Shown here in pieces: positions 1 to 64,000 of a stretch of 64,000 nucleotides of DNA (the first letter of the stretch is position 1; each line of letters begins with the position of its first letter). The notes beneath the pieces were generated by a model. The model did not search any database and was not told the origin of the DNA. It saw only the letters and a program-made list of their open reading frames with translations. This stretch comes from Buchnera aphidicola (Tetraneura ulmi) (lineage in GTDB: Bacteria; Pseudomonadota; Gammaproteobacteria; Enterobacterales; Enterobacteriaceae). The stretch is from positions 348,308-412,307 of the forward strand of contig NZ_OZ060366.1 of NCBI RefSeq assembly GCF_964058925.1, given 5' to 3'. Both the position numbers and the translations under genes were made by a program.

Positions 1-2561
1 TCTTTAATACTAACATCGTAATAATTTTTAATTCCAATTCCACATTCCATATTATTACGTATTTCATTTACATCTTCTTTAAATCTACGCAAAGATTCCA
101 ATTCTCCTGTATATATAACAATATTATTTCTTAATACTCTAATTGGAGAATTTTTTTTGATAATTCCATTAATTACCATACAACCAGCAATATTCCCATA
201 TTTAGGAGATTTAAAAACACTTCTAACTTCTGCTGATCCAATTATTTTTTGCTTAATTTCAGGAGATAATTTTCCGATAAGAGAAGATTTAACTTCATTT
301 AATAAATCATAAATAACTGAATAATATCGTACATCTAACTTTTCTAAATTAATAATTCTATTAGCAGAAGAATCTGCACGAACATTAAAACCTAAAATTA
401 TTGCATTAGATGCAATCGATAATGAAGCATCAGTTTCAGTAATTCCTCCTACTCCAGAACTAATTATATTTAACTTTACACTATTTTCATTAATATATTT
501 TTCTTTTAATAAACTATCATTAATAGCCTCTAACGAACCTTGACAATCGGTCTTTAAAATAATATTTAATTCTTTTGGTTTTTCTTTATTCATATTTTCG
601 AATATATTTTCTAAATTTATTTTATTATTTATTTCAAATTTTTTAGAACGAATTTTTTCTTTTCTCTTTGTTGAAATTTCTCTAGCTATTTTTTCATTTT
701 TAACAACTGTTAATAAATCTCCTGCAATAGGAACACCTGATAAACCTAATATTTCTACTGGAATAGAAGCATTGATATAATTAATAAATTTTTTATTTTC
801 ATTCAAAATAGCTCTTATCTTCCCATATTCAAATCCACATAAAACTACATCTCCTTTTTTTAATTTTCCATTTTTAATTATTACTGTAGCTAATGGACCT
901 CTACCTTTATCTAAATAAGATTCAATAACAACTCCAGTGGCCATTCCATCAATAAATGTATGTAATTCTAACATTTCAGCCTGTAGTGAAATTGCATCGA
1001 GTAATTCATTTATTCCTTTCCCTGTTTTTGCAGAAATATTAATAAATATGTTATCACCACCCCAATCTTCCGAAACTATCCCATAATTCGTTAATTGGTT
1101 TTTTATTTCTTCAACATTATTGGAATTTATTTTATCAATTTTATTAATTGCAACTATTACTGGAACTTTAGCTAATTTAGCATGATTTATCGCTTCTATT
1201 GTTTGTGGTTTAATACCATCATCTAATGCAACAACTAAAACTATAATATCAGTAATATTCGCACCTCTAGCTCGCATAGCTGTAAAAGCCGAATGTCCAG
1301 GAGTATCCAAAAAAGTAATTGAATTGTTATTTTTAGTACTTACATGATAAGCACCAATATGTTGAGTTATACCACCTGATTCTTGTTTAACTGTATTAGT
1401 TGATCGAATATAATCTAATAAAGTTGTTTTTCCATGATCTACATGGCCCATTACTGTTACTACTGGTGGTCTATTTTTTTTTAATTTATTTGAATTAAGA
1501 CAATTATTTATTAATTCTTCTTCAAAGTTATTCTTAAATTTAACAATAACTTTATGGCCCATTTCTTCAGCAATAATCTGTGACAGTTCTTTATTTAAAA
1601 ATTGCTCTTTACTAAAAAATTTACCTAATTTAGCCATAGCTTTAATTACTTCAGAAGTCTTTACCGCCATTTTTTTTGCTAATTCAGAAACAGTCATTTC
1701 ATTTCTTATAACTACATCTTTATTTACTGTATAAAGTGGTTTTTTAAATTTTTGTTGTAAAACAATAGTTTTTTTTTGATTAAAAATTCTATTTTTTTTC
1801 TTAGAAATAGAAAAATTTATTTTTTCATTTTTTTCTTTTCCATTTTTTTTAGGATTTAAAACACTATTTTTATTAATATTATTCATTTTTTGTTTTGAAT
1901 TATTTAATTCAATATTTTTATCCGAATTATTGTCTTTTTCTAAAAATGATTGTGAATTTATTTTCAAATCTTTTAAATTTTTATTTAAAATTTTTTTCTT
2001 TTTTTTAATTTTAATAGAATTCTTGAAAAATTTATTTTTTTTATTGTTTTCTATCATTATATCTTCTTTTTTACAATTATCGGTTGTAATTTTATTTTTT
2101 TTTAAAAAAATAGGTAAGGAATCGTATTTTTTAGAATTTTTTAATTTTAAAAAAGATCTTTTTTTTAAATCTTTTTTTCTAATATTTTTTTCTTTTATTT
2201 TTTTTTCTATTTTATATTCTTCTACATTTTTTAAATTAGAATTAATGTTTAAATTTAATTTTTCTTGTAATTCACTTCTAAGATACATTTGTTTCTTTCT
2301 TGTTTCTACTTTAATAATTTTTTTTTTTCCTGTTATACTAGAAATATTTATTATACTACGAGTTTTTTTTTGTAAAGTGAAAGTTTCATTATCAAAAATT
2401 TTATTTTTATTTATAAAATTTAAAAAATATTTTTTCTCTTGAACTGTAATAAAATCATCTTTTTTTTTTTTTATTCCACATGTATTTAATTTTTTTACTA
2501 AAACTTCAATAGGAGTTTTTATTTCATTTGCTAAAATTTTTAATTTTATTTTATCAATCAT
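1..2561 (-). CDS. infB: Translation initiation factor IF-2 (3' end outside window)
   Basis: IF-2 is the GTPase that brings fMet-tRNA to the 30S subunit and promotes 50S joining. The minus-strand frame is open from the ATG at 2561 to the window edge, about 853 codons. I walked the A-rich linker from 2561 to about 1921 codon by codon and found no stop. The N-terminal IF2-N domain (start [17 protein letters not shown]) is followed by a very Lys/Asn-rich linker. The G domain carries GHVDHGKTT at about residue 372. The last visible residues (about [11 protein letters not shown]) match the final IF-2 beta-barrel, so only a short C-terminal tail is missing. It starts 11 bp after nusA, as in the enterobacterial nusA-infB operon. 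The identification is secure. Confidence 0.95.
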
Positions 2562-2572
2562 ACCATTTCCCT

Positions 2573-4069
2573 TTATACTTCGATGTTTTTATCAAACCAA
2601 AAACAAGCATTTCTAGCTAACATAATTAATTTACCTGCTTCTGTAGAATTCAAGGATTTAATATCCTTTAAATCATCTATGCTTTGTTCAGCTAAGTTTT
2701 CAATTGTATGTATATTTCTTTTGAATAACTTAACAGCAATAATTTTGTTCATACCCTCTAATTCTAAAATTCTTTTATCTAAAATTAATTTTTCTGTTGG
2801 GTTTTTTTTCTTACTTATACAATTAATCAATGCTAATCGAGCTTTTTTCTGTATTATAGAAAATTTTTCTTCATTGATTTCTTTTATTTTTAAAATATCT
2901 TTAGAAGTAATTAAAACTAATTCTTCTATTTTAGAAAAACCTTCATTTACTAAAATTTTTGCAACCTTTTCTGTAATATTCAATTTTTTTTTAAAATTAT
3001 TTATTATTACCAAAAATTCTTTCTCATTTTTATTATTTAATTCTTCTATAGTCATCACATTCAACTCCCAACCAGTCAACTGTGAAGCTAAGCGAACATT
3101 TTGTCCATTTCTTCCAATTGATTGTGCTAAGTTACTAACTTCAACTGCAATGTCCATTGTATGATTATCTTCATCTACAACAATAGAAGACACTTCAGCA
3201 GGAGACATTGAATTAATAACAAATTGAGGTGCATTATCATCCCACAATACAATGTCAATTCTTTCTCCGTATAATTCACTTGAAACCGCTTGAACTCTAG
3301 CACCTCTCATTCCTACACAAGCACCGACTGGATCAATTCTTTTATCATTTGTTTTTACTGCAATTTTTGCTCTAGAACCTGGATCTCTAGCAGTTGCTTT
3401 TATTTCAATTAATTCTTCACCTATTTCAGGAACTTCAATTTTAAACAAACCAATTAGCATTTCATCTCTAGATCTGCTAATAAATAATTGCACTCCTTTA
3501 GAATCTGGAGCAATACGATATAAAATACCACGAACACGATCTCCTGGACGAAAATTTTCTCTTGGTAACATGTCTTCTTTTATTAGAATTGCTTCAGCAT
3601 TATCTCCTAAATCTAAAATTATACTTTCTCTATTTATTTTCTTTACAATACCTGTTAGAATTTCCCCTATATGATCCTTAAACTCTTCAACTATCATAGC
3701 TCTTTCAGCTTCACGAACTTTCTGTACAATAACTTGTTTAGCTGTTTGGGTTGTAATTCTATCAAAATCTACTGAATTAATTTCATCTTCTACATAATCA
3801 TGAATATTAGCTTTACTATCATAAAAATATGCTGCTTCAAAAGTAATTTCTCGAGTAGGGTTAGAAACGTCTTTAACCACTATCCAACGACGAAAAGTTC
3901 TAAAATTTCCAGTTTTTCTATCTATATCAACTCGAATATCCACATCTCGTTCATATTTTTTTTTTGTTGCTGTGGCTAATGCAATTTCTAAAGCTTCAAA
4001 AATTTTTTCTCTAGGTAAGGATTTTTCATTTGAAACAGCTTCTACAACAGACAGAATGTCTTTTTTCAT
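2573..4069 (-). CDS. nusA: Transcription elongation/termination factor NusA
   Basis: NusA binds RNA polymerase and modulates pausing, termination and antitermination. The protein has 498 residues, against 495 in E. coli. It starts [20 protein letters not shown] and has the N-terminal RNAP-binding domain, an S1 domain (about 135-200) and KH domains with the [18 protein letters not shown] motif. Both C-terminal acidic-repeat-type helix-hairpin domains are kept, unlike in many reduced genomes. It is co-directional with infB 11 bp downstream. The gene rimP, which precedes nusA in E. coli, has no intact copy here. No frameshift is seen. Confidence 0.97.
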
Positions 4070-4345
4070 TTTAATTAACCTTGATTTATTTTTCTAAATT
4101 AATCAATAGTGATACTAACCAATTTTAAAAATACTAATTCCAACATCATTAGTTCTACTATTAATTTAAAAGAAAATTAATAAATTACCTTTTGAAAGCC
4201 ATTTAAAATTAAAAAAGAGATTATTAGAAATAATTAAATTAAATACTTAAAAAAAATAAATACTATTTTTATAAATTTTAAAAAAAATTAATATTAAAAA
4301 CAAAATTAAAAATACTAATAATTCATATCTTTTAATTTTTTTATA
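4070..4345. other. Noncoding gap at the position of rimP/metY
   Basis: There is no open frame of useful length. In E. coli metY (initiator tRNA) and rimP lie between leuU and nusA; neither is intact here. A short minus-strand stretch near 4085-4145 reads somewhat like the start of RimP (VELMMLELVFLKL, then SITID before a stop). The match is too short to call a pseudogene. The gap also holds the leader and ribosome-binding region of nusA. Confidence 0.5.
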
Positions 4346-4352
4346 GCAATAA

Positions 4353-4379
4353 AAAACCCCGATTGAATTTCGGGGTTTT
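4353..4379 (-). terminator. Rho-independent terminator after tRNA-Leu(GAG)
   Basis: A perfect 10-bp inverted repeat (AAAACCCCGA / TCGGGGTTTT) with a 7-nt loop. On the minus strand the second arm runs into six T residues, giving a standard intrinsic terminator about 100 bp downstream of the tRNA-Leu gene. It separates the secG/tRNA transcript from nusA. Its GC-rich stem stands out against the surrounding A+T. Confidence 0.8.
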
Positions 4380-4481
4380 AATGTTTAACCCTTTTCGAAA
4401 AATATTTCAAATATAATTAAAACAATTTTAATCAAAAAAAAACTTTCGAAAATAGAAAAATAATTTTAAAAAAAAATTTTA

Positions 4482-4573
4482 TACCGAGGACGGGAATTGA
4501 ACCCGTAAGCTTTTATAAAATTGTAAGCACTACTTCCTCAAAGTAGCGTGTTTACCTATTTCACCACCTCGGT
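4482..4573 (-). tRNA. leuU: tRNA-Leu (anticodon GAG)
   Basis: The minus strand folds as a class II tRNA with a long variable arm. The anticodon stem CTACT/AGTAG encloses the loop TTGAGGA (anticodon GAG). The T arm contains GGGTTCAATTCCC, and the acceptor stem is ACCGAGG/CCTCGGT with discriminator A. It lies between secG and nusA, exactly where E. coli has leuU. The first pair is A-U rather than the G-U of E. coli. No CCA is encoded. Confidence 0.95.
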
Positions 4574-4627
4574 TCTAAAAGAAAGATCTAAATGAATTTA
4601 ATTAAAAAAAATTTTCCAAAAAAATTA

Positions 4628-4914
4628 TTATTTAGGAGTTTTTTTTTCACTTATCGAATTCGATAATAAACTATTTGTTTCATGACAAGTAATTATTCTG
4701 CATAGAAATAAAGACGAAACAAAAAAAACAATGGCTAGCAATCCAGTTACCATTATTAAAAAATGATTACTAGTACTATTTCGATATATCATCTTTTCTA
4801 GAGAATTTAATTCAGCAGATGAAACAGAACTATCATTCGTATTGTTATTAAAAACAATCATAATAATTAAAAAAAATGAGGAAATAAAAAAAATTGTAAA
4901 AAAAAATCGTACAT
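4628..4914 (-). CDS. secG: Protein translocase subunit SecG, one-base frameshift near start
   Basis: SecG is the small two-helix subunit of SecYEG. The frame ending at 4628 gives the second half well: a loop, then the transmembrane segment around FLIMVTGLLAIVFFVSSLFL, matching E. coli SecG. Its only ATG (4861) lies inside what should be the first membrane helix. An upstream ATG at 4914 encodes MYDFFLQFF, matching the family start MYE, but it is one base out of frame and hits a stop near 4867. Between the two ATGs are A9 (4898-4906), A8 (4886-4893) and A8 (4869-4876) tracts (plus strand). One added base in any of them joins the halves into a protein of about 95 residues (E. coli 110). The gene may be rescued by slippage, or be a young pseudogene. 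Confidence 0.75.
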
Positions 4915-5098
4915 AAATTAATTTTCTCCAAATTAAAAATAAATTATTTTAAAAAATAATTAATTTTTTCTTATTTCAATAATTTTATTTTTATCTAAAA
5001 TAATGTATTTTAAAAAATAAAGACCATTATATATAATACTATTTATTTTAATTAAAAATAATTAAACTAAAAATATATTTAATTATCATTTTTATATT

Positions 5099-6919
5099 TT
5101 ACCTAAGATTAGATCTTACTTCTTTTCGATTCATTAAGTCATCTATTTGATCTGAATCTATAGTTTCATATTTTATTAATGCGTCTTTCATAGCATGCAA
5201 TATGTCTATATTTTCTTTTAATATTTTTTTAGATCTATTATAATTATTTTTTATTAAAAATCGAACTTCTTCATCAATTATTTTTGCAGTTTCATTAGAC
5301 ATATTTTTAAATTTATTTGCAGTTCTTTCTAAAAATGTATCTCCTTCTTCTTCTGTATATAACAAAGGCCCTAATTTATCTGAAAAGCCCCACTGAGTAA
5401 TCATATTTTTAGCAATAGTAGTTGCTAATTTTATATCATTAGAAGAACCAGTTGATACACAATCAATTCCATAAATAATTTCCTCTGCTAATCTTCCTCC
5501 ATATAAAGTTGATATTTGACTTTCTAATTTTTTCTTACTAATACTCAAAACATCTTCTTTTGGAAGAAAAAAAGTTACTCCTAATGCATTTCCTCTAGGT
5601 ATTATAGTAACTTTGTGTGCAGGATCGTGATCTGGTACTAAACGACCAACTATCACATGACCTGCTTCATGATATGCAGTTGATTCCTTTTGTAAATCAG
5701 TCATAACCATTGATCTTCTTTCACTACCCATGATAATTTTGTCTTTAGCTTGTTCCAATTCTTTCATAGATACTACTAATTTGTTATTTCTTGCTGAAGA
5801 TAAAGCTGCTTCATTTACTAAATTAGCTAAATCAGCTCCAGAAAAACCTGGAGTACCTCTAGCAATAACCATTGCTATAACTTTTTCATCTAATGGAACT
5901 TTTTTCATATGTACTTTTAATATTTGTTCTCTACCACGTATATCGGGTAATGGAACTATAATTTGTCTGTCGAAACGACCCGGTCTTAACAAAGCTGGAT
6001 CTAAAACATCTGGTCTATTAGTTGCAGCAACTAATAAAATCCCTTCATTATCTTCGAACCCATCCATTTCTACCAACATCTGATTCAAAGTTTGTTCTCT
6101 TTCGTCATGTCCCCCTCCAAAACCAGACCCTCTATGTCTTCCTACAGCATCGATTTCATCAATAAAAATTATACAAGGAGCTGATTTTCTAGAATTTTCA
6201 AACATATCTCTTACACGAGAAGCTCCAACTCCAACAAACATTTCTACAAAATCAGAACCTGAAATTGTAAAAAAAGGAACTTTGGCTTCTCCAGCAATTG
6301 CTTTAGCTAATAATGTTTTTCCCGTACCAGGTGGACCTACCATTAATAATCCTTTGGGTATTTTTCCACCTAATTTTTTAAATTTAGCAGGTTCTTTTAA
6401 ATATTCTACTAATTCTTTAACTTCTTCTTTAGCTTCATCACAACCAGCTACATCCAAAAAACTTGTTTTATTATTCTTTTCTTCTAACATTCTAGCTTTA
6501 CTTTTTCCAAAAGATATTGCTCCTTTACCTCCTCCTAATTGCATTTGTTTCATAAAAAAAAACCATAATCCAATTAACAATAACATTGGAAACCAAGATA
6601 TAAAAATTGAAGTTAATAAACTAGGTTCAATTGGAAAATTTCCAACAGTCTTAACCTTTTTTATCAATAAATTATCCAATAATTTTGGATCATGAATTGG
6701 AATCATAGTTACATATTTACCACCATCTTTTCTAATTACACTAATTTTTTGACCATCAATATGTGCTTCATTAACTTGATCTTGGTTTACTTCTGATAAA
6801 AAAGTTGAATAATCTCTTATATTGATTTTTTCTTCATTAAAATTAACGTTATTAAAAATTGAAATCAATACAACAGCAACAAAAAACCAAAGGATCAGGT
6901 TTTTACCCATGTCATTCAA
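5099..6919 (-). CDS. ftsH: ATP-dependent zinc metalloprotease FtsH
   Basis: FtsH is the membrane-anchored AAA+ protease that degrades unassembled membrane proteins and regulators. It has two N-terminal membrane segments flanking a periplasmic domain, Walker A GPPGTGKT at about 195-202, Walker [12 protein letters not shown], the second region of homology ([20 protein letters not shown]) and the zinc site HEAGH. I place the start at the TTG at 6919: GAGG lies 8 bases upstream and the product begins [11 protein letters not shown], like the long E. coli form. The ATG at 6910 is the alternative. The protein has about 606 residues. The low-complexity C-terminal tail of E. coli FtsH (about 40 residues) is absent. 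Confidence 0.95.
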
Positions 6920-6969
6920 TGGATTAACCTCACAGTACAATTTGTATTAAATATTAGCATAAAAAAAAT

Positions 6970-7602
6970 TTATTTTTTTTTTAACTTAGATGCTACAATA
7001 AATACTTCTCGAGAACGACCTCTTGAAGCATTAGGTTTTCGAATTTTAACATTTAGAAATAAAGCACTAATTTTCTTTAAAAATTTATCAAATCCTGTTC
7101 CCTGAAACGTTTTTAATACAAGTTTTCCATTATTTGAAAGTACTACTTTTGAAATTGAAATAGAAATACCTCCTAAATGAAATATTTTCGGTAAATCAAT
7201 TAATGAACATCCGCTAGTATTTGGCGACATATCCGATATTACTGTATTAATTTTTGTATTTTTTATTAATAATAACAATTTTTTAAAATTGCTAGCTTTT
7301 CTTAAATCTCCCTGAATAAAATTGACATTTGGTATAAAATTCATAGGGATAATATCACAAGAAAAAACTTTTCCTAATTTTCCAACTTTTTCAGAAGCAT
7401 ATTTTGACCAACTACCAGGAGAAGATCCTAAGTCTAAAACATTCATTCCTAATTTAAATAATTTTTCTTTGTTGTCTATTTCTTGTAATTTAAACCAAGC
7501 TCTTGAAATCAATTTTTTTTTGTGAGATTTTTTAACATATTCATCTTTGAAATGTTCAGATAACCATAATTTTGAACTATGAGAACGTTTTTTAACAATC
7601 AT
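6970..7602 (-). CDS. rlmE: 23S rRNA (uridine-2552-2'-O) methyltransferase RlmE
   Basis: RlmE (FtsJ/RrmJ) uses SAM to methylate U2552 of 23S rRNA on the 50S subunit. The protein has 210 residues, against 209 in E. coli. It has the SAM-binding motif VLDLGSSPGSWSKYA near residue 55, and the K-D-K-E catalytic tetrad is plausible: Lys in SRAWFKLQEID, Asp in SDMSPN, Lys in GKLVLKTF, Glu in SREVFIVA. It lies just upstream of ftsH, as in E. coli, and follows greA by 31 bp. Nothing odd is seen. Confidence 0.96.
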   Translation of the reverse strand: MIVKKRSHSSKLWLSEHFKDEYVKKSHKKKLISRAWFKLQEIDNKEKLFKLGMNVLDLGSSPGSWSKYASEKVGKLGKVFSCDIIPMNFIPNVNFIQGDLRKASNFKKLLLLIKNTKINTVISDMSPNTSGCSLIDLPKIFHLGGISISISKVVLSNNGKLVLKTFQGTGFDKFLKKISALFLNVKIRKPNASRGRSREVFIVASKLKKK

Positions 7603-7633
7603 AAAATTATTTTTTAAATACCAAAAAAAATTC

Positions 7634-8116
7634 TTATTTATGTTGTATATCTAAAATTCTATATCCAACATTTCCTCGAGGAGTTTTAATAGAAACAACT
7701 TCTTCTTTTTTTTTTCCAATTAATCCTCTAGCTATTGGAGAATTTATAGAAATAAAATTTTTTTTTAAATCAGATTCTTCATCACCTACAATACAATATG
7801 TAAATTCTTTATTAATTTTTAAATTTAAAACAGTTACTGTTGCACCAAAAATTACTTTTCCTGTATTTGTAATTTTAGTAACATCTATTATTTGAGAATA
7901 TGATAATTTGTTTTCTATTTCTTTAATTCTACCTTCACAAAAACTTTGTTCTTCTCTAGCAGAGTGATATTCTGCATTTTCCTTTAAATCTCCATATTCT
8001 CTTGCTTTTGCTATTTCAGAAATTATTTTTGGTCGTATTTTATTTTTCAAATATTTTAATTCTGTTTGTAATTTTTCAAGACCAGATACAGTCATTGGAA
8101 TATGATTAATTTTCAT
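7634..8116 (-). CDS. greA: Transcript cleavage factor GreA
   Basis: GreA enters the RNA polymerase secondary channel and rescues backtracked complexes by stimulating RNA cleavage. The protein has 160 residues (E. coli 158). The N-terminal coiled coil keeps the tip acidic pair in the conserved stretch [18 protein letters not shown] at about residues 41-58. The C-terminal FKBP-like domain has [11 protein letters not shown]. It is the first gene of the minus-strand run greA-rlmE-ftsH and faces away from ibaG. Confidence 0.96.
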
Positions 8117-8546
8117 AATTTATAAATTACCTTTTTTTAAATATAAATTTAATTAATATTCTAAATTTATTTAAAATAGTTAGTATTTCTAATACTAAAT
8201 TTAATAAATTTTCTAAAATGAACAAATATATATATTTTATGTAGTAAAAACAATAACTACACCAAAAAATCCAAATAAACATGTCCTAAAAAAAATTAAT
8301 TATGAAATTAACTTGATTAAATTAAAAATGCAATTGAATTTTTATAAAAAACTTGATATGAAAGATCTTAAATACTAATATGGTAATATTTATTTTAAAT
8401 ATATGAAAAAATAATTATATCAATAAATATTAATTTTTAACATTTAAATAATTACTATTAAAGTAATTAATAAACTGTTTAATTTTAAAAAAAATTACAT
8501 CAACAATATTATTTTAAAAACAGAAAATATAAATTAAAAATCAAAT
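8117..8546. other. Divergent intergenic region greA/ibaG
   Basis: About 430 bp between two divergent genes must contain the promoters for both. The sequence is almost all A and T, with scattered TATAAT-like hexamers and no clear paired -35 element, so I do not mark a promoter. No gene remnant is recognisable. Confidence 0.4.
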
Positions 8547-8807
8547 ATGGATACTAAAAAAATAAAATCAATTCTAATAAATTCTTTATCAATAGAAGAT
8601 ATTTATGTTAACGGAAATAATGATTATATGGAAATAATAGCAATTAGTGACATTTTTTGTGGTATGTCAGATGTAAAAAAACAACAAATGATTTATTCTC
8701 CATTAATGAAATATTTTACAAATAAGAATATTCATTCCGTATCAATAGAAACATACACAAAAAAAGAATGGAAAAAAAAAAAAAAAAAAAAAAAAAATAA
8801 AAACTAA
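8547..8807 (+). CDS. ibaG: BolA-family protein IbaG (YrbA)
   Basis: A small BolA-like protein. Family members partner with monothiol glutaredoxins in Fe-S handling; E. coli IbaG is linked to acid resistance. The 86 residues align over the full length with E. coli IbaG: start MDTKKIKSILINSL, GMSDVKKQQMIYSPLM in the core, then HSVSIETYTKKEW. The last residues are a run of lysines encoded by an A26 tract. All three frames stop within a few codons after the tract, so slippage there would change only the tail. The gene murA, next to ibaG in many relatives, is not present; rplU follows directly. Confidence 0.92.
   Translation: MDTKKIKSILINSLSIEDIYVNGNNDYMEIIAISDIFCGMSDVKKQQMIYSPLMKYFTNKNIHSVSIETYTKKEWKKKKKKKKNKN
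8772..8797 (+). repeat. A26 homopolymer tract
   Basis: Twenty-six consecutive A residues form the end of the ibaG coding region (eight Lys codons plus part of an Asn codon). This is the longest single-base run noticed in the window. It ends 59 bases before the rplU start. Such a run is expected to vary in length between cells and sequencing reads. Confidence 0.9.
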
Positions 8808-8856
8808 TTTTAAAAAATAACTTTATAAAAAATAAGCTCTTATTATGGAGATAAAC

Positions 8857-9171
8857 ATGTATGCAATTTTTGTTTGTAAAAATAAACAATACAAAGCAAA
8901 TATAGGAAAAACAATCAAAACAGAAAAAATAGAAAAAAAAACTGGAGAAAAAATTGAATTTAATCAAATATTGATGATAAATACAAACAATTGTGTTCAT
9001 ATAGGAAAGCCTTATTTAAAAAATTGTATTGTAAAAGGTGTTATAATTTCTCAAAAAAAAAATAAAAAAATAAAAATAATAAAATTTAAACGTAGAAAAC
9101 ATTATAAAAAACAACAAGGACATAGACAAAAATTTACTGAAGTAAAAATAACAGAAATTATTAAAAACTAA
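8857..9171 (+). CDS. rplU: 50S ribosomal protein L21
   Basis: L21 binds 23S rRNA and neighbours L20 in the 50S subunit. From the ATG at 8857 the product is 104 residues (E. coli 103), beginning MYAIFVCKNKQYK. A GGAG motif sits about seven bases upstream, so I prefer this over the in-frame ATG at 8845, which would add four non-homologous residues. The C-terminal FKRRKHYKKQQGHRQKFTEV block is nearly invariant in the family. rpmA follows after 16 bp. Confidence 0.96.
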   Translation: MYAIFVCKNKQYKANIGKTIKTEKIEKKTGEKIEFNQILMINTNNCVHIGKPYLKNCIVKGVIISQKKNKKIKIIKFKRRKHYKKQQGHRQKFTEVKITEIIKN

Positions 9172-9187
9172 ATAAAGGGATAAAAAA

Positions 9188-9448
9188 ATGGCACATAAAA
9201 AAGCTGGTGGTTCTAGTAGAAATGGAAGAGATTCAAAATCAAAAAGACTAGGAATAAAAAAATTTGGAGGAGAACTTGTGTTTCCTGGAAATATAATTCT
9301 TAAACAAAGAGGAACTAAATTTCATCCAGGAAAAAACGTAGGTTGTGGAAAAGACCATACAATATTTTCTAAATTAGAAGGATATGTAAAATTTAGTAAA
9401 AAAGGAATAAATAATAAAACATATGTTGAAATAATAGAAAAAAAGTAG
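9188..9448 (+). CDS. rpmA: 50S ribosomal protein L27
   Basis: L27 reaches the peptidyl-transferase centre with its N-terminal tail. The 86-residue product starts [20 protein letters not shown], almost identical to E. coli L27 (85 residues), and continues with [10 protein letters not shown] good AGGGA ribosome-binding site lies upstream. It is the middle gene of the conserved rplU-rpmA-obgE group. Confidence 0.97.
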
Positions 9449-9567
9449 ATTCTTAAATTTTTATAAATTATTGAAAATAATTAAAAAAAATATATTTCAT
9501 GTATTTAAAATCTGTTTTAAATAATTATTAAAAAAATAATTAATTAATTTTAAAAATTGAGAAATAA

Positions 9568-10596
<1,029 letters not shown>

Positions 10597-10675
10597 AAAT
10601 TTAATACTAATTTTTTATTTTGAGAAATATATTTTTTTGAATAAAAATAAAAAAATTACAATAAAAATATTCAAG

Positions 10676-10705
10676 AACCCGGTAATAAAAAATAATCCGG
10701 GTTTT
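10676..10705. terminator. Bidirectional hairpin between obgE and rpsI
   Basis: Inverted repeat AACCCGG / CCGGGTT with a 14-nt A/T loop, lying between the convergent obgE and rpsI genes. The plus-strand second arm ends in TTTT followed by A residues. It is the only GC-rich patch in this gap, so a shared terminator is the natural reading. Confidence 0.6.
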
Positions 10706-10763
10706 AAAAAAATAACTAAAAAAATTAATAAATAAAAAAATAATAGAAACATAGCAATAATAA

Positions 10764-11159
10764 TCACCTTTTTGAAAATTGTGGTTTCTTTCTTGATTTT
10801 CGTAAACCCACCTTTTTTCTTTCTACTTCTCTGGAATCTCTAGTAACAAATCCTGATTTTCGTAATATTACTCTAAAAGAATTATCATATTTTATTAACG
10901 ATCTTGTAATACCTTGTCTAATAGCTCCTGCTTGACTAGAAACCCCACCTCCTTTAACAGTAATATAAAAATCAAACTTTTCTAACAAATTTATAATATT
11001 TAATGGTTGTTTAACTATCATACAAGAAGTTTTTCTACCAAAATATTTTTCTAACGTTTTATTATTAATAATAATATTTCCATTTCCTAAACTAAGAAAA
11101 ACTCTTGCTGAAGAAGTTTTCCTACGGCCAGTACCGTAATGACTTTTTTTATTTTTCAT
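10764..11159 (-). CDS. rpsI: 30S ribosomal protein S9
   Basis: S9 has a C-terminal tail that reaches the P-site tRNA. The 131-residue product (E. coli 130) has the [14 protein letters not shown] start motif, the [19 protein letters not shown] core and ends KKPQFSKR with the invariant KR. It is 20 bp downstream of rplM on the same strand, the usual rplM-rpsI operon. Confidence 0.97.
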
Positions 11160-11179
11160 AGTACTTTATTTTACCTTCA

Positions 11180-11608
11180 CTAAAAATTTAATATTTTAGG
11201 TTGTTGAGCATCATGATCATGTTTAGAACCAGAAAAAATTTTTAATTTACTTAACATTTTTCTACCTAATGGACCTTTAGGTAACATTCCTTTTACTGCA
11301 ATTTTAATTATTTTTTCTGGGTTTTTAATTAACATTTCTTTAAACGTAATTTTTTTAAGTCCACCTGCATAACCAGTATAATGAAAATATAGTTTTTTTA
11401 CATTCTTTTTCCCACTAACTACAACTTTACTAGCATTTAAAACTATTAAAAAATCTCCTGTATCAACATGAGGCGTGTATTCTACTTTATGTTTACCACG
11501 TAATATAATTGATAAATTTGTTGCCAATCTTCCTAAGATCTTTCCACAAGCATCAACTGTATACCAAGATCGCTTTATGTCTGTTATTTTTGCAGAATAA
11601 GTTTTCAT
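11180..11608 (-). CDS. rplM: 50S ribosomal protein L13
   Basis: L13 is an early-assembling 50S protein. The 142 residues equal the E. coli length. Family motifs are [16 protein letters not shown] near the N-terminus and [13 protein letters not shown] at about 110. It is the first gene of the rplM-rpsI pair and is divergent from pheA. Confidence 0.97.
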
Positions 11609-11858
11609 ACTAATATTATCCAGATAATTATACTAAAAAATAATTTTCAATTTTTAAATCAATATAAAAATATGATATATTTTTTAGAAGCAAAATACAA
11701 AGAAATATTCAAAATGAAAAAAATTAAATTAAAATTAAAAAAATATATTTGATATAAAAAAATATTAATAATATTTTAAAAAAAATATAAATCTTAAACT
11801 TATTTTTTTAAAAAAATCAATCATATCCTTTCTATCAACAATCTTACAGGTAATTCAT

Positions 11859-13001
11859 ATGAATCATGAATCGTCTTTTTTAAAATTAAGAAGTAAAATA
11901 GATCTAATTGACAAAAAAATTATTCTTTTGTTAAAAGAAAGATGTTTTGTATCAAAGAGTATTGCTTTATATAAACAAAAATATAATAAACCAATCAAAG
12001 ATAAAAAAAGAGAAAAAGAAGTTATGGATAAAATTATTAATTTATCCATAAAAAAACAAATAAATTCAAAATACGTAAAAAAAATATTTAAAATTATTAT
12101 AAATGAATCAGTAATTCTACAAAAATGTATAACAAAAAAAAATAAAGATCTAAACTTACAAAAAATATTTTTTCTAGGCCCTCAAGGATCTTATTCACAT
12201 CAAGCTGCAATAAAATATTGCAAATATAATTCAGAAAAATTAAAAATGAAAAAATGCAAAAATTTTTTTCAAATAATAAAAAAAACAACCAATAAAATAG
12301 AAAATAATTTTTCTATTTTGCCAATATACAATACCTGTTCAGGTGCTATTCATGAAGTATATGATTTATTACAAAATACCAATTTATCTATTATTAACGA
12401 AATAAAACTTTCAATAAATCATTATTTATTAACTAAAGAAAAATGTAAAATAGAGAACATAAAAATCATTTATTCTCATTACCAACCCATTAAACAATGT
12501 AGTGAATTTTTAAAAAAAAACAAAAATTGGATAATTAAACATACAAATAGTAGTGCTGAAGCATTAAAAAAAATATCTCAAGAAAAAAAAACAAACATAG
12601 CTGCTATAGGAGGGAAACTAGGAAAAAAAATACATAATTTATATATACTAAAAAAAAATATTAATAATAAAAAAAAAAATATTACAACTTTTATAATTTT
12701 AGGAAAACAAAAAAAAACAACTTTTAAAGAAAATAATAAATTAATTCTAATACTAAAAAATGATATAAAATCTAATTACATCATTGACATAATTTCAAAT
12801 ATTGACAAAGAAAACATGCTAATTAATAACATAGAAGCTAGACCTTCTATAAAAAATAATGAACAAAAGATATTTTTTATTGAATTTTTTTTAAAAAATG
12901 ACATTAATTCAAAAGTTAAAAATTTTTTTATTTTTAAAATTTCAAAATTAATAAAAAAAAAAAAAATTAAAATATTAGGTTATTATCCTTCTTCTATATA
13001 A
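11859..13001 (+). CDS. pheA: Chorismate mutase/prephenate dehydratase (P-protein)
   Basis: This bifunctional enzyme converts chorismate to prephenate and then phenylpyruvate, the committed branch to phenylalanine. It has 380 residues (E. coli 386). An AroQ-type chorismate mutase helical domain fills about 1-90 (LRSKIDLIDKKII), prephenate dehydratase starts at about 105 (KIFFLGPQGSYSHQAA) and includes NITTFIILG, and an ACT domain follows to the C-terminus. In the ACT domain the feedback motif ESRP reads EARP (326-329) and the GALV motif is unrecognisable, which suggests relaxed phenylalanine inhibition. No leader peptide or attenuator is visible upstream. The role fits phenylalanine supply to the host. 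Confidence 0.95.
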   Translation: MNHESSFLKLRSKIDLIDKKIILLLKERCFVSKSIALYKQKYNKPIKDKKREKEVMDKIINLSIKKQINSKYVKKIFKIIINESVILQKCITKKNKDLNLQKIFFLGPQGSYSHQAAIKYCKYNSEKLKMKKCKNFFQIIKKTTNKIENNFSILPIYNTCSGAIHEVYDLLQNTNLSIINEIKLSINHYLLTKEKCKIENIKIIYSHYQPIKQCSEFLKKNKNWIIKHTNSSAEALKKISQEKKTNIAAIGGKLGKKIHNLYILKKNINNKKKNITTFIILGKQKKTTFKENNKLILILKNDIKSNYIIDIISNIDKENMLINNIEARPSIKNNEQKIFFIEFFLKNDINSKVKNFFIFKISKLIKKKKIKILGYYPSSI

Positions 13002-13105
13002 AATAAAATCCAAACGATTTTTTTTTATAACAATAATTTATTTCTAAATAATAAAAAAATAATTATTAACAATTTAGTTATTAACTAATAATATTTGAGA
13101 CGATG

Positions 13106-14446
13106 ATGTTTAATTCAATTGCACAACGACTAGCTAAAACAATAAGAAATATTTCTAATAAAGGAAGAATTACAGAAGAAAATATTGAAGACACACTTAG
13201 AGAAATTAGAAAGTCTTTTCTAGAAGCAGACGTTTCCTTTCCTGTAATAAAAAAATTTATAAAATCTAGCAAAAAAAAAATAATTGGAAAAAATATTAAT
13301 AATAATTTAACTCCAGGACAAGAATTTTTAAAGATAATTAAAAACGAATTAATAAATTTTATGGAAGATAAAAATAATATACTTGATTTTTCTAAAAAAA
13401 AATTGAATATATTTTTATTTGTTGGACAACAAGGAGTGGGAAAAACTACTACTATAGGAAAAATTGGAAAATTTATTAAAAAACAAAAAAAAAAAAAAAT
13501 ATTAATTACATCTACTGATGTTTATCGAGCTGCTGCAATTAAACAACTAGAAATTTTATCACTACAAATAAAAATTGATTTTTTTCCTTCAAATAATACA
13601 CAAAAACCAATAGAAATTGCAAAATCTGCAATAAGTTATGCAAAAAGAAAAAACTATGATCTAATTTTAATAGATACAGCAGGAAGATTACATATTGACG
13701 AATATATGATTTCTGAAATTAAAGAAATGCATCAAACTATTAATCCAAATGAAACTCTATTTGTTGTTGATTCAATGATGGGTCAAGATTCAATTAACGT
13801 AGCTAAAAAATTCAACGAAACAATACCACTATCTGGAATTATTTTAACAAAAACTGACAGTGATGCTAGAGGTGGCGCTGCATTATCAGTAAAATACATT
13901 GTAGGAAAAGCTATAAAATTTATTGGAACTGGAGAAAAATTAAATGATATTGAGTTATTCAATCCAAAAAAAATGGCTTGTAAAATTTTAGGAATGGAAA
14001 CTACTTTATCAATTATAAAAGATATTGAAAAAAAAATTAATTTATCTAAATCAAAAAATTTAAAAAAAACAATTCAAAGTAAAAAAAAATTTGATTTAAA
14101 TCATTTTTTAATACAAATTAAAGAGATGAAAAATTTTGATGGAATATTTAATTTAATCAATAAAATTAGTAGAAAAAATATTTTAAATAATAAAATGAAT
14201 ACTAATTTTGATAAAAAAACATTCAAAAAAATAGAATCGATAATTAGTTCAATGACTGAAAAAGAAAAAAGAAATCCAGAAATTATAAAAGGATCAAGAA
14301 AAAAAAGAATTTCCAAAGGATCAGGAACAAAAACATACGAAGTAAATAGAGTATTAAAACAATTTGAAGAAGTAAAAAAAATGATGAAAAAAATAAAAAA
14401 TAAAAGTTTTAGTCAAATTATAAATAATATAAAAAATATGATTTAA
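13106..14446 (+). CDS. ffh: Signal recognition particle protein Ffh
   Basis: Ffh is the SRP54 GTPase that targets nascent membrane proteins to the translocon with 4.5S RNA. It has an N domain, a G domain (GQQGVGKTTTIGKIGKF at about 106, DTAGRLHIDE, TKTDSDARGG) and a methionine-rich M domain with the RNA-binding SRKKRISKGSGT motif. About 446 residues, E. coli 453. The ATG at 13106 gives MFNSIAQRL, matching the family, and has GAGA at a better distance than the adjacent ATG at 13103. It heads the ffh-rpsP-rimM-trmD-rplS group. The C-terminal PGFPGR-type tail is absent. Confidence 0.96.
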   Translation: MFNSIAQRLAKTIRNISNKGRITEENIEDTLREIRKSFLEADVSFPVIKKFIKSSKKKIIGKNINNNLTPGQEFLKIIKNELINFMEDKNNILDFSKKKLNIFLFVGQQGVGKTTTIGKIGKFIKKQKKKKILITSTDVYRAAAIKQLEILSLQIKIDFFPSNNTQKPIEIAKSAISYAKRKNYDLILIDTAGRLHIDEYMISEIKEMHQTINPNETLFVVDSMMGQDSINVAKKFNETIPLSGIILTKTDSDARGGAALSVKYIVGKAIKFIGTGEKLNDIELFNPKKMACKILGMETTLSIIKDIEKKINLSKSKNLKKTIQSKKKFDLNHFLIQIKEMKNFDGIFNLINKISRKNILNNKMNTNFDKKTFKKIESIISSMTEKEKRNPEIIKGSRKKRISKGSGTKTYEVNRVLKQFEEVKKMMKKIKNKSFSQIINNIKNMI

Positions 14447-14553
14447 TCTATCTAATAAAAAATTATAAAATTTTCAATTTTAAATAAAATAAATTTTATT
14501 TTACCAAAATAAAGTATAATAAAATTTATTAAACAATCAAGAAGGAATAAATT

Positions 14554-14796
14554 TTGGTTAAAATTCGTTTAGCGAGACATGGTAGTAAAAAGAAACCTTT
14601 CTATAAAATTGTTATAGCAGATAACCGTTTTTTCAGAAATGGAAGATTCATAGAAAAAATCGGGTTTTTTAATCCTATTGAAAAAGATAATTCTAAAAAA
14701 TTATCAGTAAATTTAAATAATTTAAAAAAATGGATCAGAAAAGGAGCGCAAATGTCCCAAAAAATCAAATTTTTAATAAAAAAATTAAAAAAATAA
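14554..14796 (+). CDS. rpsP: 30S ribosomal protein S16
   Basis: S16 is needed for 30S assembly. The start codon is TTG (14554), preceded by GAAGGA; the product begins MVKIRLARHGSKKKPFYKIV, matching the invariant family N-terminus, and no ATG could give this. It has 80 residues (E. coli 82). It is first of the rpsP-rimM-trmD-rplS cluster. Confidence 0.96.
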   Translation: MVKIRLARHGSKKKPFYKIVIADNRFFRNGRFIEKIGFFNPIEKDNSKKLSVNLNNLKKWIRKGAQMSQKIKFLIKKLKK

Positions 14797-14840
14797 AAAA
14801 AAATAAAAAATATTAATATATTTAATTACTTTATTTAATT

Positions 14841-15377
14841 ATGAAAATAAATTATGTTAAAAAAAAATCTTCAATCATTGTAGGAAAAATAAAATCAGTA
14901 TATGGAATTTTAGGATGGATGAAAATTGATTCTTTTACAGAAATAAAAAAAAACATTTTTAACTATCAACCCTGGTTTATAAAAAAAAAACAAAATTTAT
15001 TAAATTTAGAAACATGGAAAAAAAATAAAAAAAATTTTTTAATTAAAATAATAGAAATAAATAATAGATCTGAAGCTACAAAAATTATCAACCAATTCAT
15101 TATGGTTGAAGAAAAAGTACTTCTACCATATAAAAAAAAAAAAGAATACTACTGGAAAGATATTCTCAATTGTACTGTTTTTAATATTAATTTAAAAATT
15201 TTAGGAATCGTTGTAAATATTATAGAAACAGGAAACAATGATGTTTTAATTATAAATTCTCATAAAAAAAAAAACAAAAAAGAAGTAAAAATTCTTATTC
15301 CATTTATTGAAGAAAAAATAATTAAAAATGTTAATATTCAAAAAAAAATAATATTAGTAAAATGGAACTTAATCTAA
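14841..15377 (+). CDS. rimM: 16S rRNA processing protein RimM
   Basis: RimM binds S19 and helps mature the 30S head. It has 178 residues (E. coli 182). The N-terminal RimM fold has IIVGKIKSVYGILGWMKIDSF; the PRC-barrel half has EYYWKDILNC and the closing IPFIEEKI motif. It lies between rpsP and trmD as in E. coli. The sequence is strongly lysine-enriched but without interruption. Confidence 0.94.
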   Translation: MKINYVKKKSSIIVGKIKSVYGILGWMKIDSFTEIKKNIFNYQPWFIKKKQNLLNLETWKKNKKNFLIKIIEINNRSEATKIINQFIMVEEKVLLPYKKKKEYYWKDILNCTVFNINLKILGIVVNIIETGNNDVLIINSHKKKNKKEVKILIPFIEEKIIKNVNIQKKIILVKWNLI

Positions 15378-15404
15378 TTATATAAAATATAAAGAATTTA
15401 ATTT

Positions 15405-16145
15405 ATGTGGATAAACATCATTAGTATTTTTCCAGAAATGTTTGAAAATTTTAAACAATATGGACTCATTTCTAGAGCAATAAAAAAAAAAATAATTAAA
15501 ATTAAAGTATGGAATTTACGAAATTACTCAAAAAATTCTAGAAAATCAATAGATGATAGACCCTATGGAGGTGGAGTAGGTATGGTAATGACCGCACCTC
15601 CTCTATTGAAATCTATTAGACATATTAAATCACTTATTAAAGGAGAAAAAAAAATCATATATTTGTCTCCTCAAGGAAAAATGTTAAATCAAAATGAAAT
15701 TTTAAAATTATCTAAAATACCTAATTTTATTCTTATATGTGGAAGATATAAAGGAATTGACGAAAGAATAATAGAAATGGAAATAGAAGAAGAATATTCA
15801 ATTGGTAATTATATTATTAGCGGTGGTGAATTAGCAGCAATGGTATTAATTGATGCGTTAACAAGAATTTATCCAGGAGTTTTAAAAAAAAAAGAATCTT
15901 TTGAAAAAGATTCTTTTTATAAAAATATTCTAGATTATCCAAACTATACTCGTCCTAAAACCATAGAAAATAAAACAGTCCCAAAAATTTTATTATCAGG
16001 TGATCATAAAAAAATAAAAAAATGGAGAAGATTAAAAGCTCTAAAAAAAACTTTAGAAAAATATCCTAATATTATAAAAAAAATTTCGTTAACAAATGAA
16101 GAAAAAAAATATATTTATAATCTAAAAAAAAAAATAAATAAATAA
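15405..16145 (+). CDS. trmD: tRNA (guanine-37-N1)-methyltransferase TrmD
   Basis: TrmD makes m1G37 in tRNAs reading CNN codons and prevents +1 frameshifting. It has 246 residues (E. coli 255). It starts [16 protein letters not shown] and has the trefoil-knot SAM-binding motifs [34 protein letters not shown] and [15 protein letters not shown]. The extreme C-terminus is shorter than in E. coli. It follows rimM by 27 bp. Confidence 0.97.
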
Positions 16146-16179
16146 AAAAGAACATTTTTTCATTATGGAAAAATTTTAT

Positions 16180-16551
16180 ATGAATAAATTGATAGCTTTA
16201 ATAGAAAATCAACAAATAAATAAATCTATACCTAACTTCAGTACTGGAGATAATTTAAAAATAGAAATCTGGGTAGTAGAAAGTAACAAAAAAAGACTTC
16301 AATCCTTTGAAGGAATAGTTATTTCAAAAAAAAACAGACAACTAAACTCTTCATTTTGTGTTCGTAAAATTTCTAATGGAGAAGGTGTAGAACGAGTTTT
16401 TCAAACTCATTCTCCGATTATAGAAAAAATTTCTATAATTAGAAAAGGAGACGTTAAAAAATCAAAATTATATTATTTAAGGAATAGAACCGGAAAATCA
16501 GCAAAAATAAAAGAAAAAAGCTATGAAAAAATAAAAAAATTAAATAAATAA
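16180..16551 (+). CDS. rplS: 50S ribosomal protein L19
   Basis: L19 sits at the 30S-50S interface. From the ATG at 16180 ([13 protein letters not shown], aligned with E. coli MSNIIKQLEQEQM) the product has 123 residues; an in-frame ATG at 16165 would add five residues without homology. The conserved block [20 protein letters not shown] is intact. The C-terminus carries about eight extra lysine-rich residues. It is last in the cluster, followed by a hairpin. Confidence 0.95.
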
Positions 16552-16558
16552 TATACTC

Positions 16559-16590
16559 TTGCAGTCTACTATTTTAAATTTAGACTGCAA
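16559..16590 (+). terminator. Hairpin after rplS
   Basis: Perfect 10-bp inverted repeat TTGCAGTCTA / TAGACTGCAA with a 12-nt loop, starting 7 bases after the rplS stop and lying before the convergent tldD end. It lacks a tight T run, so it could be a weak terminator or a transcript 3' end stabiliser. Confidence 0.55.
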
Positions 16591-16635
16591 TACTATACAT
16601 ATAAAAATATTTTTATTTTTACAAAAATTTTTTAT

Positions 16636-18093
16636 TTAAGTTTTTTTTGTTCCTCCAACAGTCAATCTTTCTATTTTTACAGTAGGTTGACCTACTCCAA
16701 CAGGAATTCCTTGTCCATCCTTAAAACAAACTCCAATTCCTAAGTCCATATTCAAATCATTTCCTATCATTGAAATTGATTTCATAACATCTATACCAGA
16801 TCCAATCAAAGTAGCATTTTTTACAGGATGAATAATTTTTCCTTTTTTTATTAAATATGCCTCTGAACTAGAAAATACAAAATTACCAGAAGTAATATCT
16901 ACTTGTCCTCCAGAGAAATTTGTTGCATACAACCCATAATCGACGCTATTAATTATATCTTTAGGATCAGATTTACCAGGTAACATATAAGTATTTGTCA
17001 TCCTCGGGAGAGGTAAAAAAGCATAAGATTCTCTTCTACCATTTCCAGTAGATACAGTATTCATCAAACGAGCATTAAATTTGTCTTGTAAATATCCAAC
17101 TAAAATACCATTCTTAATTAAAACATTACGTTGACTAGCTACTCCTTCATCGTCTATATTTAAAGAACCTCTTCTGTTTTCAATTGTTCCATCATCAATT
17201 ACAGTACATAATGGAGAAGAAACTATTTTACCTAATTTTCCAGTGAAAACAGAAGTTTTTCTTCTATTAAAATCACCTTCAAGACCATGTCCTACTGCTT
17301 CGTGTAAAAGTACTCCTGGCCAACCACTTCCTAAAACTACTGGAAAAGTACCAGATGGAGCTTCTTTTGCATCTAGATTAACTAATGCGATTCGTACCGA
17401 TTCAGATATGAAATATTCTAAGTTGGAACAACCAAAATTATTTTTTTTTAGAAAAAAACTATAATCATATCGTCCTCCACCTCCACTCATTCCAATTTCT
17501 CTTTTACTGTTTTTTTCAACTAAAGTATGTATAAAAAATCGAACTAAGGGTCGTATATCTGCTGTTAGTACACCATCAGTAGAAGCTATTAATACATATT
17601 CATAAGAACCAGTTAAACTGACGAAAACTTTAACAACATTTTTACTAATCTTTTTAGCTATACTATTTACATTTTTTAAAATATTTATTTTTTCTTCGTT
17701 TTTATAATTTTTTAAGGGATTATTTTTCGTATATATACTATTAATTATAGGTTTTTTAAAAAAAAAATCCTTTTTTTTAACTTCTTTATCTAAAAAAATA
17801 CTATTTACTATATTTACTTGATTTTCTAAAGATTTTTTACTTATTTCATTACAACAAGAAAAACTAATTGTTTCTTTATTTATTGATCTTATCCCAACAC
17901 CTTGATCTAAATCGTATTTTACCTCTTTTATTTTTTCATCTTCTAATAACCAATTTTCATAATATTTAGATTGAAAATATAAATCAGAATATTCAGAACC
18001 ATAATTAGAAAGATCACTTAAAAACGATAATATTTCTTCAGTTTTAATTCCGTTTTCTGTTAACAATTGATTTTTTACTAAATCTAATATCAT
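16636..18093 (-). CDS. tldD: Metalloprotease TldD
   Basis: TldD forms a zinc-dependent heterodimeric protease with TldE/PmbA (peptide maturation, CcdA degradation in E. coli). The protein has 485 residues (E. coli 481). The metal site HEAVGH (in LLHEAVGHGLEGDF, about residue 263) is intact, as is the C-terminal GQPTVKIERLTVGG motif. No pmbA is present in this window. It stands alone on the minus strand between rplS and aroQ. Confidence 0.95.
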   Translation of the reverse strand: MILDLVKNQLLTENGIKTEEILSFLSDLSNYGSEYSDLYFQSKYYENWLLEDEKIKEVKYDLDQGVGIRSINKETISFSCCNEISKKSLENQVNIVNSIFLDKEVKKKDFFFKKPIINSIYTKNNPLKNYKNEEKINILKNVNSIAKKISKNVVKVFVSLTGSYEYVLIASTDGVLTADIRPLVRFFIHTLVEKNSKREIGMSGGGGRYDYSFFLKKNNFGCSNLEYFISESVRIALVNLDAKEAPSGTFPVVLGSGWPGVLLHEAVGHGLEGDFNRRKTSVFTGKLGKIVSSPLCTVIDDGTIENRRGSLNIDDEGVASQRNVLIKNGILVGYLQDKFNARLMNTVSTGNGRRESYAFLPLPRMTNTYMLPGKSDPKDIINSVDYGLYATNFSGGQVDITSGNFVFSSSEAYLIKKGKIIHPVKNATLIGSGIDVMKSISMIGNDLNMDLGIGVCFKDGQGIPVGVGQPTVKIERLTVGGTKKT

Positions 18094-18335
18094 TAAAGAC
18101 CTACTTTAAGTTATTTTTTTGTAAGGAATTTTAAACAAAAATTATAATAAATTGATTTCTAAAAAAAAATAAAATAAAATGTTTTCAATATTTTTTTAAA
18201 TTCATTTTTTTATTTTTATTTTAAAAATTCTTTTTATAAAAGCAATTTTATAAAAACTTATCATATAATATAAAAACATTTTTTAAAAAATATTATTAAT
18301 ATTTTTTAAATATAAAAACTGGAAAACTAAAAGTT

Positions 18336-18800
18336 ATGAAAAATATGTTTAATATTCTTATATTAAATGGACCTAACTTAAATTTGTTAGGAACTAGAGA
18401 AACAAATATTTATGGAAAAACTACTTTAAGTCAATTAAATGACTTATTAAATAAAGAATCAAAAAAACTAAATATAAATATCTCCCATTTTCAATCTAAT
18501 GCTGAACACGAAATAATTGAGAAAATACATGCTTCTAAAAAAAAAATCCAATATATAATAATCAATCCAGCTGCATTCACTCATACTAGTTTAGCCATAA
18601 GAGATAGTTTAATTTCTGTAGAAATTCCTTTTATTGAAGTACATATTTCAAATATATATTCTAGAGAAACTTTTAGAACACATTCCTGGTTTTCTGATAT
18701 TTCTTCTGGTACAATTAGTGGACTAGGCATAGAAGGTTATATTTGGGCAATTAAAACAGCTGCTATTAGATTATTTAAAAAAAATAAAAACAAAATTTAA
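18336..18800 (+). CDS. aroQ: Type II 3-dehydroquinate dehydratase
   Basis: It converts 3-dehydroquinate to 3-dehydroshikimate in the shikimate route feeding pheA. It has 154 residues, the length of the type II family and unrelated to the type I AroD of E. coli. Motifs: [16 protein letters not shown] with the catalytic Tyr in [36 protein letters not shown] (catalytic His) and [13 protein letters not shown]. The start may be 18336 or the ATG at 18345 (MFNILIL). It is a known Buchnera gene in this neighbourhood. Confidence 0.95.
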
Positions 18801-18820
18801 CCATTTTAATTTAAGAATAA

Positions 18821-19789
18821 TTAATTTTTTCTTAAACACATTAAAATATTCTGCATGTCTGTTGGTAATCTTGATTTACAAGACATATTTATTTTTTTTG
18901 TAGGATGAAGAAAAGACAATTTACTTGCATGCAAAGCTTGTCTTGGAAATTTTGAAAGTTTTTTTTTTAATTTATCAGAAGTTTTAAAAAAAAAATTATT
19001 TTTGTTATTTTTATAAGTTGGATCACCTAAAATACTATGATGAACATGCAACATATGAACTCGAATTTGATGTGTTCTTCCAGTTTCTAAAAAAATTTTT
19101 AAATAAGTATGATATCTAAATTTTTCTATAACTCGATAATGTGTAATAGACTTTCTTCCTTTAGGATGAACAATCATTTTCATTCTATTAATTAAATGTC
19201 TTCTAATCGGTTGATTTACTGTACCTCCTGTAAGGACTTTACCATTTACTATAGCTCTATACTCTCTTTTTATTTTTTTATTTTTAATTAATCTTTTTAA
19301 TATATTATATGAAAGGAAATTTTTAGCTACTACCATTAATCCAGTAGTATTTTTATCTAAACGATGTACAATTCCACATCTAGGTACATAATTTATATTT
19401 TTATTATGAAACATTAATGCATTTAATAACGTTCCCTTATTATTTCCTGGATAAGGATGTACTACTAAATTAGAAGACTTATCAATTACTAAAATATCAT
19501 CATCTTCATAGATAATATTTATTTTAATATCTTCTGCTTTTGGTTGAACATCTTTAATATTTTTAGGGAAAATAACAATTTTTTCACCTCCAAATAATCT
19601 TTGAGAAGGTTTGTATACAAACTTATTATTGATCATTACTTTACCATCTAATATCAATTTTTGTAAAATAGACCGAGAATAGAAACTAAACAAATGTACT
19701 AAAACTTTATCCAATCGTTTTTTAATAATTAATGATTTAGGAACAATACCTTTTAATTTTAACTTCTCTTTAATTGTATTTTTTTTCAA
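18821..19789 (-). CDS. rluD: 23S rRNA pseudouridine synthase RluD
   Basis: RluD makes pseudouridines 1911, 1915 and 1917 in helix 69 of 23S rRNA. It has an N-terminal S4 domain (KKRLDKVLVHLF, SRSILQKLILDGKV) and a catalytic domain with GIVHRLDKNTTGLMVVAK (catalytic Asp in HRLDK) and LETGRTHQIRVHM. I place the start at the TTG at 19789: AAGGA lies 8 bases upstream and this gives 323 residues (E. coli 326). The frame stays open further upstream to 19927, but that part would overlap bamD and shows no homology. Confidence 0.94.
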   Translation of the reverse strand: MKKNTIKEKLKLKGIVPKSLIIKKRLDKVLVHLFSFYSRSILQKLILDGKVMINNKFVYKPSQRLFGGEKIVIFPKNIKDVQPKAEDIKINIIYEDDDILVIDKSSNLVVHPYPGNNKGTLLNALMFHNKNINYVPRCGIVHRLDKNTTGLMVVAKNFLSYNILKRLIKNKKIKREYRAIVNGKVLTGGTVNQPIRRHLINRMKMIVHPKGRKSITHYRVIEKFRYHTYLKIFLETGRTHQIRVHMLHVHHSILGDPTYKNNKNNFFFKTSDKLKKKLSKFPRQALHASKLSFLHPTKKINMSCKSRLPTDMQNILMCLRKN

Positions 19790-19871
19790 TAAATTTATCC
19801 TTATTTTAAAAAAAATAAACTTTTTTTTATTTATATAATAAAAAATATTAATTTTACATTTTAAATAAATT

Positions 19872-20606
19872 ATGCTAATGAAAAAAAAAATTATATTTTT
19901 AATATTAATTATATATTCAACAAACATTTTTGCTCATGTTAATATAAAAAAAAATTTTTCTCTCGAAGAGAATAAAATTAATTTTCATATTCTTAAAAAG
20001 CAACTAAAACAAAAAAAAATAAATGAAACAATAAAAAAATTAAAAAAATTAGAAAAACAACCATTTAAAAAAAAAATCATAGAAAAAATTAAAATATATT
20101 TAATTTATTCATATTTCATTAACAAAGATTTTTTTTTTACACTAAAAGAAATTTATAAGTTTAAAAAAAAATATCCATATAATCCAAATATGGATTATAT
20201 TCTCTATTTAGAAGCTTTGTCACATATGTCTCTTGATCAAAATTTTTTATTTGGATTATTTAAAATAAATAATTGTGAAACTGATCCTATTCATAGCATT
20301 CAAGCTCTTATGAGTTTTTTAAAGTTAATATCTGTATACCCTAAAAGCCCATATTCTAAAATAGGTCAACAACAACTAGTAAACATAAAAGACAGATTAG
20401 CCAAACATGAATTTACCATTTTACAATTTTATTACAAAAAAAAAATATATCCAATAGTAATCGATAGAGGAAAAGATATATTAAAAAATTATCCAGATAC
20501 AATATATGCAAAAAAAACATTATCTTTAATGAAAAATTCTCATTTTAAAATTGATTTAATTTCTCAAACTAAAAAAAATAAAAAAAATGTTTCTTGCAAT
20601 AGTTAA
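19872..20606 (+). CDS. bamD: Outer-membrane assembly factor BamD, without lipobox cysteine
   Basis: BamD (YfiO) is the essential TPR lipoprotein of the BAM complex that inserts outer-membrane proteins. The 244 residues match E. coli BamD (245): YNPNMDYILYLEALSHMSLDQ, FLKLISVYPKSPYS, KDRLAKHEFTILQFYYKK and NYPDT are recognisable TPR stretches. The N-terminus (from 19872, or the ATG at 19878) is a clear signal peptide, KKKIIFLILIIYSTNIFA, followed by His. There is no Cys, so the usual LxGC lipidation site is lost and signal peptidase I cleavage after Ala is possible. It is divergent from rluD as in relatives. Confidence 0.88.
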   Translation: MLMKKKIIFLILIIYSTNIFAHVNIKKNFSLEENKINFHILKKQLKQKKINETIKKLKKLEKQPFKKKIIEKIKIYLIYSYFINKDFFFTLKEIYKFKKKYPYNPNMDYILYLEALSHMSLDQNFLFGLFKINNCETDPIHSIQALMSFLKLISVYPKSPYSKIGQQQLVNIKDRLAKHEFTILQFYYKKKIYPIVIDRGKDILKNYPDTIYAKKTLSLMKNSHFKIDLISQTKKNKKNVSCNS

Positions 20607-20740
20607 TTATGATGTAAAATTTAATAACAAAAATATATTTAATAATCTTTTAAAAAATACTAAATAAAAAAATTTTATGAAAAAATAAAATTTTATTTTC
20701 TTTTCTAAATTTAAATAATATATGTTTTTTAAAAAAAACA

Positions 20741-23392
20741 ATGAACAAAAAATCTAATGAAATACGACAAATGTTCCTTAACTTTTTTAAAAAAAAAGGA
20801 CATAAAATAATTACAGGTAGTCCGTTAATACCAAAAAATGATCCAAGTTTACTATTTACTAATGCAGGAATGAATCAATTCAAAGATTTTTTTTTAGGAA
20901 AACAAAAAGTTACTTACGATCCATTAGTAACGGTTCAAAAATGTTTAAGAACAGGAGGTAAAAAAAACGATTTAGAAAATGTAGGATATAGTGATAGACA
21001 TCATACTTTTTTTGAAATGTTGGGAAATTTTAGTTTTGGAAAATATTTTAAAAAAGAAGCAATTAAATATGCTTGGGAACTATTAACTTCTTCTAATTGG
21101 TACGGAATAAATAAAAATAGATTATGGGTGACAATACACGAAAATGATGAAGAAACCTATGAAATTTGGCTAAATATCATTGGTTTAAAAAAAAATAAAA
21201 TTATTCGAGTAAAAAACAAAAAAAATTCACAGTTTTTATCAGATAATTTTTGGACAATGGGAGAAAACGGACCATGTGGTCCTTCTACTGAAATTTTTTA
21301 TAATCAAAAAAAAAATTATCTAGAAGATATTGATCTCAACTTTAAAAGAGATTTATTGAACCAAATTGAAATTTGGAATATTGTTTTCATACAATATAAT
21401 CAAGAAACTAACAATAAAATAACACCATTATCTACCACATCTGTAGATACAGGAATGGGTTTAGAAAGAATAACGAGAGTTTTACAAAATAAAAATAATA
21501 ATTATGATACTGATATTTTTAAATTTTTAAAAAAAGCTATTAAAAATTTCAATATAGGAATAAATTTAAATAATAATCAAATATTAAACGTAATATCAGA
21601 CCATATTAGATCTACTGTATTTCTTATCTTTGAAAACATTGTACCTGACAATGAAGGTAGAGGATATGTATTAAGAAGAATTATTAGAAGAGCTTTAAGA
21701 TATTCCCATACTGCTGGTCTAAAAAAAATGTTTTTTCATAAATTAGCCTCAGTATTAATTGAATCTTTAAACGAAGAAAAAAAAAATTTTAAAGAAAAAG
21801 AAAAAACAATTATAGAAATAATAAAAAACGAAGAAATTAAATTTAATAAAACTATCGAAAGAGGAACAAAATTATTAGAAACTAGTATTAATTCAAATAC
21901 AAATGTTTTATCTGGAAAAATTGCATTCAAATTATACGACACATTTGGATTTCCAATTGATTTAACAAAAGATTTTTGTAAAGAAAAAAAAATAGAATTA
22001 GATTATTCTACTTTTAAAAAAGAGATGGATAAACAAAAATCTATGTCTTTTAGATCCAAAAAATTTAAAAAAAAATATTTAAACGATCTTAATGTTGAAA
22101 TAAATACTTTATTTGAAGGATATAATGATACTAGTACTAACGCAATAGTAAAAAAAATTATTATAAATGGAAAATTTAAAAACTCGATTAAAAATGGAGA
22201 ACAAGGAATTATATTTTTAAATAAAACTACATTTTTTCCAGAATCATCTGGACAAACAGGAGATATAGGAATTTTAAAATCTGAAGATGATTATCAATCA
22301 ATATTTATTGTAAATGATACAAAAAAATACAATAACTCTATAGCACATGTTGGGAAATTAATTTCTGGAACTATAAAAATAGAACAAAAAATCATTTCTG
22401 AAATTGATTCCAATAACAGAAATTTAATACAAAATAATCATACTGCAACACATTTATTACATTCTATAATTAGAAAAGAAATAGGAAAAAAAACATTTCA
22501 AAAAGGATCTTCAATAAATTCCAAACGTTTGAGGTTCGATTTTTTGTTCGAAGAAACAAGTTTTAAAAATTATGTTCGAGAAAATATAGAAGAAATAATA
22601 AATATTATTATTTCCAAAAATATAAAGATAAAAACCAATCTTGAAAAGATAGAAAAAGCAAAAAAAAATGGAGCTGTATATCTATTCGAAAAAAAATATA
22701 AAAAAATAGTACGAGTTGTATCTATAAAAAATACTTCTATAGAACTATGTAATGGAACTCATACAAAATATACAGGAAATATTGGATTTTTTAAAATTAT
22801 ATCCGAAAAAAAAATAGGTTCTAATACGATTAGAATCGAAGCAAAAACAGGTATACAAGCTTTAAAATATATAAATCAACAAGAAAAACAACTAAATCAA
22901 ATTTCTAAAATTTTAAAATCTAATAAATTAGAAGTATATAGTAAAGTTCTAAAATTAATTCAAAAAAATAAAAAAAAAGAAAAAGAAATAGAAAAAATAA
23001 AAATAAAAGAATTAAAATTATTAATTCATAAAATAAAAAAAATCTCAAAAAAAATAAAAAATATAAATTTTTTAATAACAACAATTAATAATTGTACTCC
23101 ACATTTTTTAAGAATTTTATTAAAAAAAACACAAAACATACTAGGAAATTCAATTATAATTTTATTTACTAACAATAAAAAAAAATCCAATTTTATAGTT
23201 GGAATTAGCGAAAAGATAACTAATAAAATAACTTCCGTTGAAATAATAAAACAAATAAAAACCTACATTAGAATAAAAGGAGGAGGAAAAGAAAAACTAG
23301 CAGAAGGTGGTGGAGAAAAAATTGAAACAAAAATTCAAAAAAAAATATCAAATAAAATCCAAAATTGGATTCTTGAAATACTCAAAATTTAA
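20741..23392 (+). CDS. alaS: Alanyl-tRNA synthetase
   Basis: AlaRS charges tRNA-Ala. It has 883 residues (E. coli 876). The class II catalytic core starts IRQMFLNFFKKKGHKI and has TNAGMNQFKDFFLG and DTGMGLERI. The editing domain keeps all four zinc ligands: HTATH (567-571) and CNGTH (670-674), so proofreading of mischarged Ser/Gly looks intact, in contrast to LeuRS in this window. The C-terminal C-Ala region is present, including the GGGKEKLAEGGG motif. csrA follows after 87 bp. Confidence 0.96.
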   Translation: MNKKSNEIRQMFLNFFKKKGHKIITGSPLIPKNDPSLLFTNAGMNQFKDFFLGKQKVTYDPLVTVQKCLRTGGKKNDLENVGYSDRHHTFFEMLGNFSFGKYFKKEAIKYAWELLTSSNWYGINKNRLWVTIHENDEETYEIWLNIIGLKKNKIIRVKNKKNSQFLSDNFWTMGENGPCGPSTEIFYNQKKNYLEDIDLNFKRDLLNQIEIWNIVFIQYNQETNNKITPLSTTSVDTGMGLERITRVLQNKNNNYDTDIFKFLKKAIKNFNIGINLNNNQILNVISDHIRSTVFLIFENIVPDNEGRGYVLRRIIRRALRYSHTAGLKKMFFHKLASVLIESLNEEKKNFKEKEKTIIEIIKNEEIKFNKTIERGTKLLETSINSNTNVLSGKIAFKLYDTFGFPIDLTKDFCKEKKIELDYSTFKKEMDKQKSMSFRSKKFKKKYLNDLNVEINTLFEGYNDTSTNAIVKKIIINGKFKNSIKNGEQGIIFLNKTTFFPESSGQTGDIGILKSEDDYQSIFIVNDTKKYNNSIAHVGKLISGTIKIEQKIISEIDSNNRNLIQNNHTATHLLHSIIRKEIGKKTFQKGSSINSKRLRFDFLFEETSFKNYVRENIEEIINIIISKNIKIKTNLEKIEKAKKNGAVYLFEKKYKKIVRVVSIKNTSIELCNGTHTKYTGNIGFFKIISEKKIGSNTIRIEAKTGIQALKYINQQEKQLNQISKILKSNKLEVYSKVLKLIQKNKKKEKEIEKIKIKELKLLIHKIKKISKKIKNINFLITTINNCTPHFLRILLKKTQNILGNSIIILFTNNKKKSNFIVGISEKITNKITSVEIIKQIKTYIRIKGGGKEKLAEGGGEKIETKIQKKISNKIQNWILEILKI

Positions 23393-23479
23393 TTTATTAA
23401 CATATTAATAAAAAATTAATTAAAATAAACTAAATACAACTTCTAAATAAATTTATAATTATACAAGGAGTATAATAGA

Positions 23480-23665
23480 ATGTTGATTCTAACTCGAAGA
23501 GTTGGAGAAACGCTTGTAATCGGAGACGAAATTACTGTAACTGTACTTGGAGTAAAAGGTAATCAAGTTAGATTAGGTATTAATGCACCAAAAGAAATTT
23601 CAGTTCATCGAGAAGAAATATACCAACGAATCCAAGCTGAAAAAAAATCTAAAATTCAAAAATAA
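23480..23665 (+). CDS. csrA: Carbon storage regulator CsrA
   Basis: CsrA is a dimeric RNA-binding protein that represses or stabilises mRNAs at GGA-loop sites. It has 61 residues, the E. coli length, and is nearly identical to it ([44 protein letters not shown]) apart from the lysine-rich tail. A strong AAGGAG site lies upstream. The nucleotide composition is clearly less A+T-biased than the neighbours, a sign of strong purifying selection. The csrA-serV-argV order of E. coli is kept. No CsrB/C-like RNA was noticed here. Confidence 0.97.
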
Positions 23666-23679
23666 AAAACCCCATAAAA

Positions 23680-23711
23680 CTACGTCTTGCTATTAGCAAT
23701 GTAAGACGTAG
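23680..23711. terminator. Hairpin after csrA
   Basis: Inverted repeat CTACGTCTT / AAGACGTAG with a 14-nt loop, 15 bases after the csrA stop codon. The plus strand continues with A residues rather than T, so it may act as a terminator only weakly or as a 3'-end stabiliser. Confidence 0.5.
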
Positions 23712-24045
23712 AAAAAAAATTTAATAATTTTTTTATACAAACTAAATTAATTATAACAAATTATATTTATTCATTAAAAAAACATTTTTTTTAAAGATAT
23801 TTAAAGATAACGGTTTTTTATTAATTATACAAAAAATATATTTTACATATATAAATTTAAAATTAAATGAATATTTTTAATTAAAAAAATAATTTGATTT
23901 TTTATAAAAATAAAAGTAAGATAAAAAATAATTTTTATAAAATAAAAATTATATATTTAAAAAATATAATTATTAAAATAATTAAAAAATAAAAAAACCA
24001 ATTTTTTTTATATTATATAAAAATTATTTTTTAATAATTTAATTA
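23712..24045. other. Noncoding region before tRNA-Ser
   Basis: About 330 bp of nearly pure A+T between the csrA hairpin and tRNA-Ser. It should contain the promoter of the two tRNA genes; TATAAT-like strings are frequent but none pairs with a convincing -35 box. No gene remnant was recognised. Confidence 0.4.
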
Positions 24046-24138
24046 GGTGAGATGGCCGAGTGGCTTAAGGCGCTCCCCTGCTAAGGGAGTATGTGAAATT
24101 AATTATTGGCATCGAGGGTTCGAATCCCTCTCTCACCG
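24046..24138 (+). tRNA. serV: tRNA-Ser (anticodon GCT)
   Basis: Class II tRNA with a long variable arm. Acceptor GGTGAGA/TCTCACC with discriminator G; anticodon stem CTCCC/GGGAG enclosing CTGCTAA (anticodon GCT, reads AGC/AGU); T arm GAGGGTTCGAATCCCTC. Located directly after csrA, as serV is in E. coli. Confidence 0.96.
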
Positions 24139-24161
24139 AAAAAAAGAAATTTTAAAAAACT

Positions 24162-24235
24162 GCATCTGTAGCTCAGTTGGATAGAGCACTCGGCTACGAA
24201 CCGAGAGGTAGAAGGTTCGAATCCTTCCAGATGCA
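24162..24235 (+). tRNA. argV: tRNA-Arg (anticodon ACG)
   Basis: Standard cloverleaf: acceptor GCATCTG/CAGATGC, D arm AGCTCAGTTGGATAGAGC, anticodon stem CTCGG/CCGAG around CTACGAA (anticodon ACG), T arm AAGGTTCGAATCCTT. A34 must be deaminated to inosine (TadA) to read all CGN codons it serves. It follows tRNA-Ser by 23 bp and is probably cotranscribed. Confidence 0.97.
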
Positions 24236-24239
24236 AAAA

Positions 24240-24291
24240 AAAATAAAATCCAAAATAAATATTTTAAAAATATAATTTTGGATTTTATTTT
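24240..24291 (+). terminator. A/T-stem hairpin after tRNA-Arg
   Basis: A 17-bp perfect inverted repeat (AAAATAAAATCCAAAAT and its complement at 24275-24291) with an 18-nt loop; the second arm ends in TTTT and, after CAAA, another T run. It begins five bases after the tRNA end, consistent with termination of the tRNA-Ser/tRNA-Arg transcript. Confidence 0.65.
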
Positions 24292-24381
24292 CAAATTTTT
24301 AATCATTCTTAATTATAAAAAAACATAAATAGGATTCATTTTTTAATATTAAAAATTAAAATTTATTAAAAATAACTTTAT

Positions 24382-25548
24382 TTAAAAATCTAAATTCTCA
24401 CTAACTTTTTTTATATCTTTTATTTTGTCTATTTTCTCCCATGGAAATTTAGATCTTCCAAAATGACCATAAACAGATGTTTCTAAATAAATTGGTTTTA
24501 AAAGATCAAGCATTTTAATTATTCCATAAGGTCTTAAATCAAAAATTTCTTTAATCATTTTAACTAAATTTTCATTACTTATTTTTCCTGTTCCAAATGT
24601 ATCAACCATAATAGATATTGGGTTAGAAACACCAATTGCATAAGATAATTGTATTTCGCATTTCTTAGAAATTCCTGCAGCAACAATATTCTTGGCTATA
24701 TAACGTGCTGCATAAGCAGCTGACCTATCAATTTTAGAAGGATCCTTACCAGAAAAAGAACCACCACCATGTCTAGCCATTCCACCATAAGTATCAACTA
24801 TTATTTTTCTTCCAGTTAAACCACAATCTCCTAAAGGTCCTCCTATAACAAATCTTCCTGAAGGATTAATATGAAATTTAGTATTTTTACTAATCCATTC
24901 TTTTGGTATTATAGAAAAAATAATTTCTTCCATAACAAAATCCCTAATTTCTTTATATGAAACCATTTCAGAATGTTGGGTTGAAAAAACTACTGTATCT
25001 ACTCCTATAATTTTACCTGAATCGTATTCAAAAGTAACTTGACTTTTTGCATCTGGTCGTAACCAAGAAAATAAATTCTTTTTTCTAATTTTAGCATGCT
25101 TTTCCACTAATCTATGTGCATATAAAATAGGAGCTGGCATAAAAACATCTGTTTCATCAGTGGCAAATCCAAAAACAATTCCTTGATCCCCTGCTCTTTG
25201 ATCGTATGGATTAAAAGAATTTCTATTAATACCTTTACTAATATCTAAAGACTGTTTTCCAAAAGTATTTAAAATAGCGCAAGAATTTGCATCAAAACCA
25301 GAATTTAAATTAACATAACCAATTTTCCGTATTATATCTCGTATAACTTCTTCTATATCAATAGAAGCTAAAGTTTTAATCTCTCCACCTACTAAAACCA
25401 TTCCAGTTTTTACATAAGTTTCACAAGCTATATTAGAAATTGGATCTTGTGCTAAAAAAGCGTCTAGTAACGCATCTGATATTTGATCTGCAACTTTATC
25501 TGGATGACCTTCAGAAACAGATTCTGAAGTAAAAAAATATCGAGACAA
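24382..25548 (-). CDS. metK: S-adenosylmethionine synthetase
   Basis: MetK makes SAM from methionine and ATP, the methyl donor for TrmD, RlmE and MiaB encoded nearby. It has 388 residues (E. coli 384). The signatures [27 protein letters not shown] and [19 protein letters not shown] are intact. The start is TTG at 25548 ([11 protein letters not shown]), with GAGGA nine bases upstream; no ATG fits. Monocistronic by appearance. Confidence 0.97.
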
Positions 25549-25907
25549 CTGATTAGTTCCTCTTTAAAAAAATAAAATCTTTAAAAAAACCTTTTTAATA
25601 ATAAAAAATTAACTTTTAAATATAAAAATATCTTTTAAATTATTACATGGAATTATTATTACAACTTGTATATTGATGAATCAAATATAAAAAATTATAT
25701 TCAATTTTTCTTACTATTAAACTTGAAATCTTCGATTCAAAAAATTTAATACTTATCAAAATTTTTAAAATTATTAATAAAATTATTTACTTATTTTTAA
25801 AATTTTTTTTAAAAAATATCTAAATTTAAAAATCTAAATTTATATTTTTATAATAATTTAAAAAAATAATTTTAAAAAATAAAAAATTTATAAAAAATTA
25901 TTTTTTC
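25549..25907. other. Noncoding gap between metK and rpiA
   Basis: About 360 bp of A/T-rich sequence between two minus-strand genes. It contains the upstream region of metK. No open frame, RNA gene or recognisable remnant was seen. Confidence 0.4.
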
Positions 25908-26570
25908 TTAATAATTAATATTTGTTTTTAAACCATCACTACTTCCTATTAAAACTATATCAGCAGGTCTTTTAGCAAAAATCCCTACAGTTACAACACC
26001 TGCAATTGAATTTATTTTTTCTTCCATTAAAATAGGATTCAAAATTTTCAATTTATGTACTTCTATAATGTAATTTCCATTATCAGTTATTACATTTTTT
26101 CTTTTTTTACTAAATCCACCTAATTTATTTAATTCAGAAATTACATAAGAACAAGCCATTGGAATAACTTCTATAGATAAAGGAAACTTTCCTAAAACTT
26201 TTACTTGTTTATTTTCATCAATAATACAAATAAATTTTTTTGCAACAGCAGCAATAATCTTTTCTTTTGTTAAAGCATTCCCACCGCCTTTTATCATTTG
26301 CATTTTAGGGTTAATTTCATCAGCTCCATCAACATATATGGATAACGAACTAACATCATTTAAATCAAATAATTTAATACCAATTTTTCTTAGAAGTTTA
26401 CTAGAAGTTAATGAACTAGAAACAGCACCCTGAATTAAATGTTTTATCTCTTTCAAAAATCTAATAAAAAAAGATACTGTTGTTCCAGTTCCAATTCCTA
26501 TAATTGAATTTGGAATTACATACTTTATTGCAGATTTAGCAGCTAATTCTTTAAGTTTATAATTATTCAT
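25908..26570 (-). CDS. rpiA: Ribose-5-phosphate isomerase A
   Basis: RpiA interconverts ribose 5-phosphate and ribulose 5-phosphate in the pentose phosphate pathway. From the ATG at 26570 ([14 protein letters not shown]) it has 220 residues (E. coli 219). Motifs: [12 protein letters not shown] phosphate loop, [24 protein letters not shown]-type core with Asp and Lys of the active site, and [12 protein letters not shown]. The frame extends four codons upstream to a TTG, without family support. Confidence 0.96.
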
Positions 26571-26692
26571 TATCCAATACAAAAAAAATTATGAAATTTA
26601 ATAAAAATTGTTTTTCATAATAAAAAAAATTAAAAAAAAAATAATACTTTAATTTTAATTAATAAATATTCTAAAAAATTTAAAAAATTCTT

Positions 26693-26763
26693 CTGGGACA
26701 CCTGGATTCGAACCAGGGATGCCGGTATCAAAAACCGGTGCCTTGCCTCTTGGCTATGTCCCA
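26693..26763 (-). tRNA. tRNA-Gln (anticodon TTG)
   Basis: Minus-strand cloverleaf with acceptor TGGGACA/TGTCCCA and discriminator G, as in E. coli tRNA-Gln. Anticodon stem CCGGT/ACCGG encloses TTTTGAT (anticodon TTG); T arm CTGGTTCGAATCCAG. First of three tRNA genes, in the position of the E. coli metT-leuW-glnU operon. Confidence 0.95.
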
Positions 26764-26796
26764 AATATTTTAAAATTTTTTAAAATTCTTTAATTT

Positions 26797-26878
26797 TACG
26801 GAAGGCGAGACTTGAACTCGCAAATCTTTCGATGCCAGATCCTAAATCTGGTGCGTTTACCAATTCCGCCACTCCCGC
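26797..26878 (-). tRNA. leuW: tRNA-Leu (anticodon TAG)
   Basis: Class II tRNA on the minus strand, very close to E. coli leuW: anticodon stem CCAGA/TCTGG with loop TTTAGGA (anticodon TAG), T arm GCGAGTTCAAGTCTCGC. The acceptor GCGGGAG/CTTCCGT contains two G-U pairs (1-72 and 5-68) where E. coli has Watson-Crick pairs. Discriminator A. Confidence 0.95.
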
Positions 26879-26932
26879 TAAAAAATTTAAATACAAATTA
26901 CAATTTTTAATAAATTTAAACTTTTAAATATC

Positions 26933-27006
26933 TGGCTATGACGGGATTTGAACCCATGACCCCAGCGTTATGAGTGCTGTGCTCTAACCAACTGAGCTAC
27001 ATAGCC
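26933..27006 (-). tRNA. metT: tRNA-Met, elongator (anticodon CAT)
   Basis: Minus-strand cloverleaf with acceptor GGCTATG/CATAGCC, D arm AGCTCAGTTGGTTAGAGC and anticodon loop around CTCATAA (CAT). It matches E. coli metT and lacks the initiator feature of an unpaired C1. It is upstream-most in the Met-Leu-Gln tRNA group. Confidence 0.95.
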
Positions 27007-27175
27007 GAATACAAAAAAAATATTATATTTATAAACAATGATTAGTGTAGTATATTTTTAAAAAATCATCAACATACTTATAATTTTCTTTTAAAAAAAA
27101 TATTTTTTTATTAAAATAATATTTCTTACTACAATAAAAAACTAAAATTTAAATAGTTTAAAAAAAATAATAAAG

Positions 27176-28816
27176 ATGAAAAAAATGCAAAACAATTTTA
27201 TAAAAAAAATAATTGACAAAGATTTAAAAAATAAAAAATATCTATTTGTAAGAACGAGATTCCCTCCAGAACCAAATGGATACCTACACATTGGTCATGC
27301 AAAAACAATTTGTTTAAATTTTGGAATTGCTAAAAATTACAATGGATATTGTAATCTTAGATTTGACGATACAAATCCAAAAAAAGAAAAAATAGAATTT
27401 ATTACATCTATACAAAAAGATATTAAATGGCTAGGATTTAAATGGCATAAAGAACCACGTTATACTTCAAATTATTTTGAAAAAATATATGAATATGCTA
27501 TTCAACTCATTAAGAAAAATTTAGCCTACGTAGATTTATTAACAAAAAAACAAATTCAAGAATATAGAGGTACACTTACCAAAACTGGGAAAGACAGTCC
27601 TTATAAAAATAACACAATAAAAAAAAATTTGTATTTATTTAAAAAAATGAAAGACGGTCTTTTTTTACCAGGAAAAGCTTGTCTTAGAGCTAAAATAGAT
27701 ATGAATTCATCTCGAATTGTTATGAGGGATCCTGTTTTATATAGAATTATTTTTAAAAAAAAAAATCAACTTACTTCTAATAAATGGTTAATTTACCCTA
27801 CTTATGATTTTAGTCATTGTATTTCTGATTCAATAGAAGGAATTACTCATTCATTATGTACATTAGAATTTTCAGATAATAAATTCTTATACGATTGGAT
27901 ATTAAAAAAAATTAATGTCTCAAACAAACCTAAACAATATGAATTTTCTAGATTACAATTAGAATACTCAATTCTATCTAAAAGAAAAATCCAAATTCTC
28001 ATTGAAAAAAAAATTGTAAAAAATTGGAATGATCCTAGATTAGCAACTATTTCAGGACTTAGAAACAGAGGATATACTGCTTCTTCTATAAAAAACTTTT
28101 GCAATAAAATAGGAATTACAAAACAAGAGAGTCTAATCGAATTTTCTTTTTTAGAATCTTGTATAAGAAAAGAATTAAATGATATAGCTCCTAGAATTAT
28201 GGCAGTATTAGATCCAATAAAAATAATCATTGAAAATTATCCAGATAATAAAACTGAGAAAATAAGAATTCCTAATCATCCTAAAAACCCAAAAATGGGA
28301 TTCAGAGAAATCTTTTTCTTTAAAGAAATATACATAGATAGATCAGACTTTTCAGAAAGAGAAGATAAAAAATATAAACGTTTAACTTTAAATACAAAAA
28401 TTCGATTACGATATGCATATGTAATACAAGCAACAAAAATTAAAAAAGATAAGAATAATAATATTATTTCTATATACTGTAAATATGATAAAAATACTTT
28501 AGGAAGAAACCCAAAAAATGAAAAAATAAAATGTATATTACATTGGGTATCTAAAAAAAAATCTTTAAAATCCAAATTTTTTTTATATGAAAAATTATTT
28601 ACAATAAAAAACCCTGAACTAAAAAAAGACTTTTTATCCTATATAAATAAAAATTCAATAATTGTAAAAAATGGTCTAATTGATTCTTATATATCTAAAA
28701 TACCTTATAATAAAAACTATCAATTTGAAAGAATAGGATATTTCTGTATTGAAAAAAAAAATTATAATAAAAAAAAATGGATTTTTAATAGAATTGTTTC
28801 TTTAAGAAAAAAATAA
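27176..28816 (+). CDS. glnS: Glutaminyl-tRNA synthetase
   Basis: GlnRS charges tRNA-Gln directly. It has 546 residues (E. coli 554). The class I signatures are present: RFPPEPNGYLHIGHAK (HIGH form) near residue 25 and VLSKRK-type ILSKRKI near 270. The beta-barrel anticodon-binding domains fill the C-terminal half. A second in-frame ATG at 27185 aligns slightly better with the E. coli start. The gene lies next to the tRNA cluster that includes its substrate. Confidence 0.96.
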   Translation: MKKMQNNFIKKIIDKDLKNKKYLFVRTRFPPEPNGYLHIGHAKTICLNFGIAKNYNGYCNLRFDDTNPKKEKIEFITSIQKDIKWLGFKWHKEPRYTSNYFEKIYEYAIQLIKKNLAYVDLLTKKQIQEYRGTLTKTGKDSPYKNNTIKKNLYLFKKMKDGLFLPGKACLRAKIDMNSSRIVMRDPVLYRIIFKKKNQLTSNKWLIYPTYDFSHCISDSIEGITHSLCTLEFSDNKFLYDWILKKINVSNKPKQYEFSRLQLEYSILSKRKIQILIEKKIVKNWNDPRLATISGLRNRGYTASSIKNFCNKIGITKQESLIEFSFLESCIRKELNDIAPRIMAVLDPIKIIIENYPDNKTEKIRIPNHPKNPKMGFREIFFFKEIYIDRSDFSEREDKKYKRLTLNTKIRLRYAYVIQATKIKKDKNNNIISIYCKYDKNTLGRNPKNEKIKCILHWVSKKKSLKSKFFLYEKLFTIKNPELKKDFLSYINKNSIIVKNGLIDSYISKIPYNKNYQFERIGYFCIEKKNYNKKKWIFNRIVSLRKK

Positions 28817-29009
28817 AATTTTAAAAAACAAACTTTAAAAAAATATTTTAAATATTTAAAATAAAAAAATGAAAATTAAGAAATTAAAAATTAAAAACAC
28901 ATGTTATAATTTCATTATTAAAATTTAATTTAACAAAATTTTAATATAAAACTCATTAATTTAAACTAACTAAAAAAATAAACTAACGTATTACTAACTA
29001 GACAATTAA

Positions 29010-30659
<1,650 letters not shown>

Positions 30660-30667
30660 GAAAAAAA

Positions 30668-31990
30668 ATGCCCAAAATAACTAAAATAATTGCTAGAGAA
30701 ATTATCGATTCTAGAGGATATCCTACTATAGAATCTCAAGTATATTTAGAATGTGGAAAAACTGGAATATCTTCCGTACCATCTGGGGCTTCAACTGGTT
30801 CTAGAGAAGCTTTAGAACTACGAGACAATAATAAAAAATACTTTTTAGGAAAAGGAGTAAAAAAAGCTGTAAAAATAGTTAATTCAACCATAAACAACGC
30901 AATTTCTAAAATGGATTGTAGAGAACAAAAAAAAATTGATAAAACTATGATTCAACTAGATAATACAGAAAATAAATCCAATTTAGGAGCTAATACTATT
31001 CTATCTGTCTCTCTAGCTGCAGCAAAAGCTGCTTCATCCTTTAAAAAAATTCCTTTATTTCAGCATATTTCTGAACTAAATCATACAAAAAATGTATATT
31101 CTATGCCTTTACCTATGATAAATATCATCAACGGAGGTAAACATGCAAATAATAACATTGACTTACAAGAATTTATGATTCAGCCTATTGGAGCAAAAAA
31201 CATAAAAGAAGCAATAAAAATAGGATCTGAAATTTTCCATCATCTAAAAATTATTTTAGAAAAAAAAGGAATGAGTACATCAGTAGGTGACGAAGGAGGA
31301 TTTTCACCTAATTTAAATTCTAATGAAGATGCTTTCAAAATAATTATAGAAGCTATCAAAAATACAGATTATATTTTAGGAAAAGATGTCACATTTGCTA
31401 TAGATTGTGCAGCTTCAGAATTATACGACAAAACTAAAAAAAAATATAATTTATTAGGAGAACAAAAAAGTTTTTCTTCAAAAGAGTTTACTCATTACCT
31501 AGAAAAACTTGTAAATAAATATCCAATTACTTCAATAGAAGATGGTCAAAGCGAATCCGATTGGGATGGGTTTTATTATCAAACAAAAATTTTAGGAAAT
31601 TATATACAATTAGTTGGAGATGATTTATTCGTAACAAATTCTAATATATTAAAAGAAGGGATTAAAAAAAATATCGGAAATTCAATTTTAATTAAATTAA
31701 ATCAAATAGGAACTTTAACAGAAACGTTATCCACTATAGAGCTTGCAAAAAAATTTAAATATACAACAATTATTTCTCATCGTTCAGGAGAAACAGAAGA
31801 TACTTTTATATCAGATCTATCTGTTGGAACTGCAGCAGGACAAATTAAAACTGGTTCAATGTGTCGTACAGAAAGAACTTCCAAATACAATCAATTAATT
31901 AGAATTGAAGAAAAAATAGGTACTAAAAAAGCTCCATTTTTCGGTCTTAAAGAAATAAAAAAATATAAAAAAAATAACTTTATTGAATAA
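30668..31990 (+). CDS. eno: Enolase
   Basis: Enolase converts 2-phosphoglycerate to phosphoenolpyruvate in glycolysis. It has 440 residues (E. coli 432). Motifs: [29 protein letters not shown], the acid/base Glu in [10 protein letters not shown], metal ligands in [13 protein letters not shown] and VGDDLF, and [12 protein letters not shown] near the C-terminus. An AGGA site precedes the ATG. It closes the pyrG-eno pair. Confidence 0.97.
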
Positions 31991-32029
31991 TTTAAAAATA
32001 TATTTATTAACTTAATTTTTATAAATTTG

Positions 32030-32063
32030 TTCTTGTTAGTAAAATCCATAAAACTAACAAGAA
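32030..32063 (+). terminator. Hairpin after eno
   Basis: Perfect 11-bp inverted repeat TTCTTGTTAGT / ACTAACAAGAA with a 12-nt loop, 39 bases after the eno stop codon. No immediate T run follows, so termination strength is uncertain. Confidence 0.55.
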
Positions 32064-32797
32064 TATAAATTAACGTTTTTTAATAATTTATAAAATTTAA
32101 AATTAATATTAATATGAATTTTAAAAATAATTTTAATTAGTAATATTTAAATATAACTAACATTATTTATTTTTAATAAAAATTAAACTACTTATTTTAA
32201 AAAAAATTTAAAAATTTATAAAAAAATCTAAAAATATGTATTTTAAAAATAGATTGATTATTAAAAAAAATTTCGAAAATTCTAAAAAAATATTTATCTT
32301 TTAAGTGCTAAAATAAAAATATATTATATATATACAATGGATTTAAAATATAAAAATAATTTTTTTTAACTATAAAAATAATTTATTTCTATTTTAATTT
32401 TTTATTTTTTAATAAAAATATTTTTAATATTTAAATTTAAAAATTTATATATATAACATGAACATATTTTTTATTCATTAGAATTTTTTACATTTTTACT
32501 GAAATTATTAAAAATTTATAACTTTTAAATTTATATTATTTTTTTTTAAATAAAAAATTTTAAATCAATATAAAAAAAATCTTATAATCTAAAATTATTT
32601 AATTAAATTAAAATCAATTTTAAATTTATAAAAATATAATTACATTATACATTTTATTATTAATTTAATTTATTAAAAATAAAAATCTTTATAAAAAATA
32701 ATTTAATCTTATTATTAAAAAATATTTTAGAGTTGAGTAAATATTGAATTTTTATCAAAAAATCAATTCTTTTAAAAAAATAATATCTAAAAAATAC
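32064..32797. other. Long noncoding gap between eno and mutS
   Basis: About 730 bp with no open frame or RNA gene that I can recognise, almost entirely A and T. It lies between the convergent ends of eno and mutS. In some Buchnera strains, as I recall, the sulphate-assimilation cluster and a few other genes sit between eno and mutS; none is left here. I could not align any piece with those genes. Confidence 0.5.
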
Positions 32798-35323
32798 TTA
32801 CTCATAAGTATAAATATTTTTTTTTAACATTTTTTTAATCTTAAAAATATAATTTAATGCTTCAATCGGAGAGATTTTTTCTGGAATCAACGATTCTAAA
32901 TTTTTTATAATTTTTAACCTTTTTTTAAGAGCTATTTCGTTTCTTTCTATTTCTTTCATCTTTTTTTTTGCTTCTTTAATAACCAATTTAGGTAATCCAG
33001 CCAATGAAGATACCAATAATCCATAACTTTTATTAGAAACTCCAGATTGAACTTTATATAAAAAAAATGTTTTTTTATTTTTTTTTAAAACTTTAAAAAA
33101 TAAATTTTCAATAGAATTATATTTACTAGATAATTCTGTTATTTTAAAATAATGCGTAGAAAATAAAGTCATACAGTTTATTTTTTCAATTAAATATTTT
33201 ATACACGACCAGGCTAAAGAAAAACCGTCAATTATTGAAGTACCTCTACCTATCTCATCTATTATTACTAAACTATTTTTTGTAGCATTATTTAGTATGC
33301 TAACCATTTCTTTAATTTCAACCATAAAAGTAGATTGTCCATAAGATAAATTATCAGAAGCACCAATCCTAGTAAATATTTTATCAATAATTCCAACAGT
33401 AGCAGACTCTGCAGGAACAAAACTTCCAATCCAGGTTAATATAGAAATTAATGCTATTTGACGCATATACGTACTTTTTCCTCCCATATTAGGACCAGTA
33501 ATAATAAATATTCTCTTATTTTTACAAAATTTAACACTATTTTTAACAAAATTTACTCCAATTATATTTTCTATTACTGGATGTCTTCCATTTTTTATAA
33601 ATAAAATATTTTTATTGGAAACTTTAGGACAAATATAATTTAAAGTTACTGATCGTTCTGATAAATTTGTTAAAACATCTAACTCAGAAATTGCTATATA
33701 TGCTTTTTGCAAATCAACTATATATGGAAGCATATGATCAAATAATTCTTCATATAACATTTTTTCTAAAGCTATTATTCTAATTTCTGATTCTAAAAAT
33801 CTTTTTTGATATTTTTGTAATAAAGGGAAAGTATATCGATTAGAATGTTTAATCGATTGTTTTTTAACATAATATAAAGGGATAATATTTGAATATTTTT
33901 TATTAATTTGAATAAAATAACCAATTAAACTATTAAATCCTATTTTTAAAGATTCTATCCCTAACCTTTTTTTTTCTTCTAATTCAATGTTTTTCAATAA
34001 ACTTTCAGACATGGATTTTAATTTTCTTAATTCGTCTAATTCAGAATTATAATTTTCTGCAATAACACCTCCATGACGTATAGAATTAGAAGGATTATCA
34101 CTTATACATTTTTTTAACAAAAAATATAAATTAGGAAAAAAAGTTATTTTTTTTAATATTTTTTTTAAATTTTCATTTTTAGTTTTTAATAAAATAAAAT
34201 TTATTTTAGGAAACAACTCTATTGAATTTCGTAATAATATAAAATCTCTAGGTAAAGCAATTTTTAAAGAAATTCTTCCTACAATTCTTTCTAAATCTCC
34301 CATTTGAGATAAATATTTTTGTATTTTTAAAAAAATATTTTTTAAATCTGAAATACTACTTTGTCTACTTTTTATTATAGAAATGTCTCTAATTGGAAAA
34401 CAAAGCCATCGTTTTAGCATTCTACTACCCATTTTAGTAGACGTTTTATCTAAAGTAGATAATAAAGAATTATCTCCTGTTCCTAAAACATTTTTTATAA
34501 TTTCTAAATTTTTAATTGTAGAGGAATTTATTTCAATATATTCGTTATCTTTGATAAATTTTATTTTTCTAACGTGTGACATAATAGAATTATTATGCAT
34601 AGATTGAACATATTTAAATAAACAACCTGCTGATTTGAGATTAAAAAATTCATCTTTTATTCCAAATTCTTCTAGTTTTTTTTTTCCAAAATGAATTTTT
34701 AATTGATTTTTTGTAACAAATGAATCAAAATAATAAATAGGCTTAGGATTTAACCCTTTTCTATTTTTCATTATTTTTTTTATATTAGAATTTTCAGGAT
34801 ACAATAATTCATTAGGATTAGTTAATTCAATTTTTGACTGTAAACTTTCAAAATTTTGGCATTCAAAAATTTTAAATCTTCCTGAACTTAAATCTAAAGT
34901 TGAATAAGAAAATCTATCTTTTTCTTGATATAAAGCAGCTAATAAAACATCATTATTTCCATCTAGTAATTCTTCATCTAAAACAGTTCCAGGAGTAATT
35001 ATCCTTACTACTTTTCGTTCTAATATTCCAAATTTTGTAAAAGAATTTTTTATTTGATCGCAAATTACTACTTTTTCCCCATTTTTAATTAACTGTAACA
35101 AATAAAAATTAATATTTGAACAAGGAACTCCAGCCATAGGTATATCATTATCCGAAGAATGACCTCGTTTAGTTAAAGTAATATTCAATAATGAAGATAC
35201 TTTTTTAGCGTCTTCAAAAAATACTTCATAAAAATCCCCCATTTGATAAAAAATAATCATTTTTGGGTATTTTTTTTTAAATAGAAAATACTGTTTCATC
35301 ATAGGAGTACGATAATTTTTCAT
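32798..35323 (-). CDS. mutS: DNA mismatch repair protein MutS
   Basis: MutS recognises mismatches and starts methyl-directed repair with MutL. It has 841 residues (E. coli 853). The mismatch-reading Phe-X-Glu motif is intact in MGDFYEVFF (about 28-36). The ATPase domain has TGPNMGGKSTYMRQ, the Walker B region VIIDEIGRGTS and SLFSTHYF-type TLFSTHYFKITEL. The C-terminus ends like E. coli (ISPIEALNYIFKIKKML). No truncation is seen. It is divergent from dsbA. Confidence 0.96.
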   Translation of the reverse strand: MKNYRTPMMKQYFLFKKKYPKMIIFYQMGDFYEVFFEDAKKVSSLLNITLTKRGHSSDNDIPMAGVPCSNINFYLLQLIKNGEKVVICDQIKNSFTKFGILERKVVRIITPGTVLDEELLDGNNDVLLAALYQEKDRFSYSTLDLSSGRFKIFECQNFESLQSKIELTNPNELLYPENSNIKKIMKNRKGLNPKPIYYFDSFVTKNQLKIHFGKKKLEEFGIKDEFFNLKSAGCLFKYVQSMHNNSIMSHVRKIKFIKDNEYIEINSSTIKNLEIIKNVLGTGDNSLLSTLDKTSTKMGSRMLKRWLCFPIRDISIIKSRQSSISDLKNIFLKIQKYLSQMGDLERIVGRISLKIALPRDFILLRNSIELFPKINFILLKTKNENLKKILKKITFFPNLYFLLKKCISDNPSNSIRHGGVIAENYNSELDELRKLKSMSESLLKNIELEEKKRLGIESLKIGFNSLIGYFIQINKKYSNIIPLYYVKKQSIKHSNRYTFPLLQKYQKRFLESEIRIIALEKMLYEELFDHMLPYIVDLQKAYIAISELDVLTNLSERSVTLNYICPKVSNKNILFIKNGRHPVIENIIGVNFVKNSVKFCKNKRIFIITGPNMGGKSTYMRQIALISILTWIGSFVPAESATVGIIDKIFTRIGASDNLSYGQSTFMVEIKEMVSILNNATKNSLVIIDEIGRGTSIIDGFSLAWSCIKYLIEKINCMTLFSTHYFKITELSSKYNSIENLFFKVLKKNKKTFFLYKVQSGVSNKSYGLLVSSLAGLPKLVIKEAKKKMKEIERNEIALKKRLKIIKNLESLIPEKISPIEALNYIFKIKKMLKKNIYTYE

Positions 35324-35428
35324 TTTAATTTATTATTGTTCAATATATATATACATAAAAAGAAATTAAACTTTATAGTTATAAAAAAAAATATATCTTT
35401 TTTAATAATTACTATATATAGGAAAACT

Positions 35429-36040
35429 ATGAAAAAAATAATTTTTTTTATTATTTTAATATATTCATGTAAAGTAAATTCAGAAACTTTTATAGAAGGA
35501 AAACATTATATTAAACTTCCTCATCGAATAAAAAATGCTACTACTATAACTGAATATTTTTCTTTTAATTGTAGATATTGCTATCAATTAAAAAAAGAAC
35601 TAAATCTCTATTCAAATCTAAATAACAATGTAAAAATAAATTCTTATCATTTAGAATTTTTTAAAAACAAACAAGAAAAAATATTAACTCATATGTGGTC
35701 TATAGCTAAACTTATACATGCAGAAAAAAAAATCATCTTACCAATATTTGAATTCGTGAATAAAAAAAAAAATGAAATAAACTTTAAAACAATAAAAAAA
35801 ATATTTATAAAAAAAACAAAAATTTCAAACAAAGAATACGATAAATTATGGAAGAGTTATTCTGTACTAAATGCTATTTCTGAAAACAAAAAACAAAAAA
35901 AGAAAGTTTATTTGTCCTATGTTCCTCAAATTATTATTAATGGAAAATATTTGATTTTAACAGAATCTCTAAATACTGATTCTATAAAAAATTTTATTTT
36001 AGAATATACTAACATAATTAAATATCTAATAAAAAAATGA
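35429..36040 (+). CDS. dsbA: Thiol:disulfide interchange protein DsbA, CRYC active site
   Basis: DsbA introduces disulfides in periplasmic proteins. From the ATG at 35429 (preceded by GGA) the product has 203 residues (E. coli 208), with a signal peptide KKIIFFIILIYSCKVNS. The thioredoxin fold with helical insertion is recognisable: EYFSFNCRYCYQLKKEL and the cis-Pro region YVPQIIINGKY. The active-site pair is C48-R-Y-C51 instead of the enterobacterial CPHC, which should alter its redox potential. The frame remains open upstream to 35336 without homology. Its stop overlaps the polA start (ATGA). Confidence 0.92.
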   Translation: MKKIIFFIILIYSCKVNSETFIEGKHYIKLPHRIKNATTITEYFSFNCRYCYQLKKELNLYSNLNNNVKINSYHLEFFKNKQEKILTHMWSIAKLIHAEKKIILPIFEFVNKKKNEINFKTIKKIFIKKTKISNKEYDKLWKSYSVLNAISENKKQKKKVYLSYVPQIIINGKYLILTESLNTDSIKNFILEYTNIIKYLIKK

Positions 36041-36918
36041 AAAAATCAAAAATTATAATAATCGACGGTACATATTATTTATATAAATTTTATTATACTT
36101 TCCCTACTTTTAAAAATAAAAAAGAAGAACCTACTGGAGCAATATTTGGATTTATTAATATGCTTTCTAAAATGTTTTTTTTATATAATCCTAAAAACTT
36201 GATTGTTGTTTTTGACTCACCTGCAAAAAATTTTAGAAAAATACTTTTTTCAAAATATAAATCTAATAGAAAAAAAATGCCTTTACCATTACAAAAACAA
36301 ATTTCAAATACAATAAATATTATTAAATATTTAGGAATTCCAGTAGTAGTAATTTCTAAATTCGAAGCAGATGACGTCATTGGAACACTTAGCAAAAAGT
36401 ATGAAAAAAAAAATTATTCAACTTTTATAAGCACTAAAGATAAAGACATGGCTCAATTAGTATCTAAAAAAATAAAAATAATCGACGGAACAAAAAAAAC
36501 AATTCTCGGAATTATAGATATAAAAAAAAAATACGGAGTTTTTCCAAAACAAATATGTGATTTTTTAGGATTAATAGGAGATAAATCAGATAATATACCT
36601 GGAATTAGAGGAATAGGAAAAAAAACAGCAATATTATTATTAGAAAATTTTGATTCTTTAAAAGAAATATATAAAAATATTAAAAAAATATCTAATTTAC
36701 CAATAAAAAGATCAAAAAATATTGAACAAATCATTAAAAATAATAAAAAAAAAGCTTTTCTATCTAAAAAACTTGCTACTATTAATACCAATGTTCCAAT
36801 TAAAATAAAAAAAAAAGAACTAAAGCTAAAAAATATAAATATAAAAAAAATAACTTTATTATTAAAAAAATATGAATTTAAAAATTGGGAAAACATAATT
36901 AATGCATTTTTAAAATAA
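36037..36918 (+). CDS. polA: DNA polymerase I 5'-3' exonuclease domain only
   Basis: This encodes the flap/5' nuclease of Pol I that removes RNA primers. It has 293 residues and ends where the nuclease domain of the 928-residue E. coli enzyme ends. Motifs: IIIDGTYYLYKFYYTFP at the start, VFDSPAKNFRKILFSKYKSN, the acidic centre KFEADDVIGTL, STKDKDMAQLV and the helix-hairpin-helix GDKSDNIPGIRGIGKKTA. An exonuclease-only PolA is known in Buchnera. Here the polymerase part survives downstream as a remnant (37082-38206). Translation is probably coupled to dsbA through a 4-bp overlap. Confidence 0.95.
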   Translation: MKKSKIIIIDGTYYLYKFYYTFPTFKNKKEEPTGAIFGFINMLSKMFFLYNPKNLIVVFDSPAKNFRKILFSKYKSNRKKMPLPLQKQISNTINIIKYLGIPVVVISKFEADDVIGTLSKKYEKKNYSTFISTKDKDMAQLVSKKIKIIDGTKKTILGIIDIKKKYGVFPKQICDFLGLIGDKSDNIPGIRGIGKKTAILLLENFDSLKEIYKNIKKISNLPIKRSKNIEQIIKNNKKKAFLSKKLATINTNVPIKIKKKELKLKNINIKKITLLLKKYEFKNWENIINAFLK

Positions 36919-37081
36919 ATATAGTTTTAAATTAATAAATTAAAGAAAATAAATTTAAAAATTATTTAAAAAAATAAAAATTTTTAACTTATTTTCTATT
37001 TTTAAAAAAAAATCTAAAATAAAATTTTTATCATATAAAAAAATTAACTTTTTTATTAAAAAAAAATAAAAAAATAAAAAA
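36919..37081. other. Short noncoding stretch between polA and its remnant
   Basis: About 160 bp of A/T-rich sequence where the Pol I 3'-5' proofreading domain would be expected. That domain (about 190 residues in E. coli) must be mostly deleted, because recognisable polymerase-domain similarity starts at 37082. Confidence 0.5.
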
Positions 37082-38206
37082 TTTGAAAAAATTAATATTC
37101 TAATTATATTAGTAATTGCTAAAATAGAAATAAAAAAATTCAATAGATAAAAAAAAACTAGAAAAACAACTAAATAAATAAAAAATACTAAATATAAGAA
37201 ATATTATATAAAAATTAGAAAAAGAAAAATTTTATTTTTCTTCAAATAAATAAAATATTTATTAAAAAAAATCGCAATTAAAAAAAAATGAAAAATATCA
37301 ATTCATGAATCAATTTTAAAAAAACTATTTAAAATTAATCCTTTTCTAAAAAATATCTTAAAACATCCAATTTTAAAAAAATAAAATCCAACTATATTAA
37401 AAATTAACAAATTTAATAAATAAAAAAAAAATAAATACTTTTTATTACTGAAATAGTAATAATTAATAAAAAAATTTCTTCTGAATTTCTAAATCTAAAA
37501 AAAATTCCTATAAAAAATAAAGAAGAAAAAAATAAGAAAATTTTTTATTTCAAAAGTAAAGAAAATATATTCTTTCAACTAATTATTCTCAAATTAAATT
37601 AAAAATAACTAAAAATTTATCAAATAACAAAAAAAACTAATTAAAAATTTTAAAAAATTAAAGAATTTCATCTTTTTATATCTTCTAAAACATTTAAAAA
37701 AATAAAAAATATTTTAATAAAAAAATTCTCAAAAACTATAAATTTTTTTAATTTATAAAACTATTAACTTTTGATTATCTATGGAATTAAACACTAGCCT
37801 AAAAAAATTCAAAAAAATATACTTTAAAAAAATAAATAAAATACCTATTTTAAAAAAAAATAATTAAAAAAAAATAAGATACATAAAAACCTTATCTGGA
37901 AGGAAAATTAATATCAAAAACATCAATTCAAAAAATAATTCTATTCAAAAATCAAAAAAAAAACCATAAATCTTCCAGTACAAGGATTAATTTCAAATAT
38001 TCCAAAAATAGAAATAATAAATATTAATCAACTAATTATAAAAAAAATATCCTTTAGAAATAAAAATACTCTTTCAAAAAAACGATGAATTATTTTTTTT
38101 TAAATTAAAAAAAGAGTATATTAAATTAATAAAAAAAATTTATAAAATATTTAAAAATAGTTGGAAATTAAAATTTCCTATTAAAATTAAAGAGAAATGG
38201 AATTAA
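37082..38206 (+). pseudogene. polA: Decayed polymerase domain of DNA polymerase I
   Basis: No long frame is open, but plus-strand translation across frames aligns in order with the E. coli Pol I polymerase domain. At 37082 FEKINILIILVIAKIEIKKF matches FENIEMPLVPVLSRIERNG. Near 37303-37410 come SIHESILKKLFKINPFLKN and KKIKSNYIKN (STSEEVLEELALDYPLPKV...AKLKSTYTDK). Near 37475 KISSEFLNLKKIPIKN matches RLSSTDPNLQNIPVRN. At 37572 ILSTNYSQIKLKI is motif A (VSADYSQIELRI, with the metal Asp now Asn). Near 37760 TINF and IIYGI are motif B (INFGLIYGM). At 37877 RYIKTLSGRK matches YVETLDGRR, at 37963 TINLPVQG matches AINAPMQG, and at 38075 QKNDELFF is motif C (VHDELVF). Its final TAA (38204-38206) directly abuts the engB stop. 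Spacing is nearly collinear; many stops and frame changes rule out function. Confidence 0.88.
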
Positions 38207-38824
38207 TTATTTTAATTTAGCAATATTATTTAAAAAAAAATTATTGATTCTTTTTTTAAGTTCTTTAATATTTTCTTTTTTTTTAGTAGAAATAATAACT
38301 ATATCAATTTTATAAAAAAAACAAGAAATCTGTTTTTTTAAAATTAATAATTGTTTATTTAATAAACATTTTTTTAATTTATCAGATTTAGTTAAAATAA
38401 TAAAAAAACGTTTTTTGTTATTAATTAAATAATTGATCATTAAAAAATCAAGATCACGCAACAAACGTCTAATGTCAACAATAAGTAAAACACCTACTAA
38501 ACAAGTACTATGTTTTAAATATATTCTAATTAAGTTGTTTATGTTTTTTTTATCTTTTTTTGACAATTTAGAATAACCATATCCAGGTAAATCTACTAAA
38601 CGATATCCAGAAAAAATCTCAAAAAAATTAATTGATTTAGTACAACCTAATTTGTTACTAGTTCTAGATAAAAAGTTTTTATTAGATAAAAAATTTATTA
38701 AACTCGATTTTCCAGAATTGGAAAAACCTAAAAAAGCAACTTCTTTCCCATATTTAAACAAATATTTCTTTCCTACATTAACTACACTAGTTAAAAAAAT
38801 AGTATTTTGGTATTTTTTAAACAA
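38207..38824 (-). CDS. engB: Ribosome-biogenesis GTPase EngB (YihA/YsxC)
   Basis: EngB is an essential GTPase for 50S assembly. It has 205 residues (E. coli 210). G1 is GFSNSGKSS, G3 VDLPGYGYSKL and G4 TKSDKLKK. The start is TTG at 38824, seven bases after AGGAG; the product begins MFKKYQNTIFLTS and no in-frame ATG lies nearby. It converges on the polA remnant with zero spacing between stop codons, the same polA-yihA neighbourhood as in E. coli. Confidence 0.94.
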   Translation of the reverse strand: MFKKYQNTIFLTSVVNVGKKYLFKYGKEVAFLGFSNSGKSSLINFLSNKNFLSRTSNKLGCTKSINFFEIFSGYRLVDLPGYGYSKLSKKDKKNINNLIRIYLKHSTCLVGVLLIVDIRRLLRDLDFLMINYLINNKKRFFIILTKSDKLKKCLLNKQLLILKKQISCFFYKIDIVIISTKKKENIKELKKRINNFFLNNIAKLK

Positions 38825-38995
38825 TAAAAAACTCCTAATAAAAAAATAGACTATAATACAATTTAAAAAAACTGATCAATAAGTTTTTTTTTAGTTAATA
38901 ACTATTTATAATATTGTAAAATAATAATACAAAAAAAAACAAAAACAACCTTATTTAATAAAATTTTACTAAAATAAAAAGGATTATTATTAATC

Positions 38996-40819
38996 ATGAA
39001 TCAAAATTTAAGAAATATAGCTATTGTAGCCCATGTAGATCATGGAAAAACAACTTTAATTGATAAATTGCTACAACAAGCTGGTACCTTTAAAGAACAC
39101 GAAGAAAAAAAAGAAAGAATACTAGACTCTAACGAATTAGAAAAAGAAAGAGGAATTACTATTTTATCTAAAAATGCTGCAATTCAATGGAATGGATATC
39201 ATATAAATATTGTAGATACTCCAGGTCACTCTGATTTTGGAGGAGAAGTAGAACGAGTATTGTCTATGGTTGATTCAGTTCTATTAATAGTTGATGCTAC
39301 TGAAGGACCTATGCCTCAAACAAGATTTGTTACTAAAAAAGCTTTTGGATATGGATTAAATCCAATTGTTATAATTAACAAAATTGATAGAGATAATGCT
39401 CGTCCAAATTGGGTTATAGATCAAGTATTCGAACTTTTTATAGAACTTGATGCAAATGAAAAACAATTAGATTTTCCAATTATTTATTGTTCTGCTATTC
39501 AAGGAAATTCTGGAAAAAATCTAGATAAAATAAAAAATAATATGAATGAAATATATGAAACAATTATAAATAATGTTCCAGCACCCAAAAAAAATTATGA
39601 TAAAACACTACAAATGCAAATTTCTCAATTAGATTATGATAATTATCTTGGAATAATTGGAATTGGAAGAATAAAACAAGGAAAAATAAAAAACAACCAA
39701 CAAGTAAACATAGTTAATACTAACGGTTTAATTAAAACTGGAAAAATACAACAAGTATTGAATTATATGGGTTTAAAACGAGTTCCTTGTGATTCTGCAT
39801 TATCAGGATCAATAGTAGCAATTACAGGATTAGAAAAAATTAACATTTCTGATACTATTTGTGAAATAAATACAATAAAACCATTACCAAAATTAAAAAT
39901 AGATAAACCAACAATTAAAATGTATTTTTCAGTAAACAAATCTCCTTTTTCTGGTAGAGAAGGAAAGTACATTACATCTCATCAAATTTATAAAAGATTA
40001 AAAAAAGAAATAATACATAATATTGCTTTAAAAATAGAAAAAACAGAGAATTCTAATACGTTCTGCGTACATGGAAGAGGAGAATTGCATTTATCAATAC
40101 TAATTGAAAACATGCGTAGAGAAGGATTTGAATTAGAAGTTTCTAGACCTAAAGTTATATTTTCAAGAAAAAATGGAGTTCTACAAGAACCGTTTGAAAA
40201 CGTAACTTTAGATATAGAAAACAAACACCAAGGAGTAGTTATGAACTTCATAGGAGAAAAAAAAGGAATACTAAAAAATATGACAATTCATAAAAATGGA
40301 AGAATACGATTAGATTATTTATTATCTAGTAGAACATTAATAGGATTTAGAACAGAATACTTAAATATTACTTCTGGAACTGGTTTATTTTATTCCTCTT
40401 TCAGTCATTATAAAAATGTTAACAACCAAATTGAAATTAAAAATCGAAAAAATGGAGTACTAATAGCAAATAAAACAGGATCCGCTGTTGCATTTTCTTT
40501 ATTTAATTTACAAGAAAGAGGTAAACTACTAATAAACCACGGGGAAAAAATATACGAAGGACAAATAATTGGAATACATAATCGTTCTAATGATTTAACC
40601 GTAAATTGTCTAACTGGTAAAAAGTTAACTAATATGAGAGCCTCTGGTACTGATGAAGCTATTAATTTGATCAATACACAAAAAATGAATCTAGAAAATT
40701 CCTTAAGTTTTATTAACGAAGATGAATTAGTTGAAATCACTCCCAATTCTATTAGAATCAGAAAAAAACAAATAACAGAAAATGAAAGAAGAGTTTCTAA
40801 AAGACAAAAAAAACAATAA
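38996..40819 (+). CDS. typA: Ribosome-binding GTPase TypA/BipA
   Basis: TypA is a translational GTPase of the EF-G family linked to ribosome assembly and stress growth. It has 607 residues, the E. coli length. G1 is AHVDHGKTT near residue 12, G2 RGITI, G3 DTPGHSDFGGEVER and G4 NKIDR; EF-G-like domains III and V and the unique C-terminal domain follow. AAGGAT precedes the ATG at 38996. A good terminator lies directly downstream. Confidence 0.97.
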   Translation: MNQNLRNIAIVAHVDHGKTTLIDKLLQQAGTFKEHEEKKERILDSNELEKERGITILSKNAAIQWNGYHINIVDTPGHSDFGGEVERVLSMVDSVLLIVDATEGPMPQTRFVTKKAFGYGLNPIVIINKIDRDNARPNWVIDQVFELFIELDANEKQLDFPIIYCSAIQGNSGKNLDKIKNNMNEIYETIINNVPAPKKNYDKTLQMQISQLDYDNYLGIIGIGRIKQGKIKNNQQVNIVNTNGLIKTGKIQQVLNYMGLKRVPCDSALSGSIVAITGLEKINISDTICEINTIKPLPKLKIDKPTIKMYFSVNKSPFSGREGKYITSHQIYKRLKKEIIHNIALKIEKTENSNTFCVHGRGELHLSILIENMRREGFELEVSRPKVIFSRKNGVLQEPFENVTLDIENKHQGVVMNFIGEKKGILKNMTIHKNGRIRLDYLLSSRTLIGFRTEYLNITSGTGLFYSSFSHYKNVNNQIEIKNRKNGVLIANKTGSAVAFSLFNLQERGKLLINHGEKIYEGQIIGIHNRSNDLTVNCLTGKKLTNMRASGTDEAINLINTQKMNLENSLSFINEDELVEITPNSIRIRKKQITENERRVSKRQKKQ

Positions 40820-40834
40820 AAAAATTTAAAAATA

Positions 40835-40863
40835 AAATCTTCAATTCTATTGAAGATTTTTTT
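40835..40863. terminator. Bidirectional terminator between typA and gmk
   Basis: Inverted repeat AAATCTTCAAT / ATTGAAGATTT with a 3-nt loop, followed on the plus strand by a T7 run and on the minus strand by TTATTTTT. It sits 15 bases after the typA stop and 30 bases from the gmk end, so it can stop transcription from both. Confidence 0.8.
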
Positions 40864-40893
40864 AAAAAAAAATAATTTTTCTATATATAAAAA

Positions 40894-41538
40894 TTATTTA
40901 TTCAATAATAATTTTTCTTTTAATAACTTTTTAATCAAAAAATCATATTTTTTTTTTTGATAACGAATACATGATCTTTCAGACTGAATAATTAGTTCTA
41001 ATTCCAAAACAGCTAAATTAAAATTATCATTAATAATAACATAATCATATTCTTTATAATGCATTATTTCCGAAATTGACAAATTCATACGATTATAAAT
41101 TACCGAATCACTATCTTGATTTCTATTTCTTAATCTTCTATATAATTCTTTTTTAGATGGTGGAAGCAAAAAAATGCTACAAGTTCTTTCTATAACAGAA
41201 CGAATTTGTTTAGCTCCTTGCCAGTCAATATCCAAAAGAACATGGATTCCATTTGATAAAAATCTATATATATTCTTTTTAGATGTACCATAGTAGTGAT
41301 TAAATACTTTTGCATATTCTAAAAAAAAATTATTTTTTATCATATTATTAAACTGTTTTATAGAAACAAAATAATAATGTTCTCCTTGATGTTCTCCTGG
41401 TCTAATATTCCTAGTAGTATGAGATATTGATACTCTGATATTTAATATTTTTTTTTTTTTTAAAAATTCTTTAATCAAACTAGATTTTCCAGTTCCACTA
41501 GGAGCAGAAATAATAAATAAAATACCTTCTCGATTCAT
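40894..41538 (-). CDS. gmk: Guanylate kinase
   Basis: Gmk phosphorylates GMP to GDP with ATP. It has 214 residues (E. coli 207). The P-loop is SAPSGTGKSSLIKEF near residue 10; the GMP-binding signature is SHTTRNIRPGEHQGEHYYFV, and VLLDIDWQGAKQIR follows at about 95. Nothing unusual apart from the lysine-rich end. Confidence 0.97.
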   Translation of the reverse strand: MNREGILFIISAPSGTGKSSLIKEFLKKKKILNIRVSISHTTRNIRPGEHQGEHYYFVSIKQFNNMIKNNFFLEYAKVFNHYYGTSKKNIYRFLSNGIHVLLDIDWQGAKQIRSVIERTCSIFLLPPSKKELYRRLRNRNQDSDSVIYNRMNLSISEIMHYKEYDYVIINDNFNLAVLELELIIQSERSCIRYQKKKYDFLIKKLLKEKLLLNK

Positions 41539-41585
41539 ATTATTAAATTATTTTAAATTCAAATAAACTTACAGGTTTATTTATT

Positions 41586-42539
41586 TCAAACTACTAAAAA
41601 ATTTTTTTTCAAGTCAAATATATAAATTTCTTTATTTAGTAATATTTTCTTTGTAAATACTGCTTGTATCCAAAGATAACCATCGTATGTTCTAAATGTA
41701 AATAAAACTAAACCAGAATTAAATTTTTTTTCATCAAATTTAATTTTCAAAATAGAATTAACCTTAATTTTATTTTCTGATGAAATTCCTTTTAAACAAT
41801 ATAATCTTTTTGAATTATTTTTATTATAATGAATCCTTGTTACAATTTCTTGACCTAAATAACAACCCTTTTTAACGCTTATACCATTTAATAAATCTAA
41901 ATTAACATCTTGAGGAAAAAATTTCAACATCATATCATAATCAATTATAGGAAACCCAGATTCAATTTCTAAAGAATTCCATTGAACAGAAGAACTAATT
42001 GATAGTTTTTTAATAATCTTTTTTTTAAAAATATTAAAAAAAGATCTATTTGAAATTAATAAAAATCGTTCTATTGGTTTTTTAAACTTAAGAATACTCA
42101 TGAAGTTAAAATGTTCAATCATTTTTTCTTCAGAAAATGTATTAATATAATCTTTTAGTGTTTCTTTTATGTTTTTTCCTATTAAACCAACTAAAATTAA
42201 ATTAATTTCTTCAACGATACTAACATCAGAAAAAATCGAGTATTTTTTAAGTTCTAATATTATTCTTTTTACAACAGATTTTCTAAATATACAAAGAAAA
42301 CCGTTTTTATATCGAAATACTTTACAAATACTCCAAACTTTTCCTTTATTATTACAATATGCGGAAATATAATGTTTCTCAGATTCAAAAGAAGATACAT
42401 CAACTGTCAATTGTGTTTGTAAATATTTTTCACTATCTGGACCACTAATAAATACACAAGACCAATCACTTAAAACAATGAAAGTATCTGGTATCTTTTG
42501 AAAAGAAGAATATACGAATTTTTTTTTAATATTAATCAT
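41586..42539 (-). CDS. ygfZ: Folate-binding Fe-S repair protein YgfZ
   Basis: YgfZ is a tetrahydrofolate-dependent protein related to the glycine-cleavage T protein and needed for the activity of some Fe-S enzymes such as MiaB (encoded at 48324-49649). It has 317 residues (E. coli 326). The family signature KKGCYLGQEIVTRIHY with the key Cys is intact (about residue 228). It is divergent from prfB. Confidence 0.93.
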   Translation of the reverse strand: MINIKKKFVYSSFQKIPDTFIVLSDWSCVFISGPDSEKYLQTQLTVDVSSFESEKHYISAYCNNKGKVWSICKVFRYKNGFLCIFRKSVVKRIILELKKYSIFSDVSIVEEINLILVGLIGKNIKETLKDYINTFSEEKMIEHFNFMSILKFKKPIERFLLISNRSFFNIFKKKIIKKLSISSSVQWNSLEIESGFPIIDYDMMLKFFPQDVNLDLLNGISVKKGCYLGQEIVTRIHYNKNNSKRLYCLKGISSENKIKVNSILKIKFDEKKFNSGLVLFTFRTYDGYLWIQAVFTKKILLNKEIYIFDLKKNFLVV

Positions 42540-42681
42540 AATTAATAATTTCCAATTTTTAAAAAAAAAGCAATTAATATAATTTTTTAATTTTAAAAAA
42601 ATATTTTCTCATTTAAAAAAACACTGATAAAATAAAAAAAGATTAATTAAAAATATAAAAAATAAATATGAGAAAATGATT

Positions 42682-43780
42682 ATGTCAGAAAGTAATTCAA
42701 TAAGAAATAAAATTATAGAAATTAATAAAAAAACAAAAAAACTTTGGAGGAACCTTTGATTACGAAAGAAAAAAAGAAAAATTAAAAATAGTTTTAGAAA
42801 AACTAAATAACATAAAAAATTGGAATGAATCTAAAAAAATAAAAAAATTATACGAAAAAAAAATTTTTTTAGAAAAAATTATTAAACCTATACAAAAAAT
42901 TGAAAATTCTATTAAAGACATTAAATTTTTATTTGAAATTACAAAAGATACTTCTGATTTTTCTATGTATAAAGAAATCAAAATAGAAATTTTAGAAACA
43001 GAAAAAAAAATTCAGAAAGTAAAAAAAATACATATTTTTACAAAAAAAAATGATAACTGCAACTGTTATATAGATATACAGCCTGGTTCCGGAGGTATTG
43101 AATCTCAAGATTGGGCTCAAATTCTTCTTAAAATGTATTTGCGTTGGTGTGAACTAAAAAAATTCAAAACTAAAATTATTGAACAAACAATGGGTGAAAT
43201 TACTGGAATCAAATCAACAACTATTAAAATTTATGGAAAATTTTGTTTTGGATGGATGAGAACAGAAAGTGGAATACATCGATTAGTTAGAAAAAGCCCC
43301 TTCGACACAGGAAACCGTAGACATACTTCTTTTTGCTCAATTTTTGTATATCCTGATATTTATAAAAATGAAGAAATTAAAATTAATACATCTGAACTTC
43401 GAATTGATGTTTATAGATCATCTGGAGCTGGAGGACAACATGTAAACAGAACCGAATCAGCAGTTCGCATTACTCACTTACCTACAGGAATTATTACACA
43501 ATGTCAAAAAAGTCGATCTCAACATAAAAATAAAGAACAAGCTTTAAAACAAATTAAAGAAAAACTATATCAATTAGAAAATAAAAAAGAAGAAATTAAA
43601 AAAAAAAATATAGAAAATAAAAAATCTAATATTAGTTGGGGACAACAAATTCGTTCATATGTATTAGATCAATCTAGAATTAAAGATTTAAGGACTGGAA
43701 TAGAAACCAGAAAAATAGACGAAATATTAAATGGAAATTTAGAATTATTTATTTTATCTAACCTACAACTTGGATTATAG
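42682..43780 (+). CDS. prfB: Peptide chain release factor 2, programmed +1 frameshift
   Basis: RF2 terminates at UAA and UGA. Frame 0 starts at the ATG at 42682 (MSESNSIRNKIIEINKK) and reaches TGA after 25 codons, at exactly the E. coli codon. Continuing in the +1 frame at 42758 (DYERKKEKL) gives 340 more residues, 365 in total, equal to E. coli RF2. Motifs: GGQHVN in YRSSGAGGQHVNRTESAVR and the SPF anticodon-like tripeptide in RKSPFDTGNRRHTSF. A second in-frame ATG lies at 42676. Annotating only the open frame from 42965 would miss the N-terminal third. lysS follows after 12 bp as in E. coli. Confidence 0.96.
42745..42759 (+). promoter_or_regulatory. prfB: RF2 autoregulatory +1 frameshift site
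   Basis: The sequence GGAGG AAC CTT TGA places a Shine-Dalgarno-like element three bases before the CTT slip codon and the in-frame TGA, the same geometry as in E. coli. Low RF2 slows reading of TGA and lets the ribosome slip CTT to TTT in the +1 frame. The following base is T here, where E. coli has C. Confidence 0.93.
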
Positions 43781-43792
43781 GATATTTCTCAA

Positions 43793-45310
43793 ATGTTAGA
43801 ATTAAAAAAAAACAAAAAAAATGAATATAAAAATAGATTAGAAAAACTAAATAAAATGAAAAAAAAAGGTTTTTCTTTTCCAAACAAATTTAAACCAAAC
43901 TACACTGCTGAAAAAATTTTAAAAAAGTTTTCTCAATTTAATAAAGAAGATCTCCAAAAATTAAAAATAAAAATTAAAATTGCTGGAAGAATCCTACAAA
44001 AAAGAATTATTGGAAAAGCAACATTTCTATCAATACAAGATAATTTACACGAAATACAAATTTATGTCAGACAAAACGATGATTTTCATCATAAAAAATA
44101 TAAATCTTTTATAAAAAACACAGATATAGGAGATATAATTAGCGTAGAAGGAAAATTATTCAGAACAAAAACCAATCAGTTATCTATATATTGTAACAAA
44201 GTAAATATACTAACAAAATCTCTACGATCTTTACCAGAAAAATATCATGGTTTATCAGATCCTGAAATTTGTTTTCGTAAAAGATATCTAGATTTAATAA
44301 CCAATGAAAAATCAAAAAAAAAATTTATAATTAGATCAAAAATAATTTCAGAAATAAGAAAATTTATGAATCATCACCAATTTTTAGAAGTAGAAACTCC
44401 AATGTTACATACAATTCCTGGAGGTGCAACAGCACGTCCTTTTATGACTTATCATAACACATATCATACAAGTATGTATTTACGAATTTCTCCAGAACTA
44501 TACTTAAAACAATTAATCATTGGTGGTTTTACAAAAATTTTCGAAATTAACCGTAATTTTAGAAATGAAGGTATGTCATTTAAACATAATCCAGAATTTA
44601 CCATGTTAGAATTATACATGGCTTATGCTAATTATAAAGATATGATGAATATTTTAAAAAAATTATTACAAAATATTTCAAATAAAGTATTTGGTACAAA
44701 AGTAATAAAATACCAAAATCAAGAATTTGACCTTTCAAAACCATATAATCAGCTTACAATGAAAGAATCTATTCTAAAATATGTTCCTAGTATAAAAAAA
44801 TTAGATTTAAAAAACTTCGATAAATTGATTGAAAAATCAAAAAAACTAGGAATTAAAATAAATAAAAATTGGAAAATTGGAGAATTAATTAACGAAATTT
44901 TTGAAAAAATAATTGAAAAAAAATTAATTCCACCTACTTTTATAACTCAATATCCTATTGAAGTATCTCCTCTATCTAGAAGAAACGATAAAAAAAAGAA
45001 AATGGCAGACCGTTTTGAATTTTTTTTAGGAGGATTTGAAATAGCTAATGGTTTTTCAGAGTTAAATGATCCTGAAGATCAAAAAAAAAGATTCTTAGAA
45101 CAATCTAAACTAAAAAAAATTGGATATAAACAAGTTATGAATTACGATTCTAATTATATTACTGCTTTAGAACATGGATTACCTCCTACAGCAGGAATTG
45201 GAATAGGAATTGATAGATTAATTATGTTTTTTACAAATCAAAAAAACATCAAAGATATTATTCTATTTCCAACTATGCGATCTAGTAATAAAAATATTAT
45301 TTCTAATTAA
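43793..45310 (+). CDS. lysS: Lysyl-tRNA synthetase (class II)
   Basis: LysRS charges tRNA-Lys. It has 505 residues, equal to E. coli. The N-terminal OB-fold anticodon domain is followed by the class II core: motif 1 region FLEVETPMLHTIPGGATARPF, motif 2 FRNEGMSFKHNPEFTMLE and motif 3 GLPPTAGIGIGIDRL. It sits 12 bp after prfB and 9 bp before lysA, suggesting cotranscription. Confidence 0.97.
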   Translation: MLELKKNKKNEYKNRLEKLNKMKKKGFSFPNKFKPNYTAEKILKKFSQFNKEDLQKLKIKIKIAGRILQKRIIGKATFLSIQDNLHEIQIYVRQNDDFHHKKYKSFIKNTDIGDIISVEGKLFRTKTNQLSIYCNKVNILTKSLRSLPEKYHGLSDPEICFRKRYLDLITNEKSKKKFIIRSKIISEIRKFMNHHQFLEVETPMLHTIPGGATARPFMTYHNTYHTSMYLRISPELYLKQLIIGGFTKIFEINRNFRNEGMSFKHNPEFTMLELYMAYANYKDMMNILKKLLQNISNKVFGTKVIKYQNQEFDLSKPYNQLTMKESILKYVPSIKKLDLKNFDKLIEKSKKLGIKINKNWKIGELINEIFEKIIEKKLIPPTFITQYPIEVSPLSRRNDKKKKMADRFEFFLGGFEIANGFSELNDPEDQKKRFLEQSKLKKIGYKQVMNYDSNYITALEHGLPPTAGIGIGIDRLIMFFTNQKNIKDIILFPTMRSSNKNIISN

Positions 45311-45319
45311 GATACCTAT

Positions 45320-46552
45320 ATGAAAAATAATTCAAAAAATTTAAATAAAAAATATATATTACAAATAATTGAAAAATATCAAACTCCTTTATGGATATAT
45401 GATAGTAATATTATAAAAGATAGAATCTTACAACTTAAAAAATTCGATTCGATTCGATTTGCTCAAAAAGCATGTTCTAATATACATATTTTAAAATTTA
45501 TGAAAGAAAACAACGTTAAAGTTGATGCTGTTTCTGAAGGAGAAATAGAAAGAGCTATTTATGCAGGATATAACCCAGAAAAAGATATCGTTTTTACATC
45601 AGACTTATTTGAAAGTAATAAACTTATAAAAAAAATTGTTTCATTAAACATAACCGTAAATATTGGATCTATAAATATGTTAGAACAATTAGGAAAATTA
45701 TCTCTAGGACATAAAATTTGGTTACGAATTAATCCAAAATTCGGATATGGACACAATGAAAAAACCAATACTGGAGGAGAAAACAGTAAACATGGAATAT
45801 GGAACATTCAAAAAAGTTTATATTATATAAAAAAGTATAAATTTAAACTAGTTGGAATACATATGCACATCGGATCAGGAATAAATTTTAATAATTTAAA
45901 AAAAGTATGTAAAAAAATGATAGAAACAATTTTTAATTTTAAACAAAAAATAAAATTTATTTCTACTGGAGGAGGATTGTCAATTCCATATAAACTTAAT
46001 GAAAAAAAATTTAATGTAGACAATTTTTTTAATATTTGGGACAAAACTAGAAAAAAAATTTCTCAATACATAGGTAATCCAATCAAACTAGAAATTGAAC
46101 CAGGAAGATTTTTAGTCGCTGAATCAGGAATTTTAGTATCAAAAGTTAGATCAATTAAAAAAATGGGAAAAAAAAAATATACATTGGTTAATGTAGGTTT
46201 TAACGAATTAATACGTCCTGTATTATATAGTAGTTATCACCATATATCAATTATTAAAAGAAATAAAGAAAAATCTAAAAAAATGGAAAAAACTATTATT
46301 GGTGGTCCTTTATGTGAATCAGGAGATATATTTACACAAACTAAAAAAAAAATGATTTCACACAGATTATTACCAAAATTAGATATAGGAGATTATGTGA
46401 TTTTTCATGATACTGGAGCTTATGGTGCATCTATGTCATCAAATTACAACAGTAGACCATTAATTCCTGAAATACTAATAGAAAATAAAAAATTCAGAAT
46501 AATTCGAAAAAGACAAACATTCAAAGAAATGTTAATGTTAGAAAAAATCTAA
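45320..46552 (+). CDS. lysA: Diaminopimelate decarboxylase
   Basis: LysA decarboxylates meso-diaminopimelate to lysine with PLP, the final step of lysine synthesis. It has 410 residues (E. coli 420). The PLP lysine is in FAQKACSN, with GIHMHIGSG, the glycine-rich STGGG, EPGRFLVAESG and GGPLCESGDI also present. No lysR regulator is adjacent, unlike in E. coli. Lysine is an essential amino acid for the insect host, which explains retention. Confidence 0.96.
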   Translation: MKNNSKNLNKKYILQIIEKYQTPLWIYDSNIIKDRILQLKKFDSIRFAQKACSNIHILKFMKENNVKVDAVSEGEIERAIYAGYNPEKDIVFTSDLFESNKLIKKIVSLNITVNIGSINMLEQLGKLSLGHKIWLRINPKFGYGHNEKTNTGGENSKHGIWNIQKSLYYIKKYKFKLVGIHMHIGSGINFNNLKKVCKKMIETIFNFKQKIKFISTGGGLSIPYKLNEKKFNVDNFFNIWDKTRKKISQYIGNPIKLEIEPGRFLVAESGILVSKVRSIKKMGKKKYTLVNVGFNELIRPVLYSSYHHISIIKRNKEKSKKMEKTIIGGPLCESGDIFTQTKKKMISHRLLPKLDIGDYVIFHDTGAYGASMSSNYNSRPLIPEILIENKKFRIIRKRQTFKEMLMLEKI

Positions 46553-46569
46553 AAAAATTAAAAGAAATA

Positions 46570-47424
46570 ATGAAACACTATTTAATAAAAACTCCAATAA
46601 TTAATCCAATAATACTATCTATAGGACCAGTATCAATATACTGGTATGGAACTATTTATTTAATTAGTCTAACATTTGCATTATGGTATGTAAAAAAAAA
46701 TTTAAAAAATAAAAAAATAAAATTAAAAAAAATAGAAATAGAAGATTTAATATTTTATTGTTTTTTATTCATGATTATTGGAGGAAGAATCGGATATATA
46801 ATTTTTTATGATACTCAAACAACTATGGAAAAAATTTTTTCTATTCCAAAAATTTGGAATGGAGGAATGTCTTTTCATGGAGGATTACTAGGAATAATTT
46901 TAGGAATAAAATATTTCTGTATAAAAAAAAAAAAAGAATTCTTTGAAATATCTGACTTTATTATACCTATAATACCATTTGGATTAGCTCTCGGTAGAAT
47001 TGGAAACTTTATAAATGGAGAATTATATGGAAGAGTAAATACAAAAATTCTAGTATCTTTTCTATTTCCTAAAGCTAGACCATTCGATTTCGAAATAGCA
47101 AAAAAAAAACCAGAACTATTAATAATATTTAATAAATTTAACAATTTACCAAGACATGCATCTCAAATTTATGAATTTTTATTTGAAGGAATATTTTTAT
47201 TTATCATATTTTACAAACTCAAAGAAAAAAAACTTAAAAAAGGTTTATTAACCAGTTTTTTTCTTATTTTTTATGGAGTTATTAGATTTATTCTGGAATT
47301 TTTCAGAGAACCAGATTTTCAAATAGGATTTATATTTAACAATTTTACTATGGGACAAATTTTATCAATACCAATGTTTTTTTTGGGAATATACCTAATA
47401 ACTAATTTAAAAATAAAAAAATGA
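46570..47424 (+). CDS. lgt: Prolipoprotein diacylglyceryl transferase
   Basis: Lgt attaches diacylglycerol to the lipobox cysteine of prolipoproteins in the inner membrane. It has 284 residues (E. coli 291) and seven probable membrane segments. Key motifs: [22 protein letters not shown] and [16 protein letters not shown], including the signature Arg/Asn/Glu residues. Its end overlaps thyA by 4 bp, the usual lgt-thyA arrangement. Its retention contrasts with the cysteine-less BamD in this window. Confidence 0.96.
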
Positions 47425-48218
47425 AAAAATATCTTAAATTACTAAAAAAAATTATAAATACTGGAAAAAAAAAATCAGATCGTACTGGAATTGGAGTGCT
47501 ATCCATTTTTGGTCATCATATCCGAATTAATTTAAACAAAGGTTTTCCATTAATTACAACAAAAAAATGCCATTTACCTTCTATAATACATGAATTATTA
47601 TGGTTTTTAAAAGGAGATACAAATATAAAATATCTAAACGAAAATAATATATCTATTTGGAACGAATGGGCTGATAAAAAAGGAAACTTAGGGCCTATTT
47701 ATGGTGAACAATGGAGAAAATGGAAAACCTATAATGGAAAATCAATCGATCAATTACAATTAATTTTAAAAGAAATAATAAATTCACCTAATTCTAGAAG
47801 AATGTTAGTTTCTAGTTGGAATACTGCAGAAATTCCATTAATGTCTATTCCACCCTGTCATGTTTTATTTCAATTAAACGTTACAAATAAAAAATTAAGT
47901 TGCCAAATATATCAGAGATCTTGTGACATTTTTTTAGGATTCCCCTTCAATATAGCAAGTTATGCATTACTTACCCATATGATAGCACAACAATGTAAAT
48001 TAAAAGTAGGAGATCTTTTATGGACAGGTGGAGATATACATCTATATAAAAATCACTTAAAAAGCGCATTGATACAATTAGAAAGAACTCCAAAAAAATT
48101 ACCAAATCTAATTATTAAAGACCCATGTCCAAAATCTTTATTTAAATACACATCTAAACATTTTAAATTTGAAAACTACAATCCTTATCCTCATATACCA
48201 GCTGAAGTTGCAATATAA
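47421..48218 (+). CDS. thyA: Thymidylate synthase
   Basis: ThyA methylates dUMP to dTMP with methylene-tetrahydrofolate. It has 265 residues (E. coli 264). The catalytic Cys146 lies in IPPCHVLFQ, and [20 protein letters not shown] binds the nucleotide. The start codon overlaps the lgt stop (ATGA), implying coupled translation. Confidence 0.97.
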
Positions 48219-48323
48219 ATAAAAATAATTTAAAAAATCAAAAATTAAAAAAACTATTCTTTAAAATATGCTGTAAATAAAATTTTTTAAAATACAAAAA
48301 ATAATTATAAAAAGGAGTTATAA

Positions 48324-49649
48324 ATGAACAAAAAATTTTATATAAAAACTTGGGGTTGTCAAATGAATGAGTATGATTCTGAATTAATCGAAAAACAATT
48401 AACTACTAAAAAATATAAAATTACTAAAAATCCAGAAAAAGCTGATATTCTTATATTAAATACCTGTTCAATAAGAGAAAAAGCCCAAGAAAAAGTTTTT
48501 CATCAATTAGGACGATGGAAAAAAATAAAAAAAAAAAAACCAAATACAATAATTGCTGTAGGAGGATGTGTAGCTACTCAGGAAGGAAAAAAAATTTATA
48601 AAAGAGCAAATTATATCAATATAGTATTTGGGACACAAACTCTACATAAATTATCAAAAATGATTGAGATGGCTCATTATTCAAACAATTTAATTATAGA
48701 TATTTCTTTTAATACATTTAAAAAATTTAAAATCAAAAAAGAAACAAAAATAATAAAAAAAAAAATAAGTTCATTTGTTTCTATAATGGAAGGTTGTAAT
48801 AAATACTGTTCTTTTTGTATTGTTCCCTTTACTAGAGGTAAAGAAATTAGCCGACCCGTTAATCATATTTTAAAAGAAATAAAACAACTTTCAGAAAATG
48901 GAGTAAGAGAGATAAATTTGTTAGGACAAAACGTCAACTCTTATCTAGGAATTGGAAGATACAATAAAATGTGTAAATTTTCTGAATTATTACAAATGGT
49001 CGCAGAAATTAATGGAATCGACAGAATTCGATTTACAACTAGTAATCCATTTCAATTTACAGATGACATTATAAATGTATATAAAACAACAAAAAAAATT
49101 GTTAATTTTTTACATTTACCTATACAAAGTGGGTCAAATAGAATTTTAAAAAAAATGAAAAGATTACATACTATTCAAGAATATAAAGAAATAGTAAATA
49201 AATTAATAAATATAAGAAAAAATATTCAAATTAGTTCTGATTTTATAGTAGGTTTTCCAGGAGAAACTGAACAAGATTTTTTAGAAACAATTAAAATAAT
49301 AGAAGAAATTAAATTCGATATGAGTTTTAGTTTTATATATTCTAAAAGACCAGGAACTCCAGCTTCTAAAATGAAAGACTTAACATCTATTCAAGAAAAA
49401 AAGGAAAGACTATATTTCTTACAAAAAAAAATAAATGAACAAACACTTTTCTGGAGTAAAAAAATGTTAAACAAAAAAAAAACAATTCTTGTAGAAAAAG
49501 AATCAGAAAATAAAATTTTTAATCTTAAAGGGAAAACAGAAAATAATAGAAATGTTTTCTTTAAAGGGGAAAAAAAATTAATTGGTAATTTTACTAAAGT
49601 AAAAATAACTAGTTTTAGCACTCATAATTTATATGGATATACTGTATAA
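48324..49649 (+). CDS. miaB: tRNA-2-methylthio-N6-dimethylallyladenosine synthase MiaB
   Basis: MiaB is a radical-SAM methylthiotransferase that modifies A37 of tRNAs reading UNN codons. It has 441 residues (E. coli 474). The N-terminal UPF0004 cysteines are kept (TWGCQMN, NTCSIREKAQEKVF, VGGCVA). The radical-SAM cluster is C158-x3-C162-x2-C165 in MEGCNKYCSFC. The TRAM domain is present, but the extra C-terminal tail of E. coli is missing. An AAGGAG site precedes the ATG. Confidence 0.96.
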   Translation: MNKKFYIKTWGCQMNEYDSELIEKQLTTKKYKITKNPEKADILILNTCSIREKAQEKVFHQLGRWKKIKKKKPNTIIAVGGCVATQEGKKIYKRANYINIVFGTQTLHKLSKMIEMAHYSNNLIIDISFNTFKKFKIKKETKIIKKKISSFVSIMEGCNKYCSFCIVPFTRGKEISRPVNHILKEIKQLSENGVREINLLGQNVNSYLGIGRYNKMCKFSELLQMVAEINGIDRIRFTTSNPFQFTDDIINVYKTTKKIVNFLHLPIQSGSNRILKKMKRLHTIQEYKEIVNKLINIRKNIQISSDFIVGFPGETEQDFLETIKIIEEIKFDMSFSFIYSKRPGTPASKMKDLTSIQEKKERLYFLQKKINEQTLFWSKKMLNKKKTILVEKESENKIFNLKGKTENNRNVFFKGEKKLIGNFTKVKITSFSTHNLYGYTV

Positions 49650-49694
49650 AAAATAAACTTTTAACAAAAAACCATCTTTTAAAAATAATAAAAA

Positions 49695-50159
49695 ATGAAA
49701 AATTTAAATTTAAATCTTCAAATAGTATGTATGAACAGAAATTCTATACCAAAAAGAAAAGATTTTATCTTATGGTTAAAAACTATCTATAAAGAAAAAA
49801 AATTTATAGAAATTACAATTAGAATTGTCGATAAACCTGAAATACATAATCTAAATTATTTATATAGAAAAAAAAATAAACCAACCAATATTTTATCTTT
49901 TTCTTATTTTAATAAAAATAAAAAAAATAAATCTTGTTTCTTAGGAGACTTAATTGCATGTACAGAAATAATTGAAGAAGAAGCAAAAATACAAAAAAAA
50001 TCAATTAATTCACATTGGGCTCATATTATAATACATGGAGGTTTGCATTTACTAGGATTTAACCATCTTAAATACAACGAGAGAAAAAAAATGGAAAATT
50101 TAGAAACCAAATGTCTACTATCTTTAGGTTTTGAAAAACCATATAATATCAATCAATAA
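49695..50159 (+). CDS. ybeY: Endoribonuclease YbeY
   Basis: YbeY is a zinc-dependent RNase for 16S rRNA 3'-end maturation and ribosome quality control. It has 154 residues (E. coli 155). The H-x3-H-x5-H metal site is intact in IHGGLHLLGFNH (about 114-125). NILSFSYFN and GDLIACTEII are also family-like. E. coli has ybeZ between miaB and ybeY; it is absent here. Confidence 0.95.
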   Translation: MKNLNLNLQIVCMNRNSIPKRKDFILWLKTIYKEKKFIEITIRIVDKPEIHNLNYLYRKKNKPTNILSFSYFNKNKKNKSCFLGDLIACTEIIEEEAKIQKKSINSHWAHIIIHGGLHLLGFNHLKYNERKKMENLETKCLLSLGFEKPYNINQ

Positions 50160-50199
50160 TCATTTTTACTAAATCTTACAATGAGTAAAAATAAATATA

Positions 50200-51086
50200 A
50201 TGAGTAATAATTATTACAACGAAAAAAAAAAAAAAAAAGAAGTTTTTTTTCTAATTTATTTGATCAAACAAAAAATGAAAATCCAAACAACAAAGAAGAA
50301 CTAATTGAAATTATTAAAAATTCTAAAAAAAATAAAATTATTGATTCAGATACTCGAAATATGTTAGAGGGTGTACTAAATATTTATAAAAAAAGAGTAC
50401 ATCAAATTATGATACCAAGAACAAAAATGATAACTTTAGATTTTCATTGTAATTTTAAAACTTGTATAAACACCATAATTAAATCTTCACATTCTAGATA
50501 TCCTGTAATGAGTAACGATAAAAATTATGTTAAAGGAATATTAATTGCAAAAGATTTATTACCTTTTATGCAAAAAAATTCAAAAAATTTCCATATAAAA
50601 AAAATATTACGTCCAGCTATTGTAGTCCCAGAAAGTAAAAATGTTAATTTAATGCTAAAAGAATTTAGATCTAAAAAATGTCATCTATCAATTGTGATCG
50701 ACGAATTTGGAATAGTTTCTGGACTAGTAACAATCGAAGATGTTTTAGAACTAATTGTAGGAGAAATTAAAGATGAATATGATAAAAATAAAATGTTAAC
50801 AATACATCAAATAAACAAAAGATCTTTCACAATACCTGGATTAATTGAAATAAAGGAATTTAATAAAATTTTCAAAACTCAATTCGATGATCGAGAAGTA
50901 GATACGATAGGAGGTTTAATTATGAAAAAATTAGGTAGGTTACCAAAAAAGGGAGAAAAAATATCCATTAAAAAACATCTTTTTATTGTTTCTATTTCTG
51001 ATAGTAGAAAAATCATACAAATAAAAGTTTTATTTCCAAATGAAAAAAAAATATTTAAAAAAAATATTAAATTAAAAATATTTTAA
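50200..51086 (+). CDS. ybeX: CBS-domain protein YbeX/CorC, frameshifted at an A17 tract
   Basis: YbeX has a pair of CBS domains and a C-terminal CorC/HlyC domain, linked to ribosome/envelope metabolism and Mg/Co efflux. The uninterrupted frame from 50361 covers MLEGVLNIYKKRVHQIMIPR to the end. In that frame the homology continues upstream (RSFFSNLFDQTKNENPNNKEEL, starting at 50238) without an ATG. An ATG at 50200 gives MSNNYYNEKKKK in another frame, matching the E. coli start. The frames meet in A17 (50222-50238); one added A makes a protein of 295 residues (E. coli 292). Two in-frame stops at 50205-50210 block the main frame upstream. It is probably rescued by polymerase slippage, or starts late. 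Confidence 0.8.
50222..50238 (+). repeat. ybeX: A17 homopolymer tract in ybeX
   Basis: Seventeen A residues, one short of the number that joins the ybeX start (50200) with the rest of the gene. Tracts of this length are unstable in replication and are known slippage sites for RNA polymerase in Buchnera. Confidence 0.88.
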
Positions 51087-51585
51087 AAAAACAATTTATA
51101 CTAAATTAATATTAATTAATAAACATTTTCTCTAGTGTTATCAAAATGATATTTTTATATAAAAAAATTAAATTTAAACTTTAAAAAAATATAAAAATTT
51201 AAAAAAATTAAGAATTAAAAATATAAAAACAATTTTTTTTAAACGTAAAAATTTAAAAAAAAATAAAGAAATATTTTAAAAAAAATAAATTCATAAAAAA
51301 TATGAAAAGAAAATAAAAAAAAACTATTGTCTATATTTCAAAAAAAAAATAAAAAATTTATAATACAAAAATACGATTTTTAAAAAAAATAAAGAACTAT
51401 TTAAGAGAAATATTAAAATTATAATTTATCAAAATTTTTCTAATTCTATTATGCAAATAACTAATAAAATTATTTTAAAAAAATATTTTTATATTATTAA
51501 AAAAAATTTTTTTTATTTTTAAATTTTTAAATATATACATATATTTTTTAAAAATTTATAAAAATTTAAAAAAAATAAGGAAAAA
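51087..51585. other. Noncoding gap between ybeX and leuS
   Basis: About 500 bp, nearly pure A+T, with no open frame. In E. coli lnt (apolipoprotein N-acyltransferase) follows ybeX; it is absent here and I could not recognise any lnt remnant. The stretch also contains the leuS leader with AAGGA before its ATG. Confidence 0.45.
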
Positions 51586-54189
51586 ATGAACTTTATAAAA
51601 GAATCTTATAAACCAAAAAAAATAGAAAAATTTGTTCAAAATTATTGGAAAAAAAATAATATTTTTAAAACTACTGAAGATAAAAACAAAAAAAAATTTT
51701 ACTGTTTAGTAATGTTACCATATCCATCTGGAAAATTACATATGGGACATGTTAGAAATTACACAATAGGAGATGTTATTGCTAGATATCAACGAATGCT
51801 AGGAAAAAATGTGCTACACCCAATGGGTTGGGACGCATTTGGATTACCTGCAGAAATTGCTGCAATTGAAAATAAAATACATCCAGAAGAATGGACAAAA
51901 AAAAACATTGAATATATGAAAGAACAACTAACCCAATTGGGTTATAGCTATGATTGGTCTAGAGAAATAAATACTTCAAAACCAGAATATTATAAATGGG
52001 AACAATGGTTATTTACTATTTTATATAAAAAGAAACTAACATATAAAAAAAAATCAATTGTAAATTGGTGTCCAAACGACAAAACTGTATTAGCTAACGA
52101 ACAAGTTATAGATAATAAATGTTGGAGATGCAATACTTTAGTTCAAAAAAAAAAAATTTATCAATGGTTTCTTAAAATTACAAAATATGCAGAACAATTG
52201 TTAAATGACTTATCGTTGTTAAAAAAATGGCCTAAAGAAGTAAAAAAAATGCAAAAAAATTGGATTGGAAAAAAAGAAATTATTGAAATTTCTATTCCTT
52301 TATTAAATAAAAATAAAAAAATTAAAGTTTATACAAAAAGATTAGATACTATTATGGGAGCTACTTATATAGCTGTTTCTAAAAATCATTGGATAGCAAC
52401 AAAATTAAAAAATGAAAATAAAAAAAATGTAAATTTTTTTTTGTTTTTAAAAAAAACAAAAAAAAAAGAAACTAATAATGTTAATATTGATAACTATGGA
52501 ATAAAAACAGAAGAATTAGCTATTCATCCATTTACAAAGAAAAAAATTCCAATATGGATTGTTAATTTTATAAAAGAAAATAAAAATAAAAAAATCAACG
52601 CCTTTATTTGTACACCAGCTCATAATTTAAAAGAATGGAATTTTGCAATAAAAAATAATATTCCAATTATTCAAGTAATAAAAAACAATAAAAATAAAAA
52701 TAATTCTATTGTTTTAAAAAAAGGTGAATTATTTAATTCTAAAAAATTTAACGGTCTATCTTCAGAAAAAAGTTATGAAAAAATATTTCAAGAATTAATA
52801 AAAAAAAAAATAGCTAAAAAAAAATATATTTTTAAAATAAAAGATTGGGGGGTTTCAAGACAAAGATATTGGGGTACTCCTATACCTATGTATACAAATA
52901 AAAATGGTAAAATTCTTTCTGTACCCGAAAAATATTTACCTATTATACTGCCTAAAATAAATAATAAAAATAAAGAAAACAAAAAAAATATATTTTTTTT
53001 AGAAAAAAACAGAAAAATTTTAATTGAAGGAGAAAAAGTAAAAATAGAAAAAGATACTTTCGATACTTTTATAGAATCCTCTTGGTATTATGCTAGATAT
53101 ACTTCCCCAAAATTTAAAAAAGGTATATTTGATTTACAAGCAGCAAAATATTGGCTTCCAATAGATCAATATATTGGAGGAATTGAACATGCAACAATGC
53201 ACTTAATTTATTTGAGATTCTTTCATAAATTATTAAGAGATATAGGATTAGTAAATTCTGATGAACCTGTGAAAAATTTACTATGTCAAGGAATGGTATT
53301 ATCTAATTCCTTCTATTATAAAAAAAAAGATGGAACTATAAAATGGTTACCAAAAGAATTAATTTTAGTTAAAAAAAACAAAAAAGAAAAAACTAAAAAT
53401 TATTTTCTTAATAATGGTCAAAAGATAATCAATGCTGGAATGACAAAAATGTCAAAATCAAAAAAAAATGGAATTGACCCAAAAACTATGATAGAAAAAT
53501 ACGGAGCTGATACAATTAGATTATTTATTATGTTTTCCGCTCCAGTAGAAGCTTCTCTAGAATGGAATGAATCTGGTGTAATAGGTTCATACCGATTTAT
53601 AAAAAAATTATGGAAAATTGTTCAAAAATACAAAAATAATGAAAATAATCATATTAATTTCACTACTAAAAAGATAAAAAATAATGATTTTCAAGAAGAA
53701 ATAAAACAAAAGGTAAATTCAACCATAAAACAAGTTACTAACGATATCGAAAAAAGAAAATCATTTAATACAGCTATTTCTAAAATAATGAAATTAGTCA
53801 ATGAATTATCCAAATATAATATAGAAAACGAAAAAGATAAATCTACGTTTTACAAAATATTATTATCAATAATTAAGATGATGTATCCTTTTATTCCACA
53901 CGTTTGTTTTGTATTATGGAAATCGTTAACAGGAAAATATAATATTGACTATGCTTCATGGCCAAAAAATAACTGCCTAAAAACAAAAAAAATAATTAAT
54001 TTAAAAATAATAATAGTAATACAAATAAATAGTAAAATAAGAGAAAAGATTAAATTAAAAAAAAATATTTCTGAAGAAGAAATAATAAATATAGCAAAAA
54101 AATCTAAAAATATAAAAAAATACTTAAAAGAAAAAAAAATTAAAAAAATTATTTATATAAAAAATAAACTTTTAAATTTTGTAATTTAA
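51586..54189 (+). CDS. leuS: Leucyl-tRNA synthetase, editing pocket eroded
   Basis: LeuRS charges tRNA-Leu. It has 867 residues (E. coli 860). The class I catalytic signatures are intact: HMGH at 52-55 and KMSKS at 621-625. The CP1 editing domain is present in length, but its active-site motifs differ: TTRPDT reads TKRLDT (250-255), and the stretch YGTGAVMAVPGHDQRD reads KNKKINAFICTPAHNLKE, with the strictly conserved Asp (E. coli D345) replaced by Asn347. Post-transfer editing is therefore probably weak or lost. holA follows closely as in E. coli, where lptE lies between them. Confidence 0.95.
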   Translation: MNFIKESYKPKKIEKFVQNYWKKNNIFKTTEDKNKKKFYCLVMLPYPSGKLHMGHVRNYTIGDVIARYQRMLGKNVLHPMGWDAFGLPAEIAAIENKIHPEEWTKKNIEYMKEQLTQLGYSYDWSREINTSKPEYYKWEQWLFTILYKKKLTYKKKSIVNWCPNDKTVLANEQVIDNKCWRCNTLVQKKKIYQWFLKITKYAEQLLNDLSLLKKWPKEVKKMQKNWIGKKEIIEISIPLLNKNKKIKVYTKRLDTIMGATYIAVSKNHWIATKLKNENKKNVNFFLFLKKTKKKETNNVNIDNYGIKTEELAIHPFTKKKIPIWIVNFIKENKNKKINAFICTPAHNLKEWNFAIKNNIPIIQVIKNNKNKNNSIVLKKGELFNSKKFNGLSSEKSYEKIFQELIKKKIAKKKYIFKIKDWGVSRQRYWGTPIPMYTNKNGKILSVPEKYLPIILPKINNKNKENKKNIFFLEKNRKILIEGEKVKIEKDTFDTFIESSWYYARYTSPKFKKGIFDLQAAKYWLPIDQYIGGIEHATMHLIYLRFFHKLLRDIGLVNSDEPVKNLLCQGMVLSNSFYYKKKDGTIKWLPKELILVKKNKKEKTKNYFLNNGQKIINAGMTKMSKSKKNGIDPKTMIEKYGADTIRLFIMFSAPVEASLEWNESGVIGSYRFIKKLWKIVQKYKNNENNHINFTTKKIKNNDFQEEIKQKVNSTIKQVTNDIEKRKSFNTAISKIMKLVNELSKYNIENEKDKSTFYKILLSIIKMMYPFIPHVCFVLWKSLTGKYNIDYASWPKNNCLKTKKIINLKIIIVIQINSKIREKIKLKKNISEEEIINIAKKSKNIKKYLKEKKIKKIIYIKNKLLNFVI

Positions 54190-54234
54190 AAAAAATATAT
54201 GTTATTATTAAAAAAAATAGAAAAAAATTATACA

Positions 54235-55188
54235 ATGATGATTGTTACTTATCCTCATAACATTTTAAAAAAATTAAAAAAAAATATATTTAATTTTTAT
54301 ATTATTCAAGGAAATGAAACAACATTAGTTCAAGAATCTATACAAAAAATATGTAAAATAGATGAAAAAACAATTAAAAAAATAGAAATTAATATAAAAA
54401 ATACAAATAGCTGGAAAAAATTGTTTTATTTGTATTCAACAAATGATATTTTTATTTCAAAAAAAATATTTATAATACATATTTCAAGTAATACAATAAA
54501 CAAAAAAGAAATAAATTTAATTAATAATCTACTTTATATAACTTTAAAAAAAAAAAATCTTTTAATAATTCACTTTGAAAACAGTAAATGTTTTAAAAAA
54601 ATACAAAAAAAAATAAATTACTCTAATTTAAATGGATTAATCATAATTTGCGAATCTAGTGATATATTTTTTAAAAAATGGTTCGAAAATAAAATAAAAG
54701 AATGCAAATTAAAAATCGAAAAAGAAACCAGTAAACTTCTAATAAAACTTTACGAAGGAAATATATTTTTTTTATCCAATACAATTAAAATACTACATTT
54801 AATTTATCCAAATACAATCATTAATAATAAAATTATATCATCTTTAATAAATGATGAAGGAATATTCAACGCTTATCAATGGTCTTTATCAGTTTTATTA
54901 AACAATAATAAAAAATCAATTAGAATTTTAAATAAATTTGAAAAAAATAATTATCAACCAATAATATTGCTACGAATATTTCAAAAATGTTTATTAAACA
55001 TGATTGAAAATCGTAATCCAAAAAACAAAGAAACATCTTTCTTCTGTACAAGAACACGAATAACAATTAATAGTGAAAAATATTATAAAATAATTAGAAA
55101 ACTTACAAAAATAGAAATAAACTATAAAAAAAATAAAAAAGATCTAATTTGGTTGGATTTTAAAATCTTATCATTATCTTTTTTATAA
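54235..55188 (+). CDS. holA: DNA polymerase III subunit delta
   Basis: HolA (delta) opens the beta clamp within the clamp loader. The product aligns throughout with E. coli HolA: IIQGNETTLVQESIQKI near the start, WFENKIKECKLKI and LIKLYEGNIFFLSNTIKIL in the middle, ILLRIFQKCLLNM and EINYKKNKKDLIWLDFKILSLS at the end. I prefer the ATG at 54235/54238 (MIVTYPHNILKKL, like E. coli MIRLYPEQL). The ATG at 54199, 9 bases after leuS, would add 12 residues. About 317 residues, E. coli 343. Confidence 0.88.
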   Translation: MMIVTYPHNILKKLKKNIFNFYIIQGNETTLVQESIQKICKIDEKTIKKIEINIKNTNSWKKLFYLYSTNDIFISKKIFIIHISSNTINKKEINLINNLLYITLKKKNLLIIHFENSKCFKKIQKKINYSNLNGLIIICESSDIFFKKWFENKIKECKLKIEKETSKLLIKLYEGNIFFLSNTIKILHLIYPNTIINNKIISSLINDEGIFNAYQWSLSVLLNNNKKSIRILNKFEKNNYQPIILLRIFQKCLLNMIENRNPKNKETSFFCTRTRITINSEKYYKIIRKLTKIEINYKKNKKDLIWLDFKILSLSFL

Positions 55189-55285
55189 TTCTAAATTATT
55201 TTAAATAATTTTTTTATTTAAAAAAAATAAATATGCAACAAAAATTATAAATATCTTTTGATAAAAAAATACTTAAAAAATAAAA

Positions 55286-55540
55286 ATGAAAACCCCAAAA
55301 AATAAAAAAAAAAAATATATTAAAGTTTTAAATATCATAGGAATGAAATGTCCTGATCCAATTCTAATCATTAGAAAAACACTAAAAAAAATGAAAAGAA
55401 AAAAAATACTTCTAGTAATTGCAGATGATATTAGTACAAAATATGAAATTCCAATATTTTGTCATTTTATGAAACATAAACTATTAAAAAAAAAAATAGA
55501 TAAAATTCCATATACATATTTAATAAAAAATAAAAAATAA
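55286..55540 (+). CDS. tusA: Sulfur carrier protein TusA
   Basis: TusA accepts persulfide sulfur from IscS and passes it on for 2-thiouridine synthesis in tRNA. It has 84 residues (E. coli 81). The active cysteine is in GMKCPDPILIIRKTLKKM. ADDISTKYEIPIFCHFM and PYTYLIK match the rest of the family. It converges on asd, with only 11 bp between the stops. Confidence 0.94.
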   Translation: MKTPKNKKKKYIKVLNIIGMKCPDPILIIRKTLKKMKRKKILLVIADDISTKYEIPIFCHFMKHKLLKKKIDKIPYTYLIKNKK

Positions 55541-55551
55541 AATAAATAATT

Positions 55552-56679
55552 CTATGATAAAAGTATTATTCTTAAAATTCTTCTTAAAGGTTCAGCAGCC
55601 CCCCATAATAATTGATCTCCTACACTAAATGCAGATAAATATTTTGAACCAATATTCATTTTCCTAATTCTTCCAATTGGAATATCTAAGCTTCCAGTAA
55701 CTGAACAAGGAGTTAATTTTTTGATTGTTTCATCCCGGTTATTCGAAATAATTTTAACCCAAGAATTATGATTACTTAAAATATTTTCAATATCTGATAA
55801 AAAAATATTTTTATTTAACTTAATTGTAAAAAACTGACTATGACAACGAAACGAACCAATACGAACACAAATCCCATCAATTTTAATAATTCTATTTTTA
55901 TTTATTCCTAAAATTTTATTAGTTTCAAATTGACCCTTCCATTCTTCTTTACTTTGACCTTTTTTTCTTAATTCTATATCTATCCAGGGTATTAAATTAG
56001 AAGCTAGTGGAACTTTGAAATTATTTTTAGGAAAATTTTCTTCATTACTAGAATTAGCAATTAAACGTTCTATGTCTAAAATAGAACAATTTTTATTTTT
56101 TAATTTATTCCTTACGGAATCGTATAAATAACCCATTTGAGACAACAACTCTAACATATGTTTAGATCCAGCTCCTGATGCTGCTTGATAGGTAGAAACT
56201 GAAATCCATTCAATTAATTTTTCTTTAAATAACCCTCCTAAAGCCATTAGCATCAAACTAACAGTACAATTTCCTCCAATAAAAGTTTTAAGTCCTTTTT
56301 CTAAAGACATATCAATTACATTTTTATTAACTGGGTCTAAAACAATAACTGAATCTTCATTTGTTCTTAATAAAGATGCTGCATCAATCCAATATCCATT
56401 CCATTTTTTTTTAATAAGTTGAGGATAAATAAAATTAGTATAATTTGACCCCTGACAAGTAATAATAATATCTAAATCCATTAACGAATCAATATCATAA
56501 GCATTTTGTAACTTGTTTAAATATAAATTTTTAACTAAAGGAGCATCTGTCCCAAATTGAGAAGTTGAAAAAAAAATTGATTTAAAATAATTAAAATCAT
56601 TTTCTTGAATCATTCTTGATATTAATACAGACCCAACCATTCCTCTCCAACCCACTATTCCTACTATTTTTTTTTTCAT
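55552..56679 (-). CDS. asd: Aspartate-semialdehyde dehydrogenase
   Basis: Asd reduces aspartyl phosphate to aspartate semialdehyde, the branch point to lysine/diaminopimelate and threonine, upstream of LysA. It has 375 residues (E. coli 367). The NADP-binding start is VGIVGWRGMVGSVL; the catalytic Cys138 is in GGNCTVSLMLMALGGL; the active-site His region is RIGSFRCHSQ. It is divergent from yhgN. Confidence 0.97.
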   Translation of the reverse strand: MKKKIVGIVGWRGMVGSVLISRMIQENDFNYFKSIFFSTSQFGTDAPLVKNLYLNKLQNAYDIDSLMDLDIIITCQGSNYTNFIYPQLIKKKWNGYWIDAASLLRTNEDSVIVLDPVNKNVIDMSLEKGLKTFIGGNCTVSLMLMALGGLFKEKLIEWISVSTYQAASGAGSKHMLELLSQMGYLYDSVRNKLKNKNCSILDIERLIANSSNEENFPKNNFKVPLASNLIPWIDIELRKKGQSKEEWKGQFETNKILGINKNRIIKIDGICVRIGSFRCHSQFFTIKLNKNIFLSDIENILSNHNSWVKIISNNRDETIKKLTPCSVTGSLDIPIGRIRKMNIGSKYLSAFSVGDQLLWGAAEPLRRILRIILLS

Positions 56680-57016
56680 TTTTAAATTCTCTAATTTAAT
56701 AAAAAAATTATATTTATAAAATTTAAAAGAAACTTATTAAACATTTTTAGTAAAAAATATTTGTAATTATTTAATTAAATATTAATTAATTAATAAAAAA
56801 AAAATCAATAAAAAAATGAAAAATAATTTTCTTTAATAGAAAAAATTTTAAAACTAATATTCATTATTCAAATATTTATTACTATATATTATATATACAT
56901 ATGTATTATAATAATTAATTATAAAAACTAAAAAAACAAATATTTATTTATCTCATAAGAAATTAATCAAGAATTCCAAATCTAGAAAATAACATAATAG
57001 TCATCAGGGTTAAACC
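56680..57016. other. Divergent intergenic region asd/yhgN
   Basis: About 340 bp between divergent genes, carrying both upstream regions. AGGGT lies before the yhgN ATG. TATA-rich strings near 56890-56920 could hold a -10 element, but no paired -35 box is convincing. No remnant gene was recognised. Confidence 0.35.
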
Positions 57017-57610
57017 ATGAAAAATATGATCTCTACTACCATATTACTAGTACTAATTATGGATCCGTTGGGAAATTTACCAATTTTTATGTCAATTTTA
57101 AAAAATTTCGAACCAAATAGAAGAAAAATTTTATTATTAAGAGAAATGATAATTGCTTTTCTTATTATGTTAATGTTTCTGTTTTCTGGAGAAAAAATAC
57201 TAACTATACTAAATTTAAGAACAGAAACAGTATCCATATCAGGTGGAATAATTTTATTTTTAATAGCGATTAAAATGATTTTTCCATATGAAGAAAATAC
57301 TGATAATACATCGATTAACTTTGATGAACCATTCTTAGTACCATTAGCAGTTCCCTTGGTTGCTGGACCCTCACTATTGGCTACTCTTATCTTATTATCT
57401 CATCAGTATCCATTTCAATTATTTTATTTAACAATTTCTCTTTTCATAGCTTGGTTTGTTACATTATTAATACTACTTTCTTCTAGTTTTTTTTTACATT
57501 TATTTGGAAAAAAAGGAGTTGATGCATTAGAAAGACTAATGGGTTTAATTTTAATTATGTTATCAACTCAAATGTTTTTAGAAGGAATACACAATTGGTT
57601 TAAAAGTTAA
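57017..57610 (+). CDS. yhgN: MarC-family inner-membrane protein YhgN
   Basis: A six-helix inner-membrane protein of the MarC/UPF0056 family, of unproven function. It has 197 residues, exactly the E. coli YhgN length. LILIMDPLGNLPIFMSILKNF-like start, SISGGIILFLIAIKMIFP, PLAVPLVAGPSLLATLILL and the C-terminal LERLMGLILIMLSTQMFLEG are strongly conserved. Such conservation in an eroded genome argues for a real role, possibly in transport. Confidence 0.93.
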   Translation: MKNMISTTILLVLIMDPLGNLPIFMSILKNFEPNRRKILLLREMIIAFLIMLMFLFSGEKILTILNLRTETVSISGGIILFLIAIKMIFPYEENTDNTSINFDEPFLVPLAVPLVAGPSLLATLILLSHQYPFQLFYLTISLFIAWFVTLLILLSSSFFLHLFGKKGVDALERLMGLILIMLSTQMFLEGIHNWFKS

Positions 57611-57795
57611 TTTTTTTAATTAAATTAATTATCAAATAATATAAAAAATAAATACTTTAATACAAAAATTTAATTAAATTATACTGCTTTTTTAATTTTT
57701 TTTACTTTTTTAAAACTTAATTTTTAATTTTTATATAAATAATGTTAGTATCAATCTAAAAATTAAAATTCGAAGAAAAATAATTCAGGAAAAAA

Positions 57796-58971
57796 ATGAA
57801 AAAAATAAATGATATGGAACTTAATGAAAAAAAAATATTAATTAGATGTGATTTAAACGTTCCTATGAAGAATAATAAAATATCTTCATATTCTAGAATT
57901 ATTGCATCTTTACCTACTATAAAATTTGCATTGAAAAAAAAAACCAAAATCATAATTATGTCTCATTTAGGACGTCCTAAAGAAGGTGTTTTTGAAAAAA
58001 AATTTTCTTTGTATCCAATATATTTATATTTTAAAAAAATTTTTCCAAAAATTAAAGTAAATTTTTGCAAATCATATCTAACAGAAAAAATAAATTTCGA
58101 TGCAAAATTAACTGTTTTAGAAAATGTTAGATTTAACGTTGGAGAAAAAAGTAATAACGAAGAACTAGCAAAAAAATATGCAAATCTTTGTGATTTATTT
58201 GTTATGGATGCATTTGGAGTGGTTCATAGAAAACATTCATCTACATATAATGTTATAAAATTTTCAAAAAAATCATGTGCTGGTATTTTATTGATAAAAG
58301 AAATAAACGCTTTAACAAACATTTTAAAAAAACCAAAAAGACCAATGATTGCTATAATTGGGGGGTCAAAAATATCGACTAAATTTAATGTTTTAAATGC
58401 TTTAGGAAAAATTACTGATAATATTATTGTAGGAGGCGGAATAGCTAATACATTTATAGCAATTAAAAATAATGTAGGAAAATCTTTGTTTGAAAAAAAA
58501 TTCGTTCAATCTGCAAAAAAAATGAAAAATGATTTTAATATAACAATTCCAATAGATTCTCATGTTGCAACTGAATTTAAAAAAAATGCTCCGTCTAGAA
58601 TAACAGATGTTAATAATATTAAGGAAAATGAAGAAATCATGGATTTTGGGGAAAAAACAATTATAAAAATGAAAAAAATAATACAAAAAGCAAATACCAT
58701 TTTATGGAATGGTCCAATAGGAGTGTTTGAATTTCCTAAATTTAGAATTGGAACAGAAATTTTAGCTAAAACTATCGCAAATTCAAAATCTTTTTCTATT
58801 GCTGGAGGAGGAGATACACTATCTGTAATCGATATGTTTAACATAGAAAAAAAAATTTCATACATTTCTACTGGAGGAGGTGCTTTTCTAAAATTTATAG
58901 AAGGAAAAAAACTACCTGTCATTGAAATACTAAAAAAAAAATCTTATAAAAAACATAAGAAAACTGAATAA
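57796..58971 (+). CDS. pgk: Phosphoglycerate kinase
   Basis: Pgk makes ATP from 1,3-bisphosphoglycerate. It has 391 residues (E. coli 387). Motifs: IRCDLNVPMKNNKI, SHLGRPKEG, LLENVRFN-type LENVRFNVGE, DAFGVVHRKHSS and the C-terminal nucleotide loop AGGGDTLSVID with STGGGAFLKFIEGK. AGGA precedes the ATG. It is upstream of fbaA as in E. coli. Confidence 0.97.
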   Translation: MKKINDMELNEKKILIRCDLNVPMKNNKISSYSRIIASLPTIKFALKKKTKIIIMSHLGRPKEGVFEKKFSLYPIYLYFKKIFPKIKVNFCKSYLTEKINFDAKLTVLENVRFNVGEKSNNEELAKKYANLCDLFVMDAFGVVHRKHSSTYNVIKFSKKSCAGILLIKEINALTNILKKPKRPMIAIIGGSKISTKFNVLNALGKITDNIIVGGGIANTFIAIKNNVGKSLFEKKFVQSAKKMKNDFNITIPIDSHVATEFKKNAPSRITDVNNIKENEEIMDFGEKTIIKMKKIIQKANTILWNGPIGVFEFPKFRIGTEILAKTIANSKSFSIAGGGDTLSVIDMFNIEKKISYISTGGGAFLKFIEGKKLPVIEILKKKSYKKHKKTE

Positions 58972-59027
58972 TAAATTATTTTTTATACAACGTCATAGTT
59001 GAATTTAAGTTAACAACAGGAAAAAAA

Positions 59028-60134
59028 ATGTCTCGAATTATTGATTTTATTAAACCTGGAGTTTTATCTGGGATAGAAGCATCTAATCTGTTTAAGTTTG
59101 CCAAAAAACATCAATTTGCTTTGCCAGCTGTTAACTGTATAGGAAATGATTCTATAAACACTGTTTTAGAAACAGCATCTATGATGAGATCTCCAGTAGT
59201 TATTCAATTTTCTTATGGAGGCTCTATTTTTATTGCTGGTAAAGGACTAAAAAAAAATAAAAAAAATAAAGAAACAGATCTCGCTATTTTAGGGTCTATA
59301 TCTGGAGCACAACACGTACATTTATTAGCAAAATATTATCAAGTTCCAGTTATTTTACATACTGATCACTGTCATAAAGAAATATTACCATGGATTGATG
59401 GATTATTAAAAAAAGGAAAACTATTTTTTAAAGAAACAGGAAAACCTCTATTTACTTCTCATATGATTGATTTATCTAAAGAAAAAATAAAAAAAAATAT
59501 ACATATATGTATGAAATATTTTTTAAAAATGAAAAAAATAAACATGATGCTTGAAGTAGAATTAGGTTGTACAGGAGGAGAAGAAGATGGAGTAGATAAT
59601 TCTTCTTTAAACATTGAATCTTTATATACAAAACCAGAAGAAGTAAATTATGCATATGAAAAATTAAAATCAATTAGTTCAAATTTTACTATTGCTGCAT
59701 CATTCGGAAACGTACACGGAGTGTATAAAGTAGGTAACGTACAGTTAACTCCAATAATTTTAAAAAAATCTCAAAATTTAGTTAAAAATAAGCATCATTT
59801 ATCATCATTAAAACCATTAAATTTTGTATTTCATGGAGGTTCTGGGTCTTCTAATCAAGAGATTAAAAAATCAATTCATTATGGGATAGTAAAAATGAAT
59901 CTAGATACTGATATGCAATGGGCTACATGGGAAGGAGTTTTAAAATTTTATAAAAAAAATAAAAAATTTTTACAAAGTCAATTGGGAAATCCAATTGGTT
60001 TGGACCTTCCTAACAAAAAATATTACGATCCTAGGTCATGGATTAGATCATCTCAGTATTCAATGTTATTCCGTTTAAAAAAAGCTTTTTATACTCTTAA
60101 TGCCTGTAATATTCTAAACAAAAAAAATAATTAA
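59028..60134 (+). CDS. fbaA: Class II fructose-bisphosphate aldolase
   Basis: FbaA is the zinc-dependent aldolase that cleaves fructose 1,6-bisphosphate. It has 368 residues (E. coli 359). Zinc ligands lie in HTDHCHKEILPWIDGLL and AASFGNVHGVYK and in FHGGSGSSNQEI; the TGGEEDGVDN motif is intact. An AGGA site precedes the ATG. It lies 56 bp after pgk, with a terminator close downstream. Confidence 0.97.
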   Translation: MSRIIDFIKPGVLSGIEASNLFKFAKKHQFALPAVNCIGNDSINTVLETASMMRSPVVIQFSYGGSIFIAGKGLKKNKKNKETDLAILGSISGAQHVHLLAKYYQVPVILHTDHCHKEILPWIDGLLKKGKLFFKETGKPLFTSHMIDLSKEKIKKNIHICMKYFLKMKKINMMLEVELGCTGGEEDGVDNSSLNIESLYTKPEEVNYAYEKLKSISSNFTIAASFGNVHGVYKVGNVQLTPIILKKSQNLVKNKHHLSSLKPLNFVFHGGSGSSNQEIKKSIHYGIVKMNLDTDMQWATWEGVLKFYKKNKKFLQSQLGNPIGLDLPNKKYYDPRSWIRSSQYSMLFRLKKAFYTLNACNILNKKNN

Positions 60135-60147
60135 AGGAAGGATAACC

Positions 60148-60184
60148 ACGGGGAATATTATTATTTATATGTTCTCCGTTTTTT
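60148..60184 (+). terminator. fbaA: Rho-independent terminator after fbaA
   Basis: Stem ACGGGGAA / TTCTCCGT (one G-U pair) with a 16-nt A/T loop and a following T run to 60184, 13 bases after the fbaA stop. It ends the pgk-fbaA transcript. Confidence 0.75.
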
Positions 60185-60475
60185 ATTACTAACAAATATT
60201 AAATTTATATTCTTTATTAAAAAAAACAGCGTCTATCCTAAAATTAAAATTCTCTATAAATATTAAATATTTTTTATTTATTCAAAATTTATTCTAAAAA
60301 TAGTTCCTCCATTTATAATCCTATATGTTAATAAAAATAAATATAAAAATAAAAAATATTTTTTTTTATTATACTTTTCTAAAAAATTAATTGAAAATTA
60401 AATCGTATGAATATTTCAATTTATAAAAATATTATTTTTTTAGTAAAAATGAAATATTACGATAGAGAAATAAAA
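60185..60475. other. Intergenic region fbaA-mscS
   Basis: About 290 bp up to my preferred mscS start at 60476. It is A/T-rich, with no gene of its own. The mscS frame stays open back to an ATG at 60407, but those 23 codons have no family match. Confidence 0.35.
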
Positions 60476-61312
60476 ATGAAAGAAATTAGTATAATTAATG
60501 ACATTTCCAATTTTGGATATTGGTTTGTTCTAAAACAAGAATTGATGTTATGTTATTTAATAAATTTTAGTTCTACAATTTTCGAATCAATATTAGGAAT
60601 TATTATAGCAAAAATAATTTCCAAAGGAATAGATGGATTTTTCAATATTAAAAATGTAGATTCTAACATAACAATACTTTTTACAACAATAACAAAATAT
60701 ATTATTATTATATTTTCAATTGTCTCATCTTTAGGAAAAATAGGAATAGACATAACATTTATTCTTGCTATTATAGGAATTACAGGAATGATAATTGGAT
60801 TATCTGTTCAAGGTTCTTTATCAAATCTTTCAGCAGGAATATTATTAGTAACTTTAAAACCTTTTAAAATCGGAGAATACGTAGATTTAGGAAGTATTGC
60901 AGGAACTATAATCAATACACATATTTTTTATACTACTCTTCGAACATTAGATGGGAAAATAGTAGAAATACCCAATGGAAAGATTATTTCTAGAAATATA
61001 ATTAATTATTCTAGAGAGCGTTTTAGAAGAAACGAATTTATTATTAATGTAGGATACGATTCAGATATAGATTTAGTTATAAAAATATTAAGGGATACGA
61101 TAGAATCCGAAGAAAGAGTTATACAAGATTTAGGAATCGTAATAGGTCTTAGTGAACTAACTCCATTTTCTCTAAAATTTATTGTTAGATGTTGGAGTGA
61201 TACAGATGATTTAAATATTGTTTATTGGGATTTAATGTCAAAAATTAAAAAACAACTAGACAAAAATCTAATTAGTATTCCCTATCCAAAAATTCAAATT
61301 GATATGAAATAA
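60476..61312 (+). CDS. mscS: Small-conductance mechanosensitive channel MscS
   Basis: MscS is the inner-membrane tension-gated channel that protects against osmotic downshock. From the ATG at 60476 (MKEISIINDISNFGYW, like E. coli MEDLNVVDSINGAGSW) it has 278 residues (E. coli 286). Three membrane segments are followed by the TM3 pore helix and the cytoplasmic domain: LSVQGSLSNLSAGILLVTLKP, RTLDGKIVEIPNGKI, RRNEFIINVGYDSDID. Some Gly/Ala positions of TM3 are replaced, for example GMIIGLS for GLAVGLA. Confidence 0.94.
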   Translation: MKEISIINDISNFGYWFVLKQELMLCYLINFSSTIFESILGIIIAKIISKGIDGFFNIKNVDSNITILFTTITKYIIIIFSIVSSLGKIGIDITFILAIIGITGMIIGLSVQGSLSNLSAGILLVTLKPFKIGEYVDLGSIAGTIINTHIFYTTLRTLDGKIVEIPNGKIISRNIINYSRERFRRNEFIINVGYDSDIDLVIKILRDTIESEERVIQDLGIVIGLSELTPFSLKFIVRCWSDTDDLNIVYWDLMSKIKKQLDKNLISIPYPKIQIDMK

Positions 61313-61422
61313 TAATTCATTAAACTATTTATTTTTTTAAAATCAATTATCAATTTACAAATCTCTCATACAAAGTACTAAAAACAATTTTTAATTCTTT
61401 TAAAAAAAAGGAAATTTAAAAA

Positions 61423-64000
61423 ATGTTATTTATATATCAATCCAACAATTCAAAAAATTTACTAAAAAAATCTCTAGAAATAATAAAAAATAAACCTCTT
61501 AAAAATCCTTTAGAAAAAGAGATTTTTTTAGTAGAACATCAAGAAATAGAAAAATGGATCAAAATTTCTATATCTTATTTTTCAGGAATATGTGCAAATA
61601 TTAATTTTTTATCTATTAATAATTTTATAAAAAAAATATTTATCAAAATAAACCCTAATGCTTCACATCAATATTTTTCAAACAAAAAAATATTTTTTTG
61701 GAAAATAATGAAATTAAAAAATATTGATAGTCTTTCAAGATATAAAAAAGAAAAAAAAAATGAAGAAAAAATCTTAGAACTTTCATATAAATTATATAAA
61801 CTATTTCATAAATATGATATTTATCGTCCTGATTTAATAGAATCATGGAACAACAATCTTTTATTAAAAATAAATGATATTAATTCTATTCCAATACAAA
61901 AATGGCAAAAAAAAATTTGGAGAAAAATAGTTGGTTCTTTTAATAAAAAAAATAATACAATTCTAAATTATTTAAATTTAGAAAATTTAATATTAAAAAA
62001 CAAAAAAAAAATAAAAGAAAGAATAGAATATAAAAGAATATTTGTTTTCGATACAATTAACATTTCTAATACTTATATTAATACATTATATAAATTTAGT
62101 AAATTTTATGATATCTACATGTTTGTTAACAGCCCATTTTATATATCTAACAAAAATTTTTCAAAAATAAAAAAAAATAAATATGAAAAACCTTTCGTTT
62201 TGAATTTCGGAAAAAATGGAATCGATCATATTGAATATTTACTAAAAATTAAAAAAAAAGAATATTTTTATAATTTAGAAAAAGAAAATAAAAATAAATT
62301 TTTACAAAAAGTACAAAATAAAATATTAAAAGAATCTAATTTTAAAAAAAAAAATAATAATGAGAAAATTTCTTTAAATTCAACTGATGATTCAATCAGT
62401 ATTCACATTTGTTATTCAATACAACAAGAAATAGAAACTTTACACTTTAATTTATTAAAAATATTAAAAAAAAATAAAAAAATAAATTTTAATAATATTC
62501 TTGTTGTAGCTAAAAACATAAAAATATATATTCCATATATACATGGGGTTTTTAACCAAACTAATCAAATTCCATTTACAATATCTAACTATTTTAACCC
62601 CAAAGAAAAAGAGATATTAAAAATAATAAAAAGTATCTTAAACTTAAAAAGAAAAAAAATCACTTATGAAGAATTTTTTTCATTATTAGAAATTCCGTTA
62701 ATATCTGAAAAATTTTCAATTGATACAAAAAATATATTTGAACTAAAAAAATGCATTCAAGAACTAGGGATTAAATTTGGAATAAACAAAAAAAATTTAA
62801 AAAAAGAATTTAATATCGATATTAAATATAACAATTGGAAATTTGGAATTAATAGAATTTTATTAGGCTATTCTATGAATAAAAACGTAATTTGGAATTC
62901 TACCCTATCATATGAAAAAATTAAAAAAAATATTTATAAAGAAATAATTCAAATAAAAATATTTTTAAGTCTTATCGAAAAGTGGAAAAAAACAATATCC
63001 CAAAAAAAAAAAATTGAAAATTGGTATCTTACCTTTGAAGAATTTATGAACGATTTTTTACCAAAAAGATATAAAGAAAAAAAAATATTTCTTTTTATGA
63101 ATAAAAAATGGAAATTAATAATTGATAATGCATTAAACGCAAATTATGACAAGAAAATTTCCTTAGAAATATTAATAAAAATATTCTTACTAAAAAAAAC
63201 ATATAAAAATCATCAATCTAATTTATTTGAAGGTAAAGTAAATTTTTGTAATTTAAATTCAATAGAAAATATTACTTCTGATGTAATTTATCTTTTAGGA
63301 ATGAATAAAGATAATAATCCTATGGAAATTGATACAGAATATTTTGATTTAATCAAAACTTATCCAAAAAAAGGAGATTTAAATACACAAAAAAAAGATC
63401 TTTATAATTTTTTAAAAATAATTCTCAATGCAAAAAAATATTTACTAATTAGTTATTCAATACAAGAAAATAAAAAAGATTTTGATAATTGTTCTTTTAT
63501 GATAAAAGAACTACAAAAATATTTACAAAAAAGTTTTTATATTAAAAAAAAAATAACAAATAAAAAAAATAAAAATATTATAAAAAAAATATCCTTTAAG
63601 TATTCAATAAATCCTTTTCTAGAAAAAGAAAATATAAATTTGAAAAATTCTCAAATAAATAACAATCTTTGGATAAAGAAATTATATAAAGAAAAAAATA
63701 ATACAAAAAAAATAAAATTATCAAAATTAGAAATTAAATCAATTAATTTCAAAAAATTTATGAGTTTTTGGAAACATCCAATCAAATTTTTATTTAACCA
63801 CCGTCTAAATATATACTTTTCTAAAAATTATAGAAGCGATCTTAACAACGAACCATTTGAAATTAATTTTATTAATTCATATTTAATTAAAAAGAACATT
63901 TTAAAATATTTAATTTATAAAAAAAATATAAAACAACTATTTAAAAATTATCAACTTTCAGGTTTATTACCAAACAAAAAATGTGCAAAATACTACTGGG
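61423..64000 (+). CDS. recC: Exodeoxyribonuclease V subunit RecC (3' end outside window)
   Basis: RecC is the Chi-recognition and scaffold subunit of RecBCD, the double-strand-break repair helicase-nuclease. It begins at the ATG at 61423, with AAGGA about 10 bases upstream. I checked the frame line by line to the window edge: 859 codons with no stop (E. coli 1122 residues). Recognisable stretches: start MLFIYQSNN, YDIYRPDLIESW, SISIHICYSIQQEIETL, FGINRILLGYSM, DVIYLLGMNKDNNPM and FMSFWKHPIKFLFNHRL. mscS-recC followed by recB and recD is the order known in Buchnera; the latter two would lie beyond the window. Confidence 0.94.
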   Translation, partial: MLFIYQSNNSKNLLKKSLEIIKNKPLKNPLEKEIFLVEHQEIEKWIKISISYFSGICANINFLSINNFIKKIFIKINPNASHQYFSNKKIFFWKIMKLKNIDSLSRYKKEKKNEEKILELSYKLYKLFHKYDIYRPDLIESWNNNLLLKINDINSIPIQKWQKKIWRKIVGSFNKKNNTILNYLNLENLILKNKKKIKERIEYKRIFVFDTINISNTYINTLYKFSKFYDIYMFVNSPFYISNKNFSKIKKNKYEKPFVLNFGKNGIDHIEYLLKIKKKEYFYNLEKENKNKFLQKVQNKILKESNFKKKNNNEKISLNSTDDSISIHICYSIQQEIETLHFNLLKILKKNKKINFNNILVVAKNIKIYIPYIHGVFNQTNQIPFTISNYFNPKEKEILKIIKSILNLKRKKITYEEFFSLLEIPLISEKFSIDTKNIFELKKCIQELGIKFGINKKNLKKEFNIDIKYNNWKFGINRILLGYSMNKNVIWNSTLSYEKIKKNIYKEIIQIKIFLSLIEKWKKTISQKKKIENWYLTFEEFMNDFLPKRYKEKKIFLFMNKKWKLIIDNALNANYDKKISLEILIKIFLLKKTYKNHQSNLFEGKVNFCNLNSIENITSDVIYLLGMNKDNNPMEIDTEYFDLIKTYPKKGDLNTQKKDLYNFLKIILNAKKYLLISYSIQENKKDFDNCSFMIKELQKYLQKSFYIKKKITNKKNKNIIKKISFKYSINPFLEKENINLKNSQINNNLWIKKLYKEKNNTKKIKLSKLEIKSINFKKFMSFWKHPIKFLFNHRLNIYFSKNYRSDLNNEPFEINFINSYLIKKNILKYLIYKKNIKQLFKNYQLSGLLPNKKCAKYYW

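Follow-up and report, generated by a model that had tools for sequence, protein, structure and literature searches.

A frame-interrupted ybeX at an A17 tract in Buchnera aphidicola (Tetraneura ulmi) and its possible rescue by slippage

The ybeX (corC) gene of Buchnera aphidicola (Tetraneura ulmi) is interrupted in its reading frame by a tract of 17 adenines lying a few codons after its start, a break that is confirmed in the window (the whole 64,000-nucleotide stretch of contig NZ_OZ060366.1 that was analysed). The best explanation, to which we give slightly better than even chances, is a genuine one-base change of the tract, with ybeX still working at reduced output thanks to slippage. The A17 would then be a real genomic length change, or the length that prevails in a mixed population, and is probably young. 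RNA polymerase slipping on the A-run would produce a minority of transcripts with a frame-restoring number of adenines (net +1 or -2), and sliding of ribosomes on poly(A) may contribute further, either route leading to the same YbeX of about 295 residues. We infer that the tract length is correct, that slippage occurs and that full-length protein is made.

The ybeX locus

The gene lies on a chromosome of 530,976 bp (22.7% G+C) in the conserved order miaB-ybeY-ybeX-leuS, and was assigned as the ybeX orthologue from this gene order and from its best match. It encodes a CBS pair followed by a CorC_HlyC domain, and its body aligns to positions 13-286 of the 292 of the NCBIfam CorC model. The equivalog cut-off of this model (379 bits) is missed by the 288-aa body frame (366 bits) and by the core (319 bits), the in-frame sisters reaching 410 and 426 bits; such a score fits a missing start and fast evolution. 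Domain order, length and conserved neighbours are those of E. coli CorC/YbeX (292 aa; PDB 4hg0), whereas the reading frame is here interrupted at the N-terminal tract; the gene is classed as a CorC orthologue with an interrupted frame rather than as an intact one.

The original prediction placed the start codon and the body in different frames meeting in the A17, and this was borne out (Table 1). The frame of the ATG at 50200 reads MSNNYYNEKKKKKEVFFLIYLIKQKMKIQTTKKN and stops at a TAA (50302-50304), and the body frame (..RKKKKKRSFFSNLF..), which is -1 relative to it, runs uninterrupted from 50211 until its stop codon, whose last base is 51086. With one base added, the gene counts 296 codons, in agreement with the 295 residues announced; removing two bases also restores the frame and gives 294 aa. 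The first body-frame ATG after the tract is indeed found at 50361 and the two upstream stops are a TAA TAA at 50205-50210, and the body, expected to be intact over more than 840 bp, presents 849 open bases without a second lesion. An ATG at 50181, in front of these two stops, had been overlooked; translation from it is ruled out by the stops that directly follow. Positions 50181-50218 form an imperfect 19-nt tandem repeat (ATGAGTAAAAATAAATATA / ATGAGTAATAATTATTACA) that yields the two start-like ATGs. The only near-cognate starts of the body frame between the A17 and the ATG at 50361 are five ATT codons, whose use is possible in principle and unsupported.

The start of the gene is homologous to MSNDYSEQ and MSDDYSEQ of the two same-genus sisters (G001 and G002, respectively). 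In the nearest in-frame relative, G001 (locus L011), the protein begins MSNDYSEQ-KKKINKK-SFFSNLL, and the present gene with one more A would begin MSNNYYNE-KKKKKKR-SFFSNLF. The number of codons from the ATG to the conserved SFF is then equal in both, which shows that the A17 lacks one base relative to the inherited frame. It is also the longest tract located inside a gene body on this chromosome, where T20 and A26 exceed it but were assigned to no gene interior. The A26 (8772-8797), the longest run of the chromosome, lies in the 3'-terminal part of a BolA-like open reading frame of 86 aa (8547-8807), which it closes as KKKKKKKKNKN.

Table 1. Features of the ybeX locus (positions in the window) and other split genes of the same genome (positions on the chromosome)
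Feature	Position	Strand	Description
ybeY	49695..50159	+	Upstream neighbour
Second ATG	50181..50210	+	Body frame, soon terminated by TAA TAA (MSKNKYNE, two stops)
ybeX start-frame ORF	50200..50304	+	MSNNYYNEKKKKK, then 21 out-of-frame residues, TAA
A17 tract	50222..50238	+	Meeting point of both frames, one base under in-frame length
N-terminal segment	50239..50360	+	Body frame (SFFSNLFDQ...DTRN), before first in-frame ATG; appears mildly relaxed
YbeX/CorC core	50361..51086	+	241 aa, conserved Met codon to stop; two CBS domains and CorC_HlyC domain
dnaN split	chromosome 12195-12243
rnhA split	chromosome 235070-235097
acpS split	chromosome 238721-238734
era split	chromosome 239517-239526
rlmN split	chromosome 267689-267700
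fabD split	chromosome 324532-324551
tatD split	chromosome 328334-328344

Constraint on the body and ybeX copies of related genomes

Protein distances of ybeX were ranked against 356 four-way orthologues from three relatives. The distance of the core to the sisters falls at the 28th-29th percentile, and its outgroup distance divided by that of the sisters amounts to 1.00 and 1.07 (25th and 52nd percentile of the 356 genes), so that no rate acceleration of the body was found relative to these orthologues. Hence, the gene was under normal constraint over nearly all of the lineage since the split from G001 and G002. The rate of the body provides no date for the indel, which may be young since both sisters are in frame. 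The dN/dS comparison suggested in the original prediction was run by the NG86 method against G001 and gave values of about 0.2 (core) and 0.7 (N-terminal segment of 40 codons), to which no weight was given because dS is high.

The N-terminal segment, i.e., the 40 residues preceding the ATG at 50361, qualifies this picture. In columns defined as conserved from outside relatives, mostly free-living outgroups, 5 of 12 positions have changed in the segment, compared to 1.9 +/- 1.4 predicted from other symbiont lineages, and 25 of 115 in the core. A conserved E-P-K now reads N-P-N, and SFFSN, NKEEL, IID and DT are still conserved. The changes exceed those of every in-frame close relative, although the fast-evolving in-frame copies L268 and L272 come close. 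These changes are a weak sign of relaxation, and no proof that the N-terminus is disused, and they weaken the claim of a fully maintained full-length form. The selection that had been predicted on the body is seen in its unaccelerated rate and is less clear in this first segment.

Among the other ybeX copies, those of both sisters and all but one of about 30 from small, Buchnera-type symbiont genomes are in frame. The exception, L270 (1499-2331), belongs to a genome (G246) of about 0.5 Mb and 22% G+C with the same gene order, and its frame likewise breaks at the A-tract near the N-terminus: it reads MSNNQSKKK before the break and IFF... after it, harbors an A11T8 and is one base short, with a body (...KKKNFFSLLFHRLFNDEPK...) open over 273 residues and none of the 12 conserved columns of the N-terminal segment changed. 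In-frame lineages separate L270 from the present genome in the YbeX tree, so that the two breaks are most simply independent events. Many ybeX copies present an A-run, of up to A13, ahead of the conserved (G/S)FF, where it is created by lysine codons; the recurrence at this place thus likely reflects a mutational hot spot. The gene may also be lost altogether: ybeX is absent from G223 and retained in G020 of the same genus, G009, a small genome of the same family, keeps an eroded ybeX-like remnant with five stops (C1:420492-421031), and no ybeX appears for a Cinara cedri strain in a table of PMC3246468.

Tract-associated frameshifts in four genomes

Every A/T run of at least 8 nucleotides was examined in the present genome (G000), its two sisters and G032, the flanks being searched separately against proteins of relatives. 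Besides ybeX, seven genes of the present genome are split between frames at or near A/T tracts (Table 1), all one base short, and G001, G002 and G032 each present six to eight split loci. Overall, 24 of the 27 split loci need one additional nucleotide (p = 5e-5) and the other three need -1/+2. The tally excludes ybeX, whose N-terminal piece is too short for detection and which is itself also a +1 case, as well as a locus matching G032_262041 in G000 and G002, located near an rRNA/tRNA region and likely a spurious open reading frame. Some genes are split in more than one genome: fabD in G000 and G002, around one common tract; rlmN in G000 and G032, at positions that differ; and recC, a name given from its sequence without a family scan, in both G002 and G032. 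The +1 bias could reflect a deletion bias, under-calling, or the survival of only those loci that +1 slippage can mend. The genes dnaN, era, acpS and fabD are essential in E. coli, and their loss would be expected in no cell.

Among the coding tracts of at least 12 nt whose frame could be checked, length fits the frame in 29 of 32, from which we conclude that tracts of up to about 15 nt mostly have their correct length in the assembly, the A17 lying beyond this range.

Explanations of the break and known systems

Rescue by slippage is favoured because the body is open, conserved and unaccelerated, because lesions of the same class affect dnaN, era, acpS and fabD in the same genome, because most split loci need +1, the change that transcription indels in homopolymers of Buchnera mainly bring about, and because ybeX of L270 carries its break at this N-terminal tract too, with its N-terminal segment unchanged. 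In Buchnera, 151 of 157 transcription insertions were located in homopolymeric runs, mostly as single bases, at a rate rising exponentially with run length as measured up to 11 nt (PMC5574713). Corrected transcripts of frameshifted genes in an aphid and an ant symbiont made up 12-50%, as cited in PMC5009743. Sliding of ribosomes, a route absent from the original prediction, is robust on A11 and longer in E. coli (PMC4363877); the A17 exceeds this length, and the same protein would be expected. A single tRNA-Lys, with anticodon UUU, is encoded in the present genome. On the contrary, a genome-wide RNA study of a Buchnera, in which runs did not exceed 11 nt, reported no frame-restoring transcription error (PMC5574713). 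Replication slippage biased towards deletions, or under-calling of homopolymers, would produce the +1 bias just as well. Since both sisters are in frame, the shift may also be so recent that conservation offers no test of it, and the N-terminal segment seems mildly relaxed.

That an intact body is therefore expressed by slippage, as had been argued, does not follow, since the same pattern would result from an indel of recent origin, from an error of one base in the assembly or from initiation inside the gene at the ATG at 50361. Under-calling during sequencing or assembly, with a true tract of A18 (or A15) and an intact ybeX, is unlikely but by no means far-fetched. An A17 is beyond the lengths that short reads call well, the assembly resembles a draft and contains N gaps, each of the eight split loci in this genome lacks a single base, the outcome expected of under-calling, and a broken dnaN is hard to believe; on the other side stand the coding tracts of at least 12 nt, nearly all of which fit their frame, even if the A17 is itself longer than those, and deep-coverage work reporting 1-18 such frameshifts per Buchnera genome (PMC3164680). 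Translation may otherwise begin at the ATG at 50361, which corresponds to a conserved CorC Met (E. coli position 57), and yield a 241-aa protein, the N-terminus being disused. Such a core would be complete, with both CBS domains and CorC_HlyC, solved structures exist for CBS-only CorC constructs (3nqr, 5yz2), and the segment upstream has changed more than in any in-frame close relative. However, the fast-evolving L268 and L272 also lose residues there while in frame, L270 bears the same break without any such change, four motifs of the segment persist, and 50361 lacks a Shine-Dalgarno sequence (0.4 kcal, the median of all ATGs), although the ybeY start lacks one as well; we regard this internal start as quite improbable.

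It is similarly doubtful, and no more than faintly probable, that ybeX is a very recent pseudogene killed by the indel, in which decay has just begun. The gene is dispensable in related symbionts, as illustrated by G223, G009 and Cinara cedri, and the mild relaxation inferred for the N-terminal segment would suit such a beginning, but the absence of a second lesion and of any acceleration in the body, together with lesions of the same class in dnaN, era, acpS and fabD, speaks against it. Programmed -1 ribosomal frameshifting was considered and rejected as unlikely: the start frame contains a slippery A_AAA_AAA and the shift is in the -1 direction, but there is no stimulatory structure 3' of the A17, where 50239-50338 folds worse than shuffles (z = +0.92), and no conservation of the slippery site, about 30 related ybeX copies being in frame.

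With one indel in a homopolymer of about 9 or more nucleotides, an intact rest and an unaccelerated body, ybeX belongs to the known class of homopolymer frameshifts of Buchnera and Blochmannia. Frameshifts of the same kind are found in Buchnera of Myzus and in Blochmannia (PMC3890641, PMC3017870). The slippage-rescued genes of these symbionts (Tamas et al., 2008, PNAS, as related in PMC3164680, PMC3017870, and PMC5009743) resemble ybeX in their single poly(A) indel, intact rest, unaccelerated evolution and class of organism. They differ, as far as these accounts describe them, by runs that are usually of 9-12 nt, by the genes involved and by the position of the break, here 8 codons after the start. 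The present case stands out only by the length of its tract, by its independent recurrence in another lineage and by the bias in direction. In the main texts of the freely accessible papers searched, no report of ybeX among homopolymer-frameshifted genes was found. RNA polymerase slippage at A9 in Thermus thermophilus dnaX and in IS elements (PMC1088944, PMC5009743) gives mixed frames, as would be expected here, but makes needed products, whereas the out-of-frame product of ybeX is a 34-aa dead end and its site is not conserved. Ribosome sliding at the A17 would be unprogrammed and would occur without a stimulator.

If rescue is real, the A17 would be a natural slippage reporter far longer than the Buchnera runs measured so far (at most 11 nt, PMC5574713), and could decide between the findings of that work and earlier claims of rescue. 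The +1 bias across the four genomes offers a direct test of survival by rescue vs. mere deletion bias, and annotators should call such genes neither dead nor intact from an assembly alone. More speculatively, the N-terminal A-run of ybeX might be a recurrent and tolerated expression throttle: independent Buchnera lineages would drift to a run lacking one base, which is what +1 slippage can mend, and slippage of polymerase or ribosome, instead of regulation, would set the output of a magnesium-homeostasis protein, an idea that we hold to be very improbable.

The assembly also comprises a trpEG plasmid contig, which shares 82% identity with pBTc2, a plasmid of Buchnera aphidicola, and a small contig (G000:C2, L313, 1751 bp) that matched no plasmid and could be either part of a plasmid or a stray contig.
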